64,000 nucleotides of DNA. Origin: Chryseobacterium gleum. Its GTDB lineage: Bacteria; Bacteroidota; Bacteroidia; Flavobacteriales_D; Crocinitomicaceae. Positions within the stretch are counted from its first letter, which is position 1; each line of letters opens with the position of its first letter. The DNA lies in NCBI GenBank assembly GCA_945897805.1, contig CAMDFX010000003.1, forward strand, positions 124,001 to 188,000. Reading direction: 5' to 3'. The notes beneath the pieces are model-generated. The model did no database searches. It worked only from the letters and a program-made list of their open reading frames with translations, and was not told where the DNA came from. This document shows positions 1-64,000 of this stretch, piece after piece. Made by a program: the position numbers and the translations under genes.

Positions 1-106
1 ATGAAATTTGATGCGTTTCTTTGATTTTCCAGTTCTGTAATGTTGTGAAAGCAAACAAAGCGCTTACAGTTAAAAGCGTAATTGCAGAAACTATTAATTT
101 TTTCAT
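1..106 (-). CDS. Secreted protein, N-terminal fragment (runs off left edge)
   Basis: An ATG on the minus strand at 106 opens a frame that stays open to base 1, so only about 35 codons are visible. They begin MKKLIVSAITLLTVSALFAF, a typical signal peptide with a short basic start and a hydrophobic core. The mature part begins near TTLQNWKIKE. The pattern of a Trp-Lys-Ile strand just after the signal resembles the start of YceI-like proteins, and the next gene is a YceI protein, so a paralogue is possible. The visible stretch is too short to assign a family. The signal peptide is clear; the function is not. Confidence 0.6.
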   Translation of the reverse strand, partial: MKKLIVSAITLLTVSALFAFTTLQNWKIKETHQIS

Positions 107-150
107 GTCCGTTTAATTTGTCAGTGATTGTAAATTTTTGAACTAGTCTT

Positions 151-185
151 AAAAAAAAGGGTTCGAATGCTAAACAGTCGAACCC
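151..185 (-). terminator. Rho-independent terminator of the YceI gene
   Basis: A perfect 8-bp stem (GGGTTCGA at 159-166, TCGAACCC at 178-185) with an 11-base loop. The minus strand reads into eight T (A-run at 151-158). It separates the YceI gene from the truncated gene at the left edge, so the two are separate units. Confidence 0.85.
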
Positions 186-223
186 AGTTTTTTGTTTGAT
201 AAATGTAAATAGAACTTTCTAGA

Positions 224-805
224 TTAGTTTTTTCCTAATTCTAAATCAGCTATTAAATTAACTTCGTCGCTCAAACCTGGGGCTGGGAAACCTGCACCAA
301 TTCCAAATTCAGATCGTTTTACAATACCTGTTACTTTAAATCCAGCAACTGTTTTTTTGCTTTGAGGATTTTCAACATTTCCATAATGCACAGCATTCAA
401 TGCTACTTTTTTAGTTACACCATGCAAAGTTAAATCACCTTCGATTTTGTAATTTTTTCCTTCTATCAATTTAAAAGAAGTGCTTTTGAAAGTCAAAGTT
501 GGGAATTTTTCAGTTTCAAAAAAATCTGCACCTTTCAAGTGACCATCGCGCATATCGTTTCCTGTATTGATTGTATTCACATCAGCAGAAAGTTCTACTA
601 CCGCATCAGAAAAATCAGCTTTTAAAGTCGTGATTTTTGTTTCGAATTTCCCGAAATTTCCGTTGAAATCTGAAATTCCCATGTGTTTAATGGTGAAGCC
701 TAATCTTGAATGAGCGGCGTCAACTGTGTAGTTAAATTGTTCAGCAACAGTGAATGAGAATAATGCTGCTACAGCAAGAACCAAAGTGATTTTAATTGTT
801 TTCAT
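224..805 (-). CDS. YceI family periplasmic protein
   Basis: A 193-residue protein with an N-terminal signal peptide (about residues 1-21, ending near TVAEQ) followed by a single YceI domain. The mature start has the family's pattern of a beta strand then DAAHSRLGF. Later typical blocks are LKGADFFETEKFP (about 89-101), LTLHGVTKKV and the closing ADLELGKN strand. YceI proteins form a lipocalin-like barrel that binds long isoprenoid or amide lipids in the periplasm; the ligand cannot be told here. Length is normal for the family. The gene is a single unit with its own terminator, and its 272-bp upstream region is shared divergently with fumarylacetoacetase. Confidence 0.9.
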   Translation of the reverse strand: MKTIKITLVLAVAALFSFTVAEQFNYTVDAAHSRLGFTIKHMGISDFNGNFGKFETKITTLKADFSDAVVELSADVNTINTGNDMRDGHLKGADFFETEKFPTLTFKSTSFKLIEGKNYKIEGDLTLHGVTKKVALNAVHYGNVENPQSKKTVAGFKVTGIVKRSEFGIGAGFPAPGLSDEVNLIADLELGKN

Positions 806-1036
806 GTTTTTAATTTGTAAATGTTAAAATTATATTTTCGTCTTTTCACTTTTTTGATTGAGACACTGCAAAAGTCTATAATTAAACTTACCATGGCAAG
901 TAATTTTCACTTTATTTATGGTAAAAATTACTTATTTAAATTCTATCAGCATTTGATTCTTTCAAAAAAACTTCAAATATTACCATACTAGATTTTTAAC
1001 CCTAAAAGTTGGGATTTTTAAATGCTTCAAATTCAT

Positions 1037-1044
1037 TATATTTG
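1037..1044 (+). promoter_or_regulatory. Bacteroidota -7 box upstream of fahA
   Basis: TATATTTG matches the Bacteroidota sigma-A -7 consensus TAnnTTTG and lies 33 bases before the fahA ATG. No TTG sits at the ideal -33 spacing (the nearest, 1009-1011, is 25 bases away), so this is a half-match. Confidence 0.45.
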
Positions 1045-1077
1045 TAATTCAATTAAAAATTAATTTCAAAAGCGAAG

Positions 1078-2361
1078 ATGGAATCTATTCAAATAGCAGC
1101 AAATAATCCCGCATTAAAATCATGGATAGAAATCCCTAAAGGATCGGATTTTCCTATTCAAAACTTACCTTTTGGTATCATTGAATCAAACAGTTTATCT
1201 AAAAGAGCCGCTGTACGAATTGGGGATTTTGTGTTGGATTTAAAGACTTTATACGTCTTGGGATACCTTGAAAATTTGGCTTTCGGTCCCGAAGATTTTG
1301 ACAATCCTTTTATGAATAATGTGATGAAAAAGGGAAAAAAAGCAACACGAGATTTGAGAAATCGAATTTCAAAGTTGTTGAGTACTGAAAATAGTGATTT
1401 GAAGAATAACGAACACCATGTCGCGCAGGTTTTGATTCCAATAGATAAAGTGCAAATGTGCATGCCTATTCAAATTGGTGATTACACGGATTTTTATTCA
1501 AGTAGAGAGCATGCAACCAATGTTGGAACTATGTTTCGTGATCCTGCGAATGCTTTGCTGCCAAATTGGTTGTGGATTCCTGTGGGCTATCACGGAAGAG
1601 CGAGTTCTGTGATTATTTCTGGTGAACCAATTCATCGACCAAAAGGTCAAATCAAACCAAATCCAGATGAAAATCCAATTTTTGCACCTTGTAGAAATTT
1701 AGATTTTGAGTTGGAAACTGCTTTCATCACTTTTGATGGAAAACCTTTGGGTGATTCTATTTCAACCGAAGAGGCTGAAGATTACATTTTTGGAATGTGT
1801 TTGTTCAACGATTGGTCAGCAAGAGATATTCAAACTTGGGAATATGTGCCGCTTGGTCCATTTTTAGCTAAGAATTTTGCGTCTAGTTTATCTCCTTGGA
1901 TTGTCACTTTAGATGCGCTGCAACCATATAAAATTGAAGGTCCAACGCAAGATCCTGCTGTTTTAAGTTATTTGGAATATCAAGGGCAAAAATCTTATGA
2001 CATCAATTTGGAAGTTATTATTCAAACGGAAACTGGTGATGAAAATGTGGTTAGTCAATCCAATTTTAAATACATGTATTGGAATATGGCGCAGCAATTG
2101 GCGCATCATACAGTAAATGGTTGCAATGTTCGCTGTGGTGATTTGATGGGTTCTGGAACTATTTCTGGTCCAACGGAAGATGCATACGGTTCAATGCTAG
2201 AAATTGCCTGGAAAGGAACAAAACCTTTGAAGATGAAAGATGGCTCTGAAAGAAAATATATTTTAGACCATGATACAGTTGTCATGAAAGGTTACAGCGA
2301 AAAAAATGGCATTAGAATAGGTTTTGGAGAAGTTTCAACCAAAGTTTTGCCAGCTAAATAG
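1078..2361 (+). CDS. fahA: Fumarylacetoacetase
   Basis: A 427-residue enzyme that hydrolyses fumarylacetoacetate to fumarate and acetoacetate, the last step of tyrosine/homogentisate breakdown. The N-terminal SH3-like domain covers about residues 1-120. The C-terminal FAH fold follows, with the metal and substrate blocks GDYTDFYSSREHATN (about 133-147), GYHGRASSV, DFELETAF (about 210) and LFNDWSARDIQ (about 241-251). The Asp and Glu residues in these blocks match the known divalent-metal ligands. Full length for the family. No homogentisate dioxygenase gene is adjacent, so the rest of the pathway must lie elsewhere. The ATG is preceded by AAGCGAAG and the -7 box at 1037. Confidence 0.96.
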   Translation: MESIQIAANNPALKSWIEIPKGSDFPIQNLPFGIIESNSLSKRAAVRIGDFVLDLKTLYVLGYLENLAFGPEDFDNPFMNNVMKKGKKATRDLRNRISKLLSTENSDLKNNEHHVAQVLIPIDKVQMCMPIQIGDYTDFYSSREHATNVGTMFRDPANALLPNWLWIPVGYHGRASSVIISGEPIHRPKGQIKPNPDENPIFAPCRNLDFELETAFITFDGKPLGDSISTEEAEDYIFGMCLFNDWSARDIQTWEYVPLGPFLAKNFASSLSPWIVTLDALQPYKIEGPTQDPAVLSYLEYQGQKSYDINLEVIIQTETGDENVVSQSNFKYMYWNMAQQLAHHTVNGCNVRCGDLMGSGTISGPTEDAYGSMLEIAWKGTKPLKMKDGSERKYILDHDTVVMKGYSEKNGIRIGFGEVSTKVLPAK

Positions 2362-2387
2362 TGAATTGAAAATAGTAAATTGAAAGT
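2360..2387. repeat. Imperfect 14-bp tandem repeat (two heptads each)
   Basis: AGTGAATTGAAAAT (2360-2373) is followed directly by AGTAAATTGAAAGT (2374-2387), two differences in 14. The run begins on the fahA stop codon. The A-rich sequence after it, to about 2417, keeps a loose 7-base rhythm. Confidence 0.5.
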
Positions 2388-2498
2388 AAAAGAAAATAAA
2401 ATAAAAAGTCAAAAGTTTACTGTAAAAATGGACGATGATTTGATAAACTATGTCTAATTATCAAAATTTAAAATAGTTCTATATTCCAATATTTTTTC

Positions 2499-4733
2499 AT
2501 GGACATTACACAAATCGATTTAGAAAGAGAACGCAAAGAAATATTGAACGCTTTCAAAGGTTTGCTTCGTGCAACGAAAACCAGAACGCGTGAAAATACC
2601 AAAATGATTCGCAAGGCTTTTGATGTGGCAGTGGATGCACACAAAGATATGCGTCGAAAATCTGGTGAACCATACATTTATCATCCAATTGCGGTGGCAA
2701 GAATTTGCGCTGAAGAAATGGGTCTGGGTGCCACAAGTGTGGTTTGTGCACTTTTGCATGATACGGTCGAGGATACACACATTACCTTGCAAGATGTCGA
2801 AGATCTTTTTGGCGAAAAACCACGCAGAATTATTGATGGTTTGACAAAAATCCCTGAAGTTTTTGATGAAAACGCTTCCATTCAAGCGGAAAACTTTAGA
2901 AAAATGATTTTGACAATTTCTGATGATATTAGGGTTGTATTGATCAAATTGGCCGACAGACTCCACAATATGCGTACTTTAGATAGCATGGCGCCTGACA
3001 AACAGTTGAAAATTGCCTCAGAAACTAAATTTCTATACGCTCCATTGGCGCACCGATTGGGCTTGTATTCCATCAAAAGTGAATTGGACGATTTGGCATT
3101 CAAATATACCGAACCAGATGTTTATAAATCCATTGAAAGTAGCTTAAAATCGACGCAAGATGTTCGAAATAGATTTATTCGCCGATTTACGCATCCCATC
3201 AGAGAAGCCTTGCTGCATGAAGGCTATATTTTTGATGTGAAAGTCAGAACAAAATCAGTTTCTTCCATTTGGAGAAAAATGCAAACCAAAGAAATTCCGT
3301 TCGAAGAAGTTTATGACTTATTTGCGATTCGAATTATTGTCGATACGCCTGTTGAACTTGAAAAACCAGATTGTTGGAGGATTTACAGTATTGTGACTGA
3401 TTTTTACCAACCAAGTCCGGAGCGGTTGAGAGATTGGATTTCAACGCCTCGTGCAAATGGGTACGAGTCTTTGCACACCACAGTCATGTCGCCGCAAGGA
3501 AAATGGGTGGAAGTGCAAATTCGTTCCAAAAGAATGGATGAAATTGCCGAAAAAGGATTGGCAGCGCATTACAAATACAAGGAAGACAAATCTGAAGATT
3601 CTAAATTTGACCGCTGGATAGCAGAAATCCGTGAGTTGATGGAAAACCCAGAGTTGAGTGCGATGGATTTTGTCAATGAGTTTAAAATGAACTTGTTTTC
3701 GGAAGAAATATATGTTTTTACCCCCAAAGGAGAATTGCGCGTTTTGCCAACTGGTGCTACAATTTTAGATTTCGCTTACGATATTCACACTGCGATTGGC
3801 GACAAATGCATAGGTGCAAAAGTGAACACTAAATTGGTTCCGTTGAGTTACCAATTATTGAATGGCGATCAAGTCGAAATCATCACTTCAGCGAAGCAAA
3901 AACCAAGCGATGAATGGCTGCGTTTTGTGACCTCGGCCCGCGCGAAGCAAAAAATTAAAACTTCTCTTAACGACGAACGCAAAACAATTGCCTTAGATGG
4001 AAAAGAGATTTTAGAGCGAAAATTCAAGCAATTTAACATCCGCTTTCAATTGGAAAACATCCAAGTATTGGAGAAGTTTTTCGGCATGCCTTCTGCCATA
4101 GAATTATATTTCAGAGTTGCCAAAGGAAAAATTGATTTGAATAAATTGCGTGAAATCGAAAATGTCAAGGGGATTTTGCAATTAGAGAAGAAATCAAGCA
4201 CCCCCAAAGACAAACATGAATTGGATGTTTATCCTAAAATCAACAAAAAAGAGGATGTAATTATTGTTGGAGAAGATTTCAAAAACATTCAATATAAATT
4301 GGCAAAATGCTGTAATCCAATTCCTGGTGATGCCGTTTTTGGATTTATTACCATCAACGAAGGAATCAAAATTCACAGAAACAATTGCCCGAATGCGGAA
4401 CATCTGATGTCTAAAATGGCTTACCGTTGTGTGAAAGCAAAATGGAAAAAAGAAGATTTAGTTTCATATTTGGCATCTCTGCGCTTGATAGGAATTGATG
4501 ATGTTGGAATTGTAAACAAAATCACAGAAATTATTTCAAATCAGCACAACGTGAATATGAAATCGATTTCATTTGAGGCAAATGACGGTTTATTTGAAGG
4601 CAAAATCAAAGTGTTGGTTTACGACCGTGAGCATTTAGAATTATTGACCCAAAAATTTGAATTGATCGAAGGTGTAAAACGTGTTGAACGTTGGGATTCA
4701 GAGGAAGAGGAGGAGCAACCAATTCTAAATTAG
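2499..4733 (+). CDS. Bifunctional (p)ppGpp synthetase/hydrolase (RelA/SpoT)
   Basis: A 744-residue alarmone enzyme. Domain order is as in long Rel proteins: HD hydrolase (about residues 40-200, with HP at 62-63, LLHDTVEDT at 85-93 and RLHNMRTL near 157), synthetase (about 235-365, with EEVYDLFAIRI and GYESLHTT then EVQIRSKRMDEIAEKG), TGS (about 400-460), a Cys-containing region (KCCNPIPGD) and a C-terminal ACT domain (about 665-740). The hydrolase motifs are intact, so both making and degrading (p)ppGpp is expected. As the only long Rel homologue here it is probably the main stringent-response enzyme. The ATG at 2499 follows the fahA stop by 137 bases with no terminator, so read-through is possible. 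Confidence 0.96.
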   Translation: MDITQIDLERERKEILNAFKGLLRATKTRTRENTKMIRKAFDVAVDAHKDMRRKSGEPYIYHPIAVARICAEEMGLGATSVVCALLHDTVEDTHITLQDVEDLFGEKPRRIIDGLTKIPEVFDENASIQAENFRKMILTISDDIRVVLIKLADRLHNMRTLDSMAPDKQLKIASETKFLYAPLAHRLGLYSIKSELDDLAFKYTEPDVYKSIESSLKSTQDVRNRFIRRFTHPIREALLHEGYIFDVKVRTKSVSSIWRKMQTKEIPFEEVYDLFAIRIIVDTPVELEKPDCWRIYSIVTDFYQPSPERLRDWISTPRANGYESLHTTVMSPQGKWVEVQIRSKRMDEIAEKGLAAHYKYKEDKSEDSKFDRWIAEIRELMENPELSAMDFVNEFKMNLFSEEIYVFTPKGELRVLPTGATILDFAYDIHTAIGDKCIGAKVNTKLVPLSYQLLNGDQVEIITSAKQKPSDEWLRFVTSARAKQKIKTSLNDERKTIALDGKEILERKFKQFNIRFQLENIQVLEKFFGMPSAIELYFRVAKGKIDLNKLREIENVKGILQLEKKSSTPKDKHELDVYPKINKKEDVIIVGEDFKNIQYKLAKCCNPIPGDAVFGFITINEGIKIHRNNCPNAEHLMSKMAYRCVKAKWKKEDLVSYLASLRLIGIDDVGIVNKITEIISNQHNVNMKSISFEANDGLFEGKIKVLVYDREHLELLTQKFELIEGVKRVERWDSEEEEEQPILN

Positions 4734-4810
4734 TTTCAATAGTATTTTCAAAAATACATCTGAATACGATTTATTTCTAACTCCCTGATTGAAAGTAAAT
4801 ATCCTATTCA

Positions 4811-4846
4811 AAAAAAAATCCCGCTGATTATCAAATCAACGGGATT
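4811..4846 (-). terminator. Terminator of pckA, between convergent genes
   Basis: A long stem: AATCCCG plus TGATT (4817-4829) pairs with AATCA plus CGGGATT (4834-4846). On the minus strand it runs into a T tract (A-run at 4811-4818), so it ends pckA transcription. It may also block read-through from the Rel gene. Confidence 0.85.
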
Positions 4847-4874
4847 CATATAAAATCTATTTATTTTCAATTAT

Positions 4875-6485
4875 CTACGCCATCACTTTCGGAGCAGCAG
4901 CTAAAATATCTGCGCTTGTTTCAGCAGCATATTGGTCGAAGTTTTTAACGAATTGTCCAGCTAAATTGATTGCTGTTTCATCGTAAGCTGCTTTGTCAGC
5001 CCAAGTTCCTCTTGGATTCAAGATTTCACTTGGAACGCCTTCACATGATGTAGGAATTGCCAAATCAAAAACTGGAAGCGTATCAAAAGCTACATCGTCT
5101 AATTTTCCATTCAATGCGGCAGTAATCATTGCTCTTGTGTAAGACAATTTCATTCTGCTTCCAACACCATAAGAACCACCAGACCAACCTGTGTTGATCA
5201 ACCAAACTTTGATGTCCGTTCCGTCTAATTTTTCACCTAACAATTTAGCGTATTTTGCAGGGTGCAAAGGCAAAAATGCTTTTCCAAAACAAGCTGAGAA
5301 AGTCGTTGTTGGCTCTGTAATTCCCATTTCAGTTCCAGCCACTTTTGCAGTATAACCAGACATGAAGTGATACATCGCTTGCTCTTTCGTCAATCTTGAG
5401 ATTGGAGGCAATACACCAAAAGCATCTGCGGTTAAGAAGAAAATATTTTTTGGAGCAGAACCGATTGATGGAACGGCGATATTGTCGATGTAATTAATTG
5501 GGTAAGAAACACGTGTGTTTTCTGTAATCGAATTGTCTGTATAATCAGGAGTTGAAGAACCTTCAATGAAACCGATATTTTCTAAAATCGCACCAAATTT
5601 GATTGCCTCATAAATTTGCGGCTCTTTTTCAGCAGAAAGATCGATTGTTTTCGCATAACATCCGCCTTCAAAGTTGAAAACTGTATTGTCAGACCAACCG
5701 TGTTCGTCATCACCGATCAAGTGACGATCTGGATCAGAAGAAAGCGTTGTTTTTCCAGTTCCAGAAAGACCGAAGAAAATAGCAGTATCGCCACCTTCAC
5801 CGATGTTTGCAGAACAGTGCATGGATAATACATTTTTCTCGTGAGGCAAAACAAAGTTCAACACAGAGAAAATTCCTTTTTTGATTTCACCTGTATAACC
5901 AGTACCACCAATTAAGATCATTTTTTTAGTGAAGTTCAAAATCGCAAAATTGTGTTGACGCGTTCCGTCGATTGCTGGATCAGCCATAAATCCTGGTGCG
6001 CATACAATGTGCCACTCAGGATCAAAAGTTTCAATTTCTGCATCTGTTGGACGTAAAAACATGTTGTAAGCAAACATATTCGCCCAAGGGAATTCGTTTA
6101 CTACTCTGATATTCATTCTGTGCGCTTGGTCAGCACAAGCATAAGCGTCACGCACATACAAGTCTTTTCCGTTCAAATATGCCTTTACACGGTTGTATAA
6201 TGCATCAAATTGAGCCTCTGAAAATTTAATGTTTACATCGCCCCACCAAACAGCGTTTTCTGTTTTAGCATCACAAACCACAAACCTATCTTTTGGCGAT
6301 CTTCCTGTGAATTCACCAGTTTCGATAGCAATTGCTCCTGTGTCTGTTAACATACCTTGACCATTGAGAATTGTATCCTCCACCAATTCAGCTGGTGTAA
6401 GATTCCAAAAAATATCTCCAAGATTGTTCAAACCTATAGAAGCGTTCAAATCGGTATTGTTTCCTCTTTTACCAAATTCGTTCAT
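4875..6485 (-). CDS. pckA: Phosphoenolpyruvate carboxykinase (ATP)
   Basis: A 536-residue cytosolic enzyme that converts oxaloacetate and ATP to PEP and CO2 in gluconeogenesis, or runs in reverse as an anaplerotic step. It is the ATP type: the kinase-1a P-loop GLSGTGKTT is at residues 239-247 and the metal-binding DD at 259-260. Other family blocks are GRSPKDRFV (61-69), MHCSANIGE (222-230) and the substrate region around RQHNFAILNF. Length is standard. It is a single minus-strand unit with a -7 box at 6525-6532 and a strong terminator. Confidence 0.97.
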   Translation of the reverse strand: MNEFGKRGNNTDLNASIGLNNLGDIFWNLTPAELVEDTILNGQGMLTDTGAIAIETGEFTGRSPKDRFVVCDAKTENAVWWGDVNIKFSEAQFDALYNRVKAYLNGKDLYVRDAYACADQAHRMNIRVVNEFPWANMFAYNMFLRPTDAEIETFDPEWHIVCAPGFMADPAIDGTRQHNFAILNFTKKMILIGGTGYTGEIKKGIFSVLNFVLPHEKNVLSMHCSANIGEGGDTAIFFGLSGTGKTTLSSDPDRHLIGDDEHGWSDNTVFNFEGGCYAKTIDLSAEKEPQIYEAIKFGAILENIGFIEGSSTPDYTDNSITENTRVSYPINYIDNIAVPSIGSAPKNIFFLTADAFGVLPPISRLTKEQAMYHFMSGYTAKVAGTEMGITEPTTTFSACFGKAFLPLHPAKYAKLLGEKLDGTDIKVWLINTGWSGGSYGVGSRMKLSYTRAMITAALNGKLDDVAFDTLPVFDLAIPTSCEGVPSEILNPRGTWADKAAYDETAINLAGQFVKNFDQYAAETSADILAAAPKVMA

Positions 6486-6524
6486 ACTTATTAAATTTTA
6501 AGCTTTCGCTTTGATTTCGTCGTG

Positions 6525-6532
6525 CAAAATTA
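6525..6532 (-). promoter_or_regulatory. -7 box upstream of pckA
   Basis: On the minus strand this reads TAATTTTG, a full match to TAnnTTTG, about 40 bases before the pckA start. No clear -33 TTG was found at the usual spacing. Confidence 0.45.
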
Positions 6533-6622
6533 CATTTATATTCCTTTTAATAGCGATTTTGGTCTAATTTTTTTCAAAAAGTTAATCAAAAAACGACCAA
6601 TTTCATGATCAAATAACGGGTT

Positions 6623-7303
6623 TTAAAGCAACATCAAAGCCTCAATTGCTTGCTTAATATTGTTTCTGATTTCCAAAATGTTAGCTTCCATCATGTAGCA
6701 AGGAGCACTTACAATTTTTAGTTTTTTATCGATTTGAATTCCATGGATATTTTTTTCAAATGTTGTTGCTCCAGCAGATGCTAATTGCGAATGAAAATCG
6801 TTGATATCATAGGGTGAAGAATCAATGTTGTTGCCAAGGGTTAATTCAACATGTAAATCAGAATCTTCCAATGCTTTGGCAATCAATATTGGACTCACGC
6901 AAAGTGCTGCAATTGGTCTTCCTGCGTTTATACAATTAACAATGAGTAATTTTACTTCTGGCAAAATAGTACCTTTTGGTCCATCAAAAGCCCAAGAACT
7001 GAGATTTTTCGCATTTCCAAATCCACCAGGAATAACCAATGCATCGAAATCTCGAATTTCTACTTCGTTGATATTTTTAACGTTTCCACGGGCAATTCTT
7101 GCTGATTCAATCATCATATTTCTCGTTTCAGCCATTTCTGTGCCGTCTAAATGGTTGATGACATGGTGTTGGCTTTTATCAATTGAAATGCAAAAATATT
7201 CAGCACCAGCCTCTTGAATTGCTAACATGGCCAATACTGTTTCTTGAATTTCAGAGCCGTCATAAACGCCGCAGCCTGAAAGTAAAATTCCTATTTTTTT
7301 CAT
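6623..7303 (-). CDS. elbB: ElbB-like glyoxalase (DJ-1/PfpI superfamily)
   Basis: A 226-residue protein that matches the 'isoprenoid biosynthesis glyoxalase ElbB' family. The start MKKIGILLSGCGVYDGSEIQ carries the typical GCGVYDG loop. The nucleophile-elbow Cys is C135 in ALCVSP, and the IPGGFGNAKNLSSWA block (91-105) is characteristic. E. coli ElbB has weak glyoxalase activity; its link to isoprenoid synthesis is historical and not proven as a mechanism. The fold and subfamily are secure, the physiological role is not. The gene stands alone between pckA and the cytochrome-like lipoprotein. Confidence 0.88.
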   Translation of the reverse strand: MKKIGILLSGCGVYDGSEIQETVLAMLAIQEAGAEYFCISIDKSQHHVINHLDGTEMAETRNMMIESARIARGNVKNINEVEIRDFDALVIPGGFGNAKNLSSWAFDGPKGTILPEVKLLIVNCINAGRPIAALCVSPILIAKALEDSDLHVELTLGNNIDSSPYDINDFHSQLASAGATTFEKNIHGIQIDKKLKIVSAPCYMMEANILEIRNNIKQAIEALMLL

Positions 7304-7441
7304 GGTCTTTTTTTATTGCTCAAATTTATCTCTTTTTATTTAGTCCTATTATTTATTAGGCAAGAATTCTGATAAAGCAGTAATAATTTGGTAACTTTAT
7401 TGTTGTAGTTGAAAATAGCACATTGAATTAATTCAAGCAAA

Positions 7442-7906
7442 ATGAAATTTTATTCCTTATTTACCATCGTATTCGCAGCAACAATTTTAGTTTTTACTTT
7501 TCCAAGTTGCAAGAAAAACAAATGTGGTGACACCAATGTCAGTTTCTCTGGAGGCAGCAAAAGCCATAATTTTGGGCAAAACTGTTTGAATTGTCACAAA
7601 AGTGGTGGAGAGGGAGAAGGCTGCTTTACTGTCGCTGGAAGTGCTTCAAATAGCGCTTTGACGAGTAATTTAACTGGTGGTATTATCAAATTGTACACGG
7701 GCGCCAATGGTTCTGGAACCTTGAAATATAGCATTCCAATCGATAGCAAAGGAAATTTCTATACTACAGAATCAATTGATTACAGCGGATTATATCCTGC
7801 AATCACAGGTCCTAGCGGTGCTACAAATTACATGTCAGGTTTCTTGAATACTGGAGCATGCAATTCTTGTCATGGTGCGAGCACTGGTAAATTGTTCGGT
7901 AATTAA
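7442..7906 (+). CDS. Lipoprotein with two CXXCH motifs
   Basis: A 154-residue secreted protein. A signal segment ends in a lipobox-like TFPSC with Cys23, so it is probably a lipoprotein. Two CXXCH motifs, the covalent c-type haem attachment signature, sit at residues 48-52 (CLNCH) and 140-144 (CNSCH). They flank a region of about 80 residues that reads as beta-sheet (GGIIKLYTG, GNFYTTESIDYSG). This is not a classic cytochrome c fold. The family seems to be an uncharacterised Bacteroidota group. The gene is 11 bases upstream of an iron transporter and probably shares its mRNA. Haem binding is inferred from the motifs only; the Cys/His pairs could instead hold another metal. Confidence 0.8.
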   Translation: MKFYSLFTIVFAATILVFTFPSCKKNKCGDTNVSFSGGSKSHNFGQNCLNCHKSGGEGEGCFTVAGSASNSALTSNLTGGIIKLYTGANGSGTLKYSIPIDSKGNFYTTESIDYSGLYPAITGPSGATNYMSGFLNTGACNSCHGASTGKLFGN

Positions 7907-7917
7907 TCTGAATTTCG

Positions 7918-9015
7918 ATGAAAAATAGTAGCATACAAACGGAAGTTGATGCTTCTTATTTGTATTTAAAATTGGCTGAAAATGAATCCGATGAAGTTTT
8001 ATCAGGTGTTTTTAAGCAAATGAGTGAAATTGAGAAAAGTCACGCGGTTGCTTTTGCTGCTAAAATGAACCTTGATTTTGATGATGTTTCAAGTCCATCT
8101 TGGCGCGCCAAAGTGTTGAATAGAATTGGAAAAACTTTTGGGTACGATTATGTGCTCGGTGCACTGATGGATACAGAAAAACAATTAGCCAATGCTGTAA
8201 TTCAGCATAAAAACAATGCCAATATTCCTATTTCCGGTAACGAAGATTCTCATGTGAAAATATTGAAATCCATTTTGGAAAATGAAACAAGGGTTTCTGG
8301 ACCACAATTGGCGAGATTTGAAAAACGGCACAGATCAGTCGGTGGAAATGCAATTCGAGCTGCTGTTTTGGGAGGAAATGATGGGCTAGTTTCGAATTTC
8401 AGTTTGGTGATGGGAATTGCCGGAGCTACGCAAGGTCAAGCTGGCGTTTTGGTTGCCGGATTGGCTGGTTTATTGGCTGGCGCTTTGTCGATGGCTTTGG
8501 GCGAATGGATTTCGGTGAAAAGTTCGCAGGAATTATACGAAAACCAAATGGCTTTGGAAATGGATGAATTGGAAACCAATCCCGAAGGTGAAAGACAAGA
8601 ATTGAAATTGATTTATCTAGCCAAAGGAATTCCCAACGAACAAGCGGAATTGATTGTCGAAGAATTGATGAAAGATAAATTCAAAGCGCACGCTGTTTTG
8701 GTCAAAGAAGAATTAGGAATTAATGCCGAAGAATTGAAAGGTTCAGCCATAGAAGCAGCACTTTCTTCTTTTATTCTATTTGGAATTGGCGCTGTAATTC
8801 CTGTTTTACCGTTCATGTTCACGAATGGCATGCAAGCAATTGTTTTAAGTACAATTTTCAGTGCAATCGGTTTATTTATGATTGGTGCAGCAATCACAAT
8901 TTTCACTGGAAAAAATGTTTGGTTTTCAGGTTTTCGTCAGGTTTTCTTCGGTTTAGCTGCCGCTGCGGTTACATTTGGTATTGGCAAATTGATTGGCGTT
9001 GAATTGGCGGGATAG
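7918..9015 (+). CDS. Ferritin-like domain plus VIT1/CCC1 iron or manganese transporter
   Basis: A 365-residue fusion. Residues 1-100 form a rubrerythrin/ferritin-like four-helix domain with Glu and His in diiron-type positions (TEVDASYLYLKLAENES, EIEKSHA). Residues about 115-365 are a VIT1/CCC1 membrane domain starting at IRAAVLGGNDGLVSNFSLVMG, with the cytoplasmic metal-binding stretch rich in Glu (about 195-280) and C-terminal membrane helices. The layout matches MbfA-type proteins, which export iron with the ferritin-like part as sensor or loader. Direction and metal are inferred from the family. It follows the CXXCH lipoprotein by 11 bases. Confidence 0.9.
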   Translation: MKNSSIQTEVDASYLYLKLAENESDEVLSGVFKQMSEIEKSHAVAFAAKMNLDFDDVSSPSWRAKVLNRIGKTFGYDYVLGALMDTEKQLANAVIQHKNNANIPISGNEDSHVKILKSILENETRVSGPQLARFEKRHRSVGGNAIRAAVLGGNDGLVSNFSLVMGIAGATQGQAGVLVAGLAGLLAGALSMALGEWISVKSSQELYENQMALEMDELETNPEGERQELKLIYLAKGIPNEQAELIVEELMKDKFKAHAVLVKEELGINAEELKGSAIEAALSSFILFGIGAVIPVLPFMFTNGMQAIVLSTIFSAIGLFMIGAAITIFTGKNVWFSGFRQVFFGLAAAAVTFGIGKLIGVELAG

Positions 9016-9047
9016 AAACTGTTAGATTCCTATCCCACTCAAAATCA

Positions 9048-9983
9048 TTATTTCTTATTCTTAGTATTTTCCAATTGTGTCATAGCCATCATTTGTTGCA
9101 TCGTTTTGTCCATTCCTTCAATGCTTCCGTCTAAGAAAATCACATTTCCTTCTCCTTGTTCAGCGAAGTTTTTTATCGCTTCAGTCCACATACTGAATAA
9201 AATAAGGGACGTATCTAAATTGGATTCTTGCATTTGTTTGGCAGCTTCGGCCATTCCACGCGCAACTTCTTCTCTAAATAAGGCGATTCCTTGTCCTCGC
9301 ATTTGAGCGGCTTCTTTTTCCGCTGTTGCCGAGATTTTGATGAAATTTCCTTCTGCTTCTGCTGCTTTTGTTCTGGTGATTAACAAAGCTTGACCTTCAT
9401 TTTCAGCTGCTGCTTTCAAGTTGTTACTCGCCACGACTTTCGCCATCGAACGCATTACTTCTTCGTCGAATGTGATGTCATTCAATTGTAAATCAATCAA
9501 ATGATAGCCCCATTCTTCCAACATCATGTCTAATTGTTCCTTAACTGCTTCTACAATGTCACGGCGCAAAGACAAAACTTCAGATTGTTTTTTGGTGGCT
9601 ACGAATGCCCGTACCGAACCTTCAATTGAACGCACCAAAGCTGACATTAAGTTTCTGTCATCCACAAATTTAAAAGCGACATTTTTGATCGATTCTTCAT
9701 TTTGGTTGATCACGGCATACAAAAGCATCGCAGTGAAATTAACATTGGCTTGATCGATAGTGACCGCTTGAAATCCAAGTTCGACACTTCGGTTTTGAAT
9801 GGAGATTTTTCTGTAAACCTTTTCAATTAAAGGAATTCTCAAACTCAAGCCAGGCGTTAGGATTCGTTTGTATTTTCCGAAAATGGTAATTACTGCTACA
9901 GTTCCTTGCTGAACAGTAACGACTGAGAGCGCAAGCAACAAAAGTGCAACTATCAGGATTGGTAAATAAAATGGAATTGTCAT
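9048..9983 (-). CDS. SPFH/band 7 membrane protein
   Basis: A 311-residue stomatin-type protein. One N-terminal membrane segment (about residues 5-24) is followed by the band 7 domain (QQGTVAVITIFGKYKRIL onward) and a long Ala/Glu-rich coiled-coil (ENEGQALLITRTKAAEAEG). Proteins like this oligomerise at the membrane and often scaffold proteases or lipid domains. No NfeD-like or FtsH-type partner gene is adjacent, so a specific role cannot be given. It converges on the iron transporter with only 32 bases between and no visible hairpin. Confidence 0.9.
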   Translation of the reverse strand: MTIPFYLPILIVALLLLALSVVTVQQGTVAVITIFGKYKRILTPGLSLRIPLIEKVYRKISIQNRSVELGFQAVTIDQANVNFTAMLLYAVINQNEESIKNVAFKFVDDRNLMSALVRSIEGSVRAFVATKKQSEVLSLRRDIVEAVKEQLDMMLEEWGYHLIDLQLNDITFDEEVMRSMAKVVASNNLKAAAENEGQALLITRTKAAEAEGNFIKISATAEKEAAQMRGQGIALFREEVARGMAEAAKQMQESNLDTSLILFSMWTEAIKNFAEQGEGNVIFLDGSIEGMDKTMQQMMAMTQLENTKNKK

Positions 9984-10041
9984 ATTATATTGATTTTAGA
10001 ATTTAGTAAATATAAGCAATAATTAGTTAATTATAAACAAA

Positions 10042-11235
10042 TTAAATTTCTTTAGTTTCTCTGATCGCTTGCAAAATAATTCCCGCTGCTTTGCGTATTT
10101 CTGCTTCTGTAATATTCAAGGGCGGAGAAAGTCTGAAACTGTATGGATGCGATAAAAACCAAAAGCTAATTAAACCCAATTCCAAATTACGTTTGACAAC
10201 TTTTTCCACGCGCTCGAAGGACTTCATATCGAAAGCGAACATCATTCCTATGCGGCGAATTTCAATGATTTCAGCATCAACTTTCAGTAAATTGACCAAA
10301 AGTTGGCCTTTTCTTTCCACTTCTTCAAAATCAATTTCAGTTTTCATCACGTCCAAAAAAGCGTTTGCAGCCGCAGTAACAACTGGATGTCCGCCAAAAG
10401 TGGTGATGTGTCCCAACATGGGATTGTAAGTAAATTCATGTAAATTTGCCTTCGACGAAACAAGCGCACCAATCGGCAGACCGCCGCCCAAGGCTTTTCC
10501 AAGCGTTAGAATATCTGGAATCACGCCGCTGTGCTCAAACGCAAACATTTTTCCAGTACGTCCCATGCCGCATTGAATTTCATCAAAAATCAATAATGCG
10601 CCAACTTCATCGCATCTTTCGCGCAAAGCTTTCAAAAATTCAGAATTCGAAATGCGAACACCTGCATCGCCTTGCACGGTTTCCAGAATTACACCAGCTG
10701 TTTTTGCGGTAATTTGATCTAAATCAGCAAATTCGTTGAGTTTGATAAATCTGACATCAGGCAACAAAGGGCGATAAGCGATTTTTTTAGTTTCATTTCC
10801 AGAAACGCTCAAAGCACCGTGCGTACTTCCGTGATAAGAGCCTCTGAATGAAACGATTTCAGTTCTTCCTGTGACGCGTTTTGCCAATTTTAAAGCTGCT
10901 TCGATGGCTTCAGTTCCAGAATTTACAGGATAAACACAGTTCAAAGAATCGGGTAGGAGTGAAGTTAAATTTTGAGCAAAGGCAATATTTGAATCCTGGA
11001 TAAATTCACCATAAACCATTACGTGCAAGTATTTATCCACTTGATTTTTAATTGCTTCAACTACTTTTGGATGGCGATTTCCGATGTTGTTTACCGCCAC
11101 GCCAGCAATCATATCCATGTAAGCTTTGCCATTTTTGTCATAAATATAAATGCCTTCAGCGCGTTCAACTTCAATTAAATATGGAAATTGATTCGTTTGT
11201 CCTAATTTATTTAAAAACAATTCTTCGTTGCTCAT
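10042..11235 (-). CDS. Class III PLP aminotransferase (ArgD/ornithine aminotransferase-like)
   Basis: A 397-residue fold-type I PLP enzyme. The class III signature is intact: the ring-nitrogen Asp218 in LLIFDEIQCGMGRTG and the Schiff-base Lys247 in TLGKALGGGLPIG. SGTEA (106-110) binds the cofactor phosphate. The family moves omega-amino groups from N-acetylornithine, ornithine or similar diamines to 2-oxoglutarate. The exact substrate cannot be read from sequence, and no arginine genes are adjacent. It is the last gene of a minus-strand run with the transketolase genes, but a terminator at 11250-11284 lies just upstream, so it may be transcribed alone. Confidence 0.9.
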   Translation of the reverse strand: MSNEELFLNKLGQTNQFPYLIEVERAEGIYIYDKNGKAYMDMIAGVAVNNIGNRHPKVVEAIKNQVDKYLHVMVYGEFIQDSNIAFAQNLTSLLPDSLNCVYPVNSGTEAIEAALKLAKRVTGRTEIVSFRGSYHGSTHGALSVSGNETKKIAYRPLLPDVRFIKLNEFADLDQITAKTAGVILETVQGDAGVRISNSEFLKALRERCDEVGALLIFDEIQCGMGRTGKMFAFEHSGVIPDILTLGKALGGGLPIGALVSSKANLHEFTYNPMLGHITTFGGHPVVTAAANAFLDVMKTEIDFEEVERKGQLLVNLLKVDAEIIEIRRIGMMFAFDMKSFERVEKVVKRNLELGLISFWFLSHPYSFRLSPPLNITEAEIRKAAGIILQAIRETKEI

Positions 11236-11249
11236 CGAAACAAGATTAA

Positions 11250-11284
11250 ATAAAAACAGGAATCCGAAAAATCAGATTCCTGTT
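11250..11284 (-). terminator. Terminator of the C-terminal transketolase gene
   Basis: A 10-bp stem (AACAGGAATC at 11255-11264, GATTCCTGTT at 11275-11284) followed on the minus strand by a T-rich tract. It closes the transketolase operon before the aminotransferase. Confidence 0.8.
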
Positions 11285-11297
11285 CAAATATAAGTTA

Positions 11298-12251
11298 TTA
11301 TTTGCGGCTAATCGCTTTCAAAGCTGCTTCAACAACATTGTCTGTATCGATGCCATATTTAGTCATTAATTCCATTGGATTTCCACTTTCACCGAAAGTA
11401 TCATTGACACCAACAAATTCTTGTGGAACCAATAAATTTCTAGTCAAAACTTGCGCTACTGAATCTCCCAAACCACCATTGATCATGTGTTCTTCAGCCG
11501 TAACTACGCATTTCGTTTTCGAAACGGATTTTAAAATTGCTGCAGCGTCCAACGGTTTGATTGTGTGCATATTGATTAATTCCACAAAAATCCCTTGTGC
11601 TTCCAATTTTTTTGCCGCTTCAATCGATTTCCAAACCATGTGACCACAAGCGATGATGGTAACGTCCGTTCCTTCTATCAAAACATCGGCTTTTCCAATC
11701 ACAAATTCAGCATCAGGTTTGATGAAAATTGGCATCACAGGACGACCAAATCTCAAATAAACCGGTCCTTCGTGGTCTGCAATCGCAATCGTTGCTTGTT
11801 TCGTTTGATTGAAATCGCAAGGAACGACAACCGTCATATTTGGCAACATTTTCATCATTCCAATGTCTTCCAACACTTGGTGTGTCGCGCCATCTTCTCC
11901 CAAAGTCAATCCGGCGTGAGAAGCACAGATTTTGACATTTTTGTTAGAATAAGCCACTGATTGACGAATTTGGTCATACACCCTTCCAGTTGAAAAAATC
12001 GCAAATGTTCCTGTAAAAGGAATTTTTCCGCCTATGGTCATTCCTGCTGCGATTCCAATCATATTGGCTTCAGCAATACCAGTTTGAAAAAAGCGATCTG
12101 GATTTTCTTTTTTGAAAGCATCCATTTTCAAAGAGCCAATTAAATCAGCACAAAGTCCAACAACATTTGGATTTTTTTGACCTAGTTTTTGCAATCCTTC
12201 TCCAAATCCTGAGCGGGTATCTTTGTTCCCGAAAATTTCAAATTCAATCAT
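11298..12251 (-). CDS. Transketolase, C-terminal subunit
   Basis: A 317-residue protein holding the pyrimidine-binding and C-terminal domains of transketolase. Visible blocks are [14 protein letters not shown] (the catalytic Glu region), [25 protein letters not shown], and the C-terminal [15 protein letters not shown]. It would form an active TPP enzyme only with the N-terminal subunit encoded at 13695-14537, moving two-carbon units in the non-oxidative pentose phosphate pathway. Split transketolases are known in many bacteria and archaea. Here a VWA gene lies between the two halves, 10 bases upstream of this one. Confidence 0.93.
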
Positions 12252-12261
12252 TTTTTTTAAG

Positions 12262-13614
12262 TTATAAATTCAACGAATATGTTTTGTTTGAATAAATTTT
12301 AAATTCTTTTTCAAATGTAAAAGCGGTGGATTTTAATTGTTTTTGGCGGTAAACAACCTTGTAATTTCCTGCCTGTAAATTCCAATTTCCTGAAGTAGTT
12401 GTTGGATCTAAGTTGCAAACCCACTCCCAAACTCCAGCCGCATTTGAAACGAAAATTTGTGCAGCCATCGGTGCCGCTAATTTATAATTCAAAGTTCCCG
12501 GTGCTGGAACGTCAATTGTAGTTGTTGCACTTTGATTCACATCCACAGTGGCATAAATCCGTGGAAGTGTTAGTATTTCAACATCATATTTTCCAACAAT
12601 ATATTTGTCTGAAATATTGGCTTGTTGGACATTTAAAGTGGCTGGTTTTCCTGCTTGCATGATGCGCGATTCAACTGTAAAACCTCTAGTTGCATTCAGT
12701 AATCGCACTTTTATAAAACCTTGAGGTGCATCAACTACAATTGTATTGTGAATATTTTTTTGAATGGAGATATTCTTTTTTTCAACTTTAGGAATAGTAT
12801 TTACAACCAAATCATATTTGAAATTGGGGTCAATCAATAGTGTATCGGGATTTCCTAATTTGTTCAACGTGTGCACCAATGTGTACTTGACGTTTTTGGT
12901 TCCAGCATGATACAAAAACATGGTAACATCAGTTTCAATTGGTTTTCCATTGATGTCATTCAAGTTGATTTGCGTAGTGCAATTTACCAATGTTTTAGTG
13001 ACAATATTTGTCAACACATTTTTGAAAGCTGATTTTGTTTGCGCTGCTTCGTATTCGCCAATACATTTAAATTTCTCCAAATAAGACAAGTCCAGACCAA
13101 GACCAATAACGAAAGGTGTCACATTTATTTCTTTGTCTTTCAATTTTTTAGCGATCACGCAAGGGTCGTTGTCGCAAGCTTCCAAACCGTCAGTTATTAA
13201 AATGATGATATTTCTGGAATTCATGTCTGGAAAATCTTCCGCTGCAGCTTCCAATGATCGTGCAATTGGTGTTGTACCTCTGGCATAAATGGAAGCCAAT
13301 TTACTTTTGACCGCGCTGTAATTGTCCTTGGCAAAAGGAATTTCCAATTTGGTGTCAGAACAATCTTGGTAAGTTGCAGTGATAGGCGATTGATGGCCGT
13401 AAACACGCAAGGCAATTTCTAAATTTGGCGTTCCAACCAAACTGTCAACCGTTTTCGAAAGCAATTCTTTCGCTGCTTCAATTCTTGATTGATCGCCCCA
13501 TTTCGCATTCATACTGTTTGATGCGTCTAGAATAAAAAGTATTCTAGTCAATCGCTCCTGGCCCCAAGAGGAAGCAGAAATCAGAAGCATCAATATGAAA
13601 AACAGTTTTTTCAA
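12262..13614 (-). CDS. Secreted von Willebrand factor A domain protein
   Basis: A 450-residue protein with a signal peptide (residues 1-18, ending ASSWG). The VWA domain follows directly: a MIDAS motif with D30, S32 and S34 ([11 protein letters not shown]), [10 protein letters not shown] as the Thr-containing loop, and [10 protein letters not shown] as the third site. Three or more beta-rich segments (about 215-450) follow, with no membrane anchor and no T9SS tail. MIDAS-type VWA domains bind ligands or partner proteins through a metal ion. The partner is unknown. It sits between the two transketolase genes, 10 bases from the downstream one and 80 bases from the upstream one, with no terminator. 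Confidence 0.9.
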
Positions 13615-13694
13615 TCTTTATATTTTGATTTGAATTATATTGTAACGATTAATAATTTGAAAGATACATGAATCGTTCCAAAAAAATCATTCGC

Positions 13695-14537
13695 TTAATA
13701 ATCGCCTAAAGTTTCAGTCAATTGACCCAACGCATTTTCCAACTGCTCAGGATTTGGCGCAACTCCGTGCCATTTGTGACTTCCGATCATGAAATCAACG
13801 CCTTGACCCATTTCAGTTTTCATGATAATTACAATTGGTTTTTGATTTCCAGTCATTGAAATCGCTTTGCGGAGCGTAGATTTCAACTCGTCGATGTTGT
13901 GACCGTCCATTTCCAAAACTTCCCAGCCAAAAGCGGTAAATTTCGCATGCAAATTTCCCAACGAAAGCACATCGTCCACATCTCCATCGATTTGTCTTCC
14001 ATTGTAATCAATCGTTGCAATTAAATTATCAACTTTGTTGGCTGCTGCATACATCAACGCTTCCCAAATTTGACCTTCTTGCAATTCACCATCTCCGTGA
14101 AGTGTAAAAACCAAAGATTTGTCGTTGTTTAATTTTTTAGCATTCGCCGTTCCAATTGCCACTGAAAGTCCTTGACCCAAAGATCCAGAGGCCATTCTGA
14201 TTCCAGGCAATTTTTTATCTGTGCTTGGATGACCTTGCAAACGAGAACCTAATTTTCTAAAAGTTCCCAATTCGTTCGCTGGAAAATAACCACTTCGCGC
14301 CAAAATGCTGTACCAAACTGGAGAAATATGTCCATTTGAGAGGAAGAAAATGTCTTCATTCAATCCGTCCATGGAAAAATTGGAAGCATTGTGGTTCATG
14401 ATATCAAAATATAGAACTGTTAAGAAATCAGTGCAACCCAATGAACCACCTGGGTGTCCTGAATTTACTGCTGAAACCATTCTTAAAATGTCTCTTCTTA
14501 CTTGTGAAGCAATTTTTTCTAATTCTAAAGTCTCCAT
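13695..14537 (-). CDS. Transketolase, N-terminal (TPP-binding) subunit
   Basis: A 280-residue protein equal to the first third of a full transketolase. The TPP and metal site is visible: GHPGGSLGCTDFL (about 27-39), the GDGELQEGQIWEA motif (about 148-160) and ATIDYNGRQIDG, which supplies the Asn ligand. It partners with the C-terminal subunit at 11298-12251. It is the first gene of the operon; its 329-bp upstream region is shared divergently with gap, so two carbohydrate enzymes start from one intergenic space. Confidence 0.94.
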   Translation of the reverse strand: METLELEKIASQVRRDILRMVSAVNSGHPGGSLGCTDFLTVLYFDIMNHNASNFSMDGLNEDIFFLSNGHISPVWYSILARSGYFPANELGTFRKLGSRLQGHPSTDKKLPGIRMASGSLGQGLSVAIGTANAKKLNNDKSLVFTLHGDGELQEGQIWEALMYAAANKVDNLIATIDYNGRQIDGDVDDVLSLGNLHAKFTAFGWEVLEMDGHNIDELKSTLRKAISMTGNQKPIVIIMKTEMGQGVDFMIGSHKWHGVAPNPEQLENALGQLTETLGDY

Positions 14538-14866
14538 ATTTTATATTTTCAGTTGCAAAATTAGCTTTTTAAATCGTTTAAAAATGACAATCTGAGGCTA
14601 GATTATTGAACATTTGAGATATCAACAATTTTATTTCAATTGACTTTCGTATAATTGACTTAATTCGAAGATTTATAAATGATTAGTTATAACAAAATGG
14701 ATTTTAATTGTTGAAAAATAATAGAATTTTTCTGGCGACGAAAACAGACCTTACTGAATATAATCACAAGCTTTTTAATTTCATTAACATGATTTATAAT
14801 TTTCATCTTCAGGATATCTACTTAAAAATGTACTTTTGAAAAAAAAAGACTTTCAAAATTTAATAA
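14538..14866. other. Intergenic region between divergent transketolase and gap genes
   Basis: 329 AT-rich bases with no gene. It must carry promoters for both sides. The only clear signal is the -7 box before gap at 14831-14838. I see no riboswitch-like or long paired structure. Confidence 0.5.
14831..14838 (+). promoter_or_regulatory. -7 box upstream of gap
   Basis: TACTTTTG, a full match to TAnnTTTG, 28 bases before the gap ATG. No -33 TTG at standard spacing. Confidence 0.4.
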
Positions 14867-15865
14867 ATGGCAAATTCAGATAAAATAATTGGGGTAAACG
14901 GTTTTGGTAGAATTGGCAGATATTTTACAAAACTGAGTTTACAACAGCCAAATTTAAATGTAGCAGTTGTAAATGATTTGGCACCCATTGAAACTTTGGC
15001 GCATTTATTCAAATATGACAGTGTTCATGGAGGATTGATAGAAAATTTCACCATTTCAGGAAATACTTTGGTCTTCGATTCTGGAAAGAAAATTGTTTTC
15101 ATACAAGAAAAAGACCCTGCAAATATTCCGTGGTCGGATTACGGTGTAGAATATGTTCTGGAATCGACTGGACTTTTTTTAACCAAAGAAAAAGCTGCGT
15201 CACACCTGAAAGGAAGCGTCAAAAAAGTGATTTTGTCAGCTCCTGCGGATGATGAAACAACAACAGTTGTGCTTGGCGTAAATGATTCTATCATCGATGC
15301 AAGCGATTTGATTATTTCAAATGCTTCTTGTACGACTAATTCCGCTGCTCCATTGGTGCAAGTTTTGATGCAATTGGCTGAAATTGAGAGTGCATACATC
15401 ACAACGATTCATAGTTACACAACAGATCAGCGTTTGCATGATTCACCGCACAAAGATTTACGTCGTGCGCGCGCTGCGGCTTTGTCTATCGTGCCAACAT
15501 CAACAGGTGCGGCCAAAGCGTTGACCAAAATATTTCCTCAATTGGAAGGAAAAATCGGTGGTTGCGGAATGCGCGTTCCTGTGCCAGATGGAAGTTTGAC
15601 AGATTTAACAATGATCGTCCGAAATCCGCCAACGGTGGCACAAATTAACGCTGCATTTTTGGAAGCTTCAAAAACCAATTTGAAAGGAATTTTGAGTTAT
15701 ACAGAAGATCCAATCGTTTCTGTCGATATCGTCGGAAATTCACACAGTGTGATATTCGACAGTTTATTGACCAGTGTGATTGGAAATATGGTCAAGATCG
15801 TAGGCTGGTACGATAATGAAGCTGGATACTCAAACCGTTTGATTGATTTGATTCAAAAATTGTAA
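14867..15865 (+). CDS. gap: Glyceraldehyde-3-phosphate dehydrogenase
   Basis: A 332-residue NAD(P)-dependent enzyme of glycolysis and gluconeogenesis. The Rossmann start reads VNGFGRIGR (10-18). The catalytic Cys155 is in SNASCTTN and the partner His182 in TIHSYTTDQ. The end is the usual WYDNEAGYSNR block. Coenzyme preference cannot be judged with confidence; D37 after the second strand (VVNDL) is the usual NAD-favouring position. Length is normal. It may be one of several GAPDH copies in the genome. Confidence 0.97.
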   Translation: MANSDKIIGVNGFGRIGRYFTKLSLQQPNLNVAVVNDLAPIETLAHLFKYDSVHGGLIENFTISGNTLVFDSGKKIVFIQEKDPANIPWSDYGVEYVLESTGLFLTKEKAASHLKGSVKKVILSAPADDETTTVVLGVNDSIIDASDLIISNASCTTNSAAPLVQVLMQLAEIESAYITTIHSYTTDQRLHDSPHKDLRRARAAALSIVPTSTGAAKALTKIFPQLEGKIGGCGMRVPVPDGSLTDLTMIVRNPPTVAQINAAFLEASKTNLKGILSYTEDPIVSVDIVGNSHSVIFDSLLTSVIGNMVKIVGWYDNEAGYSNRLIDLIQKL

Positions 15866-15882
15866 AGATTTAGCGAAACTTT

Positions 15883-17274
15883 CTAGTCTTTTTTCAAAAT
15901 ATAAGCTTGCTCCAAATCATTGGTGGCACGGATTGCTTCAGATCTTGTGGCATGTGAACTCAAACTCACTAAATAGCTGTTTCCTTGTTGTATAACAGTT
16001 GCATTTCCTCCTTTTTTCTGCGCCAATCTTTCTGCATTTGCTTGACTAGAAAAGGTGCCGACAATCACATGGAAACTTCCATTTGAAGATGCAGGAATCG
16101 GCGCAACTTCATTATTTTCAGGCGTTTGATTTGTTTCTGCAGGAATCGTTTCCGCAGCAACTTCAGTTTCCGCAGATGTTTCAGTGTTTTCTTCAGATTT
16201 TATTCTTTCATTTTCAGCTGATTCTAATGCTTCGGCAGAATTATTCAATGATTCTATTGAGTCTGAATTGATGAGTTTTTGGTCTTTAATTTCAGTATTA
16301 TCAAGAAAAGGAATGTATTTTTTTACCTGATCGTAAAACATGAAGGTTAAGATTCCACCGGTAAATGCTAACCCCAATAAAACGATTAAAATCCAAAAGA
16401 AAGCACCTCTTTTTTTCTTTGGTTTGCTGATTTTCTCTTTCTTAAGTTTGATTTTTGCAGGTTTTGCTTTTACTTTAGTTTCAGGCTTGATTTGCTTAGT
16501 TTCCTCAATATTTTGATTGATAATTTCACTTTTTTCGCTATTAACGGTAGTATTTGCGTTGGGCGTATATGAATTTTCAACTTGTACTTTATCTTCTAAT
16601 TGTGTTCTAGTTGCCACAGGATCGGGGGTGGCGGTAGCTGGAACATCTAAAAATTCTATGATTGGTTCGTTAATAATCGTTTTGGCTTCTTCGTCGATTG
16701 TATTTTCGGTTGCAACTGTTTCAGCAACGATGGATTCTTGTTCAATTGTTGTGTCAATTTGCTCGACAGTTTCTTGAACTGGAGAATTTAAGATGTCATC
16801 CAAAGATTTTGCTGCAGGTATTTCAGTTTCTAATTCAACAATTTCCGCAGGTTCAATAATTTCTTCTAAAATCTCATTTTTAGTTTCAGTTTCATTTGGA
16901 ACCACATTTTCCGGAGCTTCAACTTCGATGATATTTATTTGATTTTTGCTTTCTTCATCGGATGTTGCATAATCTTCAAAGAAAATTTCATCATTTTTTT
17001 TGAAAAGGTGACCTAATTTTCCAAGGTTACAATTTTGTCCGTTGTCCAATTTTTCTCTGGCATCATCCACAAAAGTTTTAATTCTTTCTTTTGCTTCATC
17101 CACTGAAATATTTTCCTTTTCGGCTATAAATTTTGCAAGTTTGCCATCATCATAATTTAAATACGACAAAAACATCATTTCACCGGTACTTGCACTAGTA
17201 ATCGTTAATGCACCTAATTTTGGTAAAATTACCGTGTTTTCTTCTAATAAGATCTGTTTGATATACTTGTCCAT
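15883..17274 (-). CDS. HU-CCDC81-type and SPOR domain membrane protein
   Basis: A 463-residue single-pass protein. Residues 1-105 hold two short HU-like (CCDC81 bacterial type) modules: DKYIKQILLEENTVILPKLG and the NLGKLGHLFKKN segment. A long Glu/Thr-rich disordered linker follows (about 110-290). A basic stretch and one membrane segment (about 292-315, FFWILIVLLGLAFTGG) lead to an outer region ending in a SPOR domain (about 395-463, FHVIVGTFSSQANAERLAQ). SPOR domains bind denuded septal peptidoglycan, so this protein probably acts at the division site, with the HU-like part in the cytoplasm. It is a single unit converging on gap with 17 bases between. Confidence 0.9.
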   Translation of the reverse strand: MDKYIKQILLEENTVILPKLGALTITSASTGEMMFLSYLNYDDGKLAKFIAEKENISVDEAKERIKTFVDDAREKLDNGQNCNLGKLGHLFKKNDEIFFEDYATSDEESKNQINIIEVEAPENVVPNETETKNEILEEIIEPAEIVELETEIPAAKSLDDILNSPVQETVEQIDTTIEQESIVAETVATENTIDEEAKTIINEPIIEFLDVPATATPDPVATRTQLEDKVQVENSYTPNANTTVNSEKSEIINQNIEETKQIKPETKVKAKPAKIKLKKEKISKPKKKRGAFFWILIVLLGLAFTGGILTFMFYDQVKKYIPFLDNTEIKDQKLINSDSIESLNNSAEALESAENERIKSEENTETSAETEVAAETIPAETNQTPENNEVAPIPASSNGSFHVIVGTFSSQANAERLAQKKGGNATVIQQGNSYLVSLSSHATRSEAIRATNDLEQAYILKKD

Positions 17275-17379
17275 AATTCAAATTTTGCGATGAAAATACA
17301 ATTTATTTTTGATATTATGATATGATATAATAAAACACCCAATTTTCAGTTACAACCTAAGTTCAATTCAAGTTTTACT

Positions 17380-17387
17380 TACTTTTG
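17380..17387 (+). promoter_or_regulatory. -7 box upstream of the ABC ATPase
   Basis: TACTTTTG, matching TAnnTTTG, 33 bases before the ATG at 17421 and identical to the box before gap. No -33 TTG at standard spacing. Confidence 0.4.
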
Positions 17388-17420
17388 AAAAATCAATCTT
17401 GAATCTCAAAAAAATCGTGC

Positions 17421-18569
17421 ATGAAATTGTTCCATGAAAAACTAAATATTGTTTCCAGTCATATTCATTCTGGTGATTATCACTTGGGATTTAGAAAGTT
17501 AGTCGATTGTGTTTTAGATAGCCAAGACAAAGCATTTTATAAATTGTGCATTGATTTTGCTGATTGGAACGAATCTGATTTAAGAAATGATGCTGAGTTT
17601 GTGGAAAGGGCGCTTGATTTAATTCAAAAATTAGAAAAAGCAACTTTTGAAATCAAATTGGATAAAAAACCGTTGTTGGTTGCCGAAAATGTTTCAAAAG
17701 TCTACGGTCGAAGGAAATTCAAACTGGGCGATATTTCGATTTCCATTCACGAGGGCGATGTTTGGGGCTTGGTGGGTGAAAATGGCAATGGAAAAACTAC
17801 TTTGTTGCGCATCTTGGCGAAAGATTTGAAATTTGACCACGGAAATTTGCAATACCAAATCGACGAAAAGGCAAGCAGCGATTATGATTTGAGAACAAAA
17901 TTGACCTACATTCCGCAACGAACGCCGAAATGGTATGGTTCTTTGAAAACCAATTTGAAATTTGCAGCAACGCATTATGGAATCAAAGGCGAGGAAAATG
18001 AATTGATCGTTTTGATGATGATTATTCGCTTCGGATTGTGGAAATATAGAAACCATAATTGGGATGAACTTTCTTCCGGTTACAAGATGAGGTTTGAATT
18101 GGCGCGTACTTTTTTGAGATCGCCAAAATTACTTTTGTTAGATGAACCATTGGCAAATTTGGATGTCTTAGCGCAACAATTGATTTTGGAAGATTTGAAA
18201 AATTTGTCGCAAAGTCTTTCCAATCCTTTGGGAATTATTTTGAGTTCGCAGCAGCTGTTTGAAGTAGAGAAAATTTCTGATAAAATCTTATTCTTGAAAA
18301 ATGGCGCTCCAACTCATTTGTCGAATGCCAACGAAGAAGAAGAGCAATTGACTGTTTTAGAGTTAGATATTTTAAATTCAAGAGAAGATTTGAATGCCGC
18401 TTTGGAATGTATTGCCGGTTATGAAATAAAATTCAACGGCGGAACTTATTTGGTCAGTATACCTGTTAAAAATGGGATGAATCAAATTTTACAAGCATTG
18501 GTGAATCATAACATTCAAATTAGGTATGTGAGAGATATTTCTCAATCAACCAGAAGATTATTTATCTGA
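17421..18569 (+). CDS. ABC-type ATPase with an extra N-terminal helical region
   Basis: A 382-residue protein. Residues 1-80 are a helical extension not found in standard transporter ATPases. The nucleotide-binding domain follows: Walker A GENGNGKT (119-126), Q-loop Gln166 (YIPQ), signature LSSGY (217-221) and Walker B LLLLDE (237-242). The H-loop position reads ILSSQQL, so Gln277 stands where His is normal. The last 70 residues form an extra domain. It is followed 15 bases later by a large membrane protein, so the two probably form one export or regulatory complex. The substrate is unknown. Confidence 0.88.
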   Translation: MKLFHEKLNIVSSHIHSGDYHLGFRKLVDCVLDSQDKAFYKLCIDFADWNESDLRNDAEFVERALDLIQKLEKATFEIKLDKKPLLVAENVSKVYGRRKFKLGDISISIHEGDVWGLVGENGNGKTTLLRILAKDLKFDHGNLQYQIDEKASSDYDLRTKLTYIPQRTPKWYGSLKTNLKFAATHYGIKGEENELIVLMMIIRFGLWKYRNHNWDELSSGYKMRFELARTFLRSPKLLLLDEPLANLDVLAQQLILEDLKNLSQSLSNPLGIILSSQQLFEVEKISDKILFLKNGAPTHLSNANEEEEQLTVLELDILNSREDLNAALECIAGYEIKFNGGTYLVSIPVKNGMNQILQALVNHNIQIRYVRDISQSTRRLFI

Positions 18570-18584
18570 TTTAAGCTACAAGAA

Positions 18585-20369
18585 ATGAATAAATTAAAAA
18601 AAATAAATCAATATTTACTGGAAAATTATCCAATCACTTGGCACTCCAAATTTTTACAATTGCTGGTCGCAGGTATTTTTGGTTGGATCATTTCATTCAT
18701 CAGCGGTTATTTGCTTTTTGGTTTGAATGAACTGAAATACAGACAAACCAAGGATTTTTATGCCGACAGCAGCTTCGTGAGTTTTCATGTGATTTATTGC
18801 TTGATTATTATCTGTATTTGGGCAATCTTTTTCTACAAAAACAACGCAATTAAAAGCTCTTATCCTCTAGGAAAATTGTATTTTGTGAAACTATTTACGC
18901 AGTTGTTTATCGCATTTTCATTACTCGTTTCTGCCTATTATCCTTTCACTTATGGAACAATGTCGAGGGTGAAAAATGAGCTCAAAATAAACGAAACAGA
19001 AGCAGAAATCGCCAAGTTGAATTTAGGCGCTGCCTTTGTTTTGAACAGTAATTCCATGTATCATATCGTTAACAATAAGCAAGTTGTCAAAAATAAGTTA
19101 AGCTCAATTTATTACAACGAATCTTCAAAAATTTGGGAAGGTGAAAATAGCTACTATTATTACCCCACTAGATTAAATGATACTTATGGTGGAAAGGATT
19201 TGTTTTATGGCGATTTTGGAGATTTACACGATTCGCTTTCAACACAAATCGATAATTATAAATATTTGTTTTTCAAAACAGTAGGTAAATTTGAAAGTGC
19301 TGATAGTTGTGAAAGCAATGTATTTGTGACTGATTTTATACAACTACCCAATAGCGAAAAATTGCATGTGTTTGACTTTCAGAATTTGAATCCAAACGGT
19401 TTAGAATTTCAATCGTTTTTCACTCAAAAATACACCAATGAATTGATCACAAATCAAGTGCACCGTTGGTCAGAAAAGCATCAATTTGATTCAATTCAAT
19501 TGGCAATCAATGATTTCATCGATGTTTGCATGAAATATAAAATTGATTTGAGATTGGATCCTAGAATGATTCTTAAATACTTGAGATTAAAAGATTTTCA
19601 TCACATTGAAAGCATCACAAGTCAATATGAAAACCATAATAATACTCAAATTGAGGTCAGCGATTTTTCTTCCTATCCTGAGGATTACAACGTTCTGATG
19701 AAATATTCAAACAGTGATTTAGCCGTTTCAGAGGAAGATAGAAGTGTTTTTCTAACAGCCATCGAGCGACAAGATATCTACTTTTATGAGAAAGATCAAA
19801 TTGAAAATTTGCTAGCTAACTATGAAATGTCGCACAGCAACCGATTTGATATCGGATATATTACAGTGCTTTTTATAGGTTTTTTCTTGGCGTTTTTATT
19901 CGTCTTGTTTGAGTTTGCGAACATTGTTAGTTTCTTGATAACGATTCCAATTGGTGGTGTTTTGATGATTTTGGTTGCGCTTGGTTTGATTTTTATCAAT
20001 TTAAGTGGAAATTATAATTTTGAAAATTATGACTACCACTCAAGGCAAAAGAATTCTATTGTTTTTGTTTTTTGCATTGTTTTAATCATTGTTGGAACAA
20101 CGATTTACGGCGTTTTATCGAAAAGATTTAATAAAAAAGTGCTCAATGTATTTGTGAATATGACTTACATTATTTCACCATTTTTTATCAATCTCATTTT
20201 TGGAATGAATTTCATTCTTTCAGGACACTATGTGCATACAAAATGCGGTGAAGAGTACTTATTTGGCTATCCATTTATCACAAATCCATATTGGGTTTTA
20301 CTATTCGCGGTAATTGGTTTGTTCTCGTTTTTTCCTTTGATAAAAAAATACAAAGCGCTCGAAGATTGA
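18585..20369 (+). CDS. Multi-pass membrane protein, probable partner of the ABC ATPase
   Basis: A 594-residue protein I do not recognise by family. Three hydrophobic segments lie in the first 130 residues (about 26-48, 68-84, 106-124). A soluble stretch of some 290 residues follows, Tyr/Asp-rich, probably outside the membrane. At least five more membrane segments are seen after residue 420 (for example IGYITVLFIGFFLAFLF and VFVFCIVLIIVGTTIYG). This resembles the layout of ABC-2 type permeases with a large outer loop, but no signature confirms it. The 15-base gap to the ATPase gene supports a shared transcript and function. Confidence 0.75.
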   Translation: MNKLKKINQYLLENYPITWHSKFLQLLVAGIFGWIISFISGYLLFGLNELKYRQTKDFYADSSFVSFHVIYCLIIICIWAIFFYKNNAIKSSYPLGKLYFVKLFTQLFIAFSLLVSAYYPFTYGTMSRVKNELKINETEAEIAKLNLGAAFVLNSNSMYHIVNNKQVVKNKLSSIYYNESSKIWEGENSYYYYPTRLNDTYGGKDLFYGDFGDLHDSLSTQIDNYKYLFFKTVGKFESADSCESNVFVTDFIQLPNSEKLHVFDFQNLNPNGLEFQSFFTQKYTNELITNQVHRWSEKHQFDSIQLAINDFIDVCMKYKIDLRLDPRMILKYLRLKDFHHIESITSQYENHNNTQIEVSDFSSYPEDYNVLMKYSNSDLAVSEEDRSVFLTAIERQDIYFYEKDQIENLLANYEMSHSNRFDIGYITVLFIGFFLAFLFVLFEFANIVSFLITIPIGGVLMILVALGLIFINLSGNYNFENYDYHSRQKNSIVFVFCIVLIIVGTTIYGVLSKRFNKKVLNVFVNMTYIISPFFINLIFGMNFILSGHYVHTKCGEEYLFGYPFITNPYWVLLFAVIGLFSFFPLIKKYKALED

Positions 20370-20372
20370 TTT

Positions 20373-20822
20373 TTACAACTTCAATTTTCTAAATATCATT
20401 TTAAATTCGTCTTCCATTTTGAGCACGAGGTATTGTTTTTCAATCGAATAAATGGCTAGTTCCTCCAGAATGCCATCAACATCAATAAGCAATGACAAGC
20501 AATCTTCGCTGCTAGTCCAATAGCCATAACTAACTTGAATAGAATCGTTCACATCATTTGTTCCTGTAAATGTGCCGTCGGGAGAAAAAGTCATGGTGAT
20601 TTTTCCTTGGATTGCAGAATTGTCAGTCGTTGAAAGTTTCCATGATTGACCTTCTGTTTCTAGATTTTCTCCAGAAAGATCATCGACCATATTTTCAATA
20701 GACCATTTTCCGAGTAGCTCGTTTTTAAAACCACAGTCAGTGCCCGTTTTTTGCAGGTTTTTTTGAGCTTCAACGAATTTGAAATTCAGTAAAATGAGAA
20801 ATAAGAGAAAAAGTGATTTCAT
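20373..20822 (-). CDS. Lipocalin-like secreted protein
   Basis: A 149-residue protein with a signal peptide (MKSLFLLFLILLNFKFVEAQ). The mature part reads as a small lipocalin-like barrel: ELLGKWSIENM at the start, then ITMTFSPDGTFTG and ending YLVLKMEDEFKMIFRKL. The G-x-W motif after the first turn fits lipocalin-like domains. I chose the ATG at 20822. A TTG seven codons upstream is open too but lies against the terminator of the upstream gene and would spoil the signal peptide. Ligand and role unknown. It ends three bases from the converging membrane-protein gene. Confidence 0.8.
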   Translation of the reverse strand: MKSLFLLFLILLNFKFVEAQKNLQKTGTDCGFKNELLGKWSIENMVDDLSGENLETEGQSWKLSTTDNSAIQGKITMTFSPDGTFTGTNDVNDSIQVSYGYWTSSEDCLSLLIDVDGILEELAIYSIEKQYLVLKMEDEFKMIFRKLKL

Positions 20823-20841
20823 ATAAAGCTGATTTTTGAGC

Positions 20842-20867
20842 AAAAAAAAGACGCCCGAAAGCGTCTT
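20842..20867 (-). terminator. Terminator of the thioredoxin-like gene
   Basis: Stem AAGACGC (20849-20855) with GCGTCTT (20861-20867) and a 5-base loop. The minus strand continues into T residues (A-run 20842-20849). Confidence 0.8.
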
Positions 20868-20884
20868 AAAAATAGTATTTAAAC

Positions 20885-21325
20885 TTACAAAGATTTTCCA
20901 ATAGCCATTAATTGTTCGGCAGTTTGATAGCCAACCGCATATTTTACAACTTTTCCTTCAGCATTGATGAAAAGTAATGAAGGATAAGCTCTAACAGAAT
21001 ATTTTTGAGCAATCATTGGTCCGTCGGCACTTTTTTCCATTTCAACTTTCAAATTAATGAATTTCGAATTGAATAAACTAGCAACTTCAGGATCCATGAA
21101 TGAAGTAGCAGCCATTTTTTTACAAGGTCCGCACCATTCAGTGTAGGCATCGATAAAAATTAATTTTCCAGATTTTTTAGCTGCTTTGATTGCTTCATCA
21201 TAGCTGCTTTTTTGAAATTCGATGCCGTCTTTCAAAATTACACTCGAGGTTTCAAGCTTCGATTTCGATACAAAGGCTGTTGAAACCATTCCAGCAACCA
21301 ATAAAAATCCAAATAACTTTTTCAT
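20885..21325 (-). CDS. Secreted thioredoxin-family protein
   Basis: A 146-residue periplasmic protein. A signal peptide (about residues 1-19) is followed by a thioredoxin fold with the active site WCGPC (Cys65, Cys68) and the cis-Pro loop RAYPSLLF. The sequence around it (AIKAAKKSGKLIFIDAYTEWC) matches the DUF255/thioredoxin-7-like group common in Bacteroidota. It would act as a thiol reductase or isomerase on exported proteins. The partner membrane reductase is not in the window. Confidence 0.9.
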   Translation of the reverse strand: MKKLFGFLLVAGMVSTAFVSKSKLETSSVILKDGIEFQKSSYDEAIKAAKKSGKLIFIDAYTEWCGPCKKMAATSFMDPEVASLFNSKFINLKVEMEKSADGPMIAQKYSVRAYPSLLFINAEGKVVKYAVGYQTAEQLMAIGKSL

Positions 21326-21467
21326 AATTTGTTTATTTTAATCAAGTAACGTGCTACTTTTGTTTTAGCACTTTAAAATTAATATTTATTTCTATACAAT
21401 CAAGTCTTAATTTAAAAGTTACAAAACTTATTGTTATTTTATCCATTTCAAATACCGTTCCAAAAAA

Positions 21468-22481
21468 TTGAGCTCTTTTAAAATCATCTATTTAACTGAA
21501 AATTCTGACCTTATTTTAAAGGTTGAAAGTTTTATTTCAGCTTGGTTTGACTCGGTTGATTTTATTGAAACAAATACGTCTGGTTCCACTGCTGCACCTA
21601 AATTAATTCGCCTAGAAAAGCAAAAAATGGAGGCTTCCGCGCGAATGACGGGAACTTATTTTGATTTTAAACCTGGTGATAAAACAATTCTCTGTCTTTC
21701 GCCAGAAACAATCGGTGGCAAAATGATGCTTTTGCGTTCTTTTTTGTTTGAAATGGAAATTTATGTGGTAGATATTAATAGAAATCCATTGGAAAAAGTA
21801 GATTTTCAATTGAAATTTGCTGCCATGGTGCCGCTACAAATTCAAAATATCATTGAAAATTATCCGGAGAAGTTGAATTTAGTTCAACATTTATTGATTG
21901 GCGGAGCAACTGTTTCAAAGCAATTAGAAGAAAGTTTGAAACACTTTGAAACCTGCGCTTATGAAAGTTTTGGAATGACTGAAACAATGTCGCATGTTGC
22001 AATTAGAAAATTGAATCAGCCAACTTTACTGCCTTTTGAGGCTTTGCCAGGAATTTCATTTGAAACGATAGAAAATCAGTTAATTGTCAAAGCGCCACAG
22101 TTGGGAATTAAAAATTTAAACACCAACGACATTGTTGAATTGGTAGATGAAAAGCATTTTTTCTGGCAGGGCAGGGCAGACTTTGTGATTAATTCAGGTG
22201 GAATTAAGTTTTTTCCTGAGAAAATCGAAAAAAAAATCAGTCATTTGTTTCAATCAAGATTTTTCATTGCGTCAGAAAAAGACATTTTATTGGGAGAAAA
22301 AATCATTTTGGTCTTGGAGGAAATTGAAAGAGACGACAGAGTGAAGGAAATGTTTGAACTATTGAGAAATGAATTAGATAAATTCGAAATACCAAAGAAA
22401 ATTTATTTTATCGGTTCATTCGAAGAGACTGTAAGCGGCAAAATCAATCGGAAATCAACCTTAAAAAAGATATTCGGTTGA
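21468..22481 (+). CDS. menE: AMP-binding acyl-CoA ligase, probable O-succinylbenzoate-CoA ligase
   Basis: A 337-residue short member of the ANL superfamily. The ATP-binding P-loop reads NTSGSTAAPK (about 37-46), the A5 block is YESFGMTETMSHV, and the C-terminal hinge and catalytic Lys lie in the final SGKINRKSTL. The small size and FGMTETMSHVA fit Bacteroidota MenE, which makes o-succinylbenzoyl-CoA for menaquinone. No other men genes are adjacent, so the assignment rests on sequence type. The start is TTG at 21468: the first in-frame ATG lies after the P-loop and the frame closes upstream with no ATG. Confidence 0.8.
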   Translation: MSSFKIIYLTENSDLILKVESFISAWFDSVDFIETNTSGSTAAPKLIRLEKQKMEASARMTGTYFDFKPGDKTILCLSPETIGGKMMLLRSFLFEMEIYVVDINRNPLEKVDFQLKFAAMVPLQIQNIIENYPEKLNLVQHLLIGGATVSKQLEESLKHFETCAYESFGMTETMSHVAIRKLNQPTLLPFEALPGISFETIENQLIVKAPQLGIKNLNTNDIVELVDEKHFFWQGRADFVINSGGIKFFPEKIEKKISHLFQSRFFIASEKDILLGEKIILVLEEIERDDRVKEMFELLRNELDKFEIPKKIYFIGSFEETVSGKINRKSTLKKIFG

Positions 22482-23317
22482 ATTACAAAGCAAAATATTA
22501 TCAAGTCTTTGGTCTGACAGAATCTGCGTCTAAAGCAGAAGTTAAGCGCGCTTATCGAAAATTGGCGATGAAATATCATCCTGATAGAAATGATGATCCA
22601 AAAGCACACAAATTGTTTTTGGATTTGACAGAAGCGTATCAAATTATCATTGATGATAAACCAAGACCTTCCGAAACTATTGTCAGTCCGAAAAGAACGG
22701 ATAAAACCAATGAAGAGAGAATCAAAGAAGCGCAAGAAAGATTAAGGAAACAGACAGAAAGAAACAAAATTAACCAAGAAATTTTCATTCAAAAATTAAC
22801 TTCTGGATTGAAATTCAAGGTGTTTAAAATTTTGGCTATTGTTTCTACCTTTTTGGCTGTAATTTTAATTATTGAAAAAATACTTCCGTCGCGCTTGCAG
22901 GAAAGTAGAGTGATATCTTATTCAAAGATCTACAATGGATTAGTTCATGATGAAATTCGATTGTTCAAGACAGAAAATGAACAAAGTTTTTTTCTAGAAG
23001 ATCCAAATCCAAATAGGCTGTTTGACAATCCCGAAATTGTTGTTGAAAGTTCAATTTGGATGCGAAACCCAATTAGAGTATGGTTTAGAGGAATCTATTC
23101 GTATAAAAGTTACGGAGTAGATTTTTCAATAATAAATCTTTTTCCCATTGTTCCACTGTTATTATTGATTCCAATTTTCACCTGGAAATTCGCCAAAAGA
23201 AAGTATGGATTTATCGTTTTGCTAAATTTTTCTGTTTACGCAATTTCAGCTTGTGTAATTTACATTTTAATTTCAGAAAACAGGTGGCTTCACCTTTTGA
23301 CTTTTGGATTTGTTTGA
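22478..23317 (+). CDS. DnaJ-domain membrane protein
   Basis: A 279-residue protein. The J domain occupies residues 3-60 with an intact HPD (34-36), so it should stimulate a DnaK-type ATPase. A charged linker follows, then one membrane segment (about 113-130) and two more near the C-terminus (about 212-230 and 240-265). Its start is TTG within TTGA, overlapping the menE stop by four bases, which suggests translational coupling. The next Met is inside the J domain, so TTG is needed. It is not a full DnaJ: there is no Gly/Phe region, zinc domain or C-terminal substrate domain. The role is unknown beyond Hsp70 recruitment at the membrane. Confidence 0.85.
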   Translation: MNYKAKYYQVFGLTESASKAEVKRAYRKLAMKYHPDRNDDPKAHKLFLDLTEAYQIIIDDKPRPSETIVSPKRTDKTNEERIKEAQERLRKQTERNKINQEIFIQKLTSGLKFKVFKILAIVSTFLAVILIIEKILPSRLQESRVISYSKIYNGLVHDEIRLFKTENEQSFFLEDPNPNRLFDNPEIVVESSIWMRNPIRVWFRGIYSYKSYGVDFSIINLFPIVPLLLLIPIFTWKFAKRKYGFIVLLNFSVYAISACVIYILISENRWLHLLTFGFV

Positions 23318-23680
23318 CACTAAATAATTCTTGATATTTTAAATAATTGTTTGTTTTTTGATAAATCGAATTGTGCAAGATAATTTTGTTTTAGCGGTAC
23401 AAAAATCGAACATTTTATATTTATGGCCTTGGAAGAAAGGTTTTTAAAGGTGCACTGAAAAAGTAGACTTTTGGAGGAAGCTAAGTAGCTTTAGCGGATT
23501 AGATCACCGACAAAATCACGTTTTCAGAAGCCTTTAAAATAAAGCGCAGGTTACAATAATTGAATTCGTGCGAAAATTGGCGCTTTAACTTGATGACTCA
23601 GCCTTGATTTTTGGGTTCGTTTTGATTAAGCAAAAGGAACAAAAGATTTAAATTGTAGGATAAATTGTATAATTAAGAAC
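23318..23680. other. Intergenic region holding a structured element
   Basis: 363 bases between the DnaJ-domain gene and smpB. No ORF of meaningful size is seen on either strand. The right two-thirds carry the multi-hairpin element described separately. It does not show tmRNA ends or a tRNA-like domain. Confidence 0.6.
23442..23644. repeat. Multi-hairpin intergenic element (possible structured RNA or dispersed repeat)
   Basis: Three consecutive inverted repeats. Hairpin A: TTTTAAAGG (23442-23450) and CTGAAAA (23455-23461) pair with CCTTTAAAA (23531-23539) and TTTTCAG (23521-23527), 16 bp with a small internal loop. It encloses AAGCT/AGCTT at 23478-23491. Hairpin B: TAAAGCGC (23540-23547) pairs with GCGCTTTA (23580-23587). 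Hairpin C: GTTC and TTTTG (23615-23624) pair with CAAAA and GAAC (23631-23640). A and B abut. No T-run follows, so these are not simple terminators. The strand is not known. Confidence 0.6.
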
Positions 23681-24133
23681 TTACCTTTTCAACGCTCTAT
23701 CCATATCTCGTCTGTCGTCTTTTTCCTTCAAATCTTGGCGTTTATCATGCAGTTTCTTTCCTTGGGCACATGCAAATTCTAATTTCGCCCAACCTTTTTC
23801 TGATAAAAATAAACGCAAGGGAATCAAGGTATTTCCTTTCACGGTCATGAACTTTTCTAGTTGCTTGATTTCCTTTTTGTTTAATAACAATTTCCTATCT
23901 GTGCGCGGCTTGTGATTGTAAAATGATCCATTTTCATACTCGGTGATATGCATGTTTCTAATCCAAATTTCGCTTCGGTCACAAATGCAATACGCCTCCA
24001 ATATGGAAGCCTTACTTTTACGAATACTTTTGATTTCTGTCCCAGTCAACTGCATGCCAGCAGTAAATACATCTAGCAGATGATATTCAAATTTGGCTTT
24101 CTTATTGCGTATGTTAACTTGTTTCTGTGACAT
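23681..24133 (-). CDS. smpB: SsrA-binding protein SmpB
   Basis: A 150-residue RNA-binding protein needed for trans-translation: it carries tmRNA to stalled ribosomes. Family blocks are IRNKKAKFEYHLLD at the start, GTEIKSIRKSKASI, and the basic C-terminal tail starting GKKLHDKRQDLKEKDDRRDMDRALKR, which becomes helical in the empty mRNA channel. Length is normal. The tmRNA gene itself is not in the window. Confidence 0.97.
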   Translation of the reverse strand: MSQKQVNIRNKKAKFEYHLLDVFTAGMQLTGTEIKSIRKSKASILEAYCICDRSEIWIRNMHITEYENGSFYNHKPRTDRKLLLNKKEIKQLEKFMTVKGNTLIPLRLFLSEKGWAKLEFACAQGKKLHDKRQDLKEKDDRRDMDRALKR

Positions 24134-24337
24134 GCTACAAAATTACAATTTTTAGTCGATATTAAATTTTGTTGTTTTAAAATCTCTCCTCCACAAAGTA
24201 TCCAATCGCAATTTTTCAAAGGTTTAATTTTAAAATTTAACAAATGGTTTGCTAAATTTAAGTGATTGATTTTGAAATTTTTGATTCAATCTTAGCGATA
24301 AATATTTCATATAAATAGGTTTTGTTTAAATCATTAA

Positions 24338-24345
24338 TATATTTG
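24338..24345 (+). promoter_or_regulatory. -7 box upstream of the PCMD/T9SS gene
   Basis: TATATTTG followed by C, a full match to the Bacteroidota -7 consensus, 27 bases before the ATG. No ideal -33 TTG. Confidence 0.45.
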
Positions 24346-24372
24346 CAATTCATAAACGATAAAAAGGTATAG

Positions 24373-25386
24373 ATGAAAACAAAATTAGTTACTTTAATTT
24401 TTACTGGTTTTTCTTTGGCTTTGACAGCTCAAACTCAAATTGTAAATGGAGGTTTTGAGACATGGGGAAACTCAAGTCCAGGAAACGCTGACGAACCAAC
24501 TTCTTGGTATTCTAACAAAACGGGTTCTACTGTTGCTTCAATAGGACCTCAAACTTGCTATCAAGAAACATCTAATCCGCATTCAGGAACATATTGCGCT
24601 CGTTTAGAGACAAAATATTATATACTTGCTGTTGTGAATGGTAATTTAACAACGGGTGTTGTCAATGCACCAAGTCAAGATAAAGCAGAAGGTTATATTG
24701 GAACTATTAATTACAGCACTGCCACTGACACACGAAGAATGTCATTTATTGGTCGTCCTGATAGTTTGGTTGGTTGGTACAGATATACGCAAGCTACTAA
24801 CGGAACTGGTGCAACTGCTGAAAAAGCCAAAGTTGTAGCATTTTTACATTCAGGTGATTTCAACGATCCTGAATTGCCAGTAAATGGAAATCATCCTGAT
24901 TTGAGCGCAAACAAAATCGGAAAAGCACTTTTCAATTCAGTAGCTTCCGACAATACAAATTGGAAACGATTCTCTGTGCCGTTTGTTTATACAAACGGAA
25001 ATACGCCGGAATACATCATGATGAGTATTACGCCTTCTGACAATCAAATGACCACTGCACCAGGAATTCTAGGTACTGGAAGTAAACTTTGGATAGATGA
25101 TTTAGAGGTTATTTATAATCCTAACGCCAGTGTAGTTGAAAATGAACAAAATAACTTCAATGTTTACAATTACGAAAACAAGATTTTTATTGATTTATCA
25201 GCTAAAAACGATAAGTTGGCTAAATTGAAAATTGTAGACATTACTGGAAAAGTAGTAATGGAATCAAAATTAGCAAGTAATCAAAAAAATGAAATTACTT
25301 TGTCAGCTGAATTAGTTCAAGGAACATACTTTTATCAAGTTTCTGGATCAGAAATTCAAAAAACTGGTAAATTTGTTATCAGATAA
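24373..25386 (+). CDS. Secreted PCMD-like protein with T9SS sorting domain
   Basis: A 337-residue protein with a signal peptide (MKTKLVTLIFTGFSLALTAQ). The mature start IVNGGFETWGNS and later GSKLWIDDLEVIYN resemble the PCMD (putative carbohydrate metabolism) beta-sandwich of Bacteroidota. The last 75 residues form a type A T9SS sorting domain, NVYNYENKIFIDLS through KLKIVDITGKVV to GKFVIR. The protein should be exported by the Por/T9SS machinery and fixed to, or shed from, the surface. Substrate unknown. A TonB-dependent receptor gene follows, but a terminator lies between. Confidence 0.85.
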   Translation: MKTKLVTLIFTGFSLALTAQTQIVNGGFETWGNSSPGNADEPTSWYSNKTGSTVASIGPQTCYQETSNPHSGTYCARLETKYYILAVVNGNLTTGVVNAPSQDKAEGYIGTINYSTATDTRRMSFIGRPDSLVGWYRYTQATNGTGATAEKAKVVAFLHSGDFNDPELPVNGNHPDLSANKIGKALFNSVASDNTNWKRFSVPFVYTNGNTPEYIMMSITPSDNQMTTAPGILGTGSKLWIDDLEVIYNPNASVVENEQNNFNVYNYENKIFIDLSAKNDKLAKLKIVDITGKVVMESKLASNQKNEITLSAELVQGTYFYQVSGSEIQKTGKFVIR

Positions 25387-25404
25387 ATTATTGCAAAAAT
25401 TTAC

Positions 25405-25439
25405 AAAGCCCGGCATCTTGCAGGGCTTTTTTGTTTTTT
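25405..25439 (+). terminator. Terminator after the PCMD/T9SS gene
   Basis: Stem AAAGCCC (25405-25411) with GGGCTTT (25423-25429), followed by a T-rich tract. It covers a TTG that would otherwise extend the next gene upstream. Confidence 0.85.
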
Positions 25440-25457
25440 AGAAAGTATATATTGCCT

Positions 25458-27887
25458 ATGTCGTTAAGATTAATTTTGATTTTTACTTTAATTTCAAGTG
25501 TTTCGTTTTCTCAAAAAACGGGTATTTTAAAAGGAATAATTACCGAGGCGAGAACTGGTTCTACCTTATTTGGCGCTACCATTCAGATTTCTAATGAAAT
25601 GTCGAAAGGTACCAAATCAGATATAGAAGGAAACTACTTTTTGGAGTTAGATTCTGGAAGTTATAAATTGACTTGTGGATTTTTAGGCCTTGGAAGCGAT
25701 ACTTTTTCCATCAGTATTTTTCCGGGGCAAGTTTCTGTGCGCAACATTCAATTAAATGATATTTCGCAATTGCTGGAGACTGTTGTAGTTTCAGCTGGTA
25801 AATTTGAACAAAAATTGGAAGAGCAAGTGGTTTCAATGGAAATTCTAAAACCTGCAATGATTGCAAATAGAAATACGACAAGTATTGAAACTGCTTTAGA
25901 ACAAGTTCCAGGATTATCAATTATCGACAACGACCCTCAAATTAGAGGTGGAAGTGGTTTTACCTTTGGTGTCGGAAGTCGCGTGGCCATTGTAGTGGAC
26001 GGAATCCCACTTCTGAGTGGTGATGCAGGACGACCAGAGTGGAGCTATATTCCAGTTGAAAACATTGAGCAAGTGGAAGTTATAAAGGGCGCGTCTTCAG
26101 TTTTATATGGTTCTTCTGCCTTGAATGGTGTTATTCACGTAAGGAGCGCTTACCCAAGAAGTAAACCCAAAACGGTATTTAATTATTCAGTAGGAAATTA
26201 CAGTGCACCAAGTGAAAGTGCTGAAAATTGGTATGGGAATTCAATTCCTGGTTTCACAAATTTGAATTTCTTGCATACCAGAATTATCAAGAAAAATTTG
26301 GATTTTGTAGTAGGTGGAAACTTCAATGTCGATCAAGGTTATATTGGTCCGCCACCTCCAGCTCCATATATGCCTCAAGAATTGCAAAATGCTTTGAAAA
26401 TAACTGATTCGATTCCAACTTACACAAACAAAGACATGTTGCGTGTGCGTGGACGAATGAATTTCAATCTTCGATACCGATCTAAGAAAATCAAAAGATT
26501 GAGTTATGGCGTAAATGGAAATGCCATGTATAACAAAACAAATATGGTTTTTGCTTGGCTCGACGATTCTTTGGGGCTATATAGAGGTTATCCAGGAGCT
26601 GTTTTTATGCAAAAACAAACGCTTTTCAATATCGATCCTTTTGTTAAATATTCGACTGCAAACGGAATTTCTCACAGCCTTGTCACTAGAATTTTTCATT
26701 CTGATAATCAAATTTCAAATAATCAGTCCAATCGTGGAACGATGTTTTACGGTGAATATCAAATGCAAAGAGATTTTAAATCTTTGGACTTGAACTTTAC
26801 AGGTGGAATAGCAAGCAATGTTTCAACTTCTTATTCTGCGCTTTATGCATCTAGCGGACAGCCAAATAATCGAAATGTGAATATTGCAGGATATGTGCAA
26901 TTAGATAAAAAGTTTTGGAGAATATTAAATGTGACAGGTGGCGTTCGTTACGAGTTCTTTAAAATGAATAACCAAGAAAGTGTGATGGCTCCAATTGTAA
27001 GGGTTGGCGCAAATCTGCAAGTTACTAAGGGAACATTCGTCAGGGTTTCTTCAGGGCAAGGATTTAGATATCCAACCATTACAGAAAGATACATCGCAAC
27101 AAAAGCAAGTTTATTTGGTGTTTTCCCAAATCCAGATTTGAAGCCTGAAAAAAGTAATAGTTTTGAAATTGGTTTAAAACAAGGATTTAAAATCAGTAGG
27201 TTTTTGGGCTATATTGATATTGCTGCATTTTACCAAAAATATGAAAACACCATAGAATATCTTTTTGGTGCTTGGGAACCAGATATCGCTTTGATTGGAT
27301 TTAAATTTTTAAATACCGGCGATTCAAGGGTCCGTGGAATTGATTTTTCTGTGGCTGGTGCATCTGCTGAAGCCAATAAAAAGTTTGGAGTTACGATGTT
27401 GCTTGGTTACACTTACATTGATCCAGTTTCATTGACTCCAGACAAAATTTATGCAAGAGACAAATCCTTGAATGGCGTTGGTCAAGATTTGAGTTACAAA
27501 ACAAGCAGCATTGATACCACAGGGAATGTATTGAAATACAGATTTAAACACATGGCCAAAGCAGATGTTGAGTTTAGGATTTTTAAATTCGGCGTTGGTT
27601 TCAGCTATAGATATTACAGCAAAATGCAAAATATCGACCGTGCTTTCAATGATATAGAAGTATTAACAAGCAATACAAGTCCATATTTGTTGCCGATTAA
27701 AGCGACAAACTATTGGAGAAATCACAATGGTTACCATATTTTTGATGCTAGAATCAGTTACAAAATCAATGAAAAGCAAAAAGTATCTTTCATTTGTAAC
27801 AATATTTTTAATATAGATTATTCGCTAAGACCACTAAAAATTGAAGCACCAAGAACAACTTCGATTCAATATGTTTATACATTTTAA
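25458..27887 (+). CDS. TonB-dependent outer-membrane receptor
   Basis: About 809 residues from the ATG at 25458, giving a clean signal peptide (MSLRLILIFTLISSVSFSQ). A carboxypeptidase-regulatory-like beta domain (about 20-100, KGIITEARTGSTLFGATI) comes first. The plug follows (about 125-225, SIETALEQVPGLSI, QIRGGSGF, VEVIKGASSVLYGSSALNG). The rest is a 22-stranded barrel ending in an aromatic residue (YVYTF). These receptors import siderophores, cobalamin or glycans using TonB energy. No SusD-like partner is adjacent, which argues against a glycan SusCD pair. An upstream TTG at 25431 is open but lies in the previous terminator. Confidence 0.93.
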   Translation: MSLRLILIFTLISSVSFSQKTGILKGIITEARTGSTLFGATIQISNEMSKGTKSDIEGNYFLELDSGSYKLTCGFLGLGSDTFSISIFPGQVSVRNIQLNDISQLLETVVVSAGKFEQKLEEQVVSMEILKPAMIANRNTTSIETALEQVPGLSIIDNDPQIRGGSGFTFGVGSRVAIVVDGIPLLSGDAGRPEWSYIPVENIEQVEVIKGASSVLYGSSALNGVIHVRSAYPRSKPKTVFNYSVGNYSAPSESAENWYGNSIPGFTNLNFLHTRIIKKNLDFVVGGNFNVDQGYIGPPPPAPYMPQELQNALKITDSIPTYTNKDMLRVRGRMNFNLRYRSKKIKRLSYGVNGNAMYNKTNMVFAWLDDSLGLYRGYPGAVFMQKQTLFNIDPFVKYSTANGISHSLVTRIFHSDNQISNNQSNRGTMFYGEYQMQRDFKSLDLNFTGGIASNVSTSYSALYASSGQPNNRNVNIAGYVQLDKKFWRILNVTGGVRYEFFKMNNQESVMAPIVRVGANLQVTKGTFVRVSSGQGFRYPTITERYIATKASLFGVFPNPDLKPEKSNSFEIGLKQGFKISRFLGYIDIAAFYQKYENTIEYLFGAWEPDIALIGFKFLNTGDSRVRGIDFSVAGASAEANKKFGVTMLLGYTYIDPVSLTPDKIYARDKSLNGVGQDLSYKTSSIDTTGNVLKYRFKHMAKADVEFRIFKFGVGFSYRYYSKMQNIDRAFNDIEVLTSNTSPYLLPIKATNYWRNHNGYHIFDARISYKINEKQKVSFICNNIFNIDYSLRPLKIEAPRTTSIQYVYTF

Positions 27888-28001
27888 GTAACTGACTTTT
27901 TGTTTTTTAAAATGAGTGTCTGCTGACATAATTTCCGATTCTTCGAAAAAAAATGATTTGGTTCAGGATTTGACGAAATGTAGTAAATCAAAATTCTAAA
28001 A

Positions 28002-30614
28002 ATGGATTTTAACAAATTTACTATCAAATCTCAAGAAGCGATTCAACAGGCTCAAAATCTGGCTGAATCAAATGGGAATGGCGCAATCGAAACTGGACAT
28101 TTACTCAAAGGAATTTTCTTGGTCGATCAAGATGTAATGCCATATTTGCTTCAAAAGTTAGGAATCAATTCTAAAAGCTTGGAGTTGGTGGTTGATAAAA
28201 TCGTTCAAAGTTATTCTAAAGTTACTGGTGGACAATTGCATATTTCAATGCCGCTTGAAAGGATTTTGAATCAAGCTTTGGTCGAAATGAAAACCTTCAA
28301 TGATGAATTTGTTTCCATTGAAATCATGTTTTACACTTTATTGGAGAGCACTGATGCCATTGGGAAATTCCTAAAAGACCAACAAATAACCAAATCAAAA
28401 CTAAAAATAGCCATCATGGATTTAAGAAACGGACAAAATGTAACTTCAAATAGCCAAGAAGGAACTTATCAATCGTTGGAAAAATACGCTAAGAATTTAA
28501 ATGAGCTTGCTAAGGCCGGGAAGTTAGATCCTGTAATTGGTCGAGATGACGAAATTCGCCGTGTGCTTCAAATCTTGACAAGAAGGACAAAAAATAATCC
28601 GATATTAATAGGTGAACCAGGAGTTGGTAAAACGGCCATCGCTGAAGGTTTGGCGCATAGAATTATTACTGGTGATGTTCCAGAAAATTTAAAGACGAAA
28701 ATCGTTTATTCTCTGGATATGGGATCATTGGTTGCCGGTGCTAAATATAAAGGTGAATTTGAGGAGCGATTGAAGTCGGTAATCAAAGAAGTGACGCAAG
28801 CGGAAGGTGAAATAATTTTATTTATTGACGAAATTCACACGCTCGTTGGCGCTGGAGGAGGAGATGGCGCAATGGATGCAGCAAATATTTTAAAACCAGC
28901 TTTGGCAAGAGGAGAATTGAGAGCAGTTGGCGCCACAACGTTGAATGAATATCAAAAGTATTTTGAAAAAGACAAAGCACTTGTGCGCCGTTTTCAAACT
29001 GTTTTGGTGGACGAGCCAAGCACGGAAGATGCTATTTCAATTTTGCGTGGAATCAAAGAAAAATACGAAAATCACCATAAAGTTATTATCAAAGATGCAG
29101 CCATAATTGCAGCAGTTGAATTCTCTCAACGATATATTACTGAGCGACATTTGCCAGATAAAGCGATTGATTTAATTGATGAAGCTGCTTCAAAATTACG
29201 CATGGAAATCAATTCAAAACCTGAAGAATTGGATGAATTGGAAAGAAAAATTCTGCAGTTGGAGATTGAAAAAGCGGCCATCATGCGCGAGCACGATACT
29301 AAGAAGCTTGAGGGAATTGGCAAAGAATTAGCGAATTTGATTGAACAAAGAGACGCTTTTAAGGCCAAATGGCAAGCAGAACGAGATGTTGTAGATGGAA
29401 TCCAAAAAGTGAAAGAAGACATCGAAAATTTCAAGATCGAAGCCGATAACGCCGAAAGAATGGGTAATTATGGTAAAGTTGCTGAAATTCGCTACGGTAG
29501 AATCAAAGATTCAGAAGCCAAATTAGAAGAAGCCAAAGGAAAACTTTCTGGCATGCAAGCTACTTCCAAGATGATAAAAGAAGAAGTCGATGTTGCTGAA
29601 ATTGCGGATGTTGTTTCAAAATGGACGGGTATCCCAATTTCTAAAATGATTGAATCTGAAGTTTCTAAATTATTGAAATTGGAAGATGAATTAGGAAAAA
29701 GAGTGGTAGGACAGGAGGAAGCAATTGGAGCGATTTCAGATGCGGTACGCAGAAGCAGAGCAGGTTTACAAGATGCAAAAAAACCAATTGGTTCTTTCAT
29801 TTTTCTCGGTACAACTGGTGTTGGAAAAACAGAATTGGCCAAAGCGTTGGCTGAATATCTGTTCAACGATGAAAATGCAATGACTAGAATCGACATGAGT
29901 GAATATCAAGAGAAGCATTCTGTCAGCAGATTGGTTGGCGCGCCTCCGGGATATGTTGGTTATGATGAAGGCGGTCAATTGACTGAAGCAGTTCGAAGAA
30001 GACCTTATTCAATTATTTTACTTGACGAAATCGAAAAAGCACATCCAGATGTATTCAATATTTTGTTGCAAGTTTTAGACGATGGTCGATTAACTGATAA
30101 CAAAGGGCGAACGGTGAATTTCAAGAACACGATTATTATCATGACTTCTAATTTAGGTTCGCACTTAATTCAAGAAACTTTTGACGGAATCAAACCTGGT
30201 GAAGAAGACAGAGCGACGCAAAAAGCAAAAATGTTGGTGATGGAATTATTGAAACAAACAATCAGACCAGAATTTTTGAATCGAATTGATGAAACAATTA
30301 TGTTTACGCCGCTTACAAAGAATAATTTGAAAGAAATTGTCCAAATTCAACTCGATCAATTGGCTAATTTATTGAAAGAAAAAGACATTCAATTGCATGT
30401 CACCGCTGAAGCTTTTGATTGGATTGCCGAAGCAGGTTATGATCCTCAATTTGGCGCAAGACCCGTGAAGAGAGTGATTCAAAAACAAGTCTTAAATGAA
30501 TTGTCTAAAGCCTTACTCTTAGGTACTATAGATACCTCAAAAACTGTCGTAATGGATATTTTTGACACTAAAATTGTATTCAGAAAACCAATAACTGAAG
30601 CGGAAGAGGTGTAA
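28002..30614 (+). CDS. clpB: ATP-dependent disaggregase ClpB
   Basis: An 870-residue Hsp100 chaperone that works with DnaK to pull proteins out of aggregates. The order is an N domain (1-145), AAA-1 with Walker A GEPGVGKT (about 204-211) and Walker [11 protein letters not shown], the coiled-coil middle domain typical of ClpB rather than ClpA (about 400-525), and AAA-2 with Walker A GTTGVGKT (about 604-611) and [14 protein letters not shown]. Pore-loop tyrosines are present ([19 protein letters not shown]). There is no ClpP-binding IGL loop that I can see. No CIRCE element is visible upstream. Confidence 0.97.
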
Positions 30615-30659
30615 AGTAAAAATGTAACTTAAGTTTTTGATAAAAATATGTAACTTCGC

Positions 30660-30690
30660 ATCCCTTTCCGTTTGGAGAGGGATTTTTTTT
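30660..30690 (+). terminator. Terminator of clpB
   Basis: Ten-base-pair hairpin (ATCCCTTTCC at 30660-30669, GGAGAGGGAT at 30674-30683, GTTT loop) followed by seven T. It lies inside the longest open frame of the next gene, which supports the later ATG start at 30700. Confidence 0.85.
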
Positions 30691-30699
30691 ATTTTAAGG

Positions 30700-32025
30700 A
30701 TGAAATTATTTAGCTTAAACGCCGGGACATCAAGAGTTTTTGGACTCGATTTACTTCGATTTTTTGCCATCATTTTTGTTGTGGTTGGTCATAGCATGAT
30801 TTTAGTTCCCAAGGATATCAAAAAGCATGTTGTCAAAGAGGGAGAAAATTTGACAACCATTTCTTACCAATATTACGTTGATAAAAACCTAATTTCTACT
30901 TCAAACGAAAAGTTAAACTTCGATCCAAAAGCCGATACAAATAAGGTTTCCAAGGAAAAACCTGTGCGTGTAAGTAAAACCTTAAAAGCTGGTCAAACGA
31001 TTGATATTCCTGTCGATGGGAAATTTAGAAAGTATGTCAATGCAATTTTGCTTGATGGAGTGGCGATTTTCTTTGTGCTGAGTGGTTTCTTAATCGGTGG
31101 AATTTTGATCAAAATGCTCGAAAGAAATCCTCCTTCCATCGCTTTATTAGTGAATTTTTGGAACCGCCGTTGGCTGCGAACCTTGCCAATGTATTTGGTG
31201 ATTCTCTTGATTTTACTCGCGTTTGCTTGGTTTGTGAATCCAAAAACGTTTCCGGAATATTTCGGGAGATACTTTTTCTTTCTCCAAAATTTCAATAATC
31301 GACCTGAACATTTCTTTGGTGAGTCGTGGAGTTTATGTATCGAAGAGTGGTTTTATTTTTTCATCCCATTGATGCTTTTTGCCGGATTGGTTTTGTTCAA
31401 AACGAAAGTGAGAACCATGTTTATTTGGGTCATTTCTATTGTGATTATTGGCGTTTTGGTTTATAGATACTACTTTTTCAATCAAGCTTCCATCCAAAGT
31501 GTATTCAATACTTTGAAAGACGGCAAACCATATTTGATGTTGGTGACAACACGGATTGATTCAATTGTTTATGGCGTTTTAGCTGCATTTGTCGCATTTT
31601 ATTATCCTAAAATTTGGCAAAGATGCAACAGTATTTTCTTGGTTTTGGTGTCATTATATGTACTTTATTACTTGAAAATGCATTACCAAAAAGAGTACAT
31701 TATTTGGTCGCCTTCCATCAATTCAATTTGTGTAATGGTGATGTTGCCGTTCTTAGCAAATTTAAAATCGATGAGGTTTAAAATCTTTAAATTCATTACG
31801 TTTATCAGTTTGATTTCCTATTCGATGTACTTGGTAAATTTGAGTTTGGTGATTCATATTCTAATCAAATTTGGAATGCACGGGTTATTAAATGAGAAAT
31901 ACATTCCTAGCGAAACTTGGTATATTGAATACGCGGTTTATTGGGCTTATGTCATAGGACTTTCGTTTGTTTTCTATCGTTTTATCGAAATTCCTTTCAT
32001 GAAAATGAGAAAGCACGAAAAATAA
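30700..32025 (+). CDS. Acyltransferase-3 family membrane protein with LysM-like insert
   Basis: About 441 residues from the ATG at 30700. The acyltransferase-3 (OafA-like) core is clear: TM1 LLRFFAIIFVVVGHS with catalytic-type His31, TM2 LDGVAIFFVLSGFLIGG (about 118-134), FWNRRWLRTLPMY and SLCIEEWFYFF, then further membrane helices. The loop between TM1 and TM2 is about 85 residues instead of about 25. It begins HVVKEGENLTTIS (43-55) and ends LKAGQTIDIPV (95-105), matching both ends of a LysM repeat. The loop should face the periplasm, so the enzyme may bind peptidoglycan or chitin-like glycan while acylating it. A TTG at 30637 is open but falls before the clpB terminator. Confidence 0.88.
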   Translation: MKLFSLNAGTSRVFGLDLLRFFAIIFVVVGHSMILVPKDIKKHVVKEGENLTTISYQYYVDKNLISTSNEKLNFDPKADTNKVSKEKPVRVSKTLKAGQTIDIPVDGKFRKYVNAILLDGVAIFFVLSGFLIGGILIKMLERNPPSIALLVNFWNRRWLRTLPMYLVILLILLAFAWFVNPKTFPEYFGRYFFFLQNFNNRPEHFFGESWSLCIEEWFYFFIPLMLFAGLVLFKTKVRTMFIWVISIVIIGVLVYRYYFFNQASIQSVFNTLKDGKPYLMLVTTRIDSIVYGVLAAFVAFYYPKIWQRCNSIFLVLVSLYVLYYLKMHYQKEYIIWSPSINSICVMVMLPFLANLKSMRFKIFKFITFISLISYSMYLVNLSLVIHILIKFGMHGLLNEKYIPSETWYIEYAVYWAYVIGLSFVFYRFIEIPFMKMRKHEK

Positions 32026-32052
32026 TTAAATTAATCATCTAATAGCAGTTGC

Positions 32053-33423
32053 ATGGCAAAGATTAAACTTCTTATTGTTCTTTTAGTAACATCTTCGCAG
32101 ATATTTGCGCAAAAAAACGATTCTATTTTTATTAGAAAAATTTATGATCAAGCTTTGTCATTTGGTCAATCTTATGAAAATTTAAGAAGTTTATGTAAAG
32201 ATGTTGGCGCCAGGTTGTCAGGGTCTTCTGAAGCTGAAATGGCAGTTGAATGGGGGAGAATCAAATTGCAATCTTACAATTTCGATAAAGTTTATTTGCA
32301 GGAAATTCAAGTTCCTCATTGGGAACGTGGTACGAAAGAGAGCGCCTGGGTCAAAACCAAGGAAGGAAAATTAATTTCGCTTAAAATTTTGGCTTTGGGT
32401 GGTTCAATTGGTACAAATGGAACTTTGAGAGCGGAATTGGTCATTTTTAATTCTTTAGAAGATTTGAAGAAAGCCAAAGAATCAGAAGTGAAGGGAAAAA
32501 TTGTATTACTAAATCAACCTTTTGATGAAAAAATAGTCAATACTTTTCGCGCTTATGGTGCCTGCTATCCTATCAGAGGCGATGGAGCGGTTGAAGCTGC
32601 GAAATTAGGTGCGGTTGGCGTTATTGTTCGTTCTCTAGGTTCCTCGCAAGATTTGCATCCGCACACAGGTTCAATGCACTACGATGAAAAAATTAATAAA
32701 ATTCCTGCGGCAGCAATAGCCACGCAACAAGCGGATTTACTAGTTGATTTGTCTAAAAATCAAAAACTTGAATTCATTTTTGAATTGGATTGTAAATCGT
32801 TGCCAGACGTCAAAAGTTACAATGTGATTGGTGAAATAACGGGAACAGAATTTCCAAATGAAATCATTACGTTTGGTGGACATTTAGACTCTTGGGATGC
32901 GGGCGAAGGAGCGCATGATGATGGCGCTGGAATCATTCACAGCATTGAGGCTTTAAGGATTTTGAAAGCGTTGAATTTTAAACCAAAACATACTTTGCGT
33001 GTGGTGCTTTTTATGAACGAAGAAAATGGCAATAAAGGCGGTTTGACTTATGCAACTTGGTCGAAAGAAAAAGGAGAAAAACAAATTGCAGCATTAGAAA
33101 GTGACCGTGGTGGATTTGCTCCGCGCGGATTTAGCTGCGATGGAAACAAAGAGCAAGTTGCGCTTTTACAGTCTTTTCAGGGTGTTTTTGAGCCCTATGA
33201 ATTACATGTTTTTGAAAAAGGATATGGCGGTGTTGACATCAATCCACTTAAAAATTCATTTGAAGGAATTCCACTTTTTGGATTTGTACCTGATTCACAA
33301 AGATATTTTGATTTCCACCATACAGAAAGTGATGTTTTTGAATCGGTGAATAAAAGAGAACTAGAATTAGGTTGTGCGGCAGTCAGTTCAATGATTTATT
33401 TATTAGATTCTTATATTAAATAA
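32053..33423 (+). CDS. Secreted M28 family zinc peptidase
   Basis: A 456-residue protein with a signal peptide (about 1-19, ending QIFAQ). A PA-type insert (about 120-230, GTNGTLRAELVIF to AAIATQQADLL) precedes the catalytic part. Zinc ligands and catalytic residues are visible: GGHLDSWDAGEGAHDDGAG (His and Asp pair), NEENGNKGG (the Glu-Glu), ESDRGGFAPRGF and FHHTESD (final His). The family includes aminopeptidases and carboxypeptidase Q-like enzymes. No T9SS tail, so it is probably periplasmic. It follows the acyltransferase by 27 bases. Confidence 0.92.
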   Translation: MAKIKLLIVLLVTSSQIFAQKNDSIFIRKIYDQALSFGQSYENLRSLCKDVGARLSGSSEAEMAVEWGRIKLQSYNFDKVYLQEIQVPHWERGTKESAWVKTKEGKLISLKILALGGSIGTNGTLRAELVIFNSLEDLKKAKESEVKGKIVLLNQPFDEKIVNTFRAYGACYPIRGDGAVEAAKLGAVGVIVRSLGSSQDLHPHTGSMHYDEKINKIPAAAIATQQADLLVDLSKNQKLEFIFELDCKSLPDVKSYNVIGEITGTEFPNEIITFGGHLDSWDAGEGAHDDGAGIIHSIEALRILKALNFKPKHTLRVVLFMNEENGNKGGLTYATWSKEKGEKQIAALESDRGGFAPRGFSCDGNKEQVALLQSFQGVFEPYELHVFEKGYGGVDINPLKNSFEGIPLFGFVPDSQRYFDFHHTESDVFESVNKRELELGCAAVSSMIYLLDSYIK

Positions 33424-33513
33424 TTGCCTATCAATCGTGTTTTTAATATTATTTCAATATTAAGGTGTTGATAAAATGCCAAAACTTGATTTTTAAAATC
33501 CATTAAATTTCCC

Positions 33514-33521
33514 TAAATTTG
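33514..33521 (+). promoter_or_regulatory. -7 box upstream of the oxoamine synthase gene
   Basis: TAAATTTG followed by C, matching TAnnTTTG, 51 bases before the ATG. The nearest upstream TTG (33486-33488) is 25 bases away, longer than ideal. Confidence 0.4.
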
Positions 33522-33572
33522 CAGTATAAATCGGTGAAATTATACGATTTGTTATTATAAAAACGAAGAATT

Positions 33573-34847
33573 ATGGCACAAGACATTTTTGATAAAATCA
33601 GAAAAAACAGAGGTCCAATTGGACAATACTCGAAAGGAGTTCACGGCTATTTTACTTTCCCAAAATTAGAAGGTGAATTGGGTAACAAAATGATTTTCAG
33701 AGGAAAAGAATGCTTGGTTTGGTCTTTGAATAATTATTTAGGTTTAGCAAATCATCCAGAAGTTCGTGAAGCTGATGCAAAAGCTGCTGAGCAATACGGA
33801 TTGGCCTATCCAATGGGTGCAAGAATGATGACTGGGCAAACGAGTGAACATGAAAAACTAGAAAATGAATTAGCAGAATTCATGGGAAAGGAAGATTGTA
33901 TTCTTTTGAATTTCGGTTACCAAGGTTGTGTTTCTTCAATCGATGCTTTGGTTGATAGAAATGATATCATTGTTTACGACAGCGAATCTCATGCATGTAT
34001 CATGGATGGAATGCGTTTGCATGCGGGGAAACGTTTTGTTTTTCAGCACAATGACATGGCGAGTTTTGACAAACAAATGAAAAACGCAACTGCTTTAGCA
34101 GAAAAAACTGGTGGCGGAATCATGGTCATTACTGAAGGAGTTTTTGGTATGGCAGGTGACCAAGGAAAAATCAAAGAAATCGTTGAATTCAGAAAATCAG
34201 GTAAATATAATTTTCGTCTTTTTGTTGACGATGCACATGGATTTGGCACTTTAGGAGAAACTGGTCAAGGTGCTGGTGAATACCAAGGTGTTCAAGATGA
34301 AATTGATGTTTTGTTTGGAACATTTGCTAAATCAATGTCTTCCATCGGTGGATTTATTTGTGCTGAAGAAAGTATCATAGAATATTTGAGATACAATATG
34401 AGATCTCAAATGTTTGCCAAAGCGTTGCCAATTACAATCACTATTGGTGCACGCAAACGTTTAGAGCTTTTGAAAACGAAACCAGAGTTAAAAAACAAAT
34501 TGTGGGAGGTTACAAATGCACTTCAAACAGGATTTAAAGATGCTGGTTTTGATATTGGGGCTACTAATTCTCCCGTCACTCCAGTTTTCATGAAAGGTTC
34601 TTTGGCTGAAGCGACAAATTTGACTTTTGATTTGCGTGAAAATTATAATATTTTCTGCTCCATCGTGATTTATCCAGTTGTGCCTAAAGATGTAATCATG
34701 TTGAGAATCATCCCAACAGCTTCGCACACTTTGGAAGATGTGAGTTACACGATTGAAACTTTCAAAAAATTGAAAGATAAATTAGATTCTGGAGCTTATA
34801 AATCTGACGAATTAGCTGCTGTTGAAGTAGATAATAAAAAAGCTTAA
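33573..34847 (+). CDS. Alpha-oxoamine synthase family PLP enzyme
   Basis: A 424-residue fold-type I PLP enzyme related to 2-amino-3-ketobutyrate CoA ligase, 8-amino-7-oxononanoate synthase and serine palmitoyltransferase. Visible blocks are SLNNYLGLANHP (about 51-62), GARMMTGQTSEHEKLE, the DDAHGFGTLG aspartate loop (about 217-226) and the Schiff-base Lys in GTFAKSMSSIGGF. A close, widely conserved group in Bacteroidota is annotated only as an aminotransferase. The acyl-CoA and amino-acid substrates cannot be fixed from sequence. It is a single-gene unit with a strong terminator. Confidence 0.88.
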   Translation: MAQDIFDKIRKNRGPIGQYSKGVHGYFTFPKLEGELGNKMIFRGKECLVWSLNNYLGLANHPEVREADAKAAEQYGLAYPMGARMMTGQTSEHEKLENELAEFMGKEDCILLNFGYQGCVSSIDALVDRNDIIVYDSESHACIMDGMRLHAGKRFVFQHNDMASFDKQMKNATALAEKTGGGIMVITEGVFGMAGDQGKIKEIVEFRKSGKYNFRLFVDDAHGFGTLGETGQGAGEYQGVQDEIDVLFGTFAKSMSSIGGFICAEESIIEYLRYNMRSQMFAKALPITITIGARKRLELLKTKPELKNKLWEVTNALQTGFKDAGFDIGATNSPVTPVFMKGSLAEATNLTFDLRENYNIFCSIVIYPVVPKDVIMLRIIPTASHTLEDVSYTIETFKKLKDKLDSGAYKSDELAAVEVDNKKA

Positions 34848-34865
34848 TTCAATTTGTATATACAT

Positions 34866-34891
34866 AAAGCCCGATTTATCGGGCTTTTTTT
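34866..34891 (+). terminator. Terminator after the oxoamine synthase gene
   Basis: AAAGCCCGAT (34866-34875) pairs with ATCGGGCTTT (34878-34887), followed by further T residues. Confidence 0.9.
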
Positions 34892-34914
34892 GTTGGTTTT
34901 TTCGAATACTAAAT

Positions 34915-34949
34915 TCTAATGTCTAAAATCTAACGTCTTAGGTCTAAAT
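34915..34949. repeat. Degenerate heptamer tandem repeat, five copies
   Basis: Five adjacent 7-base units: TCTAATG, TCTAAAA, TCTAACG, TCTTAGG, TCTAAAT. Consensus TCTAANN. It ends nine bases before the ATG of the nuclease gene. Confidence 0.65.
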
Positions 34950-34957
34950 TAAGATTC

Positions 34958-35884
34958 ATGAAAAATATTTTCAGTTTTCTATTTTCCTGTAGTAGTATTT
35001 TCGTTTTTTCGCAAGAGAAAAGTAAAATAGCGAACTTAGAAATCCCATTTCGGGATTCAAATTCAATTGTGATACGTCATGCTGCCTACAGTTTGGAATA
35101 TTGCGAAAAGCACGAGCAAGCTTATTGGGTCGCTTATGAATTGACGAAATTGGAAACCGAGAGAAAATATGAGCGAACGAATAAATTTATAGTAGATCCA
35201 AAAGTTTCTACAGGAACTGCCGCAGCAGAAGATTATGCAAAATCTGGTTACGATCGTGGACACTTAGCACCAGCTGGTGATATGGCATGGTCTGAAAAAT
35301 CAATGATTGAATCGTTTTATTACAGCAATATGAGTCCACAATTGCCAGGTTTCAACCGAGGAGTTTGGAAAAGATTAGAAGATTTGGTCAGAGATTGGGC
35401 GGTAGAAAATGAGTCAGTTTATGTTGTTACAGGACCGATTTTAAAGAAAAAACTGAACACAATCGGAGCCAATAAAGTTTCTATTCCTGAAAAATATTAC
35501 AAAGTAATTTTAGATTATGAAGAACCAAATTTGAAAGCGATTGCATTTGTTTTACCTAATGAATCTTCGCAAGAAAATTTGTCCCAATTTGCTGTTTCAA
35601 TTGATAGCGTTGAGAAACTCACAGGAATAAATTTTTTCCCTAAATTAGAAGATAAAATAGAAAATTCGCTAGAAAAAACAATTTGTGTTTCCTGCTGGAC
35701 GTGGAAAGCAACCACCAGTACTAGCTCAAAAACATCCAAAAAATCTTCGGTTAAGAAAAATGGGCAGTCCGAGGAAAGATTAAAGGTTTCAGTGCAATGC
35801 AAGGGAACAACGAAAGCAGGCAACCGCTGTAAAAACAAAACATTAAATGCGAGCGGAAACTGTTATTTACATGAAGATCAATAA
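34958..35884 (+). CDS. Secreted DNA/RNA non-specific endonuclease with Cys/His tail
   Basis: A 308-residue protein with a signal peptide (about 1-18, ending FVFSQ). The NUC domain (about 40-245) has the active-site motif DRGHLAPAGDM, with catalytic His102, and the Asn of SNMSPQLPGFNRGVW as the expected Mg ligand region. A Ser/Lys-rich linker (about 252-275) leads to a C-terminal 30-residue module, QCKGTTKAGNRCKN...GNCYLH, whose Cys and His spacing suggests a small metal-binding domain (DUF5763-like). It should degrade extracellular or periplasmic nucleic acid. There is no immunity-like gene next to it, so a toxin role is not supported. Confidence 0.9.
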   Translation: MKNIFSFLFSCSSIFVFSQEKSKIANLEIPFRDSNSIVIRHAAYSLEYCEKHEQAYWVAYELTKLETERKYERTNKFIVDPKVSTGTAAAEDYAKSGYDRGHLAPAGDMAWSEKSMIESFYYSNMSPQLPGFNRGVWKRLEDLVRDWAVENESVYVVTGPILKKKLNTIGANKVSIPEKYYKVILDYEEPNLKAIAFVLPNESSQENLSQFAVSIDSVEKLTGINFFPKLEDKIENSLEKTICVSCWTWKATTSTSSKTSKKSSVKKNGQSEERLKVSVQCKGTTKAGNRCKNKTLNASGNCYLHEDQ

Positions 35885-35969
35885 TTTAGTTTAATAAAAT
35901 TAAATTTCTAAGCATGCTAGCGTAACAATTGTTAATAACTGCCGTAATGGTGTTAATAACATTGCAGTC

Positions 35970-36881
35970 ATGAAATATTTTTCATTTTTTATTGGTCTTT
36001 TCTTCGTTGGTGTTCTTTTCGCCAATGTGGAGAAAAAATACACGCAGGATGAATATGTTTCAACTTGGAAAAGTGTCGCTATTGGCCAAATGATTCAATA
36101 CAAAATTCCTGCAAGTATTACGATGGCGCAAGGTATTCTTGAGAGCGGCAATGGAAATTCGATGCTCGCACAACAAGCAAATAATCATTTTGGGATAAAA
36201 TGTCACAATTGGACAGGAGAAAAAATTTACATTGACGACGATCAAAAAGGCGAGTGTTTTAGAAGTTATTCGACGGCAAATGAATCCTTCGAAGATCACA
36301 GTAAGTTTTTAACTGAAAGAGCTAGATATGCGAGTCTTTTTTCCTTAAAATCCAATGATTACAAAGGTTGGGCGCAAGGATTGAAAGATGCGGGATATGC
36401 AACAAATCCTAAATATCCTCAATTATTAATTGATTTGATTGAAAGATTGAAATTAGATCAATTTGATGAAATTGGGAGCGAAACAGCCATTCCAACTGCT
36501 TTATTAGCAAATTCAAATGTAAAGGTTGTTGAAGGACAACACACTGTTGCATTGCACAAAAACAAAATTAAATACATCGTAGCAAAGAAAGGTGATACTT
36601 TTTACAGAATTTCAAAAGAATTTTCTGTTGGACTTTGGCAATTATACAAATACAATGATTTAGGTGTAAAGAAAGATGTTCTTGATGAGGGAGATATCAT
36701 TTATTTGCAACCTAAAAGAAGAAAATCTAAGTCAGCTGAAACGTTTTCTATCAATAATCCATTGACCTTAAGGATGATTTCTCAAATAGAAGGAATTAAA
36801 CTTGAATCTTTGATGGACAAAAATAATATTTCCTCACCAGATGAGCTTTTGCCCAGAGGTGAAAAAATTGCCCTCAAATAA
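35970..36881 (+). CDS. Glucosaminidase with LysM domain
   Basis: A 303-residue secreted peptidoglycan hydrolase. After a signal peptide (about 1-20) comes a glucosaminidase domain of the FlgJ/AcmA type (about 28-165) with ITMAQGILESGNGNS, where the Glu is the catalytic acid, and ANNHFGIKCHNW. One LysM follows (about 205-250, YIVAKKGDTFYRISKEF to LDEGDIIYLQP) and a weaker second copy runs to the end (LTLRMISQIEGI to LLPRGEKIALK). It would cut GlcNAc-MurNAc glycan bonds during wall turnover or cell separation. Confidence 0.93.
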   Translation: MKYFSFFIGLFFVGVLFANVEKKYTQDEYVSTWKSVAIGQMIQYKIPASITMAQGILESGNGNSMLAQQANNHFGIKCHNWTGEKIYIDDDQKGECFRSYSTANESFEDHSKFLTERARYASLFSLKSNDYKGWAQGLKDAGYATNPKYPQLLIDLIERLKLDQFDEIGSETAIPTALLANSNVKVVEGQHTVALHKNKIKYIVAKKGDTFYRISKEFSVGLWQLYKYNDLGVKKDVLDEGDIIYLQPKRRKSKSAETFSINNPLTLRMISQIEGIKLESLMDKNNISSPDELLPRGEKIALK

Positions 36882-36942
36882 ATCGATTCGATCTCGATGT
36901 ACTGCGAAAGTAGAGAGGTTTTTAGTTTGTTGTTGTTTGTTT

Positions 36943-36976
36943 GAAGAGTCTTCTTGCGGAGACTCTTCGTCATTTT
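36943..36976 (+). terminator. Probable terminator after the glucosaminidase gene
   Basis: GAAGAGTC (36943-36950) pairs with GACTCTTC (36961-36968) around a 10-base loop. The following GTCATTTT is only weakly T-rich. Confidence 0.6.
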
Positions 36977-37031
36977 AGGCAAATTTGATTTTTGTATTGT
37001 AAACTTAGTATTTAGGATTCCAAGAAATTTG

Positions 37032-37039
37032 TATATTTG
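37032..37039 (+). promoter_or_regulatory. -7 box upstream of the helical-repeat gene
   Basis: TATATTTG, a full match to TAnnTTTG, 67 bases before the ATG. No -33 TTG at normal spacing. Confidence 0.4.
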
Positions 37040-37106
37040 TTGACTCAATAACAGTGTTTTTTGAACCTGATAAGAGACTTTTGAAATCTGCATATTTGTC
37101 TAAATT

Positions 37107-38675
37107 ATGAAGCCATCAACAGAATTATTTAAACTTGTCAAATCCTTAAGTAAGTCAGAAAAGCGATTTTTCAAGTTGAATTCTTCCTTGCAATCTGGCG
37201 ATAAAAATTATTTAAAAATTTTTGATGCTATTGAAAAACAACAAGTTTACAATGAAGAGACGCTAAAAATTGAGTTTAAAAATGAGACTTTTATCAAACA
37301 CCTGCCGTCTGAAAAAAACCATCTTTATAAACTGATACTAAAAAGTCTACGATCTTTTTACAGTGAACAATCAATTAGTAGTTTACTGAAGCAGGAAATT
37401 AAGAATGTTGAAATATTATTCAATAAAGCGCTTTATAAAGAATGCGAGAAATTTGTAAGTCGCGCAAAAGAAATAGCCGCAAATCATGAAAAGTTTTATT
37501 ATTGGTATGAATTAATTTCTTGGCAAAAAAAATTACTTGAAGAAGCTTACGAGGAAGGAGAATTTTCAACAAATCTAGATGAATTAGTAGAGGAGGAGGA
37601 AATGGTGATTGCCAAACTTCGAAATTTAGCTGAATATCAAGTAGTTTATTCAAAAATCAATTTAATCTTCAGAAGCGGCGGATTCACTAGAAATGAGCAA
37701 GAACGCAAAGTGGTTGATTCAATCGCCGATTATCATTTGATTAAAGGGAAAAATACTGCCATATCTACCAGAGCAACCTCCATGTGTTATTACATCAAAG
37801 GATTATGTGCCGCAACAACAAGAAATTATGAAGACAGTTTTCAGTTTTTCAATAGAACGAGACAAATTCTAGAAAATAATCCCAAAATAATGGAAGATTC
37901 ACCACAAAGATATGTGATGACACTTTTTCATTTATTAAGGTGCTATATTGACAATTACGATTTTAAAAATGCCCAAAAATCCATTCAAGATTTGCGTGAA
38001 TTGCTCGGAAAGAAAGGCTTTAATTCTGTGGATATTACCGTTAGAATTTTTGCAAATTGCTACAATCAGGAGTTGAATTTATTGCATTATATGGGAGAAA
38101 TGCAGCAATCAGTTGATTTAATTCCCGAAATAGATCAAGGTAAATTAGCATTTTCAGATAAAATAAGCAAAGAACAAGAGTTGATTTTATCTTACAATAA
38201 AGCTTACAGCTATTTTGGAATAGGAGATTACAAAAAAGCACTTTCCTATCTAAATGATGTATTGAATGACAATGAGCAAAATTTAAGACAAGATATATAT
38301 AGTTTCAGTCGATTACTGAATTTGGTTTTGCATTACGAACTTGAGAACTATGATTTCTTGGAATATGTAATCAAATCAACCAATAGATATTTATCTAAAT
38401 ATGAGCGAGATTACAAAATTGAAGATGTTTTAATCAAATATATCAGAAAATTATCAAAAGTTTCAAATTCAAAAGCGACACTTGATATTTTTTCTGCAAT
38501 GAGTATTGAAGTCAATTCATTAATGCAAGATCACCAAGAGCGAGTTGTATTGGAGTTTTTCAATATTGAAGCTTGGATCGATAGTAAAATCAATAAAACT
38601 TCTTTTTCAGAATCAATAAAAAAATGCTTAAAAAGTAAGATTGTAACAGATCACAAGTCCTTGGATAATGGATGA
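37107..38675 (+). CDS. Helical-repeat (TPR-like) protein of unknown function
   Basis: A 522-residue soluble protein without signal peptide or membrane segment. It begins KPSTELFKLVKSLSKSEKRFFKL, a start I associate with a conserved but unnamed Bacteroidota family. The rest is almost all amphipathic helix with pairs spaced like TPRs, for example YNKAYSYFGIGDYKKALSYLNDVL (near 365-388). No enzymatic motif is visible. A scaffold or regulatory role is plausible but not shown. Its last 48 bases overlap the 3' end of the converging outer-membrane gene. Confidence 0.8.
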   Translation: MKPSTELFKLVKSLSKSEKRFFKLNSSLQSGDKNYLKIFDAIEKQQVYNEETLKIEFKNETFIKHLPSEKNHLYKLILKSLRSFYSEQSISSLLKQEIKNVEILFNKALYKECEKFVSRAKEIAANHEKFYYWYELISWQKKLLEEAYEEGEFSTNLDELVEEEEMVIAKLRNLAEYQVVYSKINLIFRSGGFTRNEQERKVVDSIADYHLIKGKNTAISTRATSMCYYIKGLCAATTRNYEDSFQFFNRTRQILENNPKIMEDSPQRYVMTLFHLLRCYIDNYDFKNAQKSIQDLRELLGKKGFNSVDITVRIFANCYNQELNLLHYMGEMQQSVDLIPEIDQGKLAFSDKISKEQELILSYNKAYSYFGIGDYKKALSYLNDVLNDNEQNLRQDIYSFSRLLNLVLHYELENYDFLEYVIKSTNRYLSKYERDYKIEDVLIKYIRKLSKVSNSKATLDIFSAMSIEVNSLMQDHQERVVLEFFNIEAWIDSKINKTSFSESIKKCLKSKIVTDHKSLDNG

Positions 38676-40085
38676 AATCTGAGCTCTGCTTTCAGTAAAA
38701 GCATAGTAATTGTATTTTTTAGTTTGGTATTTATAAGCAATATCAAAAGTGCTTCTTTTTAATTTTATTCCTGCACCCACACTGTATATTGTGCTCCCTG
38801 AAGTTCCATTTGAGGCGTCTTTTGCGTATGGTTGAGGATAAAAAGCATAACCACCGCGTATAAAATATTGAGATTGAAATACGATTTCTCCTCCAACTCT
38901 GATGTTGAACACAGATCTTAGCAATTGGTTTGCTTCATCGTTTTGATATTTGTAATCATTCGCCTCAGGAGCAAAATTGACATCTTTCGTAGATTTTAAG
39001 CGCGCCCATTTATAATTTAAGTATTCTACATCTACATTGACGCAACCTCTTGTCCCGAAAACATAGCCTAAAGAACTAATCAATTTGGTCGGTGTGCGAA
39101 GTCTATATTTGTAATTTGCAGTTGGTTTTGTGCCAGTTGGAAGTGCATAAATTGTATCATTTTGGTAGGTAGTCATATCCGCAGACCATTCGTCAGCTAA
39201 ATTGTAAAATGTTGGTGTATGGATACTTAAGCCAAGTCTCATGGCATCAAACGGAAGATAAATCACTCCAACTTTCAGATTGTTTCCGCTTCCTTTTGTG
39301 CTTAAATTATATTGATAATTAAATGAATCCAGCGAAAGTGATGCATTTTCTAGCTTTTCTCTATGCACGTATTCTTCAGTATACCGAATTGTCCTAATTC
39401 CCCAATTGACTCCCAAATACAATCTATTTATATAGTTTGTGCTGAATGAAAAAGTATATTCAGAAATCCCACCTTTTGTATTTATTGTTCGATTGTGTGT
39501 CATTGTATCATTGGCAGTTAATCTAGGAAGATAATTTCCATTCATTCCGGGATCTATCGCATAAGTTTCCCAAGCCAACGCGGTTGTGAAAGGTGAAAAT
39601 TGTTCTGGAGATAAACCGTAGCCGTCAGTTGCAAAAATATCAAGGAGAGAATTGTATAATTTTCCTTTGTAATTTAGATTGTCTGTAAAATTATCTATCC
39701 TATTGTAACTGAATCCAATTTGATTGTAGAGAAAACCTTTGTTTTTGGCAGAAACATCATTTACAATTACAACTCCAATATTTGATGGTCTAACAGGATT
39801 CTTGGATGATTCTGTTGTTGTTCCCTCAAAATAATTACTATTTCCAATGTGATTAAAATTTAAGCCCATGTTAAATTGATTGGAAGAAAATCTCCCATAG
39901 CCAGCAGGATTTATTAAAGATGAACTGATGTCAGCTCCCAAAGCTCCAAAAGAACCCGCCATTGATTCAAAACGCGCGCTTCCTTGTAATTGTACGTTTG
40001 AATATCTTACTAAATCAACCACATTTTGACTAAAAATGTGTGAAAATGAAAAAAGCAAAATCAAAGTTAAGAAATACTTAAGCAT
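38628..40085 (-). CDS. Outer-membrane FadL/TodX-like protein
   Basis: A 485-residue beta-barrel with a signal peptide (MLKYFLTLILLFSFSHIFSQ). The mature start LQGSARFESMAGSFGALGADISSSLINPAGYG is the hallmark N-terminal hatch of the OMPP1/FadL/TodX family, which lets hydrophobic compounds cross the outer membrane. The C-terminus alternates polar and aromatic residues and ends in Phe (GLVICYNLTF), as barrel proteins do. The carried compound is unknown. The 3' ends of this gene and the helical-repeat gene overlap by 48 bases tail to tail. Confidence 0.9.
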   Translation of the reverse strand: MLKYFLTLILLFSFSHIFSQNVVDLVRYSNVQLQGSARFESMAGSFGALGADISSSLINPAGYGRFSSNQFNMGLNFNHIGNSNYFEGTTTESSKNPVRPSNIGVVIVNDVSAKNKGFLYNQIGFSYNRIDNFTDNLNYKGKLYNSLLDIFATDGYGLSPEQFSPFTTALAWETYAIDPGMNGNYLPRLTANDTMTHNRTINTKGGISEYTFSFSTNYINRLYLGVNWGIRTIRYTEEYVHREKLENASLSLDSFNYQYNLSTKGSGNNLKVGVIYLPFDAMRLGLSIHTPTFYNLADEWSADMTTYQNDTIYALPTGTKPTANYKYRLRTPTKLISSLGYVFGTRGCVNVDVEYLNYKWARLKSTKDVNFAPEANDYKYQNDEANQLLRSVFNIRVGGEIVFQSQYFIRGGYAFYPQPYAKDASNGTSGSTIYSVGAGIKLKRSTFDIAYKYQTKKYNYYAFTESRAQISSIIQGLVICYNLTF

Positions 40086-40123
40086 GCGAAATTGAAGTCA
40101 ATTAGAATTAATTTAAAATAGAT

Positions 40124-41179
40124 TTATTTTCTTCCTCCGCTAGATGCTCCAGAAGCTGGACGAGAAGTTGATCCTCCTCCGCTGTTATTGCCTCCGGTGG
40201 AACTTCCACCAGTCCTTGTAGAAGAAGATCCAATAGAGCCACCGCCATTTCTGCCTGGAGATGAGGAAGATCCAACAGATCCAGAAGATCCTCTTGTGGA
40301 AGAGTTTCCTGAATTGTTTTCTAATCCATTAAAAATACTTGAATTTCTTGAATTTGTAGCAGATGAACCGCCTCTTGAATTACTTGATATTCCACCTTGA
40401 ATTCTACCAGGTCGAGAAAAATCAGTGTTTTCATTGGCTCTGCTTGTTATTTCTGATTGTTTGCCAGGATTATTTCTTGACATCACTGATTCTTTGCCAA
40501 CTGGTTTAACAATTGCTCCAGCACCTGAAGAGTGTGAGCTTGAAAAGGTCGAATTGGTATTTTTTAATGTACCAGGAATATTTGACCTCGTAACGACACC
40601 GCCACCGCCACTGCTTCCTCTTGGTCCGCTGTGATGATTGATGTTTGAACTCACTGATCCACTTCCATTGCTGTTATTGTTGTTCCAATTGTTACCGTTG
40701 TTCCACCCATTATTATTCCACCCATTACCGTTATTGAATCCAGAATAGTAACCATGGTTGAAGTTGTTGTAATAGTTTCCATATCCGCCATAAAATGCAT
40801 TTCCAAAATAAGGATTCGCAACGTAACTCCATCCGTAACCGGGTATGTATGCCCAGCTTCCGTCATTATAGTAAGGGTAAGCGTACATTTGGTATGGATT
40901 GTATCCAAAATGATTAGGTCTGTAACCTAGTCCTCCCATAAAAAATGGGTCGAAATTATTCATTCCTCCGCCTGCAGAATAACTTACATTGTTGTTATTT
41001 CTATCTTTTTTATATTTGTAGGCACCGTAGTTTGTTTCATCATCCAAAGATTCTCCTACTGGAATTTGAGAACTTTTCACAGTATAAACATCATCATCCG
41101 GCGTATTAGAAATACTAACACAAGAATTTAACAAGAGCGATGATAATGCAAAAATTGATATTGAAATTAAATTTTTCAT
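40124..41179 (-). CDS. Low-complexity Gly/Asn/Ser-rich lipoprotein
   Basis: About 351 residues from the ATG at 41179, which gives a good lipoprotein signal (MKNLISISIFALSSLLLNSC). A longer frame to 41236 exists but has no signal at its N-terminus. The middle (about 60-160) is rich in Tyr, Asn and Gly with repeated NGWNN-type runs. The C-terminal third is Ser/Gly-rich with RGGSS and STGG runs. No known domain. Such proteins may be exposed on the surface or act as matrix or spacer. The composition explains long false frames on the opposite strand. Confidence 0.75.
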   Translation of the reverse strand: MKNLISISIFALSSLLLNSCVSISNTPDDDVYTVKSSQIPVGESLDDETNYGAYKYKKDRNNNNVSYSAGGGMNNFDPFFMGGLGYRPNHFGYNPYQMYAYPYYNDGSWAYIPGYGWSYVANPYFGNAFYGGYGNYYNNFNHGYYSGFNNGNGWNNNGWNNGNNWNNNNSNGSGSVSSNINHHSGPRGSSGGGGVVTRSNIPGTLKNTNSTFSSSHSSGAGAIVKPVGKESVMSRNNPGKQSEITSRANENTDFSRPGRIQGGISSNSRGGSSATNSRNSSIFNGLENNSGNSSTRGSSGSVGSSSSPGRNGGGSIGSSSTRTGGSSTGGNNSGGGSTSRPASGASSGGRK

Positions 41180-41223
41180 GATGTGTACATTTAAAACTTC
41201 ATTATAAAGATAATCTTTATTTC

Positions 41224-41231
41224 TACATTTG
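41224..41231 (+). promoter_or_regulatory. -7 box upstream of proS
   Basis: TACATTTG followed by C, full match to TAnnTTTG, 53 bases before the proS ATG, in the space shared with the divergent lipoprotein gene. Confidence 0.4.
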
Positions 41232-41284
41232 CACAAAAAAATAACCTTATTTTAAGGTTTTTAAACAAAAAATCAATAATAGTA

Positions 41285-42760
41285 ATGGCAAAGAACACAA
41301 CAAGAGCGGAAGATTATTCAAAATGGTACAATGATTTGGTGAATCGCGCTGGCTTGGCTGAAAATTCAGGAGTTAGAGGATGCATGGTTATCAAGCCTTA
41401 TGGATTTGCAATTTGGGAGAAAATTCAAGCACAATTGGACATTATGTTCAAAGAAACTGGACATCAAAATGCATATTTTCCCTTGTTTATTCCGAAAAGT
41501 TTGTTCGAAGCTGAAGAAAAAAATGCGGAAGGTTTTGCCAAAGAATGCGCAGTTGTTACTCATTATAGACTCAAAACTGATCCTGCAGATAAAACAAAGT
41601 TGATTGTAGATCCAGATGCTAAATTGGAAGAGGAATTAATTGTTCGTCCCACAAGTGAAGCGATAATTTGGAACACTTACAAAGGTTGGATTCAGTCTTA
41701 CAGAGATTTACCCTTATTGATTAATCAATGGGCAAATGTGGTGCGTTGGGAAATGAGAACCCGTTTGTTTTTGAGAACATCTGAGTTTTTGTGGCAAGAA
41801 GGCCATACCGCACATGCTACTAAAGATGAGGCAATTGCTGAAGCTGAACAGATGTTGGATGTTTATACTGAGTTTTCTGAAAAATGGATGTCAATGCCAG
41901 TAATTCGGGGTAAAAAAACAGAAAGTGAAAGATTTGCTGGTGCAGATGATACTTACTGTATTGAAGCAATGATGCAAGATGGAAAAGCATTGCAAGCAGG
42001 AACATCACACTTTTTAGGTCAAAATTTCGCGAAAGCTTTTGACGTTAAATTTGCTGATAAAGATGGAAAATTAGAACATGTTTGGGCCACTTCTTGGGGC
42101 GTTTCTACCCGTTTGATGGGCGCATTGATAATGACACATTCTGATGATGAAGGATTGGTTTTGCCTCCAAAATTAGCGCCAATTCAAGTGGTTATCGTTC
42201 CGATTTATAAATCTGCTGAAGAATTAGAACAAGTTTCTATCAAAGCAAAAGAATTGGTTCAAAAGTTGAAATCAATGGGCATTTCTGTCAAATTCGACGA
42301 TGATGACAATCGCCGCCCGGGGTGGAAATTTGCTGAATATGAAACGAAAGGTGTTCCTGTTAGAGTAGCACTTGGACCAAGAGATTTGGCTGAAGGTAAA
42401 GCAGAAATTGTTAGAAGAGATACAAAAGAGAAGTCAACTGTTGATTTTGAAGGAATTGAAATAATCATTGGACAATTGATGATTGATATCCAAGAAAATC
42501 TTTTCAATCGTGCTAATCAATTCAGGGCTGATAATATTCAAAAAGTTGATTCTTATGATATTTTCAAAGAGAAACTTGAAAAAGAAGGCGGATTTTATTT
42601 GGTGCATTGGGATGGAACAGCCGAAACGGAAGCGTTGATTAAAACCGAAACGCAAGCGACAATTCGTTGCATTCCGCTAGATGCTGTTGAAGAAGATGGA
42701 AAATGCATGGTGACAGGTAAACCATCAAAACACAGGGTTGTGCTTGCGAAAGCTTATTAA
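41285..42760 (+). CDS. proS: Prolyl-tRNA synthetase (archaeal/eukaryotic type)
   Basis: A 491-residue class II synthetase that charges tRNA-Pro. The start [31 protein letters not shown] and the RPTSEAIIW motif 2 region (about 119-127) are those of the archaeal/eukaryotic-type ProRS, which lacks the bacterial editing insert. Motif 3 is near [12 protein letters not shown], followed by the anticodon domain (from about 300) and a C-terminal extension ending KAY. This type is normal in Bacteroidota, so it is not a sign of recent transfer. Confidence 0.97.
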
Positions 42761-42844
42761 GTCTTTGCAAAATTAGGGTAAGTATTTAAAAATTGGGGTG
42801 TTTATTTAGACATTAATTTTTACTTTTATCACAAACTAGAAACA

Positions 42845-43528
42845 ATGCAGGAAATTGAAAGAAAAACGATTTTAGAATTATTATCAGTTAAATCGGCTCT
42901 AAAACAAGACGTATATGAAGATACACAGAAGGTTTTTGGGGACTTGAAAAGAATTTTAAGTGACGAGGTTCATTCACTCAAATCTGAGATTAAAGATGAT
43001 CGAATTCGCATGCAATACATTGATAAAGGTGAGTGCGAATCACAGGTATTTGTGGGAAGTGATTTATTGCTTTTTCATATGCATACAAACGTCTTTTTAC
43101 TCCCAGATTCACACCCTTTTTGGCAACTTGATTATCTAAAGAAAAATCCAGAAAATGGTTATTTTGGTATTATTTACATCTACAATTTCCTAGCTCAATC
43201 TTTCATTCAAGGTAGGATGGAAGATCCTGGTTATTTGATAGGAAGAATTTTTATCAATTGTGAGGGACATTTTTTTATTGAGGGGAAAGGAGCACTTGGT
43301 AGCGCTTTTCATGAACTGACAGAAAATTTAATTTCAGACGAAAATTTAAGACAAGTCATTTTAACGTCATTTGCTTATGCTGTTGATTTCGATTTGTTAA
43401 CACCGCCTTTTGAAATTGTATCACAAATTAATGTCCGTCAAATCAAAGCCATAAGTTCAAACTTATCGATGCAAACTGGTAAACGTTTGGGATTTAAATT
43501 TGAAAAGGAGGAAAACGAGTTTTTTTAA
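42845..43528 (+). CDS. Conserved-looking cytoplasmic protein, function unknown
   Basis: A 227-residue protein I cannot place. It has no signal peptide or membrane segment. The first 60 residues are helical and charged (ERKTILELLSVKSALKQDVYEDTQKVFGDLK). The rest mixes beta and helix: VFVGSDLLLFHMHTNVFLLP, GYFGIIYIYNFLAQSFIQGR, IGRIFINCEGHFFIEG. Codon use looks like its neighbours. It lies between proS and the tRNA-Glu pair with its own space on both sides (84 bases upstream). Confidence 0.7.
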   Translation: MQEIERKTILELLSVKSALKQDVYEDTQKVFGDLKRILSDEVHSLKSEIKDDRIRMQYIDKGECESQVFVGSDLLLFHMHTNVFLLPDSHPFWQLDYLKKNPENGYFGIIYIYNFLAQSFIQGRMEDPGYLIGRIFINCEGHFFIEGKGALGSAFHELTENLISDENLRQVILTSFAYAVDFDLLTPPFEIVSQINVRQIKAISSNLSMQTGKRLGFKFEKEENEFF

Positions 43529-43546
43529 AAAAAATCCCTTTCAATA

Positions 43547-43577
43547 TTTGCTATATCAGAAATAAGATATATATTTG
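43547..43577 (+). promoter_or_regulatory. Full promoter for the tRNA-Glu/rpsT unit
   Basis: TTTG (43547-43550), 19 bases, then TATATTTG (43570-43577). Both the -33 and -7 elements match the Bacteroidota consensus at ideal spacing. It is the best promoter in the window and starts 30 bases before the first tRNA. Confidence 0.8.
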
Positions 43578-43607
43578 CACTCCAAAAATCAACAAAATTT
43601 TTGATTT

Positions 43608-43679
43608 GGCCCATTCGTCTAGTGGTTAGGACGCCAGGTTTTCATCCTGGAAACAGGAGTCCGATTCTCCTATGGGCTG
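43608..43679 (+). tRNA. tRNA-Glu (anticodon TTC), copy 1
   Basis: A full cloverleaf: acceptor GGCCCAT/ATGGGCT, anticodon stem CCAGG/CCTGG with loop TTTTCAT (anticodon TTC at 43641-43643), and T stem AGGAG/CTCCT. Discriminator base G. CCA is not encoded. Pair 1-72 is G-U. Confidence 0.97.
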
Positions 43680-43710
43680 CAAAGAAAATAAACGTTCTTT
43701 ACAGTAATTT

Positions 43711-43782
43711 GGCCCATTCGTCTAGTGGTTAGGACGCCAGGTTTTCATCCTGGAAACAGGAGTCCGATTCTCCTATGGGCTG
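43711..43782 (+). tRNA. tRNA-Glu (anticodon TTC), copy 2
   Basis: Identical in all 72 bases to the copy at 43608, 103 bases downstream. The spacer differs from the leader, so only the gene itself is duplicated. CCA is not encoded. It lies 38 bases before rpsT. Confidence 0.97.
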
Positions 43783-43820
43783 CAAGAACATAAGTTCAAA
43801 TAACTTAAATATAAACAATC

Positions 43821-44072
43821 ATGGCGAATCATAAGTCAGCAAAGAAAAGAATCAGATCAAACGAAGCGAAAAATCTTCGTAACAAATATCAACACAAAAC
43901 AATGCGTAATGCTGTTCGAAAGTTGAGAGCTGTAACTGTTAAAAGTGAAGCGGAAACATTGTTCCCAGTTGTATCAGCAATGATCGACAAATTGGCGAAA
44001 CGCAATGTGATTCACAGCAACAAAGCATCAAACCTTAAGTCTGGTTTGGCTGTTCTTATTAACAAAATTTAA
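43821..44072 (+). CDS. rpsT: 30S ribosomal protein S20
   Basis: An 83-residue basic protein matching bS20: [21 protein letters not shown] at the start and the helical [20 protein letters not shown] at the end. It binds 16S rRNA early in 30S assembly. It follows two tRNA-Glu genes with no terminator between, so tRNA processing should release its mRNA. A strong hairpin follows. Confidence 0.97.
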
Positions 44073-44090
44073 TTCACTTTTGAATTAATG

Positions 44091-44115
44091 AAGGGGGTTT
44101 TGACCCCCTTTTTTT
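44091..44115 (+). terminator. Terminator of rpsT
   Basis: AAGGGGG (44091-44097) pairs with CCCCCTT (44104-44110), followed by T residues. It overlaps the first codons of the longest frame of the next gene, arguing against that start. Confidence 0.92.
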
Positions 44116-44159
44116 GTTTTATACTATTTCATTTCCAAATTAAATTTTTACATTTACAA

Positions 44160-45905
44160 GTGTTAAAAATCTTTTTGTATTCCATTTTTTTGCTTCCTTT
44201 TGTTGTCTTTGCGCAACAAAACGTTCTTTTTTTGAAACAAGATACATTGAATATTAGCACAAGAACTGGAGGAAATACTTTAGATTCAGTTGATTGGTAT
44301 CATTCAGGTAGTTTTTCCTTGAATCCAGGTGGTCCATTAAATAATCCTTTTGGGAATTCAGGTTCAAATTATTTAAATGTTTCAACCATTTTTCAAAGTC
44401 AACTACATTTACCGAAAAAACTCAAAAGTACTTTTACAGCATTGCCTCATCTAGGTTTTGCTTATTCCTTTGGTTCTGGGAGTTTACAGTATTTAAATGC
44501 CGAATATCAACAATCTTTCAAAAAAAATACGCACTTAAATATTGTTTATAATCGGAGCTCAATCACTGCTGGTAAAGGTTTTATGCGAAATAATAGCTTT
44601 GCGAATGATGCTTTTCAGTTTTTAGTTGATCACCAAGGAAAGAGATACAGAAATCTCATCTATTTCGATTTTATCAAAGCTGATCGAGCGCTCAATGGTG
44701 GAATCCGAACGGATACTCTAATCGCGCTTTATGGCTTAGATTTTACGCCCGTCTATAAGGAAAATGCGCGTTCTATTAATAGGAATCTTCAATTTGGTTC
44801 GCAGCATCTTTTTGCTTTGAATAATGATTCTTTGGTGCAACATGGTTTGGTTTACAAGAATAAATGGAGTATTCAAAATCGGATTTTAATTGAAGTTGAT
44901 ACGATTTATGGAATTTACAACCAGTTGAATATAGATTCAAATGAAACGCGAGATCAATTTCAATTGGCAAGGATTACCAACGCTGGTGGCTATTATCTGA
45001 ATACATCCAAGTTTAAGGTAGAAGCGCTGATTCAGCACGGTTATTGGAGATTTCAAAATTTAGGAGTCAATCGAGATACAAATGAAATTGAATTGCAAGG
45101 AAATTTATCTTTCGATTTGGGAAAATTACAATTTCAAAATGATTTCAGCTTAAATCTTGCAGGTGCTCTTGGTGAATGGTCTGAAAAAGCGACTGCAAGC
45201 ATCAAGACTGAGAAAATACAGCAATATTTTAGTTTTTCAGTGCAATCAAGTTTGCCGTCACCTTTCGTACGACAATATTATGCCAATAACCATAATTGGA
45301 AGCTAAATCCGATCGAAACGCAAGGAAAAACAGCTTTTGATTATGAAGCGCATTTGTCAAAATGGGCAAATTCTTTTATTGGTTTAGGATTTAGAAACTT
45401 GAAAAACAATTATTTCTATTTTGATTCTGTTTGGAGAAATGATACTTTGAATTCGATTAATTTATTGTCTCTAAATCTGAGAAGTCATCTAAAATGGAAG
45501 ACGTTTCATTGGCAACCACAAGTTATCCTGAATTCTAGTGCAGCTAATTTTGGTTTTTTACCGCAGTTTGACCTTCGAAGCAAATTGTTTTTCAATAAAA
45601 GACTATTCAAGGCCAAGAAATTAGATTTTATTTTAGGTGTAGATTTAAGGTATCAAGCCAATTATAAAATGTTAAATTATGATGTTACACTTGATTTGTA
45701 TCGTTTGCCAGCTCAAAATGTAAATCATGAAGCGATGTTTGAATTGGATTTCTTCACAGGAATTCAAATCGACGAATTTAGATTTTATTTTAAGTTTGAA
45801 AACATCGATTATTTCTGGAATAAACAGACGAACTTGCAGCAAATAGGATATCCTATTTCGCCAAACCTAATCCGTTTGGGATTTACCTGGGATTTCTTCA
45901 ACTAA
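44160..45905 (+). CDS. Putative outer-membrane porin
   Basis: About 581 residues from the GTG at 44160, which yields a signal peptide (LKIFLYSIFLLPFVVFAQ). An ATG at 44088 is open too, but its first codons form the rpsT terminator and would bury the signal. The mature protein is a large barrel of the 'putative porin' type in Bacteroidota: HLPKKLKSTFTALPHLGFAY near the start, alternating strands throughout, and a C-terminal RLGFTWDFFN ending in aromatic residues. What passes through it is unknown. GTG is inferred, not proven. Confidence 0.85.
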   Translation: MLKIFLYSIFLLPFVVFAQQNVLFLKQDTLNISTRTGGNTLDSVDWYHSGSFSLNPGGPLNNPFGNSGSNYLNVSTIFQSQLHLPKKLKSTFTALPHLGFAYSFGSGSLQYLNAEYQQSFKKNTHLNIVYNRSSITAGKGFMRNNSFANDAFQFLVDHQGKRYRNLIYFDFIKADRALNGGIRTDTLIALYGLDFTPVYKENARSINRNLQFGSQHLFALNNDSLVQHGLVYKNKWSIQNRILIEVDTIYGIYNQLNIDSNETRDQFQLARITNAGGYYLNTSKFKVEALIQHGYWRFQNLGVNRDTNEIELQGNLSFDLGKLQFQNDFSLNLAGALGEWSEKATASIKTEKIQQYFSFSVQSSLPSPFVRQYYANNHNWKLNPIETQGKTAFDYEAHLSKWANSFIGLGFRNLKNNYFYFDSVWRNDTLNSINLLSLNLRSHLKWKTFHWQPQVILNSSAANFGFLPQFDLRSKLFFNKRLFKAKKLDFILGVDLRYQANYKMLNYDVTLDLYRLPAQNVNHEAMFELDFFTGIQIDEFRFYFKFENIDYFWNKQTNLQQIGYPISPNLIRLGFTWDFFN

Positions 45906-45920
45906 TTTTTAAATTGGGCT

Positions 45921-46991
45921 TTATTTCATTTCTAAAGCATGCAATGCAAATGAAGCAAGCCAATGTTCACCTTCGTAATTTCCGTCCGTTATGGCTTTGA
46001 TAGAATAGTTAAAATGCAAATTAGCGATTGATTTTAAGTGACCAAATTCTTTAGGATAAGCTTTTGCAAGGGAATAAAAGCACCAAGCTCTACTGAAGTT
46101 TAATCCATCTAAATGCACTAAATGACCATCTTCTCGGTCTGAAACTTTGGCTGTTTCCCAGTTGAATGATTTGTCAAATAGTGGTTTAGCGAATTTTTTG
46201 GCCCAGGAAATGAATGCTTTTTTTGGTAAAATTTGATGCATCAAATTCAATTCTTCCATGCAAGGAGATAAAAAATCGGTCCCGCTTGGTTCCCAGGAAA
46301 AAGGACAATCGATGTCATTGCCGAAGAATCTTTTGGAATGAATTTGAATGCATTTCATCAAGCTGTCATTGCGTGAAAACTGTGCGTATTCGTATGCCAG
46401 TGAAAGTCCAAACGCGGTATTTGAATGTGTTCCAACTCTTTGTGGGTAAATAAGTCTGGGTAAAAATTCAATGTATCTTTCTATGATCAAATTGCTCAAT
46501 GGTCGAAGGTTTTCCGCTAATTCATGTGCGAATTCTTGGTCGGATTTTTCTAATTCTAACTGAAGTTTTAATAACCAAGCCCAGCCGTAAGTCCGTTCGA
46601 ATGATTTTTCATGTTTTTTATTTAAATAATCAATTTCTGACTGAATATTTGCTTTCGAAAGATTGACTTCTAATTTTTGAATAATTTCTTTTCTGTTTTC
46701 CAATGATGGAAATTTATTAAGTAAAAACACCAATGACCAATGTCCGTGAACGGAAGAGTGCCAATCAAAGCAGCCATAAAAAGCCGGATGCAGTTGAATA
46801 GGGGACAAAAGCTCTGAAGAATCATTCAAGAGCTGATTGAGCTTATTTGGATATTCTTTTTGTAAACATTTCAGTGGAAGTTTGGATAAATTGTTTGCAA
46901 TCGTGCTATCCAATTCAATATTTTGCGCAAGAATATTTGATACAAAAATGGAATTTTGAAAGGTAAAAAGCAATAAAATGAATTTTGTCAT
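45921..46991 (-). CDS. DUF2891 family secreted protein
   Basis: A 356-residue protein with a signal peptide (about 1-22). The mature part matches DUF2891: HPAFYGCFDWHSSVHGHWSLVFLL (about 68-91), LPRLIYPQRVGTHSNTAFGLSLAYEYA and HLVHLDGLNFSRAWCFYSLA. These read as an alpha/alpha barrel with conserved His, Trp and Asp, which suggests a glycan-acting enzyme, but no activity is established as far as I know. It converges on the porin gene with 15 bases between. Confidence 0.88.
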   Translation of the reverse strand: MTKFILLLFTFQNSIFVSNILAQNIELDSTIANNLSKLPLKCLQKEYPNKLNQLLNDSSELLSPIQLHPAFYGCFDWHSSVHGHWSLVFLLNKFPSLENRKEIIQKLEVNLSKANIQSEIDYLNKKHEKSFERTYGWAWLLKLQLELEKSDQEFAHELAENLRPLSNLIIERYIEFLPRLIYPQRVGTHSNTAFGLSLAYEYAQFSRNDSLMKCIQIHSKRFFGNDIDCPFSWEPSGTDFLSPCMEELNLMHQILPKKAFISWAKKFAKPLFDKSFNWETAKVSDREDGHLVHLDGLNFSRAWCFYSLAKAYPKEFGHLKSIANLHFNYSIKAITDGNYEGEHWLASFALHALEMK

Positions 46992-47571
46992 GAGAATTTA
47001 AATTTGATTTTTTAAAGTTAGAATTTTCTCGGTAAAATGGATTGATTTGACATTATTTTAGCAAATTAAATAATTAGTGACACTAAGGTTTTTTTCGTAA
47101 ATTTTATGAATGTGAAATAAACTATCGTTCTTAAGGTAATTAAATGGAATTCAATTATGTAGCAGATGATTAGATGTGGATTTATTTTTTAGTGTAAAGT
47201 GTTAAGATTTCAATTTAAGTAAATCATACTATTTATTTGATTAGTAAGTGTTTAAACTGAAGATTAACTAAAAATACATCTTTTTCTTAGTTTGAACTAA
47301 ATTATTGGTTTTTAATTAGGTTTTATATTTTTTAAACGCATGTGATAAAAGAAATTAAATGGCTTTTTTATTGGCAATTATTATCAAATAAAACGAACTA
47401 CTTTTTTCGGTGATTACTTAAAAATCAAATAATTAATAGTCTATTCGGAAATAAAGTATTAATATTGTTTTCGTTTTCTCAGAACGAATCCAAGTGGGTT
47501 CTATTCGTTTAGCAGAAAATGGAATGAAAGTGAATTTTTAGAACCTTCCTTACTGATTTTGATCAATTTTA
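46992..47571. other. Long AT-rich non-coding region
   Basis: 580 bases without a credible ORF on either strand, the longest gene-free stretch here. One inverted repeat stands out near its right end: AACGAAT (47483-47489) and ATTCGTT (47503-47509) around a 13-base spacer, about 63 bases before the next ATG. I see no tRNA or transposon remnant. Confidence 0.5.
47483..47509. repeat. Inverted repeat upstream of the HEXXH gene
   Basis: Perfect 7-base arms AACGAAT/ATTCGTT with a 13-base spacer. It could be a hairpin in a 5' leader or an operator. No T-run follows. Confidence 0.4.
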
Positions 47572-48327
47572 ATGAAATTACTTTTTTGTCTATTCCTTTG
47601 TTTTTTTAGCACTATGTTTCATGCTCAATGCACATTGAACAATTCAGGTATAAATAATTTAAAAAAATTAGCTTCTTCAGGAAATCATGATGTGGTTAAT
47701 TTAATTAACATAGAAAAAATCAAATTGGAAAGGTTTTTTAATGTTTCGGTTGACTTAAAAATAACTTCAGGATCAAATGGGATAGCAAAAAAAACTTGTT
47801 CGAGTTGTAATGGTACTATTGAGTTGGGTAGTCATTTATTAATTCAGGAATACTCACTTGTAGGTCCAATAACAAAAAAATCACTTGGAAAATATATGAT
47901 TGTATCAATTATGGCTCATGAATTTGCTCATATTTTTCAATATAGTCATCCTGAATTAAAATTTAAAAATGCGATTGTGCAAGAAGTACACGCAGATATG
48001 GTAGCAGGATGGTACATGTCACATTATGTGATGAATGAACTTGGTATAAGTAGTGAAGATGTTAAATATAAATTTCATAATGCTGACAAGGTAGAAGTCA
48101 TTGATAACATCATTCTAGAGATTTCAATTGCTTTTGGTTGGCTGGGCGACGAACAATATTGGTCTTCTCAACATCATGGAAATTATTATACACGTGCCTT
48201 TGCATTTCGAGAAGCTTGGCATTGTATGTATGGTGAACCTTCACAAATCTCATGTTCTAGTTTTACGGAATGGATAAACGATAGCGTTTGGCTGGCTGAA
48301 ATTAAAGTGTATGATGACATGCACTAA
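47572..48327 (+). CDS. Secreted HEXXH protein (gluzincin-like peptidase)
   Basis: A 251-residue protein with a signal peptide (MKLLFCLFLCFFSTMFHAQ). A zinc site is visible: HEFAH at residues 116-120, and about 20 residues on QEVHADMVAGWYM, which has the Glu-x-x-Ala-Asp-x-x-Ala-Gly pattern of YpfJ-like and other gluzincin metallopeptidases, where the Glu is the third ligand. A CSSC pair precedes the site. No T9SS tail. It could cut periplasmic or outside proteins, or be an inactive relative. It lies alone in an AT-rich region. Confidence 0.75.
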   Translation: MKLLFCLFLCFFSTMFHAQCTLNNSGINNLKKLASSGNHDVVNLINIEKIKLERFFNVSVDLKITSGSNGIAKKTCSSCNGTIELGSHLLIQEYSLVGPITKKSLGKYMIVSIMAHEFAHIFQYSHPELKFKNAIVQEVHADMVAGWYMSHYVMNELGISSEDVKYKFHNADKVEVIDNIILEISIAFGWLGDEQYWSSQHHGNYYTRAFAFREAWHCMYGEPSQISCSSFTEWINDSVWLAEIKVYDDMH

Positions 48328-48586
48328 AAAAATCAAGACCGCGTGATTTCCTCTTTTTGATTAATTCAATTCTTTTGGAGATTTTAAAGAAATCTCAACA
48401 ATTGAGTTGGATAAAAGAGCGAAAATTTTGAAAAAATAAACTACCAAGATTGGAAAAAGCGCACTCTAGTTTAAACTTTGTTTTAAATATTGCAAGCTTG
48501 CCATTTAGCGTCAGTTAAAAAACAAATTTTGGCATAAATTGGTTACATCAAAATAAGTTCACTAACTTTATTTCCAAATTAAAATT

Positions 48587-49167
48587 ATGAAATGGTTAGC
48601 TAGCATTCTATTCCTTCTATTGGTGTTTTTGTCTTTTGCACAAGAGGAGGAAACTGAAATAGAGGAGACTATTAAAGAAATTCCTTAACAATGGAATTGG
48701 CATTTGATGGCTATTTAGGCGCCTCTAATTTTGGTGGTACTGGTGGAATTGGTGCCAAGTTTGGTTACAAAGTAAATGAAAATTTTATTTGTGGTCCTTC
48801 TTTTAGGGTGCAGAGAACATGGTCAAATAACATTGGGCAAAAATTTGGATACACAATTTATGGCGGTGGATTGTGGGCTCATGCAAGATTTGGTAATTAT
48901 CTTTTTGCTGGAGCAGAATTTGAAATGTTGAAAAGTCCATTGAATTATATTTTTATCAGCAATCAAAGAACTTGGGTTCCAACCTTATTTTTTGGTGGTG
49001 GATTTTCTAAAGAATTCAATAAAGCAGTAAGGGTAAACGCAGGTGTTTTTTATGATATCATTAATAACGAAAATAGTCCTTTTAGATTGAGTTATTTTAT
49101 GAGAAAAGCAAATGGAACATTAATTCCCGTTATATATCGAATTGGATTTTTCTTTCCGATAAATTAG
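48587..49167 (+). pseudogene. Outer-membrane beta-barrel gene split by a frame change
   Basis: The first frame (48587-48688) encodes 33 residues: a perfect signal peptide (MKWLASILFLLLVFLSFAQ) and an acidic stretch. It stops at TAA. Two bases later an ATG at 48691 opens a second frame of 158 residues (to 49167) that is a small beta-barrel: GGIGAKFGYKVNENFICGPSF, WVPTLFFGGGFSKEF, RIGFFFPIN. The barrel has no signal of its own. The second frame is closed by a TAA at 48673-48675, so one indel between about 48676 and 48688 would join both. It is either a decayed gene, a sequence error or, less likely, a recoded or coupled pair. Confidence 0.7.
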
Positions 49168-49200
49168 AAAAGGCCTGAAATTTATTTTCCAGACCTTTTA
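49168..49200. terminator. Hairpin between the barrel gene and fabG
   Basis: AAAAGGCCTG (49168-49177) pairs with CAGACCTTTT (49190-49199) with one mismatch. It is symmetric and lies between convergent genes, so it may end both. Confidence 0.65.
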
Positions 49201-49229
49201 AATACCCTTTTAATATCTTTTAAAGCGGA

Positions 49230-49976
49230 TTACATTAACATTCCTCCGCAAACGTGAATTGTTTGACCTGTAACGTATGAAGACATATCAGAAGCTAGAA
49301 AAACTGTAACATCTGCAACGTCTTTAGGAGTTCCGCCTCTTTTCAAAGGAATTGAATTTCTCCAATCTTGTACAACTTTTTCATCTAAAGCAGCTGTCAT
49401 TTCAGTTTCGATAAATCCCGGTGCAATTGCGTTACATCTGATATTTCTTGATCCAAGTTCTTGCGCAATGGACTTTGTGAAACCAATCAAACCTGCTTTC
49501 GATGCAGCGTAATTTGATTGTCCTGCATTGCCGCTCACTCCAACAACTGAAGACATGTTGATTATTGAACCTTTTCTGGCTTTCAACATCGGTTTTTGAA
49601 CTGCTTTTGTCAAATTGAAAGCAGATTTCAAATTGGTATTGATTACATCGTCCCATTGTTGTTCAGTCATTCGCATCAGCAAAGTATCGCGTGTAATTCC
49701 TGCGTTATTAATTAAAACATCAATAGTACCAAAAGTTTCAACTACAGAATCAACTAAAATTTGAGCTGCGTCAAAATTTCCAGCATCTGATTTGAATCCT
49801 TTCGCAACTCCGCCATTTGCAGTCAATTCTTTTTCTAATGAAAGTGCTTTTTCTTCAGATGAAATATAAGTAAAAGCAACAATTGCCCCTTGATTTACAA
49901 ATTCTTCAGCTATTGCTTTACCGATTCCCCTGGAGGCACCTGTGATTAGAACTACTTTGTCTTGTAATAATTTCAT
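49230..49976 (-). CDS. fabG: 3-oxoacyl-[acyl-carrier-protein] reductase
   Basis: A 248-residue short-chain dehydrogenase. The NADPH-binding ITGASRGIGKAIAEEF is at residues 11-26, NNAG near 90, and the catalytic Ser-Tyr-Lys in SSVVGVSGNAGQSNYAASKAG. The end QTIHVCGGMLM is typical of FabG. It reduces 3-oxoacyl-ACP in fatty-acid elongation. It is not next to other fab genes here. Confidence 0.95.
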   Translation of the reverse strand: MKLLQDKVVLITGASRGIGKAIAEEFVNQGAIVAFTYISSEEKALSLEKELTANGGVAKGFKSDAGNFDAAQILVDSVVETFGTIDVLINNAGITRDTLLMRMTEQQWDDVINTNLKSAFNLTKAVQKPMLKARKGSIINMSSVVGVSGNAGQSNYAASKAGLIGFTKSIAQELGSRNIRCNAIAPGFIETEMTAALDEKVVQDWRNSIPLKRGGTPKDVADVTVFLASDMSSYVTGQTIHVCGGMLM

Positions 49977-50132
49977 AATTGTTTTTTAAGAATAGATTAA
50001 AATGAATCTGTTTTAGATTTTAAATCATTTATTTTTCAAATATACATAATTCATTTAAAGTCGCTGAATTGAAAATTAAAAACAAGCGAAATTAAGAGCC
50101 AAATTTAAGTTTATTGTCAATTTTGGACAAAC

Positions 50133-50166
50133 AAAAAAGCCACTATCTATAGATAATGGCTTTTTT
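50133..50166 (-). terminator. Terminator of the SprB-like T9SS gene
   Basis: AAAAAAGCCA (50133-50142) pairs with TGGCTTTTTT (50157-50166), with an inner TATC/GATA. The minus strand ends in T residues. Confidence 0.85.
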
Positions 50167-50185
50167 GAAAGTGTGTTTTTATTTC

Positions 50186-51532
50186 TTATTTCACAATTGA
50201 CTTGCTTAGGATTCCTTCTTTACTTGAAATCAATAATGTATATTTTCCTTTAGAAAGTTCACTCAAATTCATTTGAATCGCATTTGAATTTTGTGCAGTT
50301 ATGCTCAAAATGTTTCTGCCAGCAACATCAAATAAATTTACTGTGTAGTCACTGGTTTCTTTCATTTGAATGTTTACTACATCAGTGAATGGATTTGGAT
50401 AAATCAAAGCTTCAATCGTTTCAATTTCATTGATTCCTGCTGAAGCATTGTAATAAATTTGATCCGTAGCAGTGAAATAATTCCCCAATACTTTTCCTGG
50501 GCAATATATTGATAATCCCAGCGAATAAACTCCGTTTCCAGCATTCAAAGTATCTGTTTGATAAATATAAGTGATTGAATCAACAGTGGCAATAGCCCAA
50601 ATAACAGTCACAATATTTCCAGTAAAATTATAGCTTGAAATGTATACTGAATCAATTGCATTGTAATTCAATTGGCAATTTTCTTGCAAAATAGTCATCA
50701 AAGAATCAACAAAAAGCGAATCACTGAAGGTATTGTTATTAAAAGTATTTGAAGGATTCGAAATGATGAAACTTACTGAAGTGGAATCGCCGTTTGCATC
50801 AATTATTGTAGCTGAATAAATACCTTGGCAAAGTCCTGAGAATGCACCAGTATTTGTAGATTGACCATTTGAAAGAATAATTTGATATGGCATAACTGCG
50901 TTGGTTTGAAAATCAACAATTCCATCACAAACTCCATCTGCAGAAACTTCTGTTGTATATGGGAATGCATAGATTGTGTTTCCTGAATTTGCAGAAGAAT
51001 CTGAAACAGTTCCGGTGAAAGTCAATTGACAACCATTTGCATCCACAACGTTTACTGTGTATGTTGAGTTTGCGCACAATCCCGTTAAATTAGCTGTCGA
51101 AAATGTCATGCCATTTCCTGTCCAACTGTACGTGTAAGGTGCAGTTCCTCCCGATAAAGCAACACCTAATCCTCCATTACAAAAAGCGGGAGAACTTGCA
51201 GCTTGAGATGTAATACTTCCTCCAAAATTCCCACAAGGATTATTGTTTGCTGAAATAGTAAAATAATAAACTGTATCTGCATTAAACAACGAACTTGTAA
51301 GGTTTACAGAATAAGTTCCTTCGCACAAATTATTGATATTGGTGCCGCCTGTTTGAATAATACTGTTTGCAGACATCCACGTCCAACTTGCGTAAGAAGA
51401 GTCTGCCAAGTAGGCTGCTCCATCACAAGCGCCGACAGAAGTTGCATTTGAAGGATACACTTGCGCATTTAAACCTTGACTGAAAATCGTCAAAATCCCA
51501 AAAAATGCCGATTTTAATAAAAACTTTTTCAT
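50186..51532 (-). CDS. T9SS-exported protein with SprB-like repeat
   Basis: A 448-residue secreted protein with a signal peptide (about 1-23, ending GLNAQ). It has Cys-containing beta segments, among them SGGTAPYTYSW...LTGLCANSTYTVNVVDANGC (about 127-170), which matches the SprB repeat found in gliding adhesins. Related units GACDGAAYL and DGVCDGIVDF suggest two or three copies of a motif. The last 75 residues are a type A T9SS sorting domain (ALIYPNPFTDVVNIQM to GILSKSIVK). It is probably a surface protein; adhesion or motility is inferred from the SprB likeness and the gld genes downstream. Confidence 0.85.
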   Translation of the reverse strand: MKKFLLKSAFFGILTIFSQGLNAQVYPSNATSVGACDGAAYLADSSYASWTWMSANSIIQTGGTNINNLCEGTYSVNLTSSLFNADTVYYFTISANNNPCGNFGGSITSQAASSPAFCNGGLGVALSGGTAPYTYSWTGNGMTFSTANLTGLCANSTYTVNVVDANGCQLTFTGTVSDSSANSGNTIYAFPYTTEVSADGVCDGIVDFQTNAVMPYQIILSNGQSTNTGAFSGLCQGIYSATIIDANGDSTSVSFIISNPSNTFNNNTFSDSLFVDSLMTILQENCQLNYNAIDSVYISSYNFTGNIVTVIWAIATVDSITYIYQTDTLNAGNGVYSLGLSIYCPGKVLGNYFTATDQIYYNASAGINEIETIEALIYPNPFTDVVNIQMKETSDYTVNLFDVAGRNILSITAQNSNAIQMNLSELSKGKYTLLISSKEGILSKSIVK

Positions 51533-51642
51533 AATATATTTTTTAAGTTACTATAAAGACTTTTTCTAAAACAGAAAGTTGTCTGCGATTCAAAAAAAAC
51601 AAATAATAAATTTGATGAAATAATTGAATAACGAGTGCAAAG

Positions 51643-52092
51643 TTAGCTAATATTGAGAATAATACCATTTTTGTCTGCAAAATAAAATTTTTCATCATTT
51701 CTTTTGTTCAATAAAGATATCCCGATAGGAGAATTCATACCGATACAAAAAATAGTTTGATTTTTAATTTCAATTTTCCCAATTCCAGTTGAAAGGTAAA
51801 ATAAACCCAAATCGGTTTCAATTAAAGCGCCAAGTTCAGCTTTTTGACTTGTTTTGTCGGGTTCAAGAAGTTGGATAATACTGCCCATTTGTTTCGTTTC
51901 GTTTAAAATCTTGCTCGCTTTTTCTACTTCAATTTGAGCCATTGCTCTTCCGGTCTCGTGTTTGTCGCCAACTGAACTTTTGGTTTCTGAAAGAACAGAT
52001 TCATTTGCTTCATTCCAAGATTGAATGGCAGATTGAATTTTTTGCTCAATTTGTTGACAGAATATATTATAAACCTCTTTTTTTGTAATCAT
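51643..52092 (-). CDS. GreA/GreB-like protein
   Basis: About 149 residues from the ATG at 52092. The longer frame to 52146 runs through the rng terminator and is rejected. The N-terminal half is a predicted coiled coil (CQQIEQKIQSAIQSWNEANES) with the conserved SVGDKHETGRAMAQIE block. The C-terminal half reads as the small FKBP-like domain of Gre factors (GALIETDLGLFYLSTGIGKIEI, FCIGMNSPIGISLLNKR). Bacteroidota homologues are often mislabelled '3-oxoacyl-ACP synthase'. It may bind the RNA polymerase secondary channel, but cleavage-factor activity is not shown. It lies just downstream of rng. Confidence 0.75.
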   Translation of the reverse strand: MITKKEVYNIFCQQIEQKIQSAIQSWNEANESVLSETKSSVGDKHETGRAMAQIEVEKASKILNETKQMGSIIQLLEPDKTSQKAELGALIETDLGLFYLSTGIGKIEIKNQTIFCIGMNSPIGISLLNKRNDEKFYFADKNGIILNIS

Positions 52093-52107
52093 TGGAATAA
52101 ATTTAAT

Positions 52108-52143
52108 CAAAAAAAAACTGCAACCTAAAAATAAGTTGCAGTT
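52108..52143 (-). terminator. Terminator of rng
   Basis: A 9-bp stem AACTGCAAC (52116-52124) with GTTGCAGTT (52135-52143). The minus strand runs into about nine T. Confidence 0.9.
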
Positions 52144-52162
52144 CAAAATTTTTCTAGCAATA

Positions 52163-53710
52163 TTACAATGCTATTTCTTCATTTTTTTCATTTACAAAAG
52201 TATATTGCAATAAGTTGTTGGCTGTGACGCCTCTTACTTGAATCCATTTTTTGTATTTCATAAACCACTTAAATCTTCTTGAAAACAATCCATTCTTAAA
52301 ATAAGCTTCTAAATATGGATGAACCAGTAAAGTAACTTTTTTCTCGCCTCTGTCTGAAATTAAGAAATTCAAATTGTTCTCAATTTCTTCAGCAAACAAG
52401 ATGGTAGCTTGAACTTCTCCTGTTCCGTTGCATGTTGGACAAGTTTCTGACGTGATTATATCAGTTTCAGGTCTCACACGTTGACGAGTGATTTCAACAA
52501 CACCAAATTTAGATGGAGGCAAAATATTATGTTTTGCTCTATCAGATTTCATGTATTCTTTTATTTTTTCAAAAAGAATTTTGTTGTTTTCACGGTCGTG
52601 CATATCGATAAAATCAATGGCAACTATTCCACCCATGTCGCGCAGCTGAAGTACTCTTGCGATTTCTTCGGCAGCTTCAATATTTGTAGCCAAGGCATTA
52701 CTTTCTTGACCGTCAGAACCTTTTCTGTTTCCACTGTTTACATCCACAACATGCATTGCTTCAGTATGTTCAATAATCAAATAGCCACCACTTGCTAGCG
52801 GTACTTTTTTGCCGAATAATGTTTTTATTTGCTTACTAATTCCAAATCGTTCAAAAATATCAATTTTGGCATCGTAAAACTTGATGATTTTTTCTCGTCC
52901 AGGAGCAATTCCAGAAACATATTCACGCATTTCTGCTGAAAGTGCTTCGTCATTTACATGAATATTTGAAAAATCAGCGTTCAATAAATCTCTTAAAATA
53001 GAAGAGGTTTTATCGATTTCTCCTAAAACTTTTCGCGGGGGAGTCGCAGTTTTAAGATTAGTGTACATAATCCTCCATTTTTCAAGCAAATTTTTCAAAT
53101 CTTGATCTATTTGCTCTACTTTTTTATTCTCGGCAACTGTGCGGATAATTACACCAAAATTCTTTGGCTTGATGCTATCCAGTAAGTCTTTCAATCGATC
53201 TCTTTCTTCTGGATCTTTTATCTTTTGAGAAATGGAAATCTTATCAGAAAATGGAACCAATACCAGATATCTTCCTGCAAGTGTAATTTCTGCACACAAG
53301 CGAGGACCTTTACTTGAAATTGGCTCTTTCGCCACCTGAACCAAAATCAGTTGAGATGAGGATACAACTTCATTCATTTTTCCGTCTTTTGGAATATCCT
53401 TTTCAGACTTAAAATAAAGAAGATCAGCAACGTTTTGCTTGTTCTGTAGCGTGTCTTTAGTAAATTTACTGAGCGAATTGAACTGTGGTCCAAGGTCTAG
53501 GTAATGCAAAAATGCATCTTTTTCATAACCAACATCCACAAAAGCAGCATTCAAACTAGGAACTATTTTGCGGACTTTACCGAGGTAAATATCTCCAACA
53601 GCAAATTCTGTATTTCCTTGTTCTTCATGCAATTCAATAAGCTTTCCATCACGCAATAGAGCAAGCCAAATTCCGTTTGCACGGGAATCGACTACTAGTT
53701 CTAAACTCAC
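52163..53710 (-). CDS. rng: Ribonuclease E/G family protein
   Basis: A 515-residue endoribonuclease of RNase G type. An S1-like domain comes first (about 35-125, AVGDIYLGKVRKIVPSLNAAFVDVGY). The catalytic core follows with HTEAMHVVDVNSG and GIVAIDFIDM, whose Asp residues bind Mg. The zinc-link motif CPTCNGTG joins protomers. There is no long C-terminal degradosome tail, so it is closer to RNase G than to full E. It would process rRNA and start mRNA decay. It is followed downstream by the GreA-like gene and preceded by the tiny basic gene and HU on the same strand. Confidence 0.95.
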   Translation of the reverse strand: MSLELVVDSRANGIWLALLRDGKLIELHEEQGNTEFAVGDIYLGKVRKIVPSLNAAFVDVGYEKDAFLHYLDLGPQFNSLSKFTKDTLQNKQNVADLLYFKSEKDIPKDGKMNEVVSSSQLILVQVAKEPISSKGPRLCAEITLAGRYLVLVPFSDKISISQKIKDPEERDRLKDLLDSIKPKNFGVIIRTVAENKKVEQIDQDLKNLLEKWRIMYTNLKTATPPRKVLGEIDKTSSILRDLLNADFSNIHVNDEALSAEMREYVSGIAPGREKIIKFYDAKIDIFERFGISKQIKTLFGKKVPLASGGYLIIEHTEAMHVVDVNSGNRKGSDGQESNALATNIEAAEEIARVLQLRDMGGIVAIDFIDMHDRENNKILFEKIKEYMKSDRAKHNILPPSKFGVVEITRQRVRPETDIITSETCPTCNGTGEVQATILFAEEIENNLNFLISDRGEKKVTLLVHPYLEAYFKNGLFSRRFKWFMKYKKWIQVRGVTANNLLQYTFVNEKNEEIAL

Positions 53711-53792
53711 GAAAGCTTATATTAAAACATTAAAAAATAAAATAGCTTAGCTAGTTAACTAGCTAAGTTATTCAACAATTATCTAAAAAGAT

Positions 53793-53885
53793 TTATTTTT
53801 TCTTTTTGTGACGATTTTTTCTTAATCTTTTTTTACGCTTGTGCGTAGCCATTTTATGTCTTTTTCTTTTTTTACCGCTTGGCAT
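53793..53885 (-). CDS. Tiny basic COX24/AURKAIP1-like ribosomal-type protein
   Basis: A 30-residue ORF that begins MPSGKKRKRHKMATHKRKKR and ends in KKKK. More than half the residues are Lys or Arg. It matches the short AURKAIP1/COX24-domain proteins found across Bacteroidota, which are related in pattern to bS22-like small-subunit proteins of mycobacteria and mitochondria. It probably binds rRNA on the ribosome. It lies between rng and HU on the same strand. Confidence 0.88.
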   Translation of the reverse strand: MPSGKKRKRHKMATHKRKKRLRKNRHKKKK

Positions 53886-53934
53886 AACTGTTTATATTAG
53901 AATGATAAATAAATCTTTTTCTTCGCTTTTATCT

Positions 53935-53969
53935 AAAAAAAAGCACCCCTGCTAATACAACAGGAGTGC
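53935..53969 (-). terminator. Terminator of the HU gene
   Basis: GCACCCCTG (53943-53951) pairs with CAGGAGTGC (53961-53969) with one mismatch. The minus strand runs into T residues (A-run 53935-53942). Confidence 0.85.
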
Positions 53970-54022
53970 AAAGATAAAAATTTCAAACGAATTGCATGCA
54001 AAAGATGCAAAAAGTCTTTAAA

Positions 54023-54313
54023 TTATTTTACAGCTACTTTAGTTTTTACCTCTTCAACAAAAGTTTTTGCTGGTTTGAAAGAAGGAATATTGTGTGCTGG
54101 GATGATAATAGTTGTGTTTTTTGAAATATTTCTACCAGTTTTTTCAGCTCTTTCTTTCACTATGAAACTACCAAATCCTCTAAGGTAAACATTCTCGCCA
54201 CTAGATAATGATGATTTTATAGAAGTCATGAAAGCTTCTACAGTTTTAGAAACATCATTTCTTTCAACTCCAGTTTCTACAGCAATTTCTGCTACGATGT
54301 CTGCTTTTGTCAT
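54023..54313 (-). CDS. HU family DNA-binding protein
   Basis: A 96-residue nucleoid protein. MTKADIVAEIAVETGVERNDV forms the N-terminal helices; LRGFGSFIVKERAEKTGRNI and IIIPAHNIPSFKPAKTF make the DNA-embracing arms, with the intercalating-Pro position kept (in the family the arm Pro kinks DNA). It compacts and bends DNA without strong sequence preference. It is divergent from mutY with 111 bases between the two starts. Confidence 0.95.
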   Translation of the reverse strand: MTKADIVAEIAVETGVERNDVSKTVEAFMTSIKSSLSSGENVYLRGFGSFIVKERAEKTGRNISKNTTIIIPAHNIPSFKPAKTFVEEVKTKVAVK

Positions 54314-54424
54314 TTTTTTGTTCTTTTAAGTAAATTTATAATAATGTGATATTCAGTTGCAAAGGTAATTGACTTAAAGGTTATATCTTTGCTTTTTTTA
54401 TTTTATTTTCAAAAAATACCCTCA

Positions 54425-55459
54425 ATGGCTAATTTTCATCTATCAATTACCGATTGGTACAGACAAAACGCAAGATCTCTTCCATGGAGAGAGACTAAAA
54501 ATGCATATTTTATATGGTTATCTGAAATCATTTTGCAGCAAACGAGAGTAAATCAAGGTTTAAATTACTTTCTGAAATTTCAAAATAACTATCCTACTGT
54601 TAAACATTTGGCTCAAGCTTCGGAACAACAAGTGCTGGCTGATTGGCAAGGATTGGGTTATTATAGTAGGGCTCGGAATTTACATTTTGCTGCAAAAATA
54701 GTGGTAAATGATTTTAATGGCGTTTTTCCTAGTTCTTTTGAGGATTTAAAAAAACTGAAAGGAGTTGGAGACTATACAGCTTCTGCAATCGCTTCTTTTG
54801 CTTTTGATTTGCCACATGCTGTTGTAGATGGTAACGTTTTCAGGGTAATTAGCAGATTGTATGATATTGAAACGCCGATTGACACCAACGAGGGTAAAAA
54901 GATTTTTGATTCAATAGCCAAAGAACTTTTGGGTCAAAACCCTCCTGCAATTCACAACCAAGCAATCATGGAATTTGGTGCTTTGCAATGTGTGCCAGCA
55001 AATCCAAATTGTGAAATTTGTCCGCTGGTCTCTCAATGTCTTGCTTTTAAAAACAAAACAATTGCTGAAAGACCACAAAAAAGAGGGAAAATAGTTCCAA
55101 AAAATCGCTATTTTCATTTTGTTCAATTTGTTGATGGAGAAAATATCTTGCTTGAAAAACGCATAGGCAAAGATATTTGGCAGCATTTATTTCAATTTCC
55201 GTTGATCGAATATGAACAAAACTCAGAACTTTCAGAGATTGAAGAACAATTAGTAAATAGATTTGAAATGCGTCCTACTGCGGTTTCAAGTCAAATCAAA
55301 CATGTCTTAACTCACCAGAAAATTTACGCGTATGTTTGGAAATTCGATTCTTTTCCAGTGAAAAATCGCATGGATTCTGAGTGGTTAATTGTGAACAAAA
55401 ATGATTTAATTAATTATCCAATTCCGCGATTATTAGACAGATATCTATTAGAGGAGTAG
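54425..55459 (+). CDS. mutY: A/G-specific adenine DNA glycosylase
   Basis: About 344 residues from the ATG at 54425; an upstream ATG at 54389 is also open but adds only a hydrophobic stub. MutY removes adenine paired with 8-oxoguanine. Visible parts are LPWRETKNAYFIWLSEIILQQT (the catalytic Glu region), the helix-hairpin-helix LKGVGDYTASAIASFAF with the catalytic Asp in VVDGNVFRV, and the iron-sulfur Cys pattern C-x6-C-x2-C-x5-C in QCVPANPNCEICPLVSQC. The C-terminal NUDIX-like domain checks 8-oxoG. Confidence 0.95.
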   Translation: MANFHLSITDWYRQNARSLPWRETKNAYFIWLSEIILQQTRVNQGLNYFLKFQNNYPTVKHLAQASEQQVLADWQGLGYYSRARNLHFAAKIVVNDFNGVFPSSFEDLKKLKGVGDYTASAIASFAFDLPHAVVDGNVFRVISRLYDIETPIDTNEGKKIFDSIAKELLGQNPPAIHNQAIMEFGALQCVPANPNCEICPLVSQCLAFKNKTIAERPQKRGKIVPKNRYFHFVQFVDGENILLEKRIGKDIWQHLFQFPLIEYEQNSELSEIEEQLVNRFEMRPTAVSSQIKHVLTHQKIYAYVWKFDSFPVKNRMDSEWLIVNKNDLINYPIPRLLDRYLLEE

Positions 55460-55481
55460 TAAATAGAAGTAATCAGAAACA

Positions 55482-55516
55482 AAAAAGTCCCATTTATTTA
55501 TGAAATGGGACTTTTT
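55482..55516. terminator. Bidirectional terminator between mutY and the CotH gene
   Basis: A 14-bp stem AAAAAGTCCCATTT (55482-55495) with AAATGGGACTTTTT (55503-55516). A on one side and T on the other let it serve both convergent genes. Confidence 0.9.
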
Positions 55517-55541
55517 AATTGACTTAAAATCAAGCAATAAA

Positions 55542-57845
55542 TTATCTAATGATTACTTTTTTGAATTGATTATTAATGCCCACTAAATAAATTCCTGCGG
55601 AAGGTGCTTCTAACTTGATTTCAAATAATCCATTTTCACCTTTTTGATTCACTTTTACAACTTGTCCATAAGCGTTGTACACAATCAAATTTTCTATCTT
55701 AGCTGCGCTGCTGATATAAAAAGTTCCATCATTCGGATTAGGATAAACGTTAAATAAGGCTTGATTTTCTTCGTTTAATCCTTGAATGCAATTGAAACCG
55801 CTGAAGGATGCATCTGAAATCATGAAATTTCCTGTGCCGTTTGGACATCTTAAAAATGAAAAATCACTGATTTGTGCGCCAAATGTTATACTGTCGAGCA
55901 CATTGCCATTTGCATAAGATAAAATCAATCTTTCTCCTGTTGATGATAGTTTAAAATTGCTGTGAATACCGCTTTCTAGTGTATCGTTATCAGCCCAAAT
56001 AACTAAAAAATCATTCGGAGCAATGGTCGCATTTTCAGCAAAAGCCCATTTCAAAGGATTTGTGTAACTGTCTGATAAATACAAATTGTTCAAGCTTAAA
56101 AAGTTATTTGTATTGTTGTATAATTCAATCCAATCTGCAAATTCTCCGCTTGCATCAGCGGCTGTAGCTGAATTTGAAGCCATTATTTCATTGATTACCA
56201 AATCTCCAGTGTTGATAGTTGGAATGATTGCAAATAATGAATAAAATTCGTGCTCCGCTCTTTCAGGTGAAAACATTCCGGCACTATTATTTTCTGCATA
56301 AATATAATATTGTACGTAGGATGCATTGACAGGAATATTAGCACCATAAACATTGTCTCCAGACACACCATCGTTGTGATTTCCATCATCAAACATGCTT
56401 ATTTTTGTGAATTTATCGCTAACAGAATATCTGTAACCTAAATAAACTGCATTGGTGTTTGTATTCGTAACATTTGCCGTGATATCGACATTACTATTCA
56501 GCGCTGGTGTAACTGAAGAAGGAGTGATGCTAGAAATAGTTGGTGGAGTTGCAGTGAAATCTGCTTGTGACATCAAATAAGTATTTCTGCCATTCATCAA
56601 GTTGGTAATTCCTGGGGCACTGGTCATTCCACCTGTTACGTCTGTTGTCAAATTACTCTGATATTGCGCGTAAGAGTAAAATTTATTCACATCCGCATTG
56701 ACAGTGGTATTAATTATAGCTTGAAGTGCCTGTGCATTGGTTAGGTATGAATTGTTCCCGAAATTTTCGTTTAGCATGGTTCTCATGTGTGCAACATACA
56801 TTTTTTTATAGGTTGGAATACTCAATAATTGCTGAATCAAAGGCCATTGTGAGTCACTTGCATGCAATAAATGCGTCATTTGTTGTTTTGTAGTTGTTGA
56901 ATTCAAATTGATTGTTCCAGTTTGATTAAAAGTTCCAAATGATTCGTTTAAGTCCCAAACAATGGGGTTAAAACGATTATTTTGATCTTGGTACAGGTAG
57001 TAGTTTTGCGTAAATCCGCCTAAATAACTATCCAAATTTACGGTGACATTGTCAAATGAAATCATCCAGAGTGAACGGTCAACATCCAAAACTTTTTCAA
57101 CCGAACCGATATAATTTTTGATTGTGTCGCAGAGTTCCGTTAATTCTCTCCATCCAACGGTAGAATTCATTTCATACGCAGCATAATAAGCAGCGCTATC
57201 CGTTCCAAGATAGACTAAATTGGGTTTTGCTGTAGTTCCCATTCCAGCGCCTCCAATCGGATTACATTTAATAAAAGTGCGATCATTAGAGTAAAAATGG
57301 TTTGCAACGAATTTTTTGGAAACAGATTCAGAACTAACATAGAGTCCTATTAATGTGCCGTTTACTTTTACTGTTGCGTAATTTGATAATGGTGCATGCA
57401 TATATTGTCTCAAAATAGAATAACCCAAAACTTCTCTAATAAATGAAGGGTCTTTGGCAACATTGCTTAATTTTAAGTCTGTATATCCTTGATAATCTTG
57501 ATTTTTATAGGTGTCAAGTTCGATGTGAAATGGATTCTTAACTTGATTGGCATTGTAAGTACTATTTCCTTTATATTTAACACCAACACTGTCAAAAACA
57601 ATTCCATTGATGGAAACAGATTGTGCCATGATGTAACCATCGTTGCCAACCGTAGCTGTATCGAGCATATAATCCCAATTTGATTGAGAAAAAGTTAGTT
57701 CGATATTTTGAATTGTATTGATATCATAAAGATTTTGTGCAACCACACTTTTTCCTGAAACGATCACTAATGTTGTGAAAATTATTTTCCAAGGGTAGGA
57801 AATAGATTTCTTTTTTGATACATGAATTGTTTTCAATTTTGACAT
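55542..57845 (-). CDS. CotH-kinase-like, lamin-tail protein with T9SS sorting domain
   Basis: A 767-residue secreted protein. A signal segment (about 18-37) is followed by a CotH-type domain (about 45-430) with YKGNSTYNANQVKNPFHIELD, DVDRSLWMISFDNVTVNLDSYLGG and the metal-site block NPIVWDLNESFG. A beta domain (about 440-545) and a lamin-tail domain (about 558-670, DLVINEIMASNS, GEFADWIELYN) come next. The last 70 residues are a T9SS type A sorting domain (LFNVYPNPNDGTFYIS to FKKVIIR). CotH proteins phosphorylate other proteins in spores; the target on a bacterial surface is unknown. It is on the minus strand between mutY and ssb. Confidence 0.9.
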   Translation of the reverse strand: MSKLKTIHVSKKKSISYPWKIIFTTLVIVSGKSVVAQNLYDINTIQNIELTFSQSNWDYMLDTATVGNDGYIMAQSVSINGIVFDSVGVKYKGNSTYNANQVKNPFHIELDTYKNQDYQGYTDLKLSNVAKDPSFIREVLGYSILRQYMHAPLSNYATVKVNGTLIGLYVSSESVSKKFVANHFYSNDRTFIKCNPIGGAGMGTTAKPNLVYLGTDSAAYYAAYEMNSTVGWRELTELCDTIKNYIGSVEKVLDVDRSLWMISFDNVTVNLDSYLGGFTQNYYLYQDQNNRFNPIVWDLNESFGTFNQTGTINLNSTTTKQQMTHLLHASDSQWPLIQQLLSIPTYKKMYVAHMRTMLNENFGNNSYLTNAQALQAIINTTVNADVNKFYSYAQYQSNLTTDVTGGMTSAPGITNLMNGRNTYLMSQADFTATPPTISSITPSSVTPALNSNVDITANVTNTNTNAVYLGYRYSVSDKFTKISMFDDGNHNDGVSGDNVYGANIPVNASYVQYYIYAENNSAGMFSPERAEHEFYSLFAIIPTINTGDLVINEIMASNSATAADASGEFADWIELYNNTNNFLSLNNLYLSDSYTNPLKWAFAENATIAPNDFLVIWADNDTLESGIHSNFKLSSTGERLILSYANGNVLDSITFGAQISDFSFLRCPNGTGNFMISDASFSGFNCIQGLNEENQALFNVYPNPNDGTFYISSAAKIENLIVYNAYGQVVKVNQKGENGLFEIKLEAPSAGIYLVGINNQFKKVIIR

Positions 57846-58024
57846 AATTATATTTTTGTTATTGGACGATTAAATTCAATTAATCACTTGAAATATAAAA
57901 AATATGTAAAACTAATTTTAATTTAAGGTTAACAAAGGTTTTTATTCTAAAGGATTAAATCAATTATTTCTTGAATAGAAAGATGTTTTTCGCCGTTGAA
58001 TTATCAATTATGTTTCAGTTTTCT

Positions 58025-58032
58025 TATTTTTG
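58025..58032 (+). promoter_or_regulatory. -7 box upstream of ssb-gldE-gldD
   Basis: TATTTTTG, matching TAnnTTTG, 18 bases before the ssb ATG. No -33 TTG at ideal spacing (nearest 26 bases). Confidence 0.4.
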
Positions 58033-58050
58033 TTTTAAAAGTTAGAAATT

Positions 58051-58503
58051 ATGGCAGGAACAGTAAATAAAGTAATTCTTATCGGAAATTTAGGTAAAGA
58101 TCCAGAAGTGAGAAGATTGGAAAATGGTACTGTTGTTGCAAGTTTTTCAATTGCTACATCTGAAACTTACACAGATAAGAAAACTGGTGAGAAAAGAGAC
58201 AATACAGACTGGCACAATATTGTAGTGTGGAGAGGTTTGGCAGAAGTCACAGAAAAGTTTATCAAAAAAGGCATGAAAATTTATGTTGAAGGTAAATTGA
58301 GAACACGCTCTTGGCAAGATAAGGAAAATGTGACCAGATATACCACCGAAGTTGTTGCTGATGAATTGAATATATTGACTTGGCTGGATAATAATTCCAA
58401 TCAAGAACAAAAGCCGACTTATTCAAATGAAGCTACGCCAATTCCACCTGTTCAAGTTGAAGGATTAATGGATGACGATGACAGTGATGGTTTACCTTTC
58501 TAA
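58051..58503 (+). CDS. ssb: Single-stranded DNA-binding protein
   Basis: A 150-residue SSB. The OB fold covers residues 1-110 (VNKVILIGNLGKDPEVRRLENG, DWHNIVVWRGLAEVTEKFIKKG). A short disordered stretch leads to the acidic tail DDDDSDGLPF, the peptide that recruits repair and replication partners. It is the first gene of a tight run with gldE (6 bases) and gldD (8 bases). Confidence 0.97.
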   Translation: MAGTVNKVILIGNLGKDPEVRRLENGTVVASFSIATSETYTDKKTGEKRDNTDWHNIVVWRGLAEVTEKFIKKGMKIYVEGKLRTRSWQDKENVTRYTTEVVADELNILTWLDNNSNQEQKPTYSNEATPIPPVQVEGLMDDDDSDGLPF

Positions 58504-58509
58504 TCTAAA

Positions 58510-59817
58510 ATGATTTTAACTCCATTTCTTTTCGCGGCGATGCCAGCAGGAACTATCATTATATATCTACTTTTGATACTAGTATTATTGATTTTCTCTG
58601 CTTTAATTTCAGGTTCCGAAGTAGCATATTTCTCTTTAGGTCCCGCCGAAAAGGATCTTTTAAAGAGCGAAGATTCCAGAAATGCAAATCTAGCATTGAA
58701 ACTGTTAGAAAAACCACAAGAATTATTGGCCACTATTTTGATTGTCAATAATTTTTTAAATGTTGGGATTGTTATTTTTTCAAGTGCCCTGCTAAATACA
58801 CTTTTTCATGACACTGGCTCTTCCACGTTGCATTTTATAGTCGAGGTTTTATCTATTACCTTCATCATTTTAATGATTGGAGAGGTAATACCAAAGGTTT
58901 ACGCAACAAAAAACGGTTTGCTTTTTGCCAAATTCATGGCTTTTCCCTTGAATAGTTTGAGTTCAATTCCACCATTTTCATGGCTGAAAAGTTTTTTGGT
59001 AAATGGAACAAGAATTATTCATAAATACGCCAAACATAGAGGTGTTTCCATCACTTCTGATGAGCTAGAGCAAGCTATTTTAATCACAAAAGAAGAGTCA
59101 ACTTCAGAAGAGGAACAAAAAATTCTAGAAGGAATCATCAAGTTTGGAAATACCGATGTAAAGCAAATTATGCGTTCGAGAATGGAAGTCGTTTGCTTGG
59201 AGGAAGATTTTGATTTTCATGTTGTTTTAGCTCAAATTTTAGATGCTGGTTATTCTAGAATTCCTGTAATTAAAAACTCATTCGACAAGGTAGAAGGTAT
59301 TTTATATGTGAAAGATTTATTGCCACACATCAATGAAACTAACGTTTTTGATTGGAAAAGTTTGATAAGAAAGCCTTTTTTTGTTCCTGAAAACAAAAAG
59401 ATTGATGATTTGCTTAAAGATTTTCAAGAAAAGAAAATGCATATGGCAATCGTTGTCGATGAATATGGAGGAGGCAGCGGAATTGTGACTTTGGAAGATG
59501 TTTTGGAGGAAATAGTTGGCGACATTACAGAAGAATTTGACGAAGATGTTGTCGGTTTCAAACAAATATCGCCCAATACATTTATTTTTGAAGGACGAAC
59601 TGCGTTAGTCGATTTATACAAAGTGTTTGAAATTGACGGAAAAGAATTTGAAACAGAAAAAGGCGAATCAGATTCTATCGGTGGTTTTATTATCGAACAA
59701 TCAGGAAGAATCCTCAAAAACAATGAGTTTATCAAATTTGAAAATTATAAAATGATAGTTGTTTCATCAGATAAAAGACGAATTAAATCTGTCAAAATAG
59801 TTATTGGTCAAAATTAG
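58510..59817 (+). CDS. gldE: Gliding motility protein GldE (CNNM/CorC-like)
   Basis: A 435-residue membrane protein. A DUF21-type transmembrane domain (about 10-190, LLLILVLLIFSALISGSEVAYFSL) comes first, then a CBS pair (about 215-335, MRSRMEVVCLEED, GILYVKDLLPH, MAIVVDEYGGGSGIVTLED) and a CorC/HlyC C-terminal domain. GldE is a paralogue of GldD's operon partner in Flavobacterium and supports GldD function in gliding; its ion-transport relatives suggest a membrane role. Context with ssb and gldD makes the name firm. Confidence 0.92.
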   Translation: MILTPFLFAAMPAGTIIIYLLLILVLLIFSALISGSEVAYFSLGPAEKDLLKSEDSRNANLALKLLEKPQELLATILIVNNFLNVGIVIFSSALLNTLFHDTGSSTLHFIVEVLSITFIILMIGEVIPKVYATKNGLLFAKFMAFPLNSLSSIPPFSWLKSFLVNGTRIIHKYAKHRGVSITSDELEQAILITKEESTSEEEQKILEGIIKFGNTDVKQIMRSRMEVVCLEEDFDFHVVLAQILDAGYSRIPVIKNSFDKVEGILYVKDLLPHINETNVFDWKSLIRKPFFVPENKKIDDLLKDFQEKKMHMAIVVDEYGGGSGIVTLEDVLEEIVGDITEEFDEDVVGFKQISPNTFIFEGRTALVDLYKVFEIDGKEFETEKGESDSIGGFIIEQSGRILKNNEFIKFENYKMIVVSSDKRRIKSVKIVIGQN

Positions 59818-59825
59818 AAGTTCTT

Positions 59826-60422
59826 ATGAAAAATATTAAAATCAACGCATTGAAATTTGGGACATTTTTAGTTCTTCTAGTTTTGTTAGTGTCATGTAAT
59901 GAAACAATTACAATCCCTAAGCCTCCAACTTATTTGCGGTTAAATTTACCCGAACATGAATACGTCCTTTTTTCAGACGATTGTCCTTACGAATTTGAAG
60001 CTGCAAAAATTTTCAAAATTAGAGTGGTAACAGATGAAAAAGGTGAAAGTACTTGCCACAAAGACATTGATTTAGGTCCATTGAATGGCGTGATTCATTT
60101 TTCATACATCAATATGGAAAATCCACTCGCTGATTATGTCAATTTTGCCATCAATAAAGTCGATGAGCACAAAGTAAAAGCAACTGCCATTGAAGACACA
60201 AACTTTATCAGACCGTCAGACCGGGTTTTTGGTACTTTTTTCGAATTACAAGGTGATGTTGCCTCACCATTTCAATTTTATTTGACCGACTCAACAAATC
60301 GATTTGTGAGTGGCGTAGTATATTTAAATTCTGCTCCAAATTATGATTCTTTGAGACCAAGTTTAGAATATTTAAAACATGATTTATATCAAATCATGAG
60401 TAGTTTTAAATGGAAAAAATAA
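59826..60422 (+). CDS. gldD: Gliding motility lipoprotein GldD
   Basis: A 198-residue lipoprotein. The signal ends at a lipobox (LLVLLVSC, Cys near 24), followed by NETITIPKPPTYLRLNLPEHEY, the conserved GldD start. Later blocks are HFSYINMENPLADYVNFAINKV and RPSLEYLKHDLYQIMSSFKW. GldD is needed for gliding and for T9SS function in Flavobacterium johnsoniae. It follows gldE by eight bases. Confidence 0.93.
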   Translation: MKNIKINALKFGTFLVLLVLLVSCNETITIPKPPTYLRLNLPEHEYVLFSDDCPYEFEAAKIFKIRVVTDEKGESTCHKDIDLGPLNGVIHFSYINMENPLADYVNFAINKVDEHKVKATAIEDTNFIRPSDRVFGTFFELQGDVASPFQFYLTDSTNRFVSGVVYLNSAPNYDSLRPSLEYLKHDLYQIMSSFKWKK

Positions 60423-60514
60423 ATTTTCATGCTTTCAATTTTCGATTTTTAGAATTTATTTAACAAATTCAAATCAATTGTGTAATTTTAAACTAAACTA
60501 TTAAAATTATTATT

Positions 60515-62875
60515 ATGAAATGGATATTGACTCTCCTCTTATCTCTCACATTTAGTGTTTTTTACGCGCAAAATTATTCCAGATGTAAAATTTTTACTGA
60601 TTCAAAAGGTTTACAAAAATTAGCAGAATTGGGCGTTGCTGTGGATCACGGAACAACCAAATTGAATACTTTTTTTATCAGTGATTTTTCAACCTATGAA
60701 ATGCAAATCATGTCGGAAAATGGTTTTCAGTTTGAAGTTTTGATTGACGATGTGCAAAAATTTTACGTTGAAAGAAACAAAGGAAATCAGCCAGCTAGCG
60801 AAAAAAATGCCAATTGCGCTGCTACTGCTGCATCAGGATTTACGCCAATTGTTCCAACGAATTTTAATTTAGGTTCGATGGGAGGTTATTATACTTACCA
60901 GGAATTTCTAGCTGAATTAGATCAAATGGTGGCAACTTATCCAAATTTAATAACGGTAAAAGCGCCAATTTCAACTTTTCAAACTGCTGGAAATAGACCA
61001 ATCTATTTTGTTAAAATTTCTGATAATCCAAATTCCGACGAACCAGAACCTGAAGTTTTATATTCAGCGATTCACCACGCCAGAGAACCAGCAGGACTTT
61101 CTCAGTTGATTTTTTACATGTGGTATGTGCTTGAAAATTATTCAAATAGTGAAGAAATTGCCTATTTATTGAATAATACTGAAATGTATTTTGTACCAAT
61201 GCTAAATCCTGATGGATACGTTTACAATGAAACAACCAATCCTAACGGTGGTGGAATGTGGAGAAAAAATCGACGTAGTTTTGGTGGAAATACTTTTGGG
61301 GTTGATAACAATAGAAACTATTCTTATGGCTGGAATACAACAGGAGTGAGCGCAAATCCTTCTGGTGAAACCTATCCTGGTGCGAGCGCTTTTTCAGAAC
61401 CAGAAAATCAAGCAATGAAATGGTTTTGCGAAAATAGAGATTTTCAATATGCTTTCAACGCGCATTCTTATGCAGACGATATCTTATTTCCAATAGGGTC
61501 GACAACTGCTGAGTTTGCTGCAGACCACGATTATTTCAACACGTTTACAGCCCATATGGTGAAATATAATGGCTATACAAATATGAAAAGCTCAGACCTT
61601 TATCCAGCTTCAGGTGATTCTGATGATTATATGTACAAGGTGGATTTAACTGTAAAACCAGAAATTTTTGCCATGACTCCAGAGATTGGAAGCGATTCTG
61701 ATGGTTTTTGGCCAGCGCAAGCAGATATTACTGGAATCTGCCAAGAAATGACTTTTCCAAACTTGATTTTGTCGCATTTAACTCATCGTTATTACGCAGT
61801 AGATGATGCTGATGCTTCCACAATTGAAACAATGACTGGCAATTTTTCGCACAATACGGAAAGATTGGGAATTGAAGATGGAAATGTGATTGTTTCAATT
61901 ACTCCAATTGTAGGAATTCAATCAGTTGGTGCTGCCGTGACTTACAATTTGGCTTTGATGGGAACACAAACAGGAACCATTTCTTACGTTTTAAATCCAA
62001 CGATTCAATTTGGTGATGTTATCAAGTATGTTTTAAATACAGATATGAACGGTTGGATTCGACATGATACAATCGTCAAATCATTTGGCGCTTTGAATCT
62101 TCAATTTGTGGACGACGCAACAACTGTAACAAATTGGACTGGAAATTTCAGCACTACTGCTTCTACTTTCGTTTCTCCATCAACATCTTTTACTGACAGT
62201 CCAACGGGTAATTATTCAAACAATGCTAACAAAACATATACTTTAAATAATCCAATTGATTTAACAAATGTAAGCGGGGCAGGAGTGACTTTTTATGCAA
62301 AATGGGACATTGAAGCTGATTACGATTATGCTAGAATGGAAGTTTCAAGTGACAATGGCGCCACTTGGATTGGTCAATGTGGACTTTATACCAATGCTGG
62401 GACGAGTGCTAATGGAAGTGCACAACCGCAAGGAGAACCAGTTTATGATGGCACGCAAGGCACATGGATATTGGAGGAAATCAATTTAAGCGATTACATT
62501 GGTGAAACAATTAAGATCAGATTTATTTTGAAAGCAGACAATGGAACTGTAGGTGATGGATTTTATTTTGATGACTTTAAGATTTCATATAACACTATTA
62601 TTGACAATACAGGACTTGATGAAATTGGACTAGAAATTAAAACAATTCCAAATCCTGCCAATGAACAAGTATTTATCTCCTTCGGAAATCCAATTAATGA
62701 AGGACAAATTGTTTGGTTTGATCAATCTGGAAAACAAGTCGGAAAGAAACAAATTACTGAATTGACAAATAAAGTAACAATTGCTACCGGAGAACTAGAA
62801 CAAGGAATTTACACTGTTAGATATTACTCTGAAGGCAGATATTCTAAGGCAACTAAAATGGTTATTATTCATTGA
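60515..62875 (+). CDS. Secreted M14 zinc carboxypeptidase with T9SS sorting domain
   Basis: A 786-residue protein with a signal peptide (about 1-18). A propeptide-like part (20-100) precedes the M14 domain (about 125-420). Zinc ligands lie in SAIHHAREPAG (His and Glu, about residue 185) and NAHSYADDILFPIG (His); the catalytic Glu is in TPEIGSDSDGFWP. VDNNRNYSYGW supplies the substrate Arg/Asn. Beta domains (about 540-690, with a MAM-like SNDGG type sheet) and a T9SS type A tail (IKTIPNPANEQVFIS to KMVIIH) finish it. It should trim peptides outside the cell. Confidence 0.93.
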   Translation: MKWILTLLLSLTFSVFYAQNYSRCKIFTDSKGLQKLAELGVAVDHGTTKLNTFFISDFSTYEMQIMSENGFQFEVLIDDVQKFYVERNKGNQPASEKNANCAATAASGFTPIVPTNFNLGSMGGYYTYQEFLAELDQMVATYPNLITVKAPISTFQTAGNRPIYFVKISDNPNSDEPEPEVLYSAIHHAREPAGLSQLIFYMWYVLENYSNSEEIAYLLNNTEMYFVPMLNPDGYVYNETTNPNGGGMWRKNRRSFGGNTFGVDNNRNYSYGWNTTGVSANPSGETYPGASAFSEPENQAMKWFCENRDFQYAFNAHSYADDILFPIGSTTAEFAADHDYFNTFTAHMVKYNGYTNMKSSDLYPASGDSDDYMYKVDLTVKPEIFAMTPEIGSDSDGFWPAQADITGICQEMTFPNLILSHLTHRYYAVDDADASTIETMTGNFSHNTERLGIEDGNVIVSITPIVGIQSVGAAVTYNLALMGTQTGTISYVLNPTIQFGDVIKYVLNTDMNGWIRHDTIVKSFGALNLQFVDDATTVTNWTGNFSTTASTFVSPSTSFTDSPTGNYSNNANKTYTLNNPIDLTNVSGAGVTFYAKWDIEADYDYARMEVSSDNGATWIGQCGLYTNAGTSANGSAQPQGEPVYDGTQGTWILEEINLSDYIGETIKIRFILKADNGTVGDGFYFDDFKISYNTIIDNTGLDEIGLEIKTIPNPANEQVFISFGNPINEGQIVWFDQSGKQVGKKQITELTNKVTIATGELEQGIYTVRYYSEGRYSKATKMVIIH

Positions 62876-62893
62876 TTTTTATTACACAAATTG

Positions 62894-62928
62894 AATGTCC
62901 GGTATCAAAATATCGGACATTTTTTTTT
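62894..62928 (+). terminator. Terminator after the M14 peptidase gene
   Basis: AATGTCCG (62894-62901) pairs with CGGACATT (62914-62921), followed by eight or so T. Confidence 0.9.
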
Positions 62929-62932
62929 CTGA

Positions 62933-63448
62933 CTAAATCTCCATCAACATCCAAATCGGGCAGCTGAAATGCCCTGTATTTCCTAATGGTTCGCTCAAGC
63001 TTTTAAATCCCATGTGATTATAAATCGAAACCGCTTTGTCTAATTCAGGCATAGATTCAAGATAAATCGCTGAATAGTACTTGGATTTGGCATATTTTAC
63101 AGCTTGAGTTAACAATAATTTTCCAATTCCAAAACCTCTAAAATCTTTGTCGATATACATTTTGACTAATTCACAAATCCCTGAAGGCAATCCATCTGTT
63201 GGATATATTCCAACGCCACCCACAATATTTTTATTGATAGCAGCAACAAAATAAGCACAATTTGGCTTTTGAAAATGTTCAAAAAGATGGTCGGTGCTTT
63301 TATCAAAATAAGCAGTGCCCTGTTTGGCAGCGCCGTGTTCTAATAAGGTTTCTCGTAATATTTTGGCAATTCTGTTATTGTCTTGAATTTCAATTGGCCT
63401 AATTTCAACTGAAAAATTTTTCAAGTCAATTTTATTTGTTGCTTTCAT
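62933..63448 (-). CDS. GNAT family N-acetyltransferase
   Basis: About 171 residues from the ATG at 63448. The acetyl-CoA motif A reads MYIDKDFRGFGIGKLLL, the R/Q-x-x-G-x-G/A core of GNATs, and motif B includes YSAIYLESM. The close FGNTGHFSCPIWMLMEI-type ending is common in small Bacteroidota GNATs. The acceptor is unknown. A longer start at 63481 would enlarge the overlap with the upstream gene from 17 to 50 bases, so I prefer 63448. The overlap suggests co-translation. Confidence 0.88.
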   Translation of the reverse strand: MKATNKIDLKNFSVEIRPIEIQDNNRIAKILRETLLEHGAAKQGTAYFDKSTDHLFEHFQKPNCAYFVAAINKNIVGGVGIYPTDGLPSGICELVKMYIDKDFRGFGIGKLLLTQAVKYAKSKYYSAIYLESMPELDKAVSIYNHMGFKSLSEPLGNTGHFSCPIWMLMEI

Positions 63449-64000
63449 TGATTTTATTGATCTCAAAAAATATCTTTTCAATGCTTAAATATTGCCCATT
63501 TGGTTTTGGTCCAAGGGCAGGAACATTCACAATATATCCATAAGCGTCAAGTAATACATATAATGGAAAAGATTCTATATGATATGCTTTGAAAATTGGA
63601 TCATCTGCTTCTAATTCAAATGTTTCCCAAGGCAATGATTTAACTGTTTCTGATTGCTTTTTTGTCAATTTATCATTTTTAACGTAAATTGAAATTATAT
63701 TGATATCTTCCTGATATTTAGCGTAAATAGGGTTCAGTAGTTCTAAATCTTTGGCAGACTCTCTTGTGGAAGGATCGAAGAAATGAATATACAAATGTTT
63801 CTTAGTATAATTTCTCAAAGAAACAGATTCGCCCAATTGATTATTGATTACAAAATCAGGTGCTTTCGAACCAGGAACTAATTCTGTTAGCCGGTAAATC
63901 ATGTTTTTAGCAATAATTCCATTGCTTTTAAAGATGCTAAATTTGGCCACACTGTCTAATACACTAATGATATTGGTTTGCGGAAATTCACCAGAATAGA
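63432..64000 (-). CDS. Thioredoxin-fold (AhpC/TlpA-like) protein, 5' end beyond the window
   Basis: The frame stays open from the stop at 63432 to the last base, so the GTG at 63950 is only an internal codon or one candidate start. The visible 189 residues end in a redoxin-like domain: ELVPGSKAPDFVINNQLGESVSLRNY, then YIHFFDPSTRESAKDLELLNPI, where the usual CxxC site reads DPSTRES, and a cis-Pro loop SFPLYVLLD. Without the Cys pair it is unlikely to be a classic reductase. The upstream part, which reads YSGEFPQTNIISVLDSVAKF, suggests a further N-terminal domain as in larger TlpA-like lipoproteins. Confidence 0.75.
   Translation of the reverse strand, partial: YSGEFPQTNIISVLDSVAKFSIFKSNGIIAKNMIYRLTELVPGSKAPDFVINNQLGESVSLRNYTKKHLYIHFFDPSTRESAKDLELLNPIYAKYQEDINIISIYVKNDKLTKKQSETVKSLPWETFELEADDPIFKAYHIESFPLYVLLDAYGYIVNVPALGPKPNGQYLSIEKIFFEINKINESNK

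Follow-up and report, generated by a model that had tools for sequence, protein, structure and literature searches.

The dnaJ–smpB spacer hosts an inserted element

In the 64,000-nucleotide stretch of DNA that we analysed (hereafter the window), convergent genes encoding a DnaJ-domain protein (PF00226) and SmpB (PF01668) are separated by a spacer of ~363 nt that hosts a copy of a repeated element. In the sister genomes G001 (C3:23946-24158 then 24168-24418) and G004 (C10) the dnaJ-smpB flanks are contiguous, with an element-free spacer of ~30 nt, and the homology of the window flanks to these two genomes ends near 23311 and restarts near 23662. The window copy is, therefore, a ~350-bp insertion. 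The ORF list contains no open reading frame of at least 60 aa inside the element, and there is no transposase gene within it. The features of the window copy are as follows:

23312..23661, + strand: whole inserted element, as set against the empty orthologous sites; ends approximate
23312..23424, + strand: left AT-rich spacer; the ends of the window copy are too degraded for a terminal repeat
23425..23613, + strand: conserved structured RNA, from P1 to the T-run (match to covariance model R1 at 23425-23606; pair counts)
23425..23439, + strand: 5′ strand of P1, pairing with 23589-23603, with tandem G.A mismatches inside
23442..23451, + strand: 5′ strand of P2, pairing with 23530-23539
23455..23461, + strand: 5′ strand of P3, pairing with 23521-23527
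23466..23517, + strand: core, comprising the P4 stem, an internal loop, P5 and the P6 mini-stem (4-base loop)
AAG 23478-23480 / ATCA 23503-23506, + strand: core internal loop, bases near-invariant
23481-23484 pairing with 23499-23502, + strand: P5
23540..23587, + strand: P7 hairpin TAAAGCGC/GCGCTTTA, loop hypervariable
23589..23603, + strand: 3′ strand of P1; GCC at 23601-23603 pairs with GGC at 23425
23608..23612, + strand: T-run after the closing stem, a possible terminator, near-invariant in the family (alignment A1)
23615..23640, + strand: 3′ hairpin GTTCGTTTT/AAAAGGAAC, detached from the main fold and also occurring alone
23641..23661, + strand: right terminus; the terminal-repeat-like motif of other copies is degraded here

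The hairpins form a single closed fold

The fold consists of a closing stem (P1), a long arm (P2-P6), a second arm (P7), the T-run and a separate 3′ hairpin. The original prediction described three successive hairpins in this spacer. All of its stems exist, namely TTTTAAAGG/CCTTTAAAA (23442-23450 pairing with 23531-23539), CTGAAAA/TTTTCAG (23455-23461 with 23521-23527), TAAAGCGC/GCGCTTTA (23540-23547 with 23580-23587) and GTTCGTTTT/AAAAGGAAC (23615-23623 with 23632-23640), but the first two hairpins are not independent, being joined by P1. Pairing was also rightly judged to exceed chance expectation: for 23430-23650 the MFE of the + strand is -55.9 kcal/mol (z = -2.78; equalled by 1 of 200 shuffles), and the fold of the - strand is weaker (z = -1.91). 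The accompanying statement that no T-run follows has to be corrected, as ATTTTT comes immediately downstream of the closing stem (T at 23608-23612), before the third hairpin. A simple terminator scan at this T-run called no terminator.

Copies are dispersed within and beyond the genus

The sequence at 23425-23613 is one copy of a ~350-bp dispersed element found in a group of freshwater Flavobacteriia. A nucleotide search of the window’s own genome (G000) returned five near-complete copies (84-100% identity) plus several partial ones, and there were 18 matches in G001 and 30 in G004, both sister genomes with at least 16 copies; the same search found no match in G002 or G003, the latter being without a close copy. 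A strict covariance model detected relatives in 29 of the 240 genomes and 9 of the 24 genera of the host’s family. A core match in G075, which belongs to another family of the order (E = 2e-6, filters off), and similar cores seen by eye near matches of the 3′ hairpin in other genomes suggest that still more distant relatives may exist. The suspicion that the right arm is a recurrent Bacteroidota element was well placed: on its own, the 3′ hairpin has matches in many related genomes, and it also occurs alone elsewhere in G000. A phylum-wide search for the core in 395 genomes, in which filters were strict and few candidates from each genome were scored, recovered the own genome only. Phages and viral contigs contained no match to the element, and plasmids yielded one weak match, of the hairpin only, on a Lactococcus plasmid. 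Neither at gathering nor at permissive thresholds did the window or 20 relatives match any of the 4227 Rfam models, and we found no description of the element in the literature. The examined copies are intergenic and lie in every orientation (E, element; arrowheads, flanking genes): 11 as >E<, 11 as >E>, 11 as <E< and 4 as <E>.

Compensatory changes preserve the fold on one strand

The structured RNA that the original prediction listed as an option was checked for compensatory changes, and the copies covary beyond both shuffled and slid controls. In alignment A3 (25 copies without inserts, the source of the consensus fold), 98.9% of cells pair in the consensus and double changes occur in 10 pairs versus 2.6 in shuffles. 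Among 27 diverse cores, 18 of the 20 core pairs are changed on both sides; the score for covariation is 0.48, as compared to 0.20 when shuffled and at most 0.21 when slid. The shuffles leave shared ancestry in, a concern that is lessened, though not removed, by the slid control, by how many pair types occur and by the spread across genera. As the relatives in alignments A4 and A5 were found by a model of the window’s own type, these alignments lean to that fold; A5 was realigned by sequence alone, with the structure applied afterwards.

Both sides have changed in 5 of the 10 pairs of P2, and among relatives P1 reads GGC/GCC, GAC/GTC or GTC/GAC. One pair of P6 is AU or GC, in 12 copies each, the other is CG in 14 copies and UA in 8. 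P4 varies by genus (TTTT/AAAA, AATAAT/ATTAT, CAAT/GATTG, CAAATT/AATTTG), the cores being strongly divergent in sequence with the fold retained, and these divergent variants always surround ...GGAAGCT...AGATCACC...; across genera, every counted pair of P4-P6 is double-changed. G-U pairs occupy 42 cells and A-C a single one, so that the + strand is the selected strand. At the level of aligned DNA, the copies thus show a conserved, strand-specific, covarying RNA-like fold in at least nine genera.

In 10 of 36 copies a TAnnTTT box directly precedes GGCC, as against 1.8 expected from shuffles that again retain shared ancestry. The box and the T-run are compatible with an independent transcript running from ~23425 to 23613.

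The element inserts at new sites

Dispersed copies and insertion polymorphism against empty orthologous spacers show that the element moves. The idea of a MITE-like dispersed repeat, also among the options first proposed, fits the many dispersed copies inserted at varied sites, and the orthologous site in a sister genome is empty for L003, L004, L031, L060, L061, L063, L068, L071, L072, L074 and L075. The clearest junction is that of L074 (left ...GGGTTTTTTATTTGTTTC, right ...AAAAGATTTTATTTGTTTTC, empty site GGGTTTTTTATTTGTTTTC), with a 12-bp duplication, TTTTATTTGTTT. Direct repeats of at least 11 bp flank 6 of 33 copies, compared to 3% in swapped controls (~1 copy expected). Candidate duplications are 9-12 bp long and clearest at L074, L032 and L095; clear duplications are found at few loci, and some lie away from the terminal motif (L003, L074). 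The window copy lacks clear terminal repeats and shows no target duplication.

The ends of some copies resemble those of an IS4-type insertion sequence

Several copies start with the left motif CACTRTTGTCSGAYNAAA, near -104 from GGCC, and the right end lies at +22 after GGAAC, its reverse complement reading TATCGTCCGACTAAAATC. The left-end motif is matched at 12 or more of 15 positions in 10 of ~38 copies; shuffles reach this score 10 times in 500. For the right-end motif, the offset is almost constant in about two thirds of copies. The terminal inverted repeats are imperfect, confined to a subset of copies and often degraded. An end-based search for autonomous copies at first returned only MITEs, in G003: a separate, perfect-ended 297-bp family with ends CACTRTTGTCCGATAAAAA and duplications of 9-11 bp. 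G004 has a multicopy insertion sequence with ends CACTACTGTCCGATAAAA and the ORF start MNKSTHFFGQSVFGQLIS, visible only as contig ends and probably collapsed in assembly. Both this insertion sequence and the 297-bp MITE end in the same motif as copies of our element. A truncated G003 ORF, equal in its start to the G004 ORF, matches DUF4372 at 5e-17 (above the cut-off) and the IS4 transposase NF033592 at 1e-10 (below the cut-off). DUF4372 insertion sequences of G103 have ends CAC...TCCGAAAGTTT and 9-bp duplications such as ATCCTATTG.

Given the shared end motif and the ORF matching DUF4372/IS4, the route with the best support in this genus is cross-mobilisation by an IS4-type transposase; judged from these sequence matches, the assignment is tentative, and we would put it close to, if slightly below, an even bet. 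No DUF4372 gene was found in G000 or G001, and no IS4-type ends were seen around relatives in other genera (13 of 21 loci examined).

A probable MITE-like element with an RNA-like interior

It is very likely that this is a mobile element with a conserved RNA-like fold. As the overall explanation we favour, with a probability of roughly 0.6, a non-autonomous MITE-like element that carries a structured RNA and is mobilised in trans by an IS4/DUF4372-type transposase. The ~350-bp unit would comprise a left AT-rich arm of ~110 nt, the structured RNA of ~190 nt, the 3′ hairpin and a short right arm. Movement in this genus would most likely be as DNA, with a putative IS4/DUF4372-type transposase acting in trans on the CACTRTTGTCCGAYAAAA ends. 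The RNA part would be transcribed from the + strand, with a predicted promoter and start near GGCC and a predicted terminator and end near the T-run, and could be either a functional small RNA or a selfish passenger that lessens the damage done where the element inserts.

MITE interiors are usually seen as unconstrained transposon leftovers. Here the interior of a MITE-like element is a complex fold maintained by compensatory mutation in at least nine genera, while the element still inserts anew. If this is confirmed, bacteria would offer here a clear example of a mobile DNA repeat selected as RNA, and of a family absent from Rfam which the covariance model now allows to be annotated.

Among the alternatives, the one that fares best, although we consider it unlikely, is a family of functional small RNA genes that the host lineage has in many copies, disseminated through recombination with occasional mobilisation, in which the RNA, for example a protein- or ribosome-binding regulator, would be the selected product. 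Such a family would account for the deep covariation and near-invariant loop bases across genera, the strand bias (G-U versus A-C), the T-run after the closing stem and, upstream of part of the copies, a box resembling the Bacteroidota -7 promoter; it sits poorly with a patchy distribution in which most genomes of the family have no recognisable copy and the sister G003 no close one, with the many copies whose positions are not shared between sister species, and with several truncated copies. We give slightly less weight still to an RNA that would be more than passive cargo, a selfish structured RNA lineage spreading in Flavobacteriales, whose DNA-mobility partner would change by genus and whose AAG/AUCA core would be needed for its own mobility or maintenance; the core may, for example, bind a transposase, the ribosome or an RNA chaperone.

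Copying via RNA is improbable. A retro-element-like repeat moving by target-primed reverse transcription would leave a conserved 3′ end, 5′-truncated copies and target duplications of variable length, and the asymmetric ends, the structured RNA on one strand, the 3′-only copies L008 and L012 and the varying length of the target repeats all agree with this, whereas the 5′-only and internally deleted copies (L009, L006) and the terminal inverted repeats of several copies do not. Less probable still is a palindromic repeat of the REP/RAYT type that a TnpA-REP (Y1) transposase would mobilise. REPs typically measure 20-40 nt, and the unit here is 350 bp. While the element is a palindromic intergenic repeat and Y1_Tnp genes occur in its own genome, such genes are just as frequent in G003 (4 genes) despite the lack of a close copy there, and G031 and G058 have some copies yet no Y1_Tnp; we disfavour this reading because copy presence does not track Y1_Tnp. 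Least probable of all is a cis-acting mRNA 3′-end stabiliser or terminator for dnaJ or smpB: the position between two convergent gene ends would suit the mRNA-stability role once proposed, but the same locus is empty in sister species and other copies lie in all orientations to their flanking genes, which refutes it as the origin of the repeat, even if a local effect on dnaJ/smpB is possible.

The MITE-like element that we favour resembles IS4-related bacterial MITEs in being short, non-coding and dispersed, with empty orthologous sites, ends similar to those of a resident IS4-type element and candidate 9-12 bp target duplications. Unlike them, it has imperfect, often degraded terminal repeats and an interior formed by a long strand-specific RNA-like fold with compensatory change across genera. 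Small interspersed repeats with RNA-forming potential include the pneumococcal BOX and RUP (PMC3049150) and the enterobacterial RU repeats (PMC2759123), and Coxiella MITEs are discussed together with small RNAs (PMC5896051). Our element is like all of them in being intergenic, multi-copy and structured, with partial and composite copies, and differs in host phylum and, going by their descriptions, in sequence and fold. With the Bacteroidota structured-RNA motifs Flavo-1, 6S-flavo and Bacteroidales-1 of Rfam (PMC2864571) it shares a non-coding, covarying, intergenic nature; unlike these, the window copy and the 20 relatives match no Rfam model at permissive thresholds.

Variant, arrayed and interrupted copies

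A divergent second subfamily has a very short core hairpin (GTGTAAACGACTAAGATAG...TCATCGA) and is represented by G000:C5:168448-168587 (L195), by L159 and L169 of G003 and by L141. In the genus g2 (L176-L187; G113, G114) copies are arranged head to tail in arrays with a ~293-bp period; some units are without the RNA, which is missing exactly between two GCCTTG repeats. Within L176 (G114:C94), an additional stretch of ~110 nt, with TGTTTCAAGACTA...TAGTTTTGAAAC as its bounds, is present in two of the array units; it is perhaps a further hairpin element nested in the RNA. L118 (G113:C199), on a short MAG contig, has a cobalamin riboswitch and 5S and 23S rRNA nearby.

Some copies contain GC-rich micro-inserts of 23-30 nt at six fixed positions: L095, L099, L102, L104, L106, L108, L109 and L112 (G001, G004), and L004 in the own genome (C3:262667). 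There are two related types, ACTTCCGAAGGATGCAGCGAAGCT and ACCGCGCAAGCAGCCACGAAGTGA, and one position has the reverse complement. Among the fetched loci, micro-inserts are found only inside the element, and single ones distinguish orthologous copies of G001 and G004 or G000 (L098/L070, L097/L066, L102/L005). In four copies at G004 contig starts (L105, L106, L107, L109), the sequence ATTCTGTGTTAATTTCC... breaks in at one and the same point, after CCGCGCAAGCAG of a micro-insert (CCGCGAAGCAG in L109); it may be an insertion sequence that targets the micro-insert. Finally, the palindrome CCCGATAGCTATCGGG, or a close variant of it, is inserted within or beside L099, L007 and L125.
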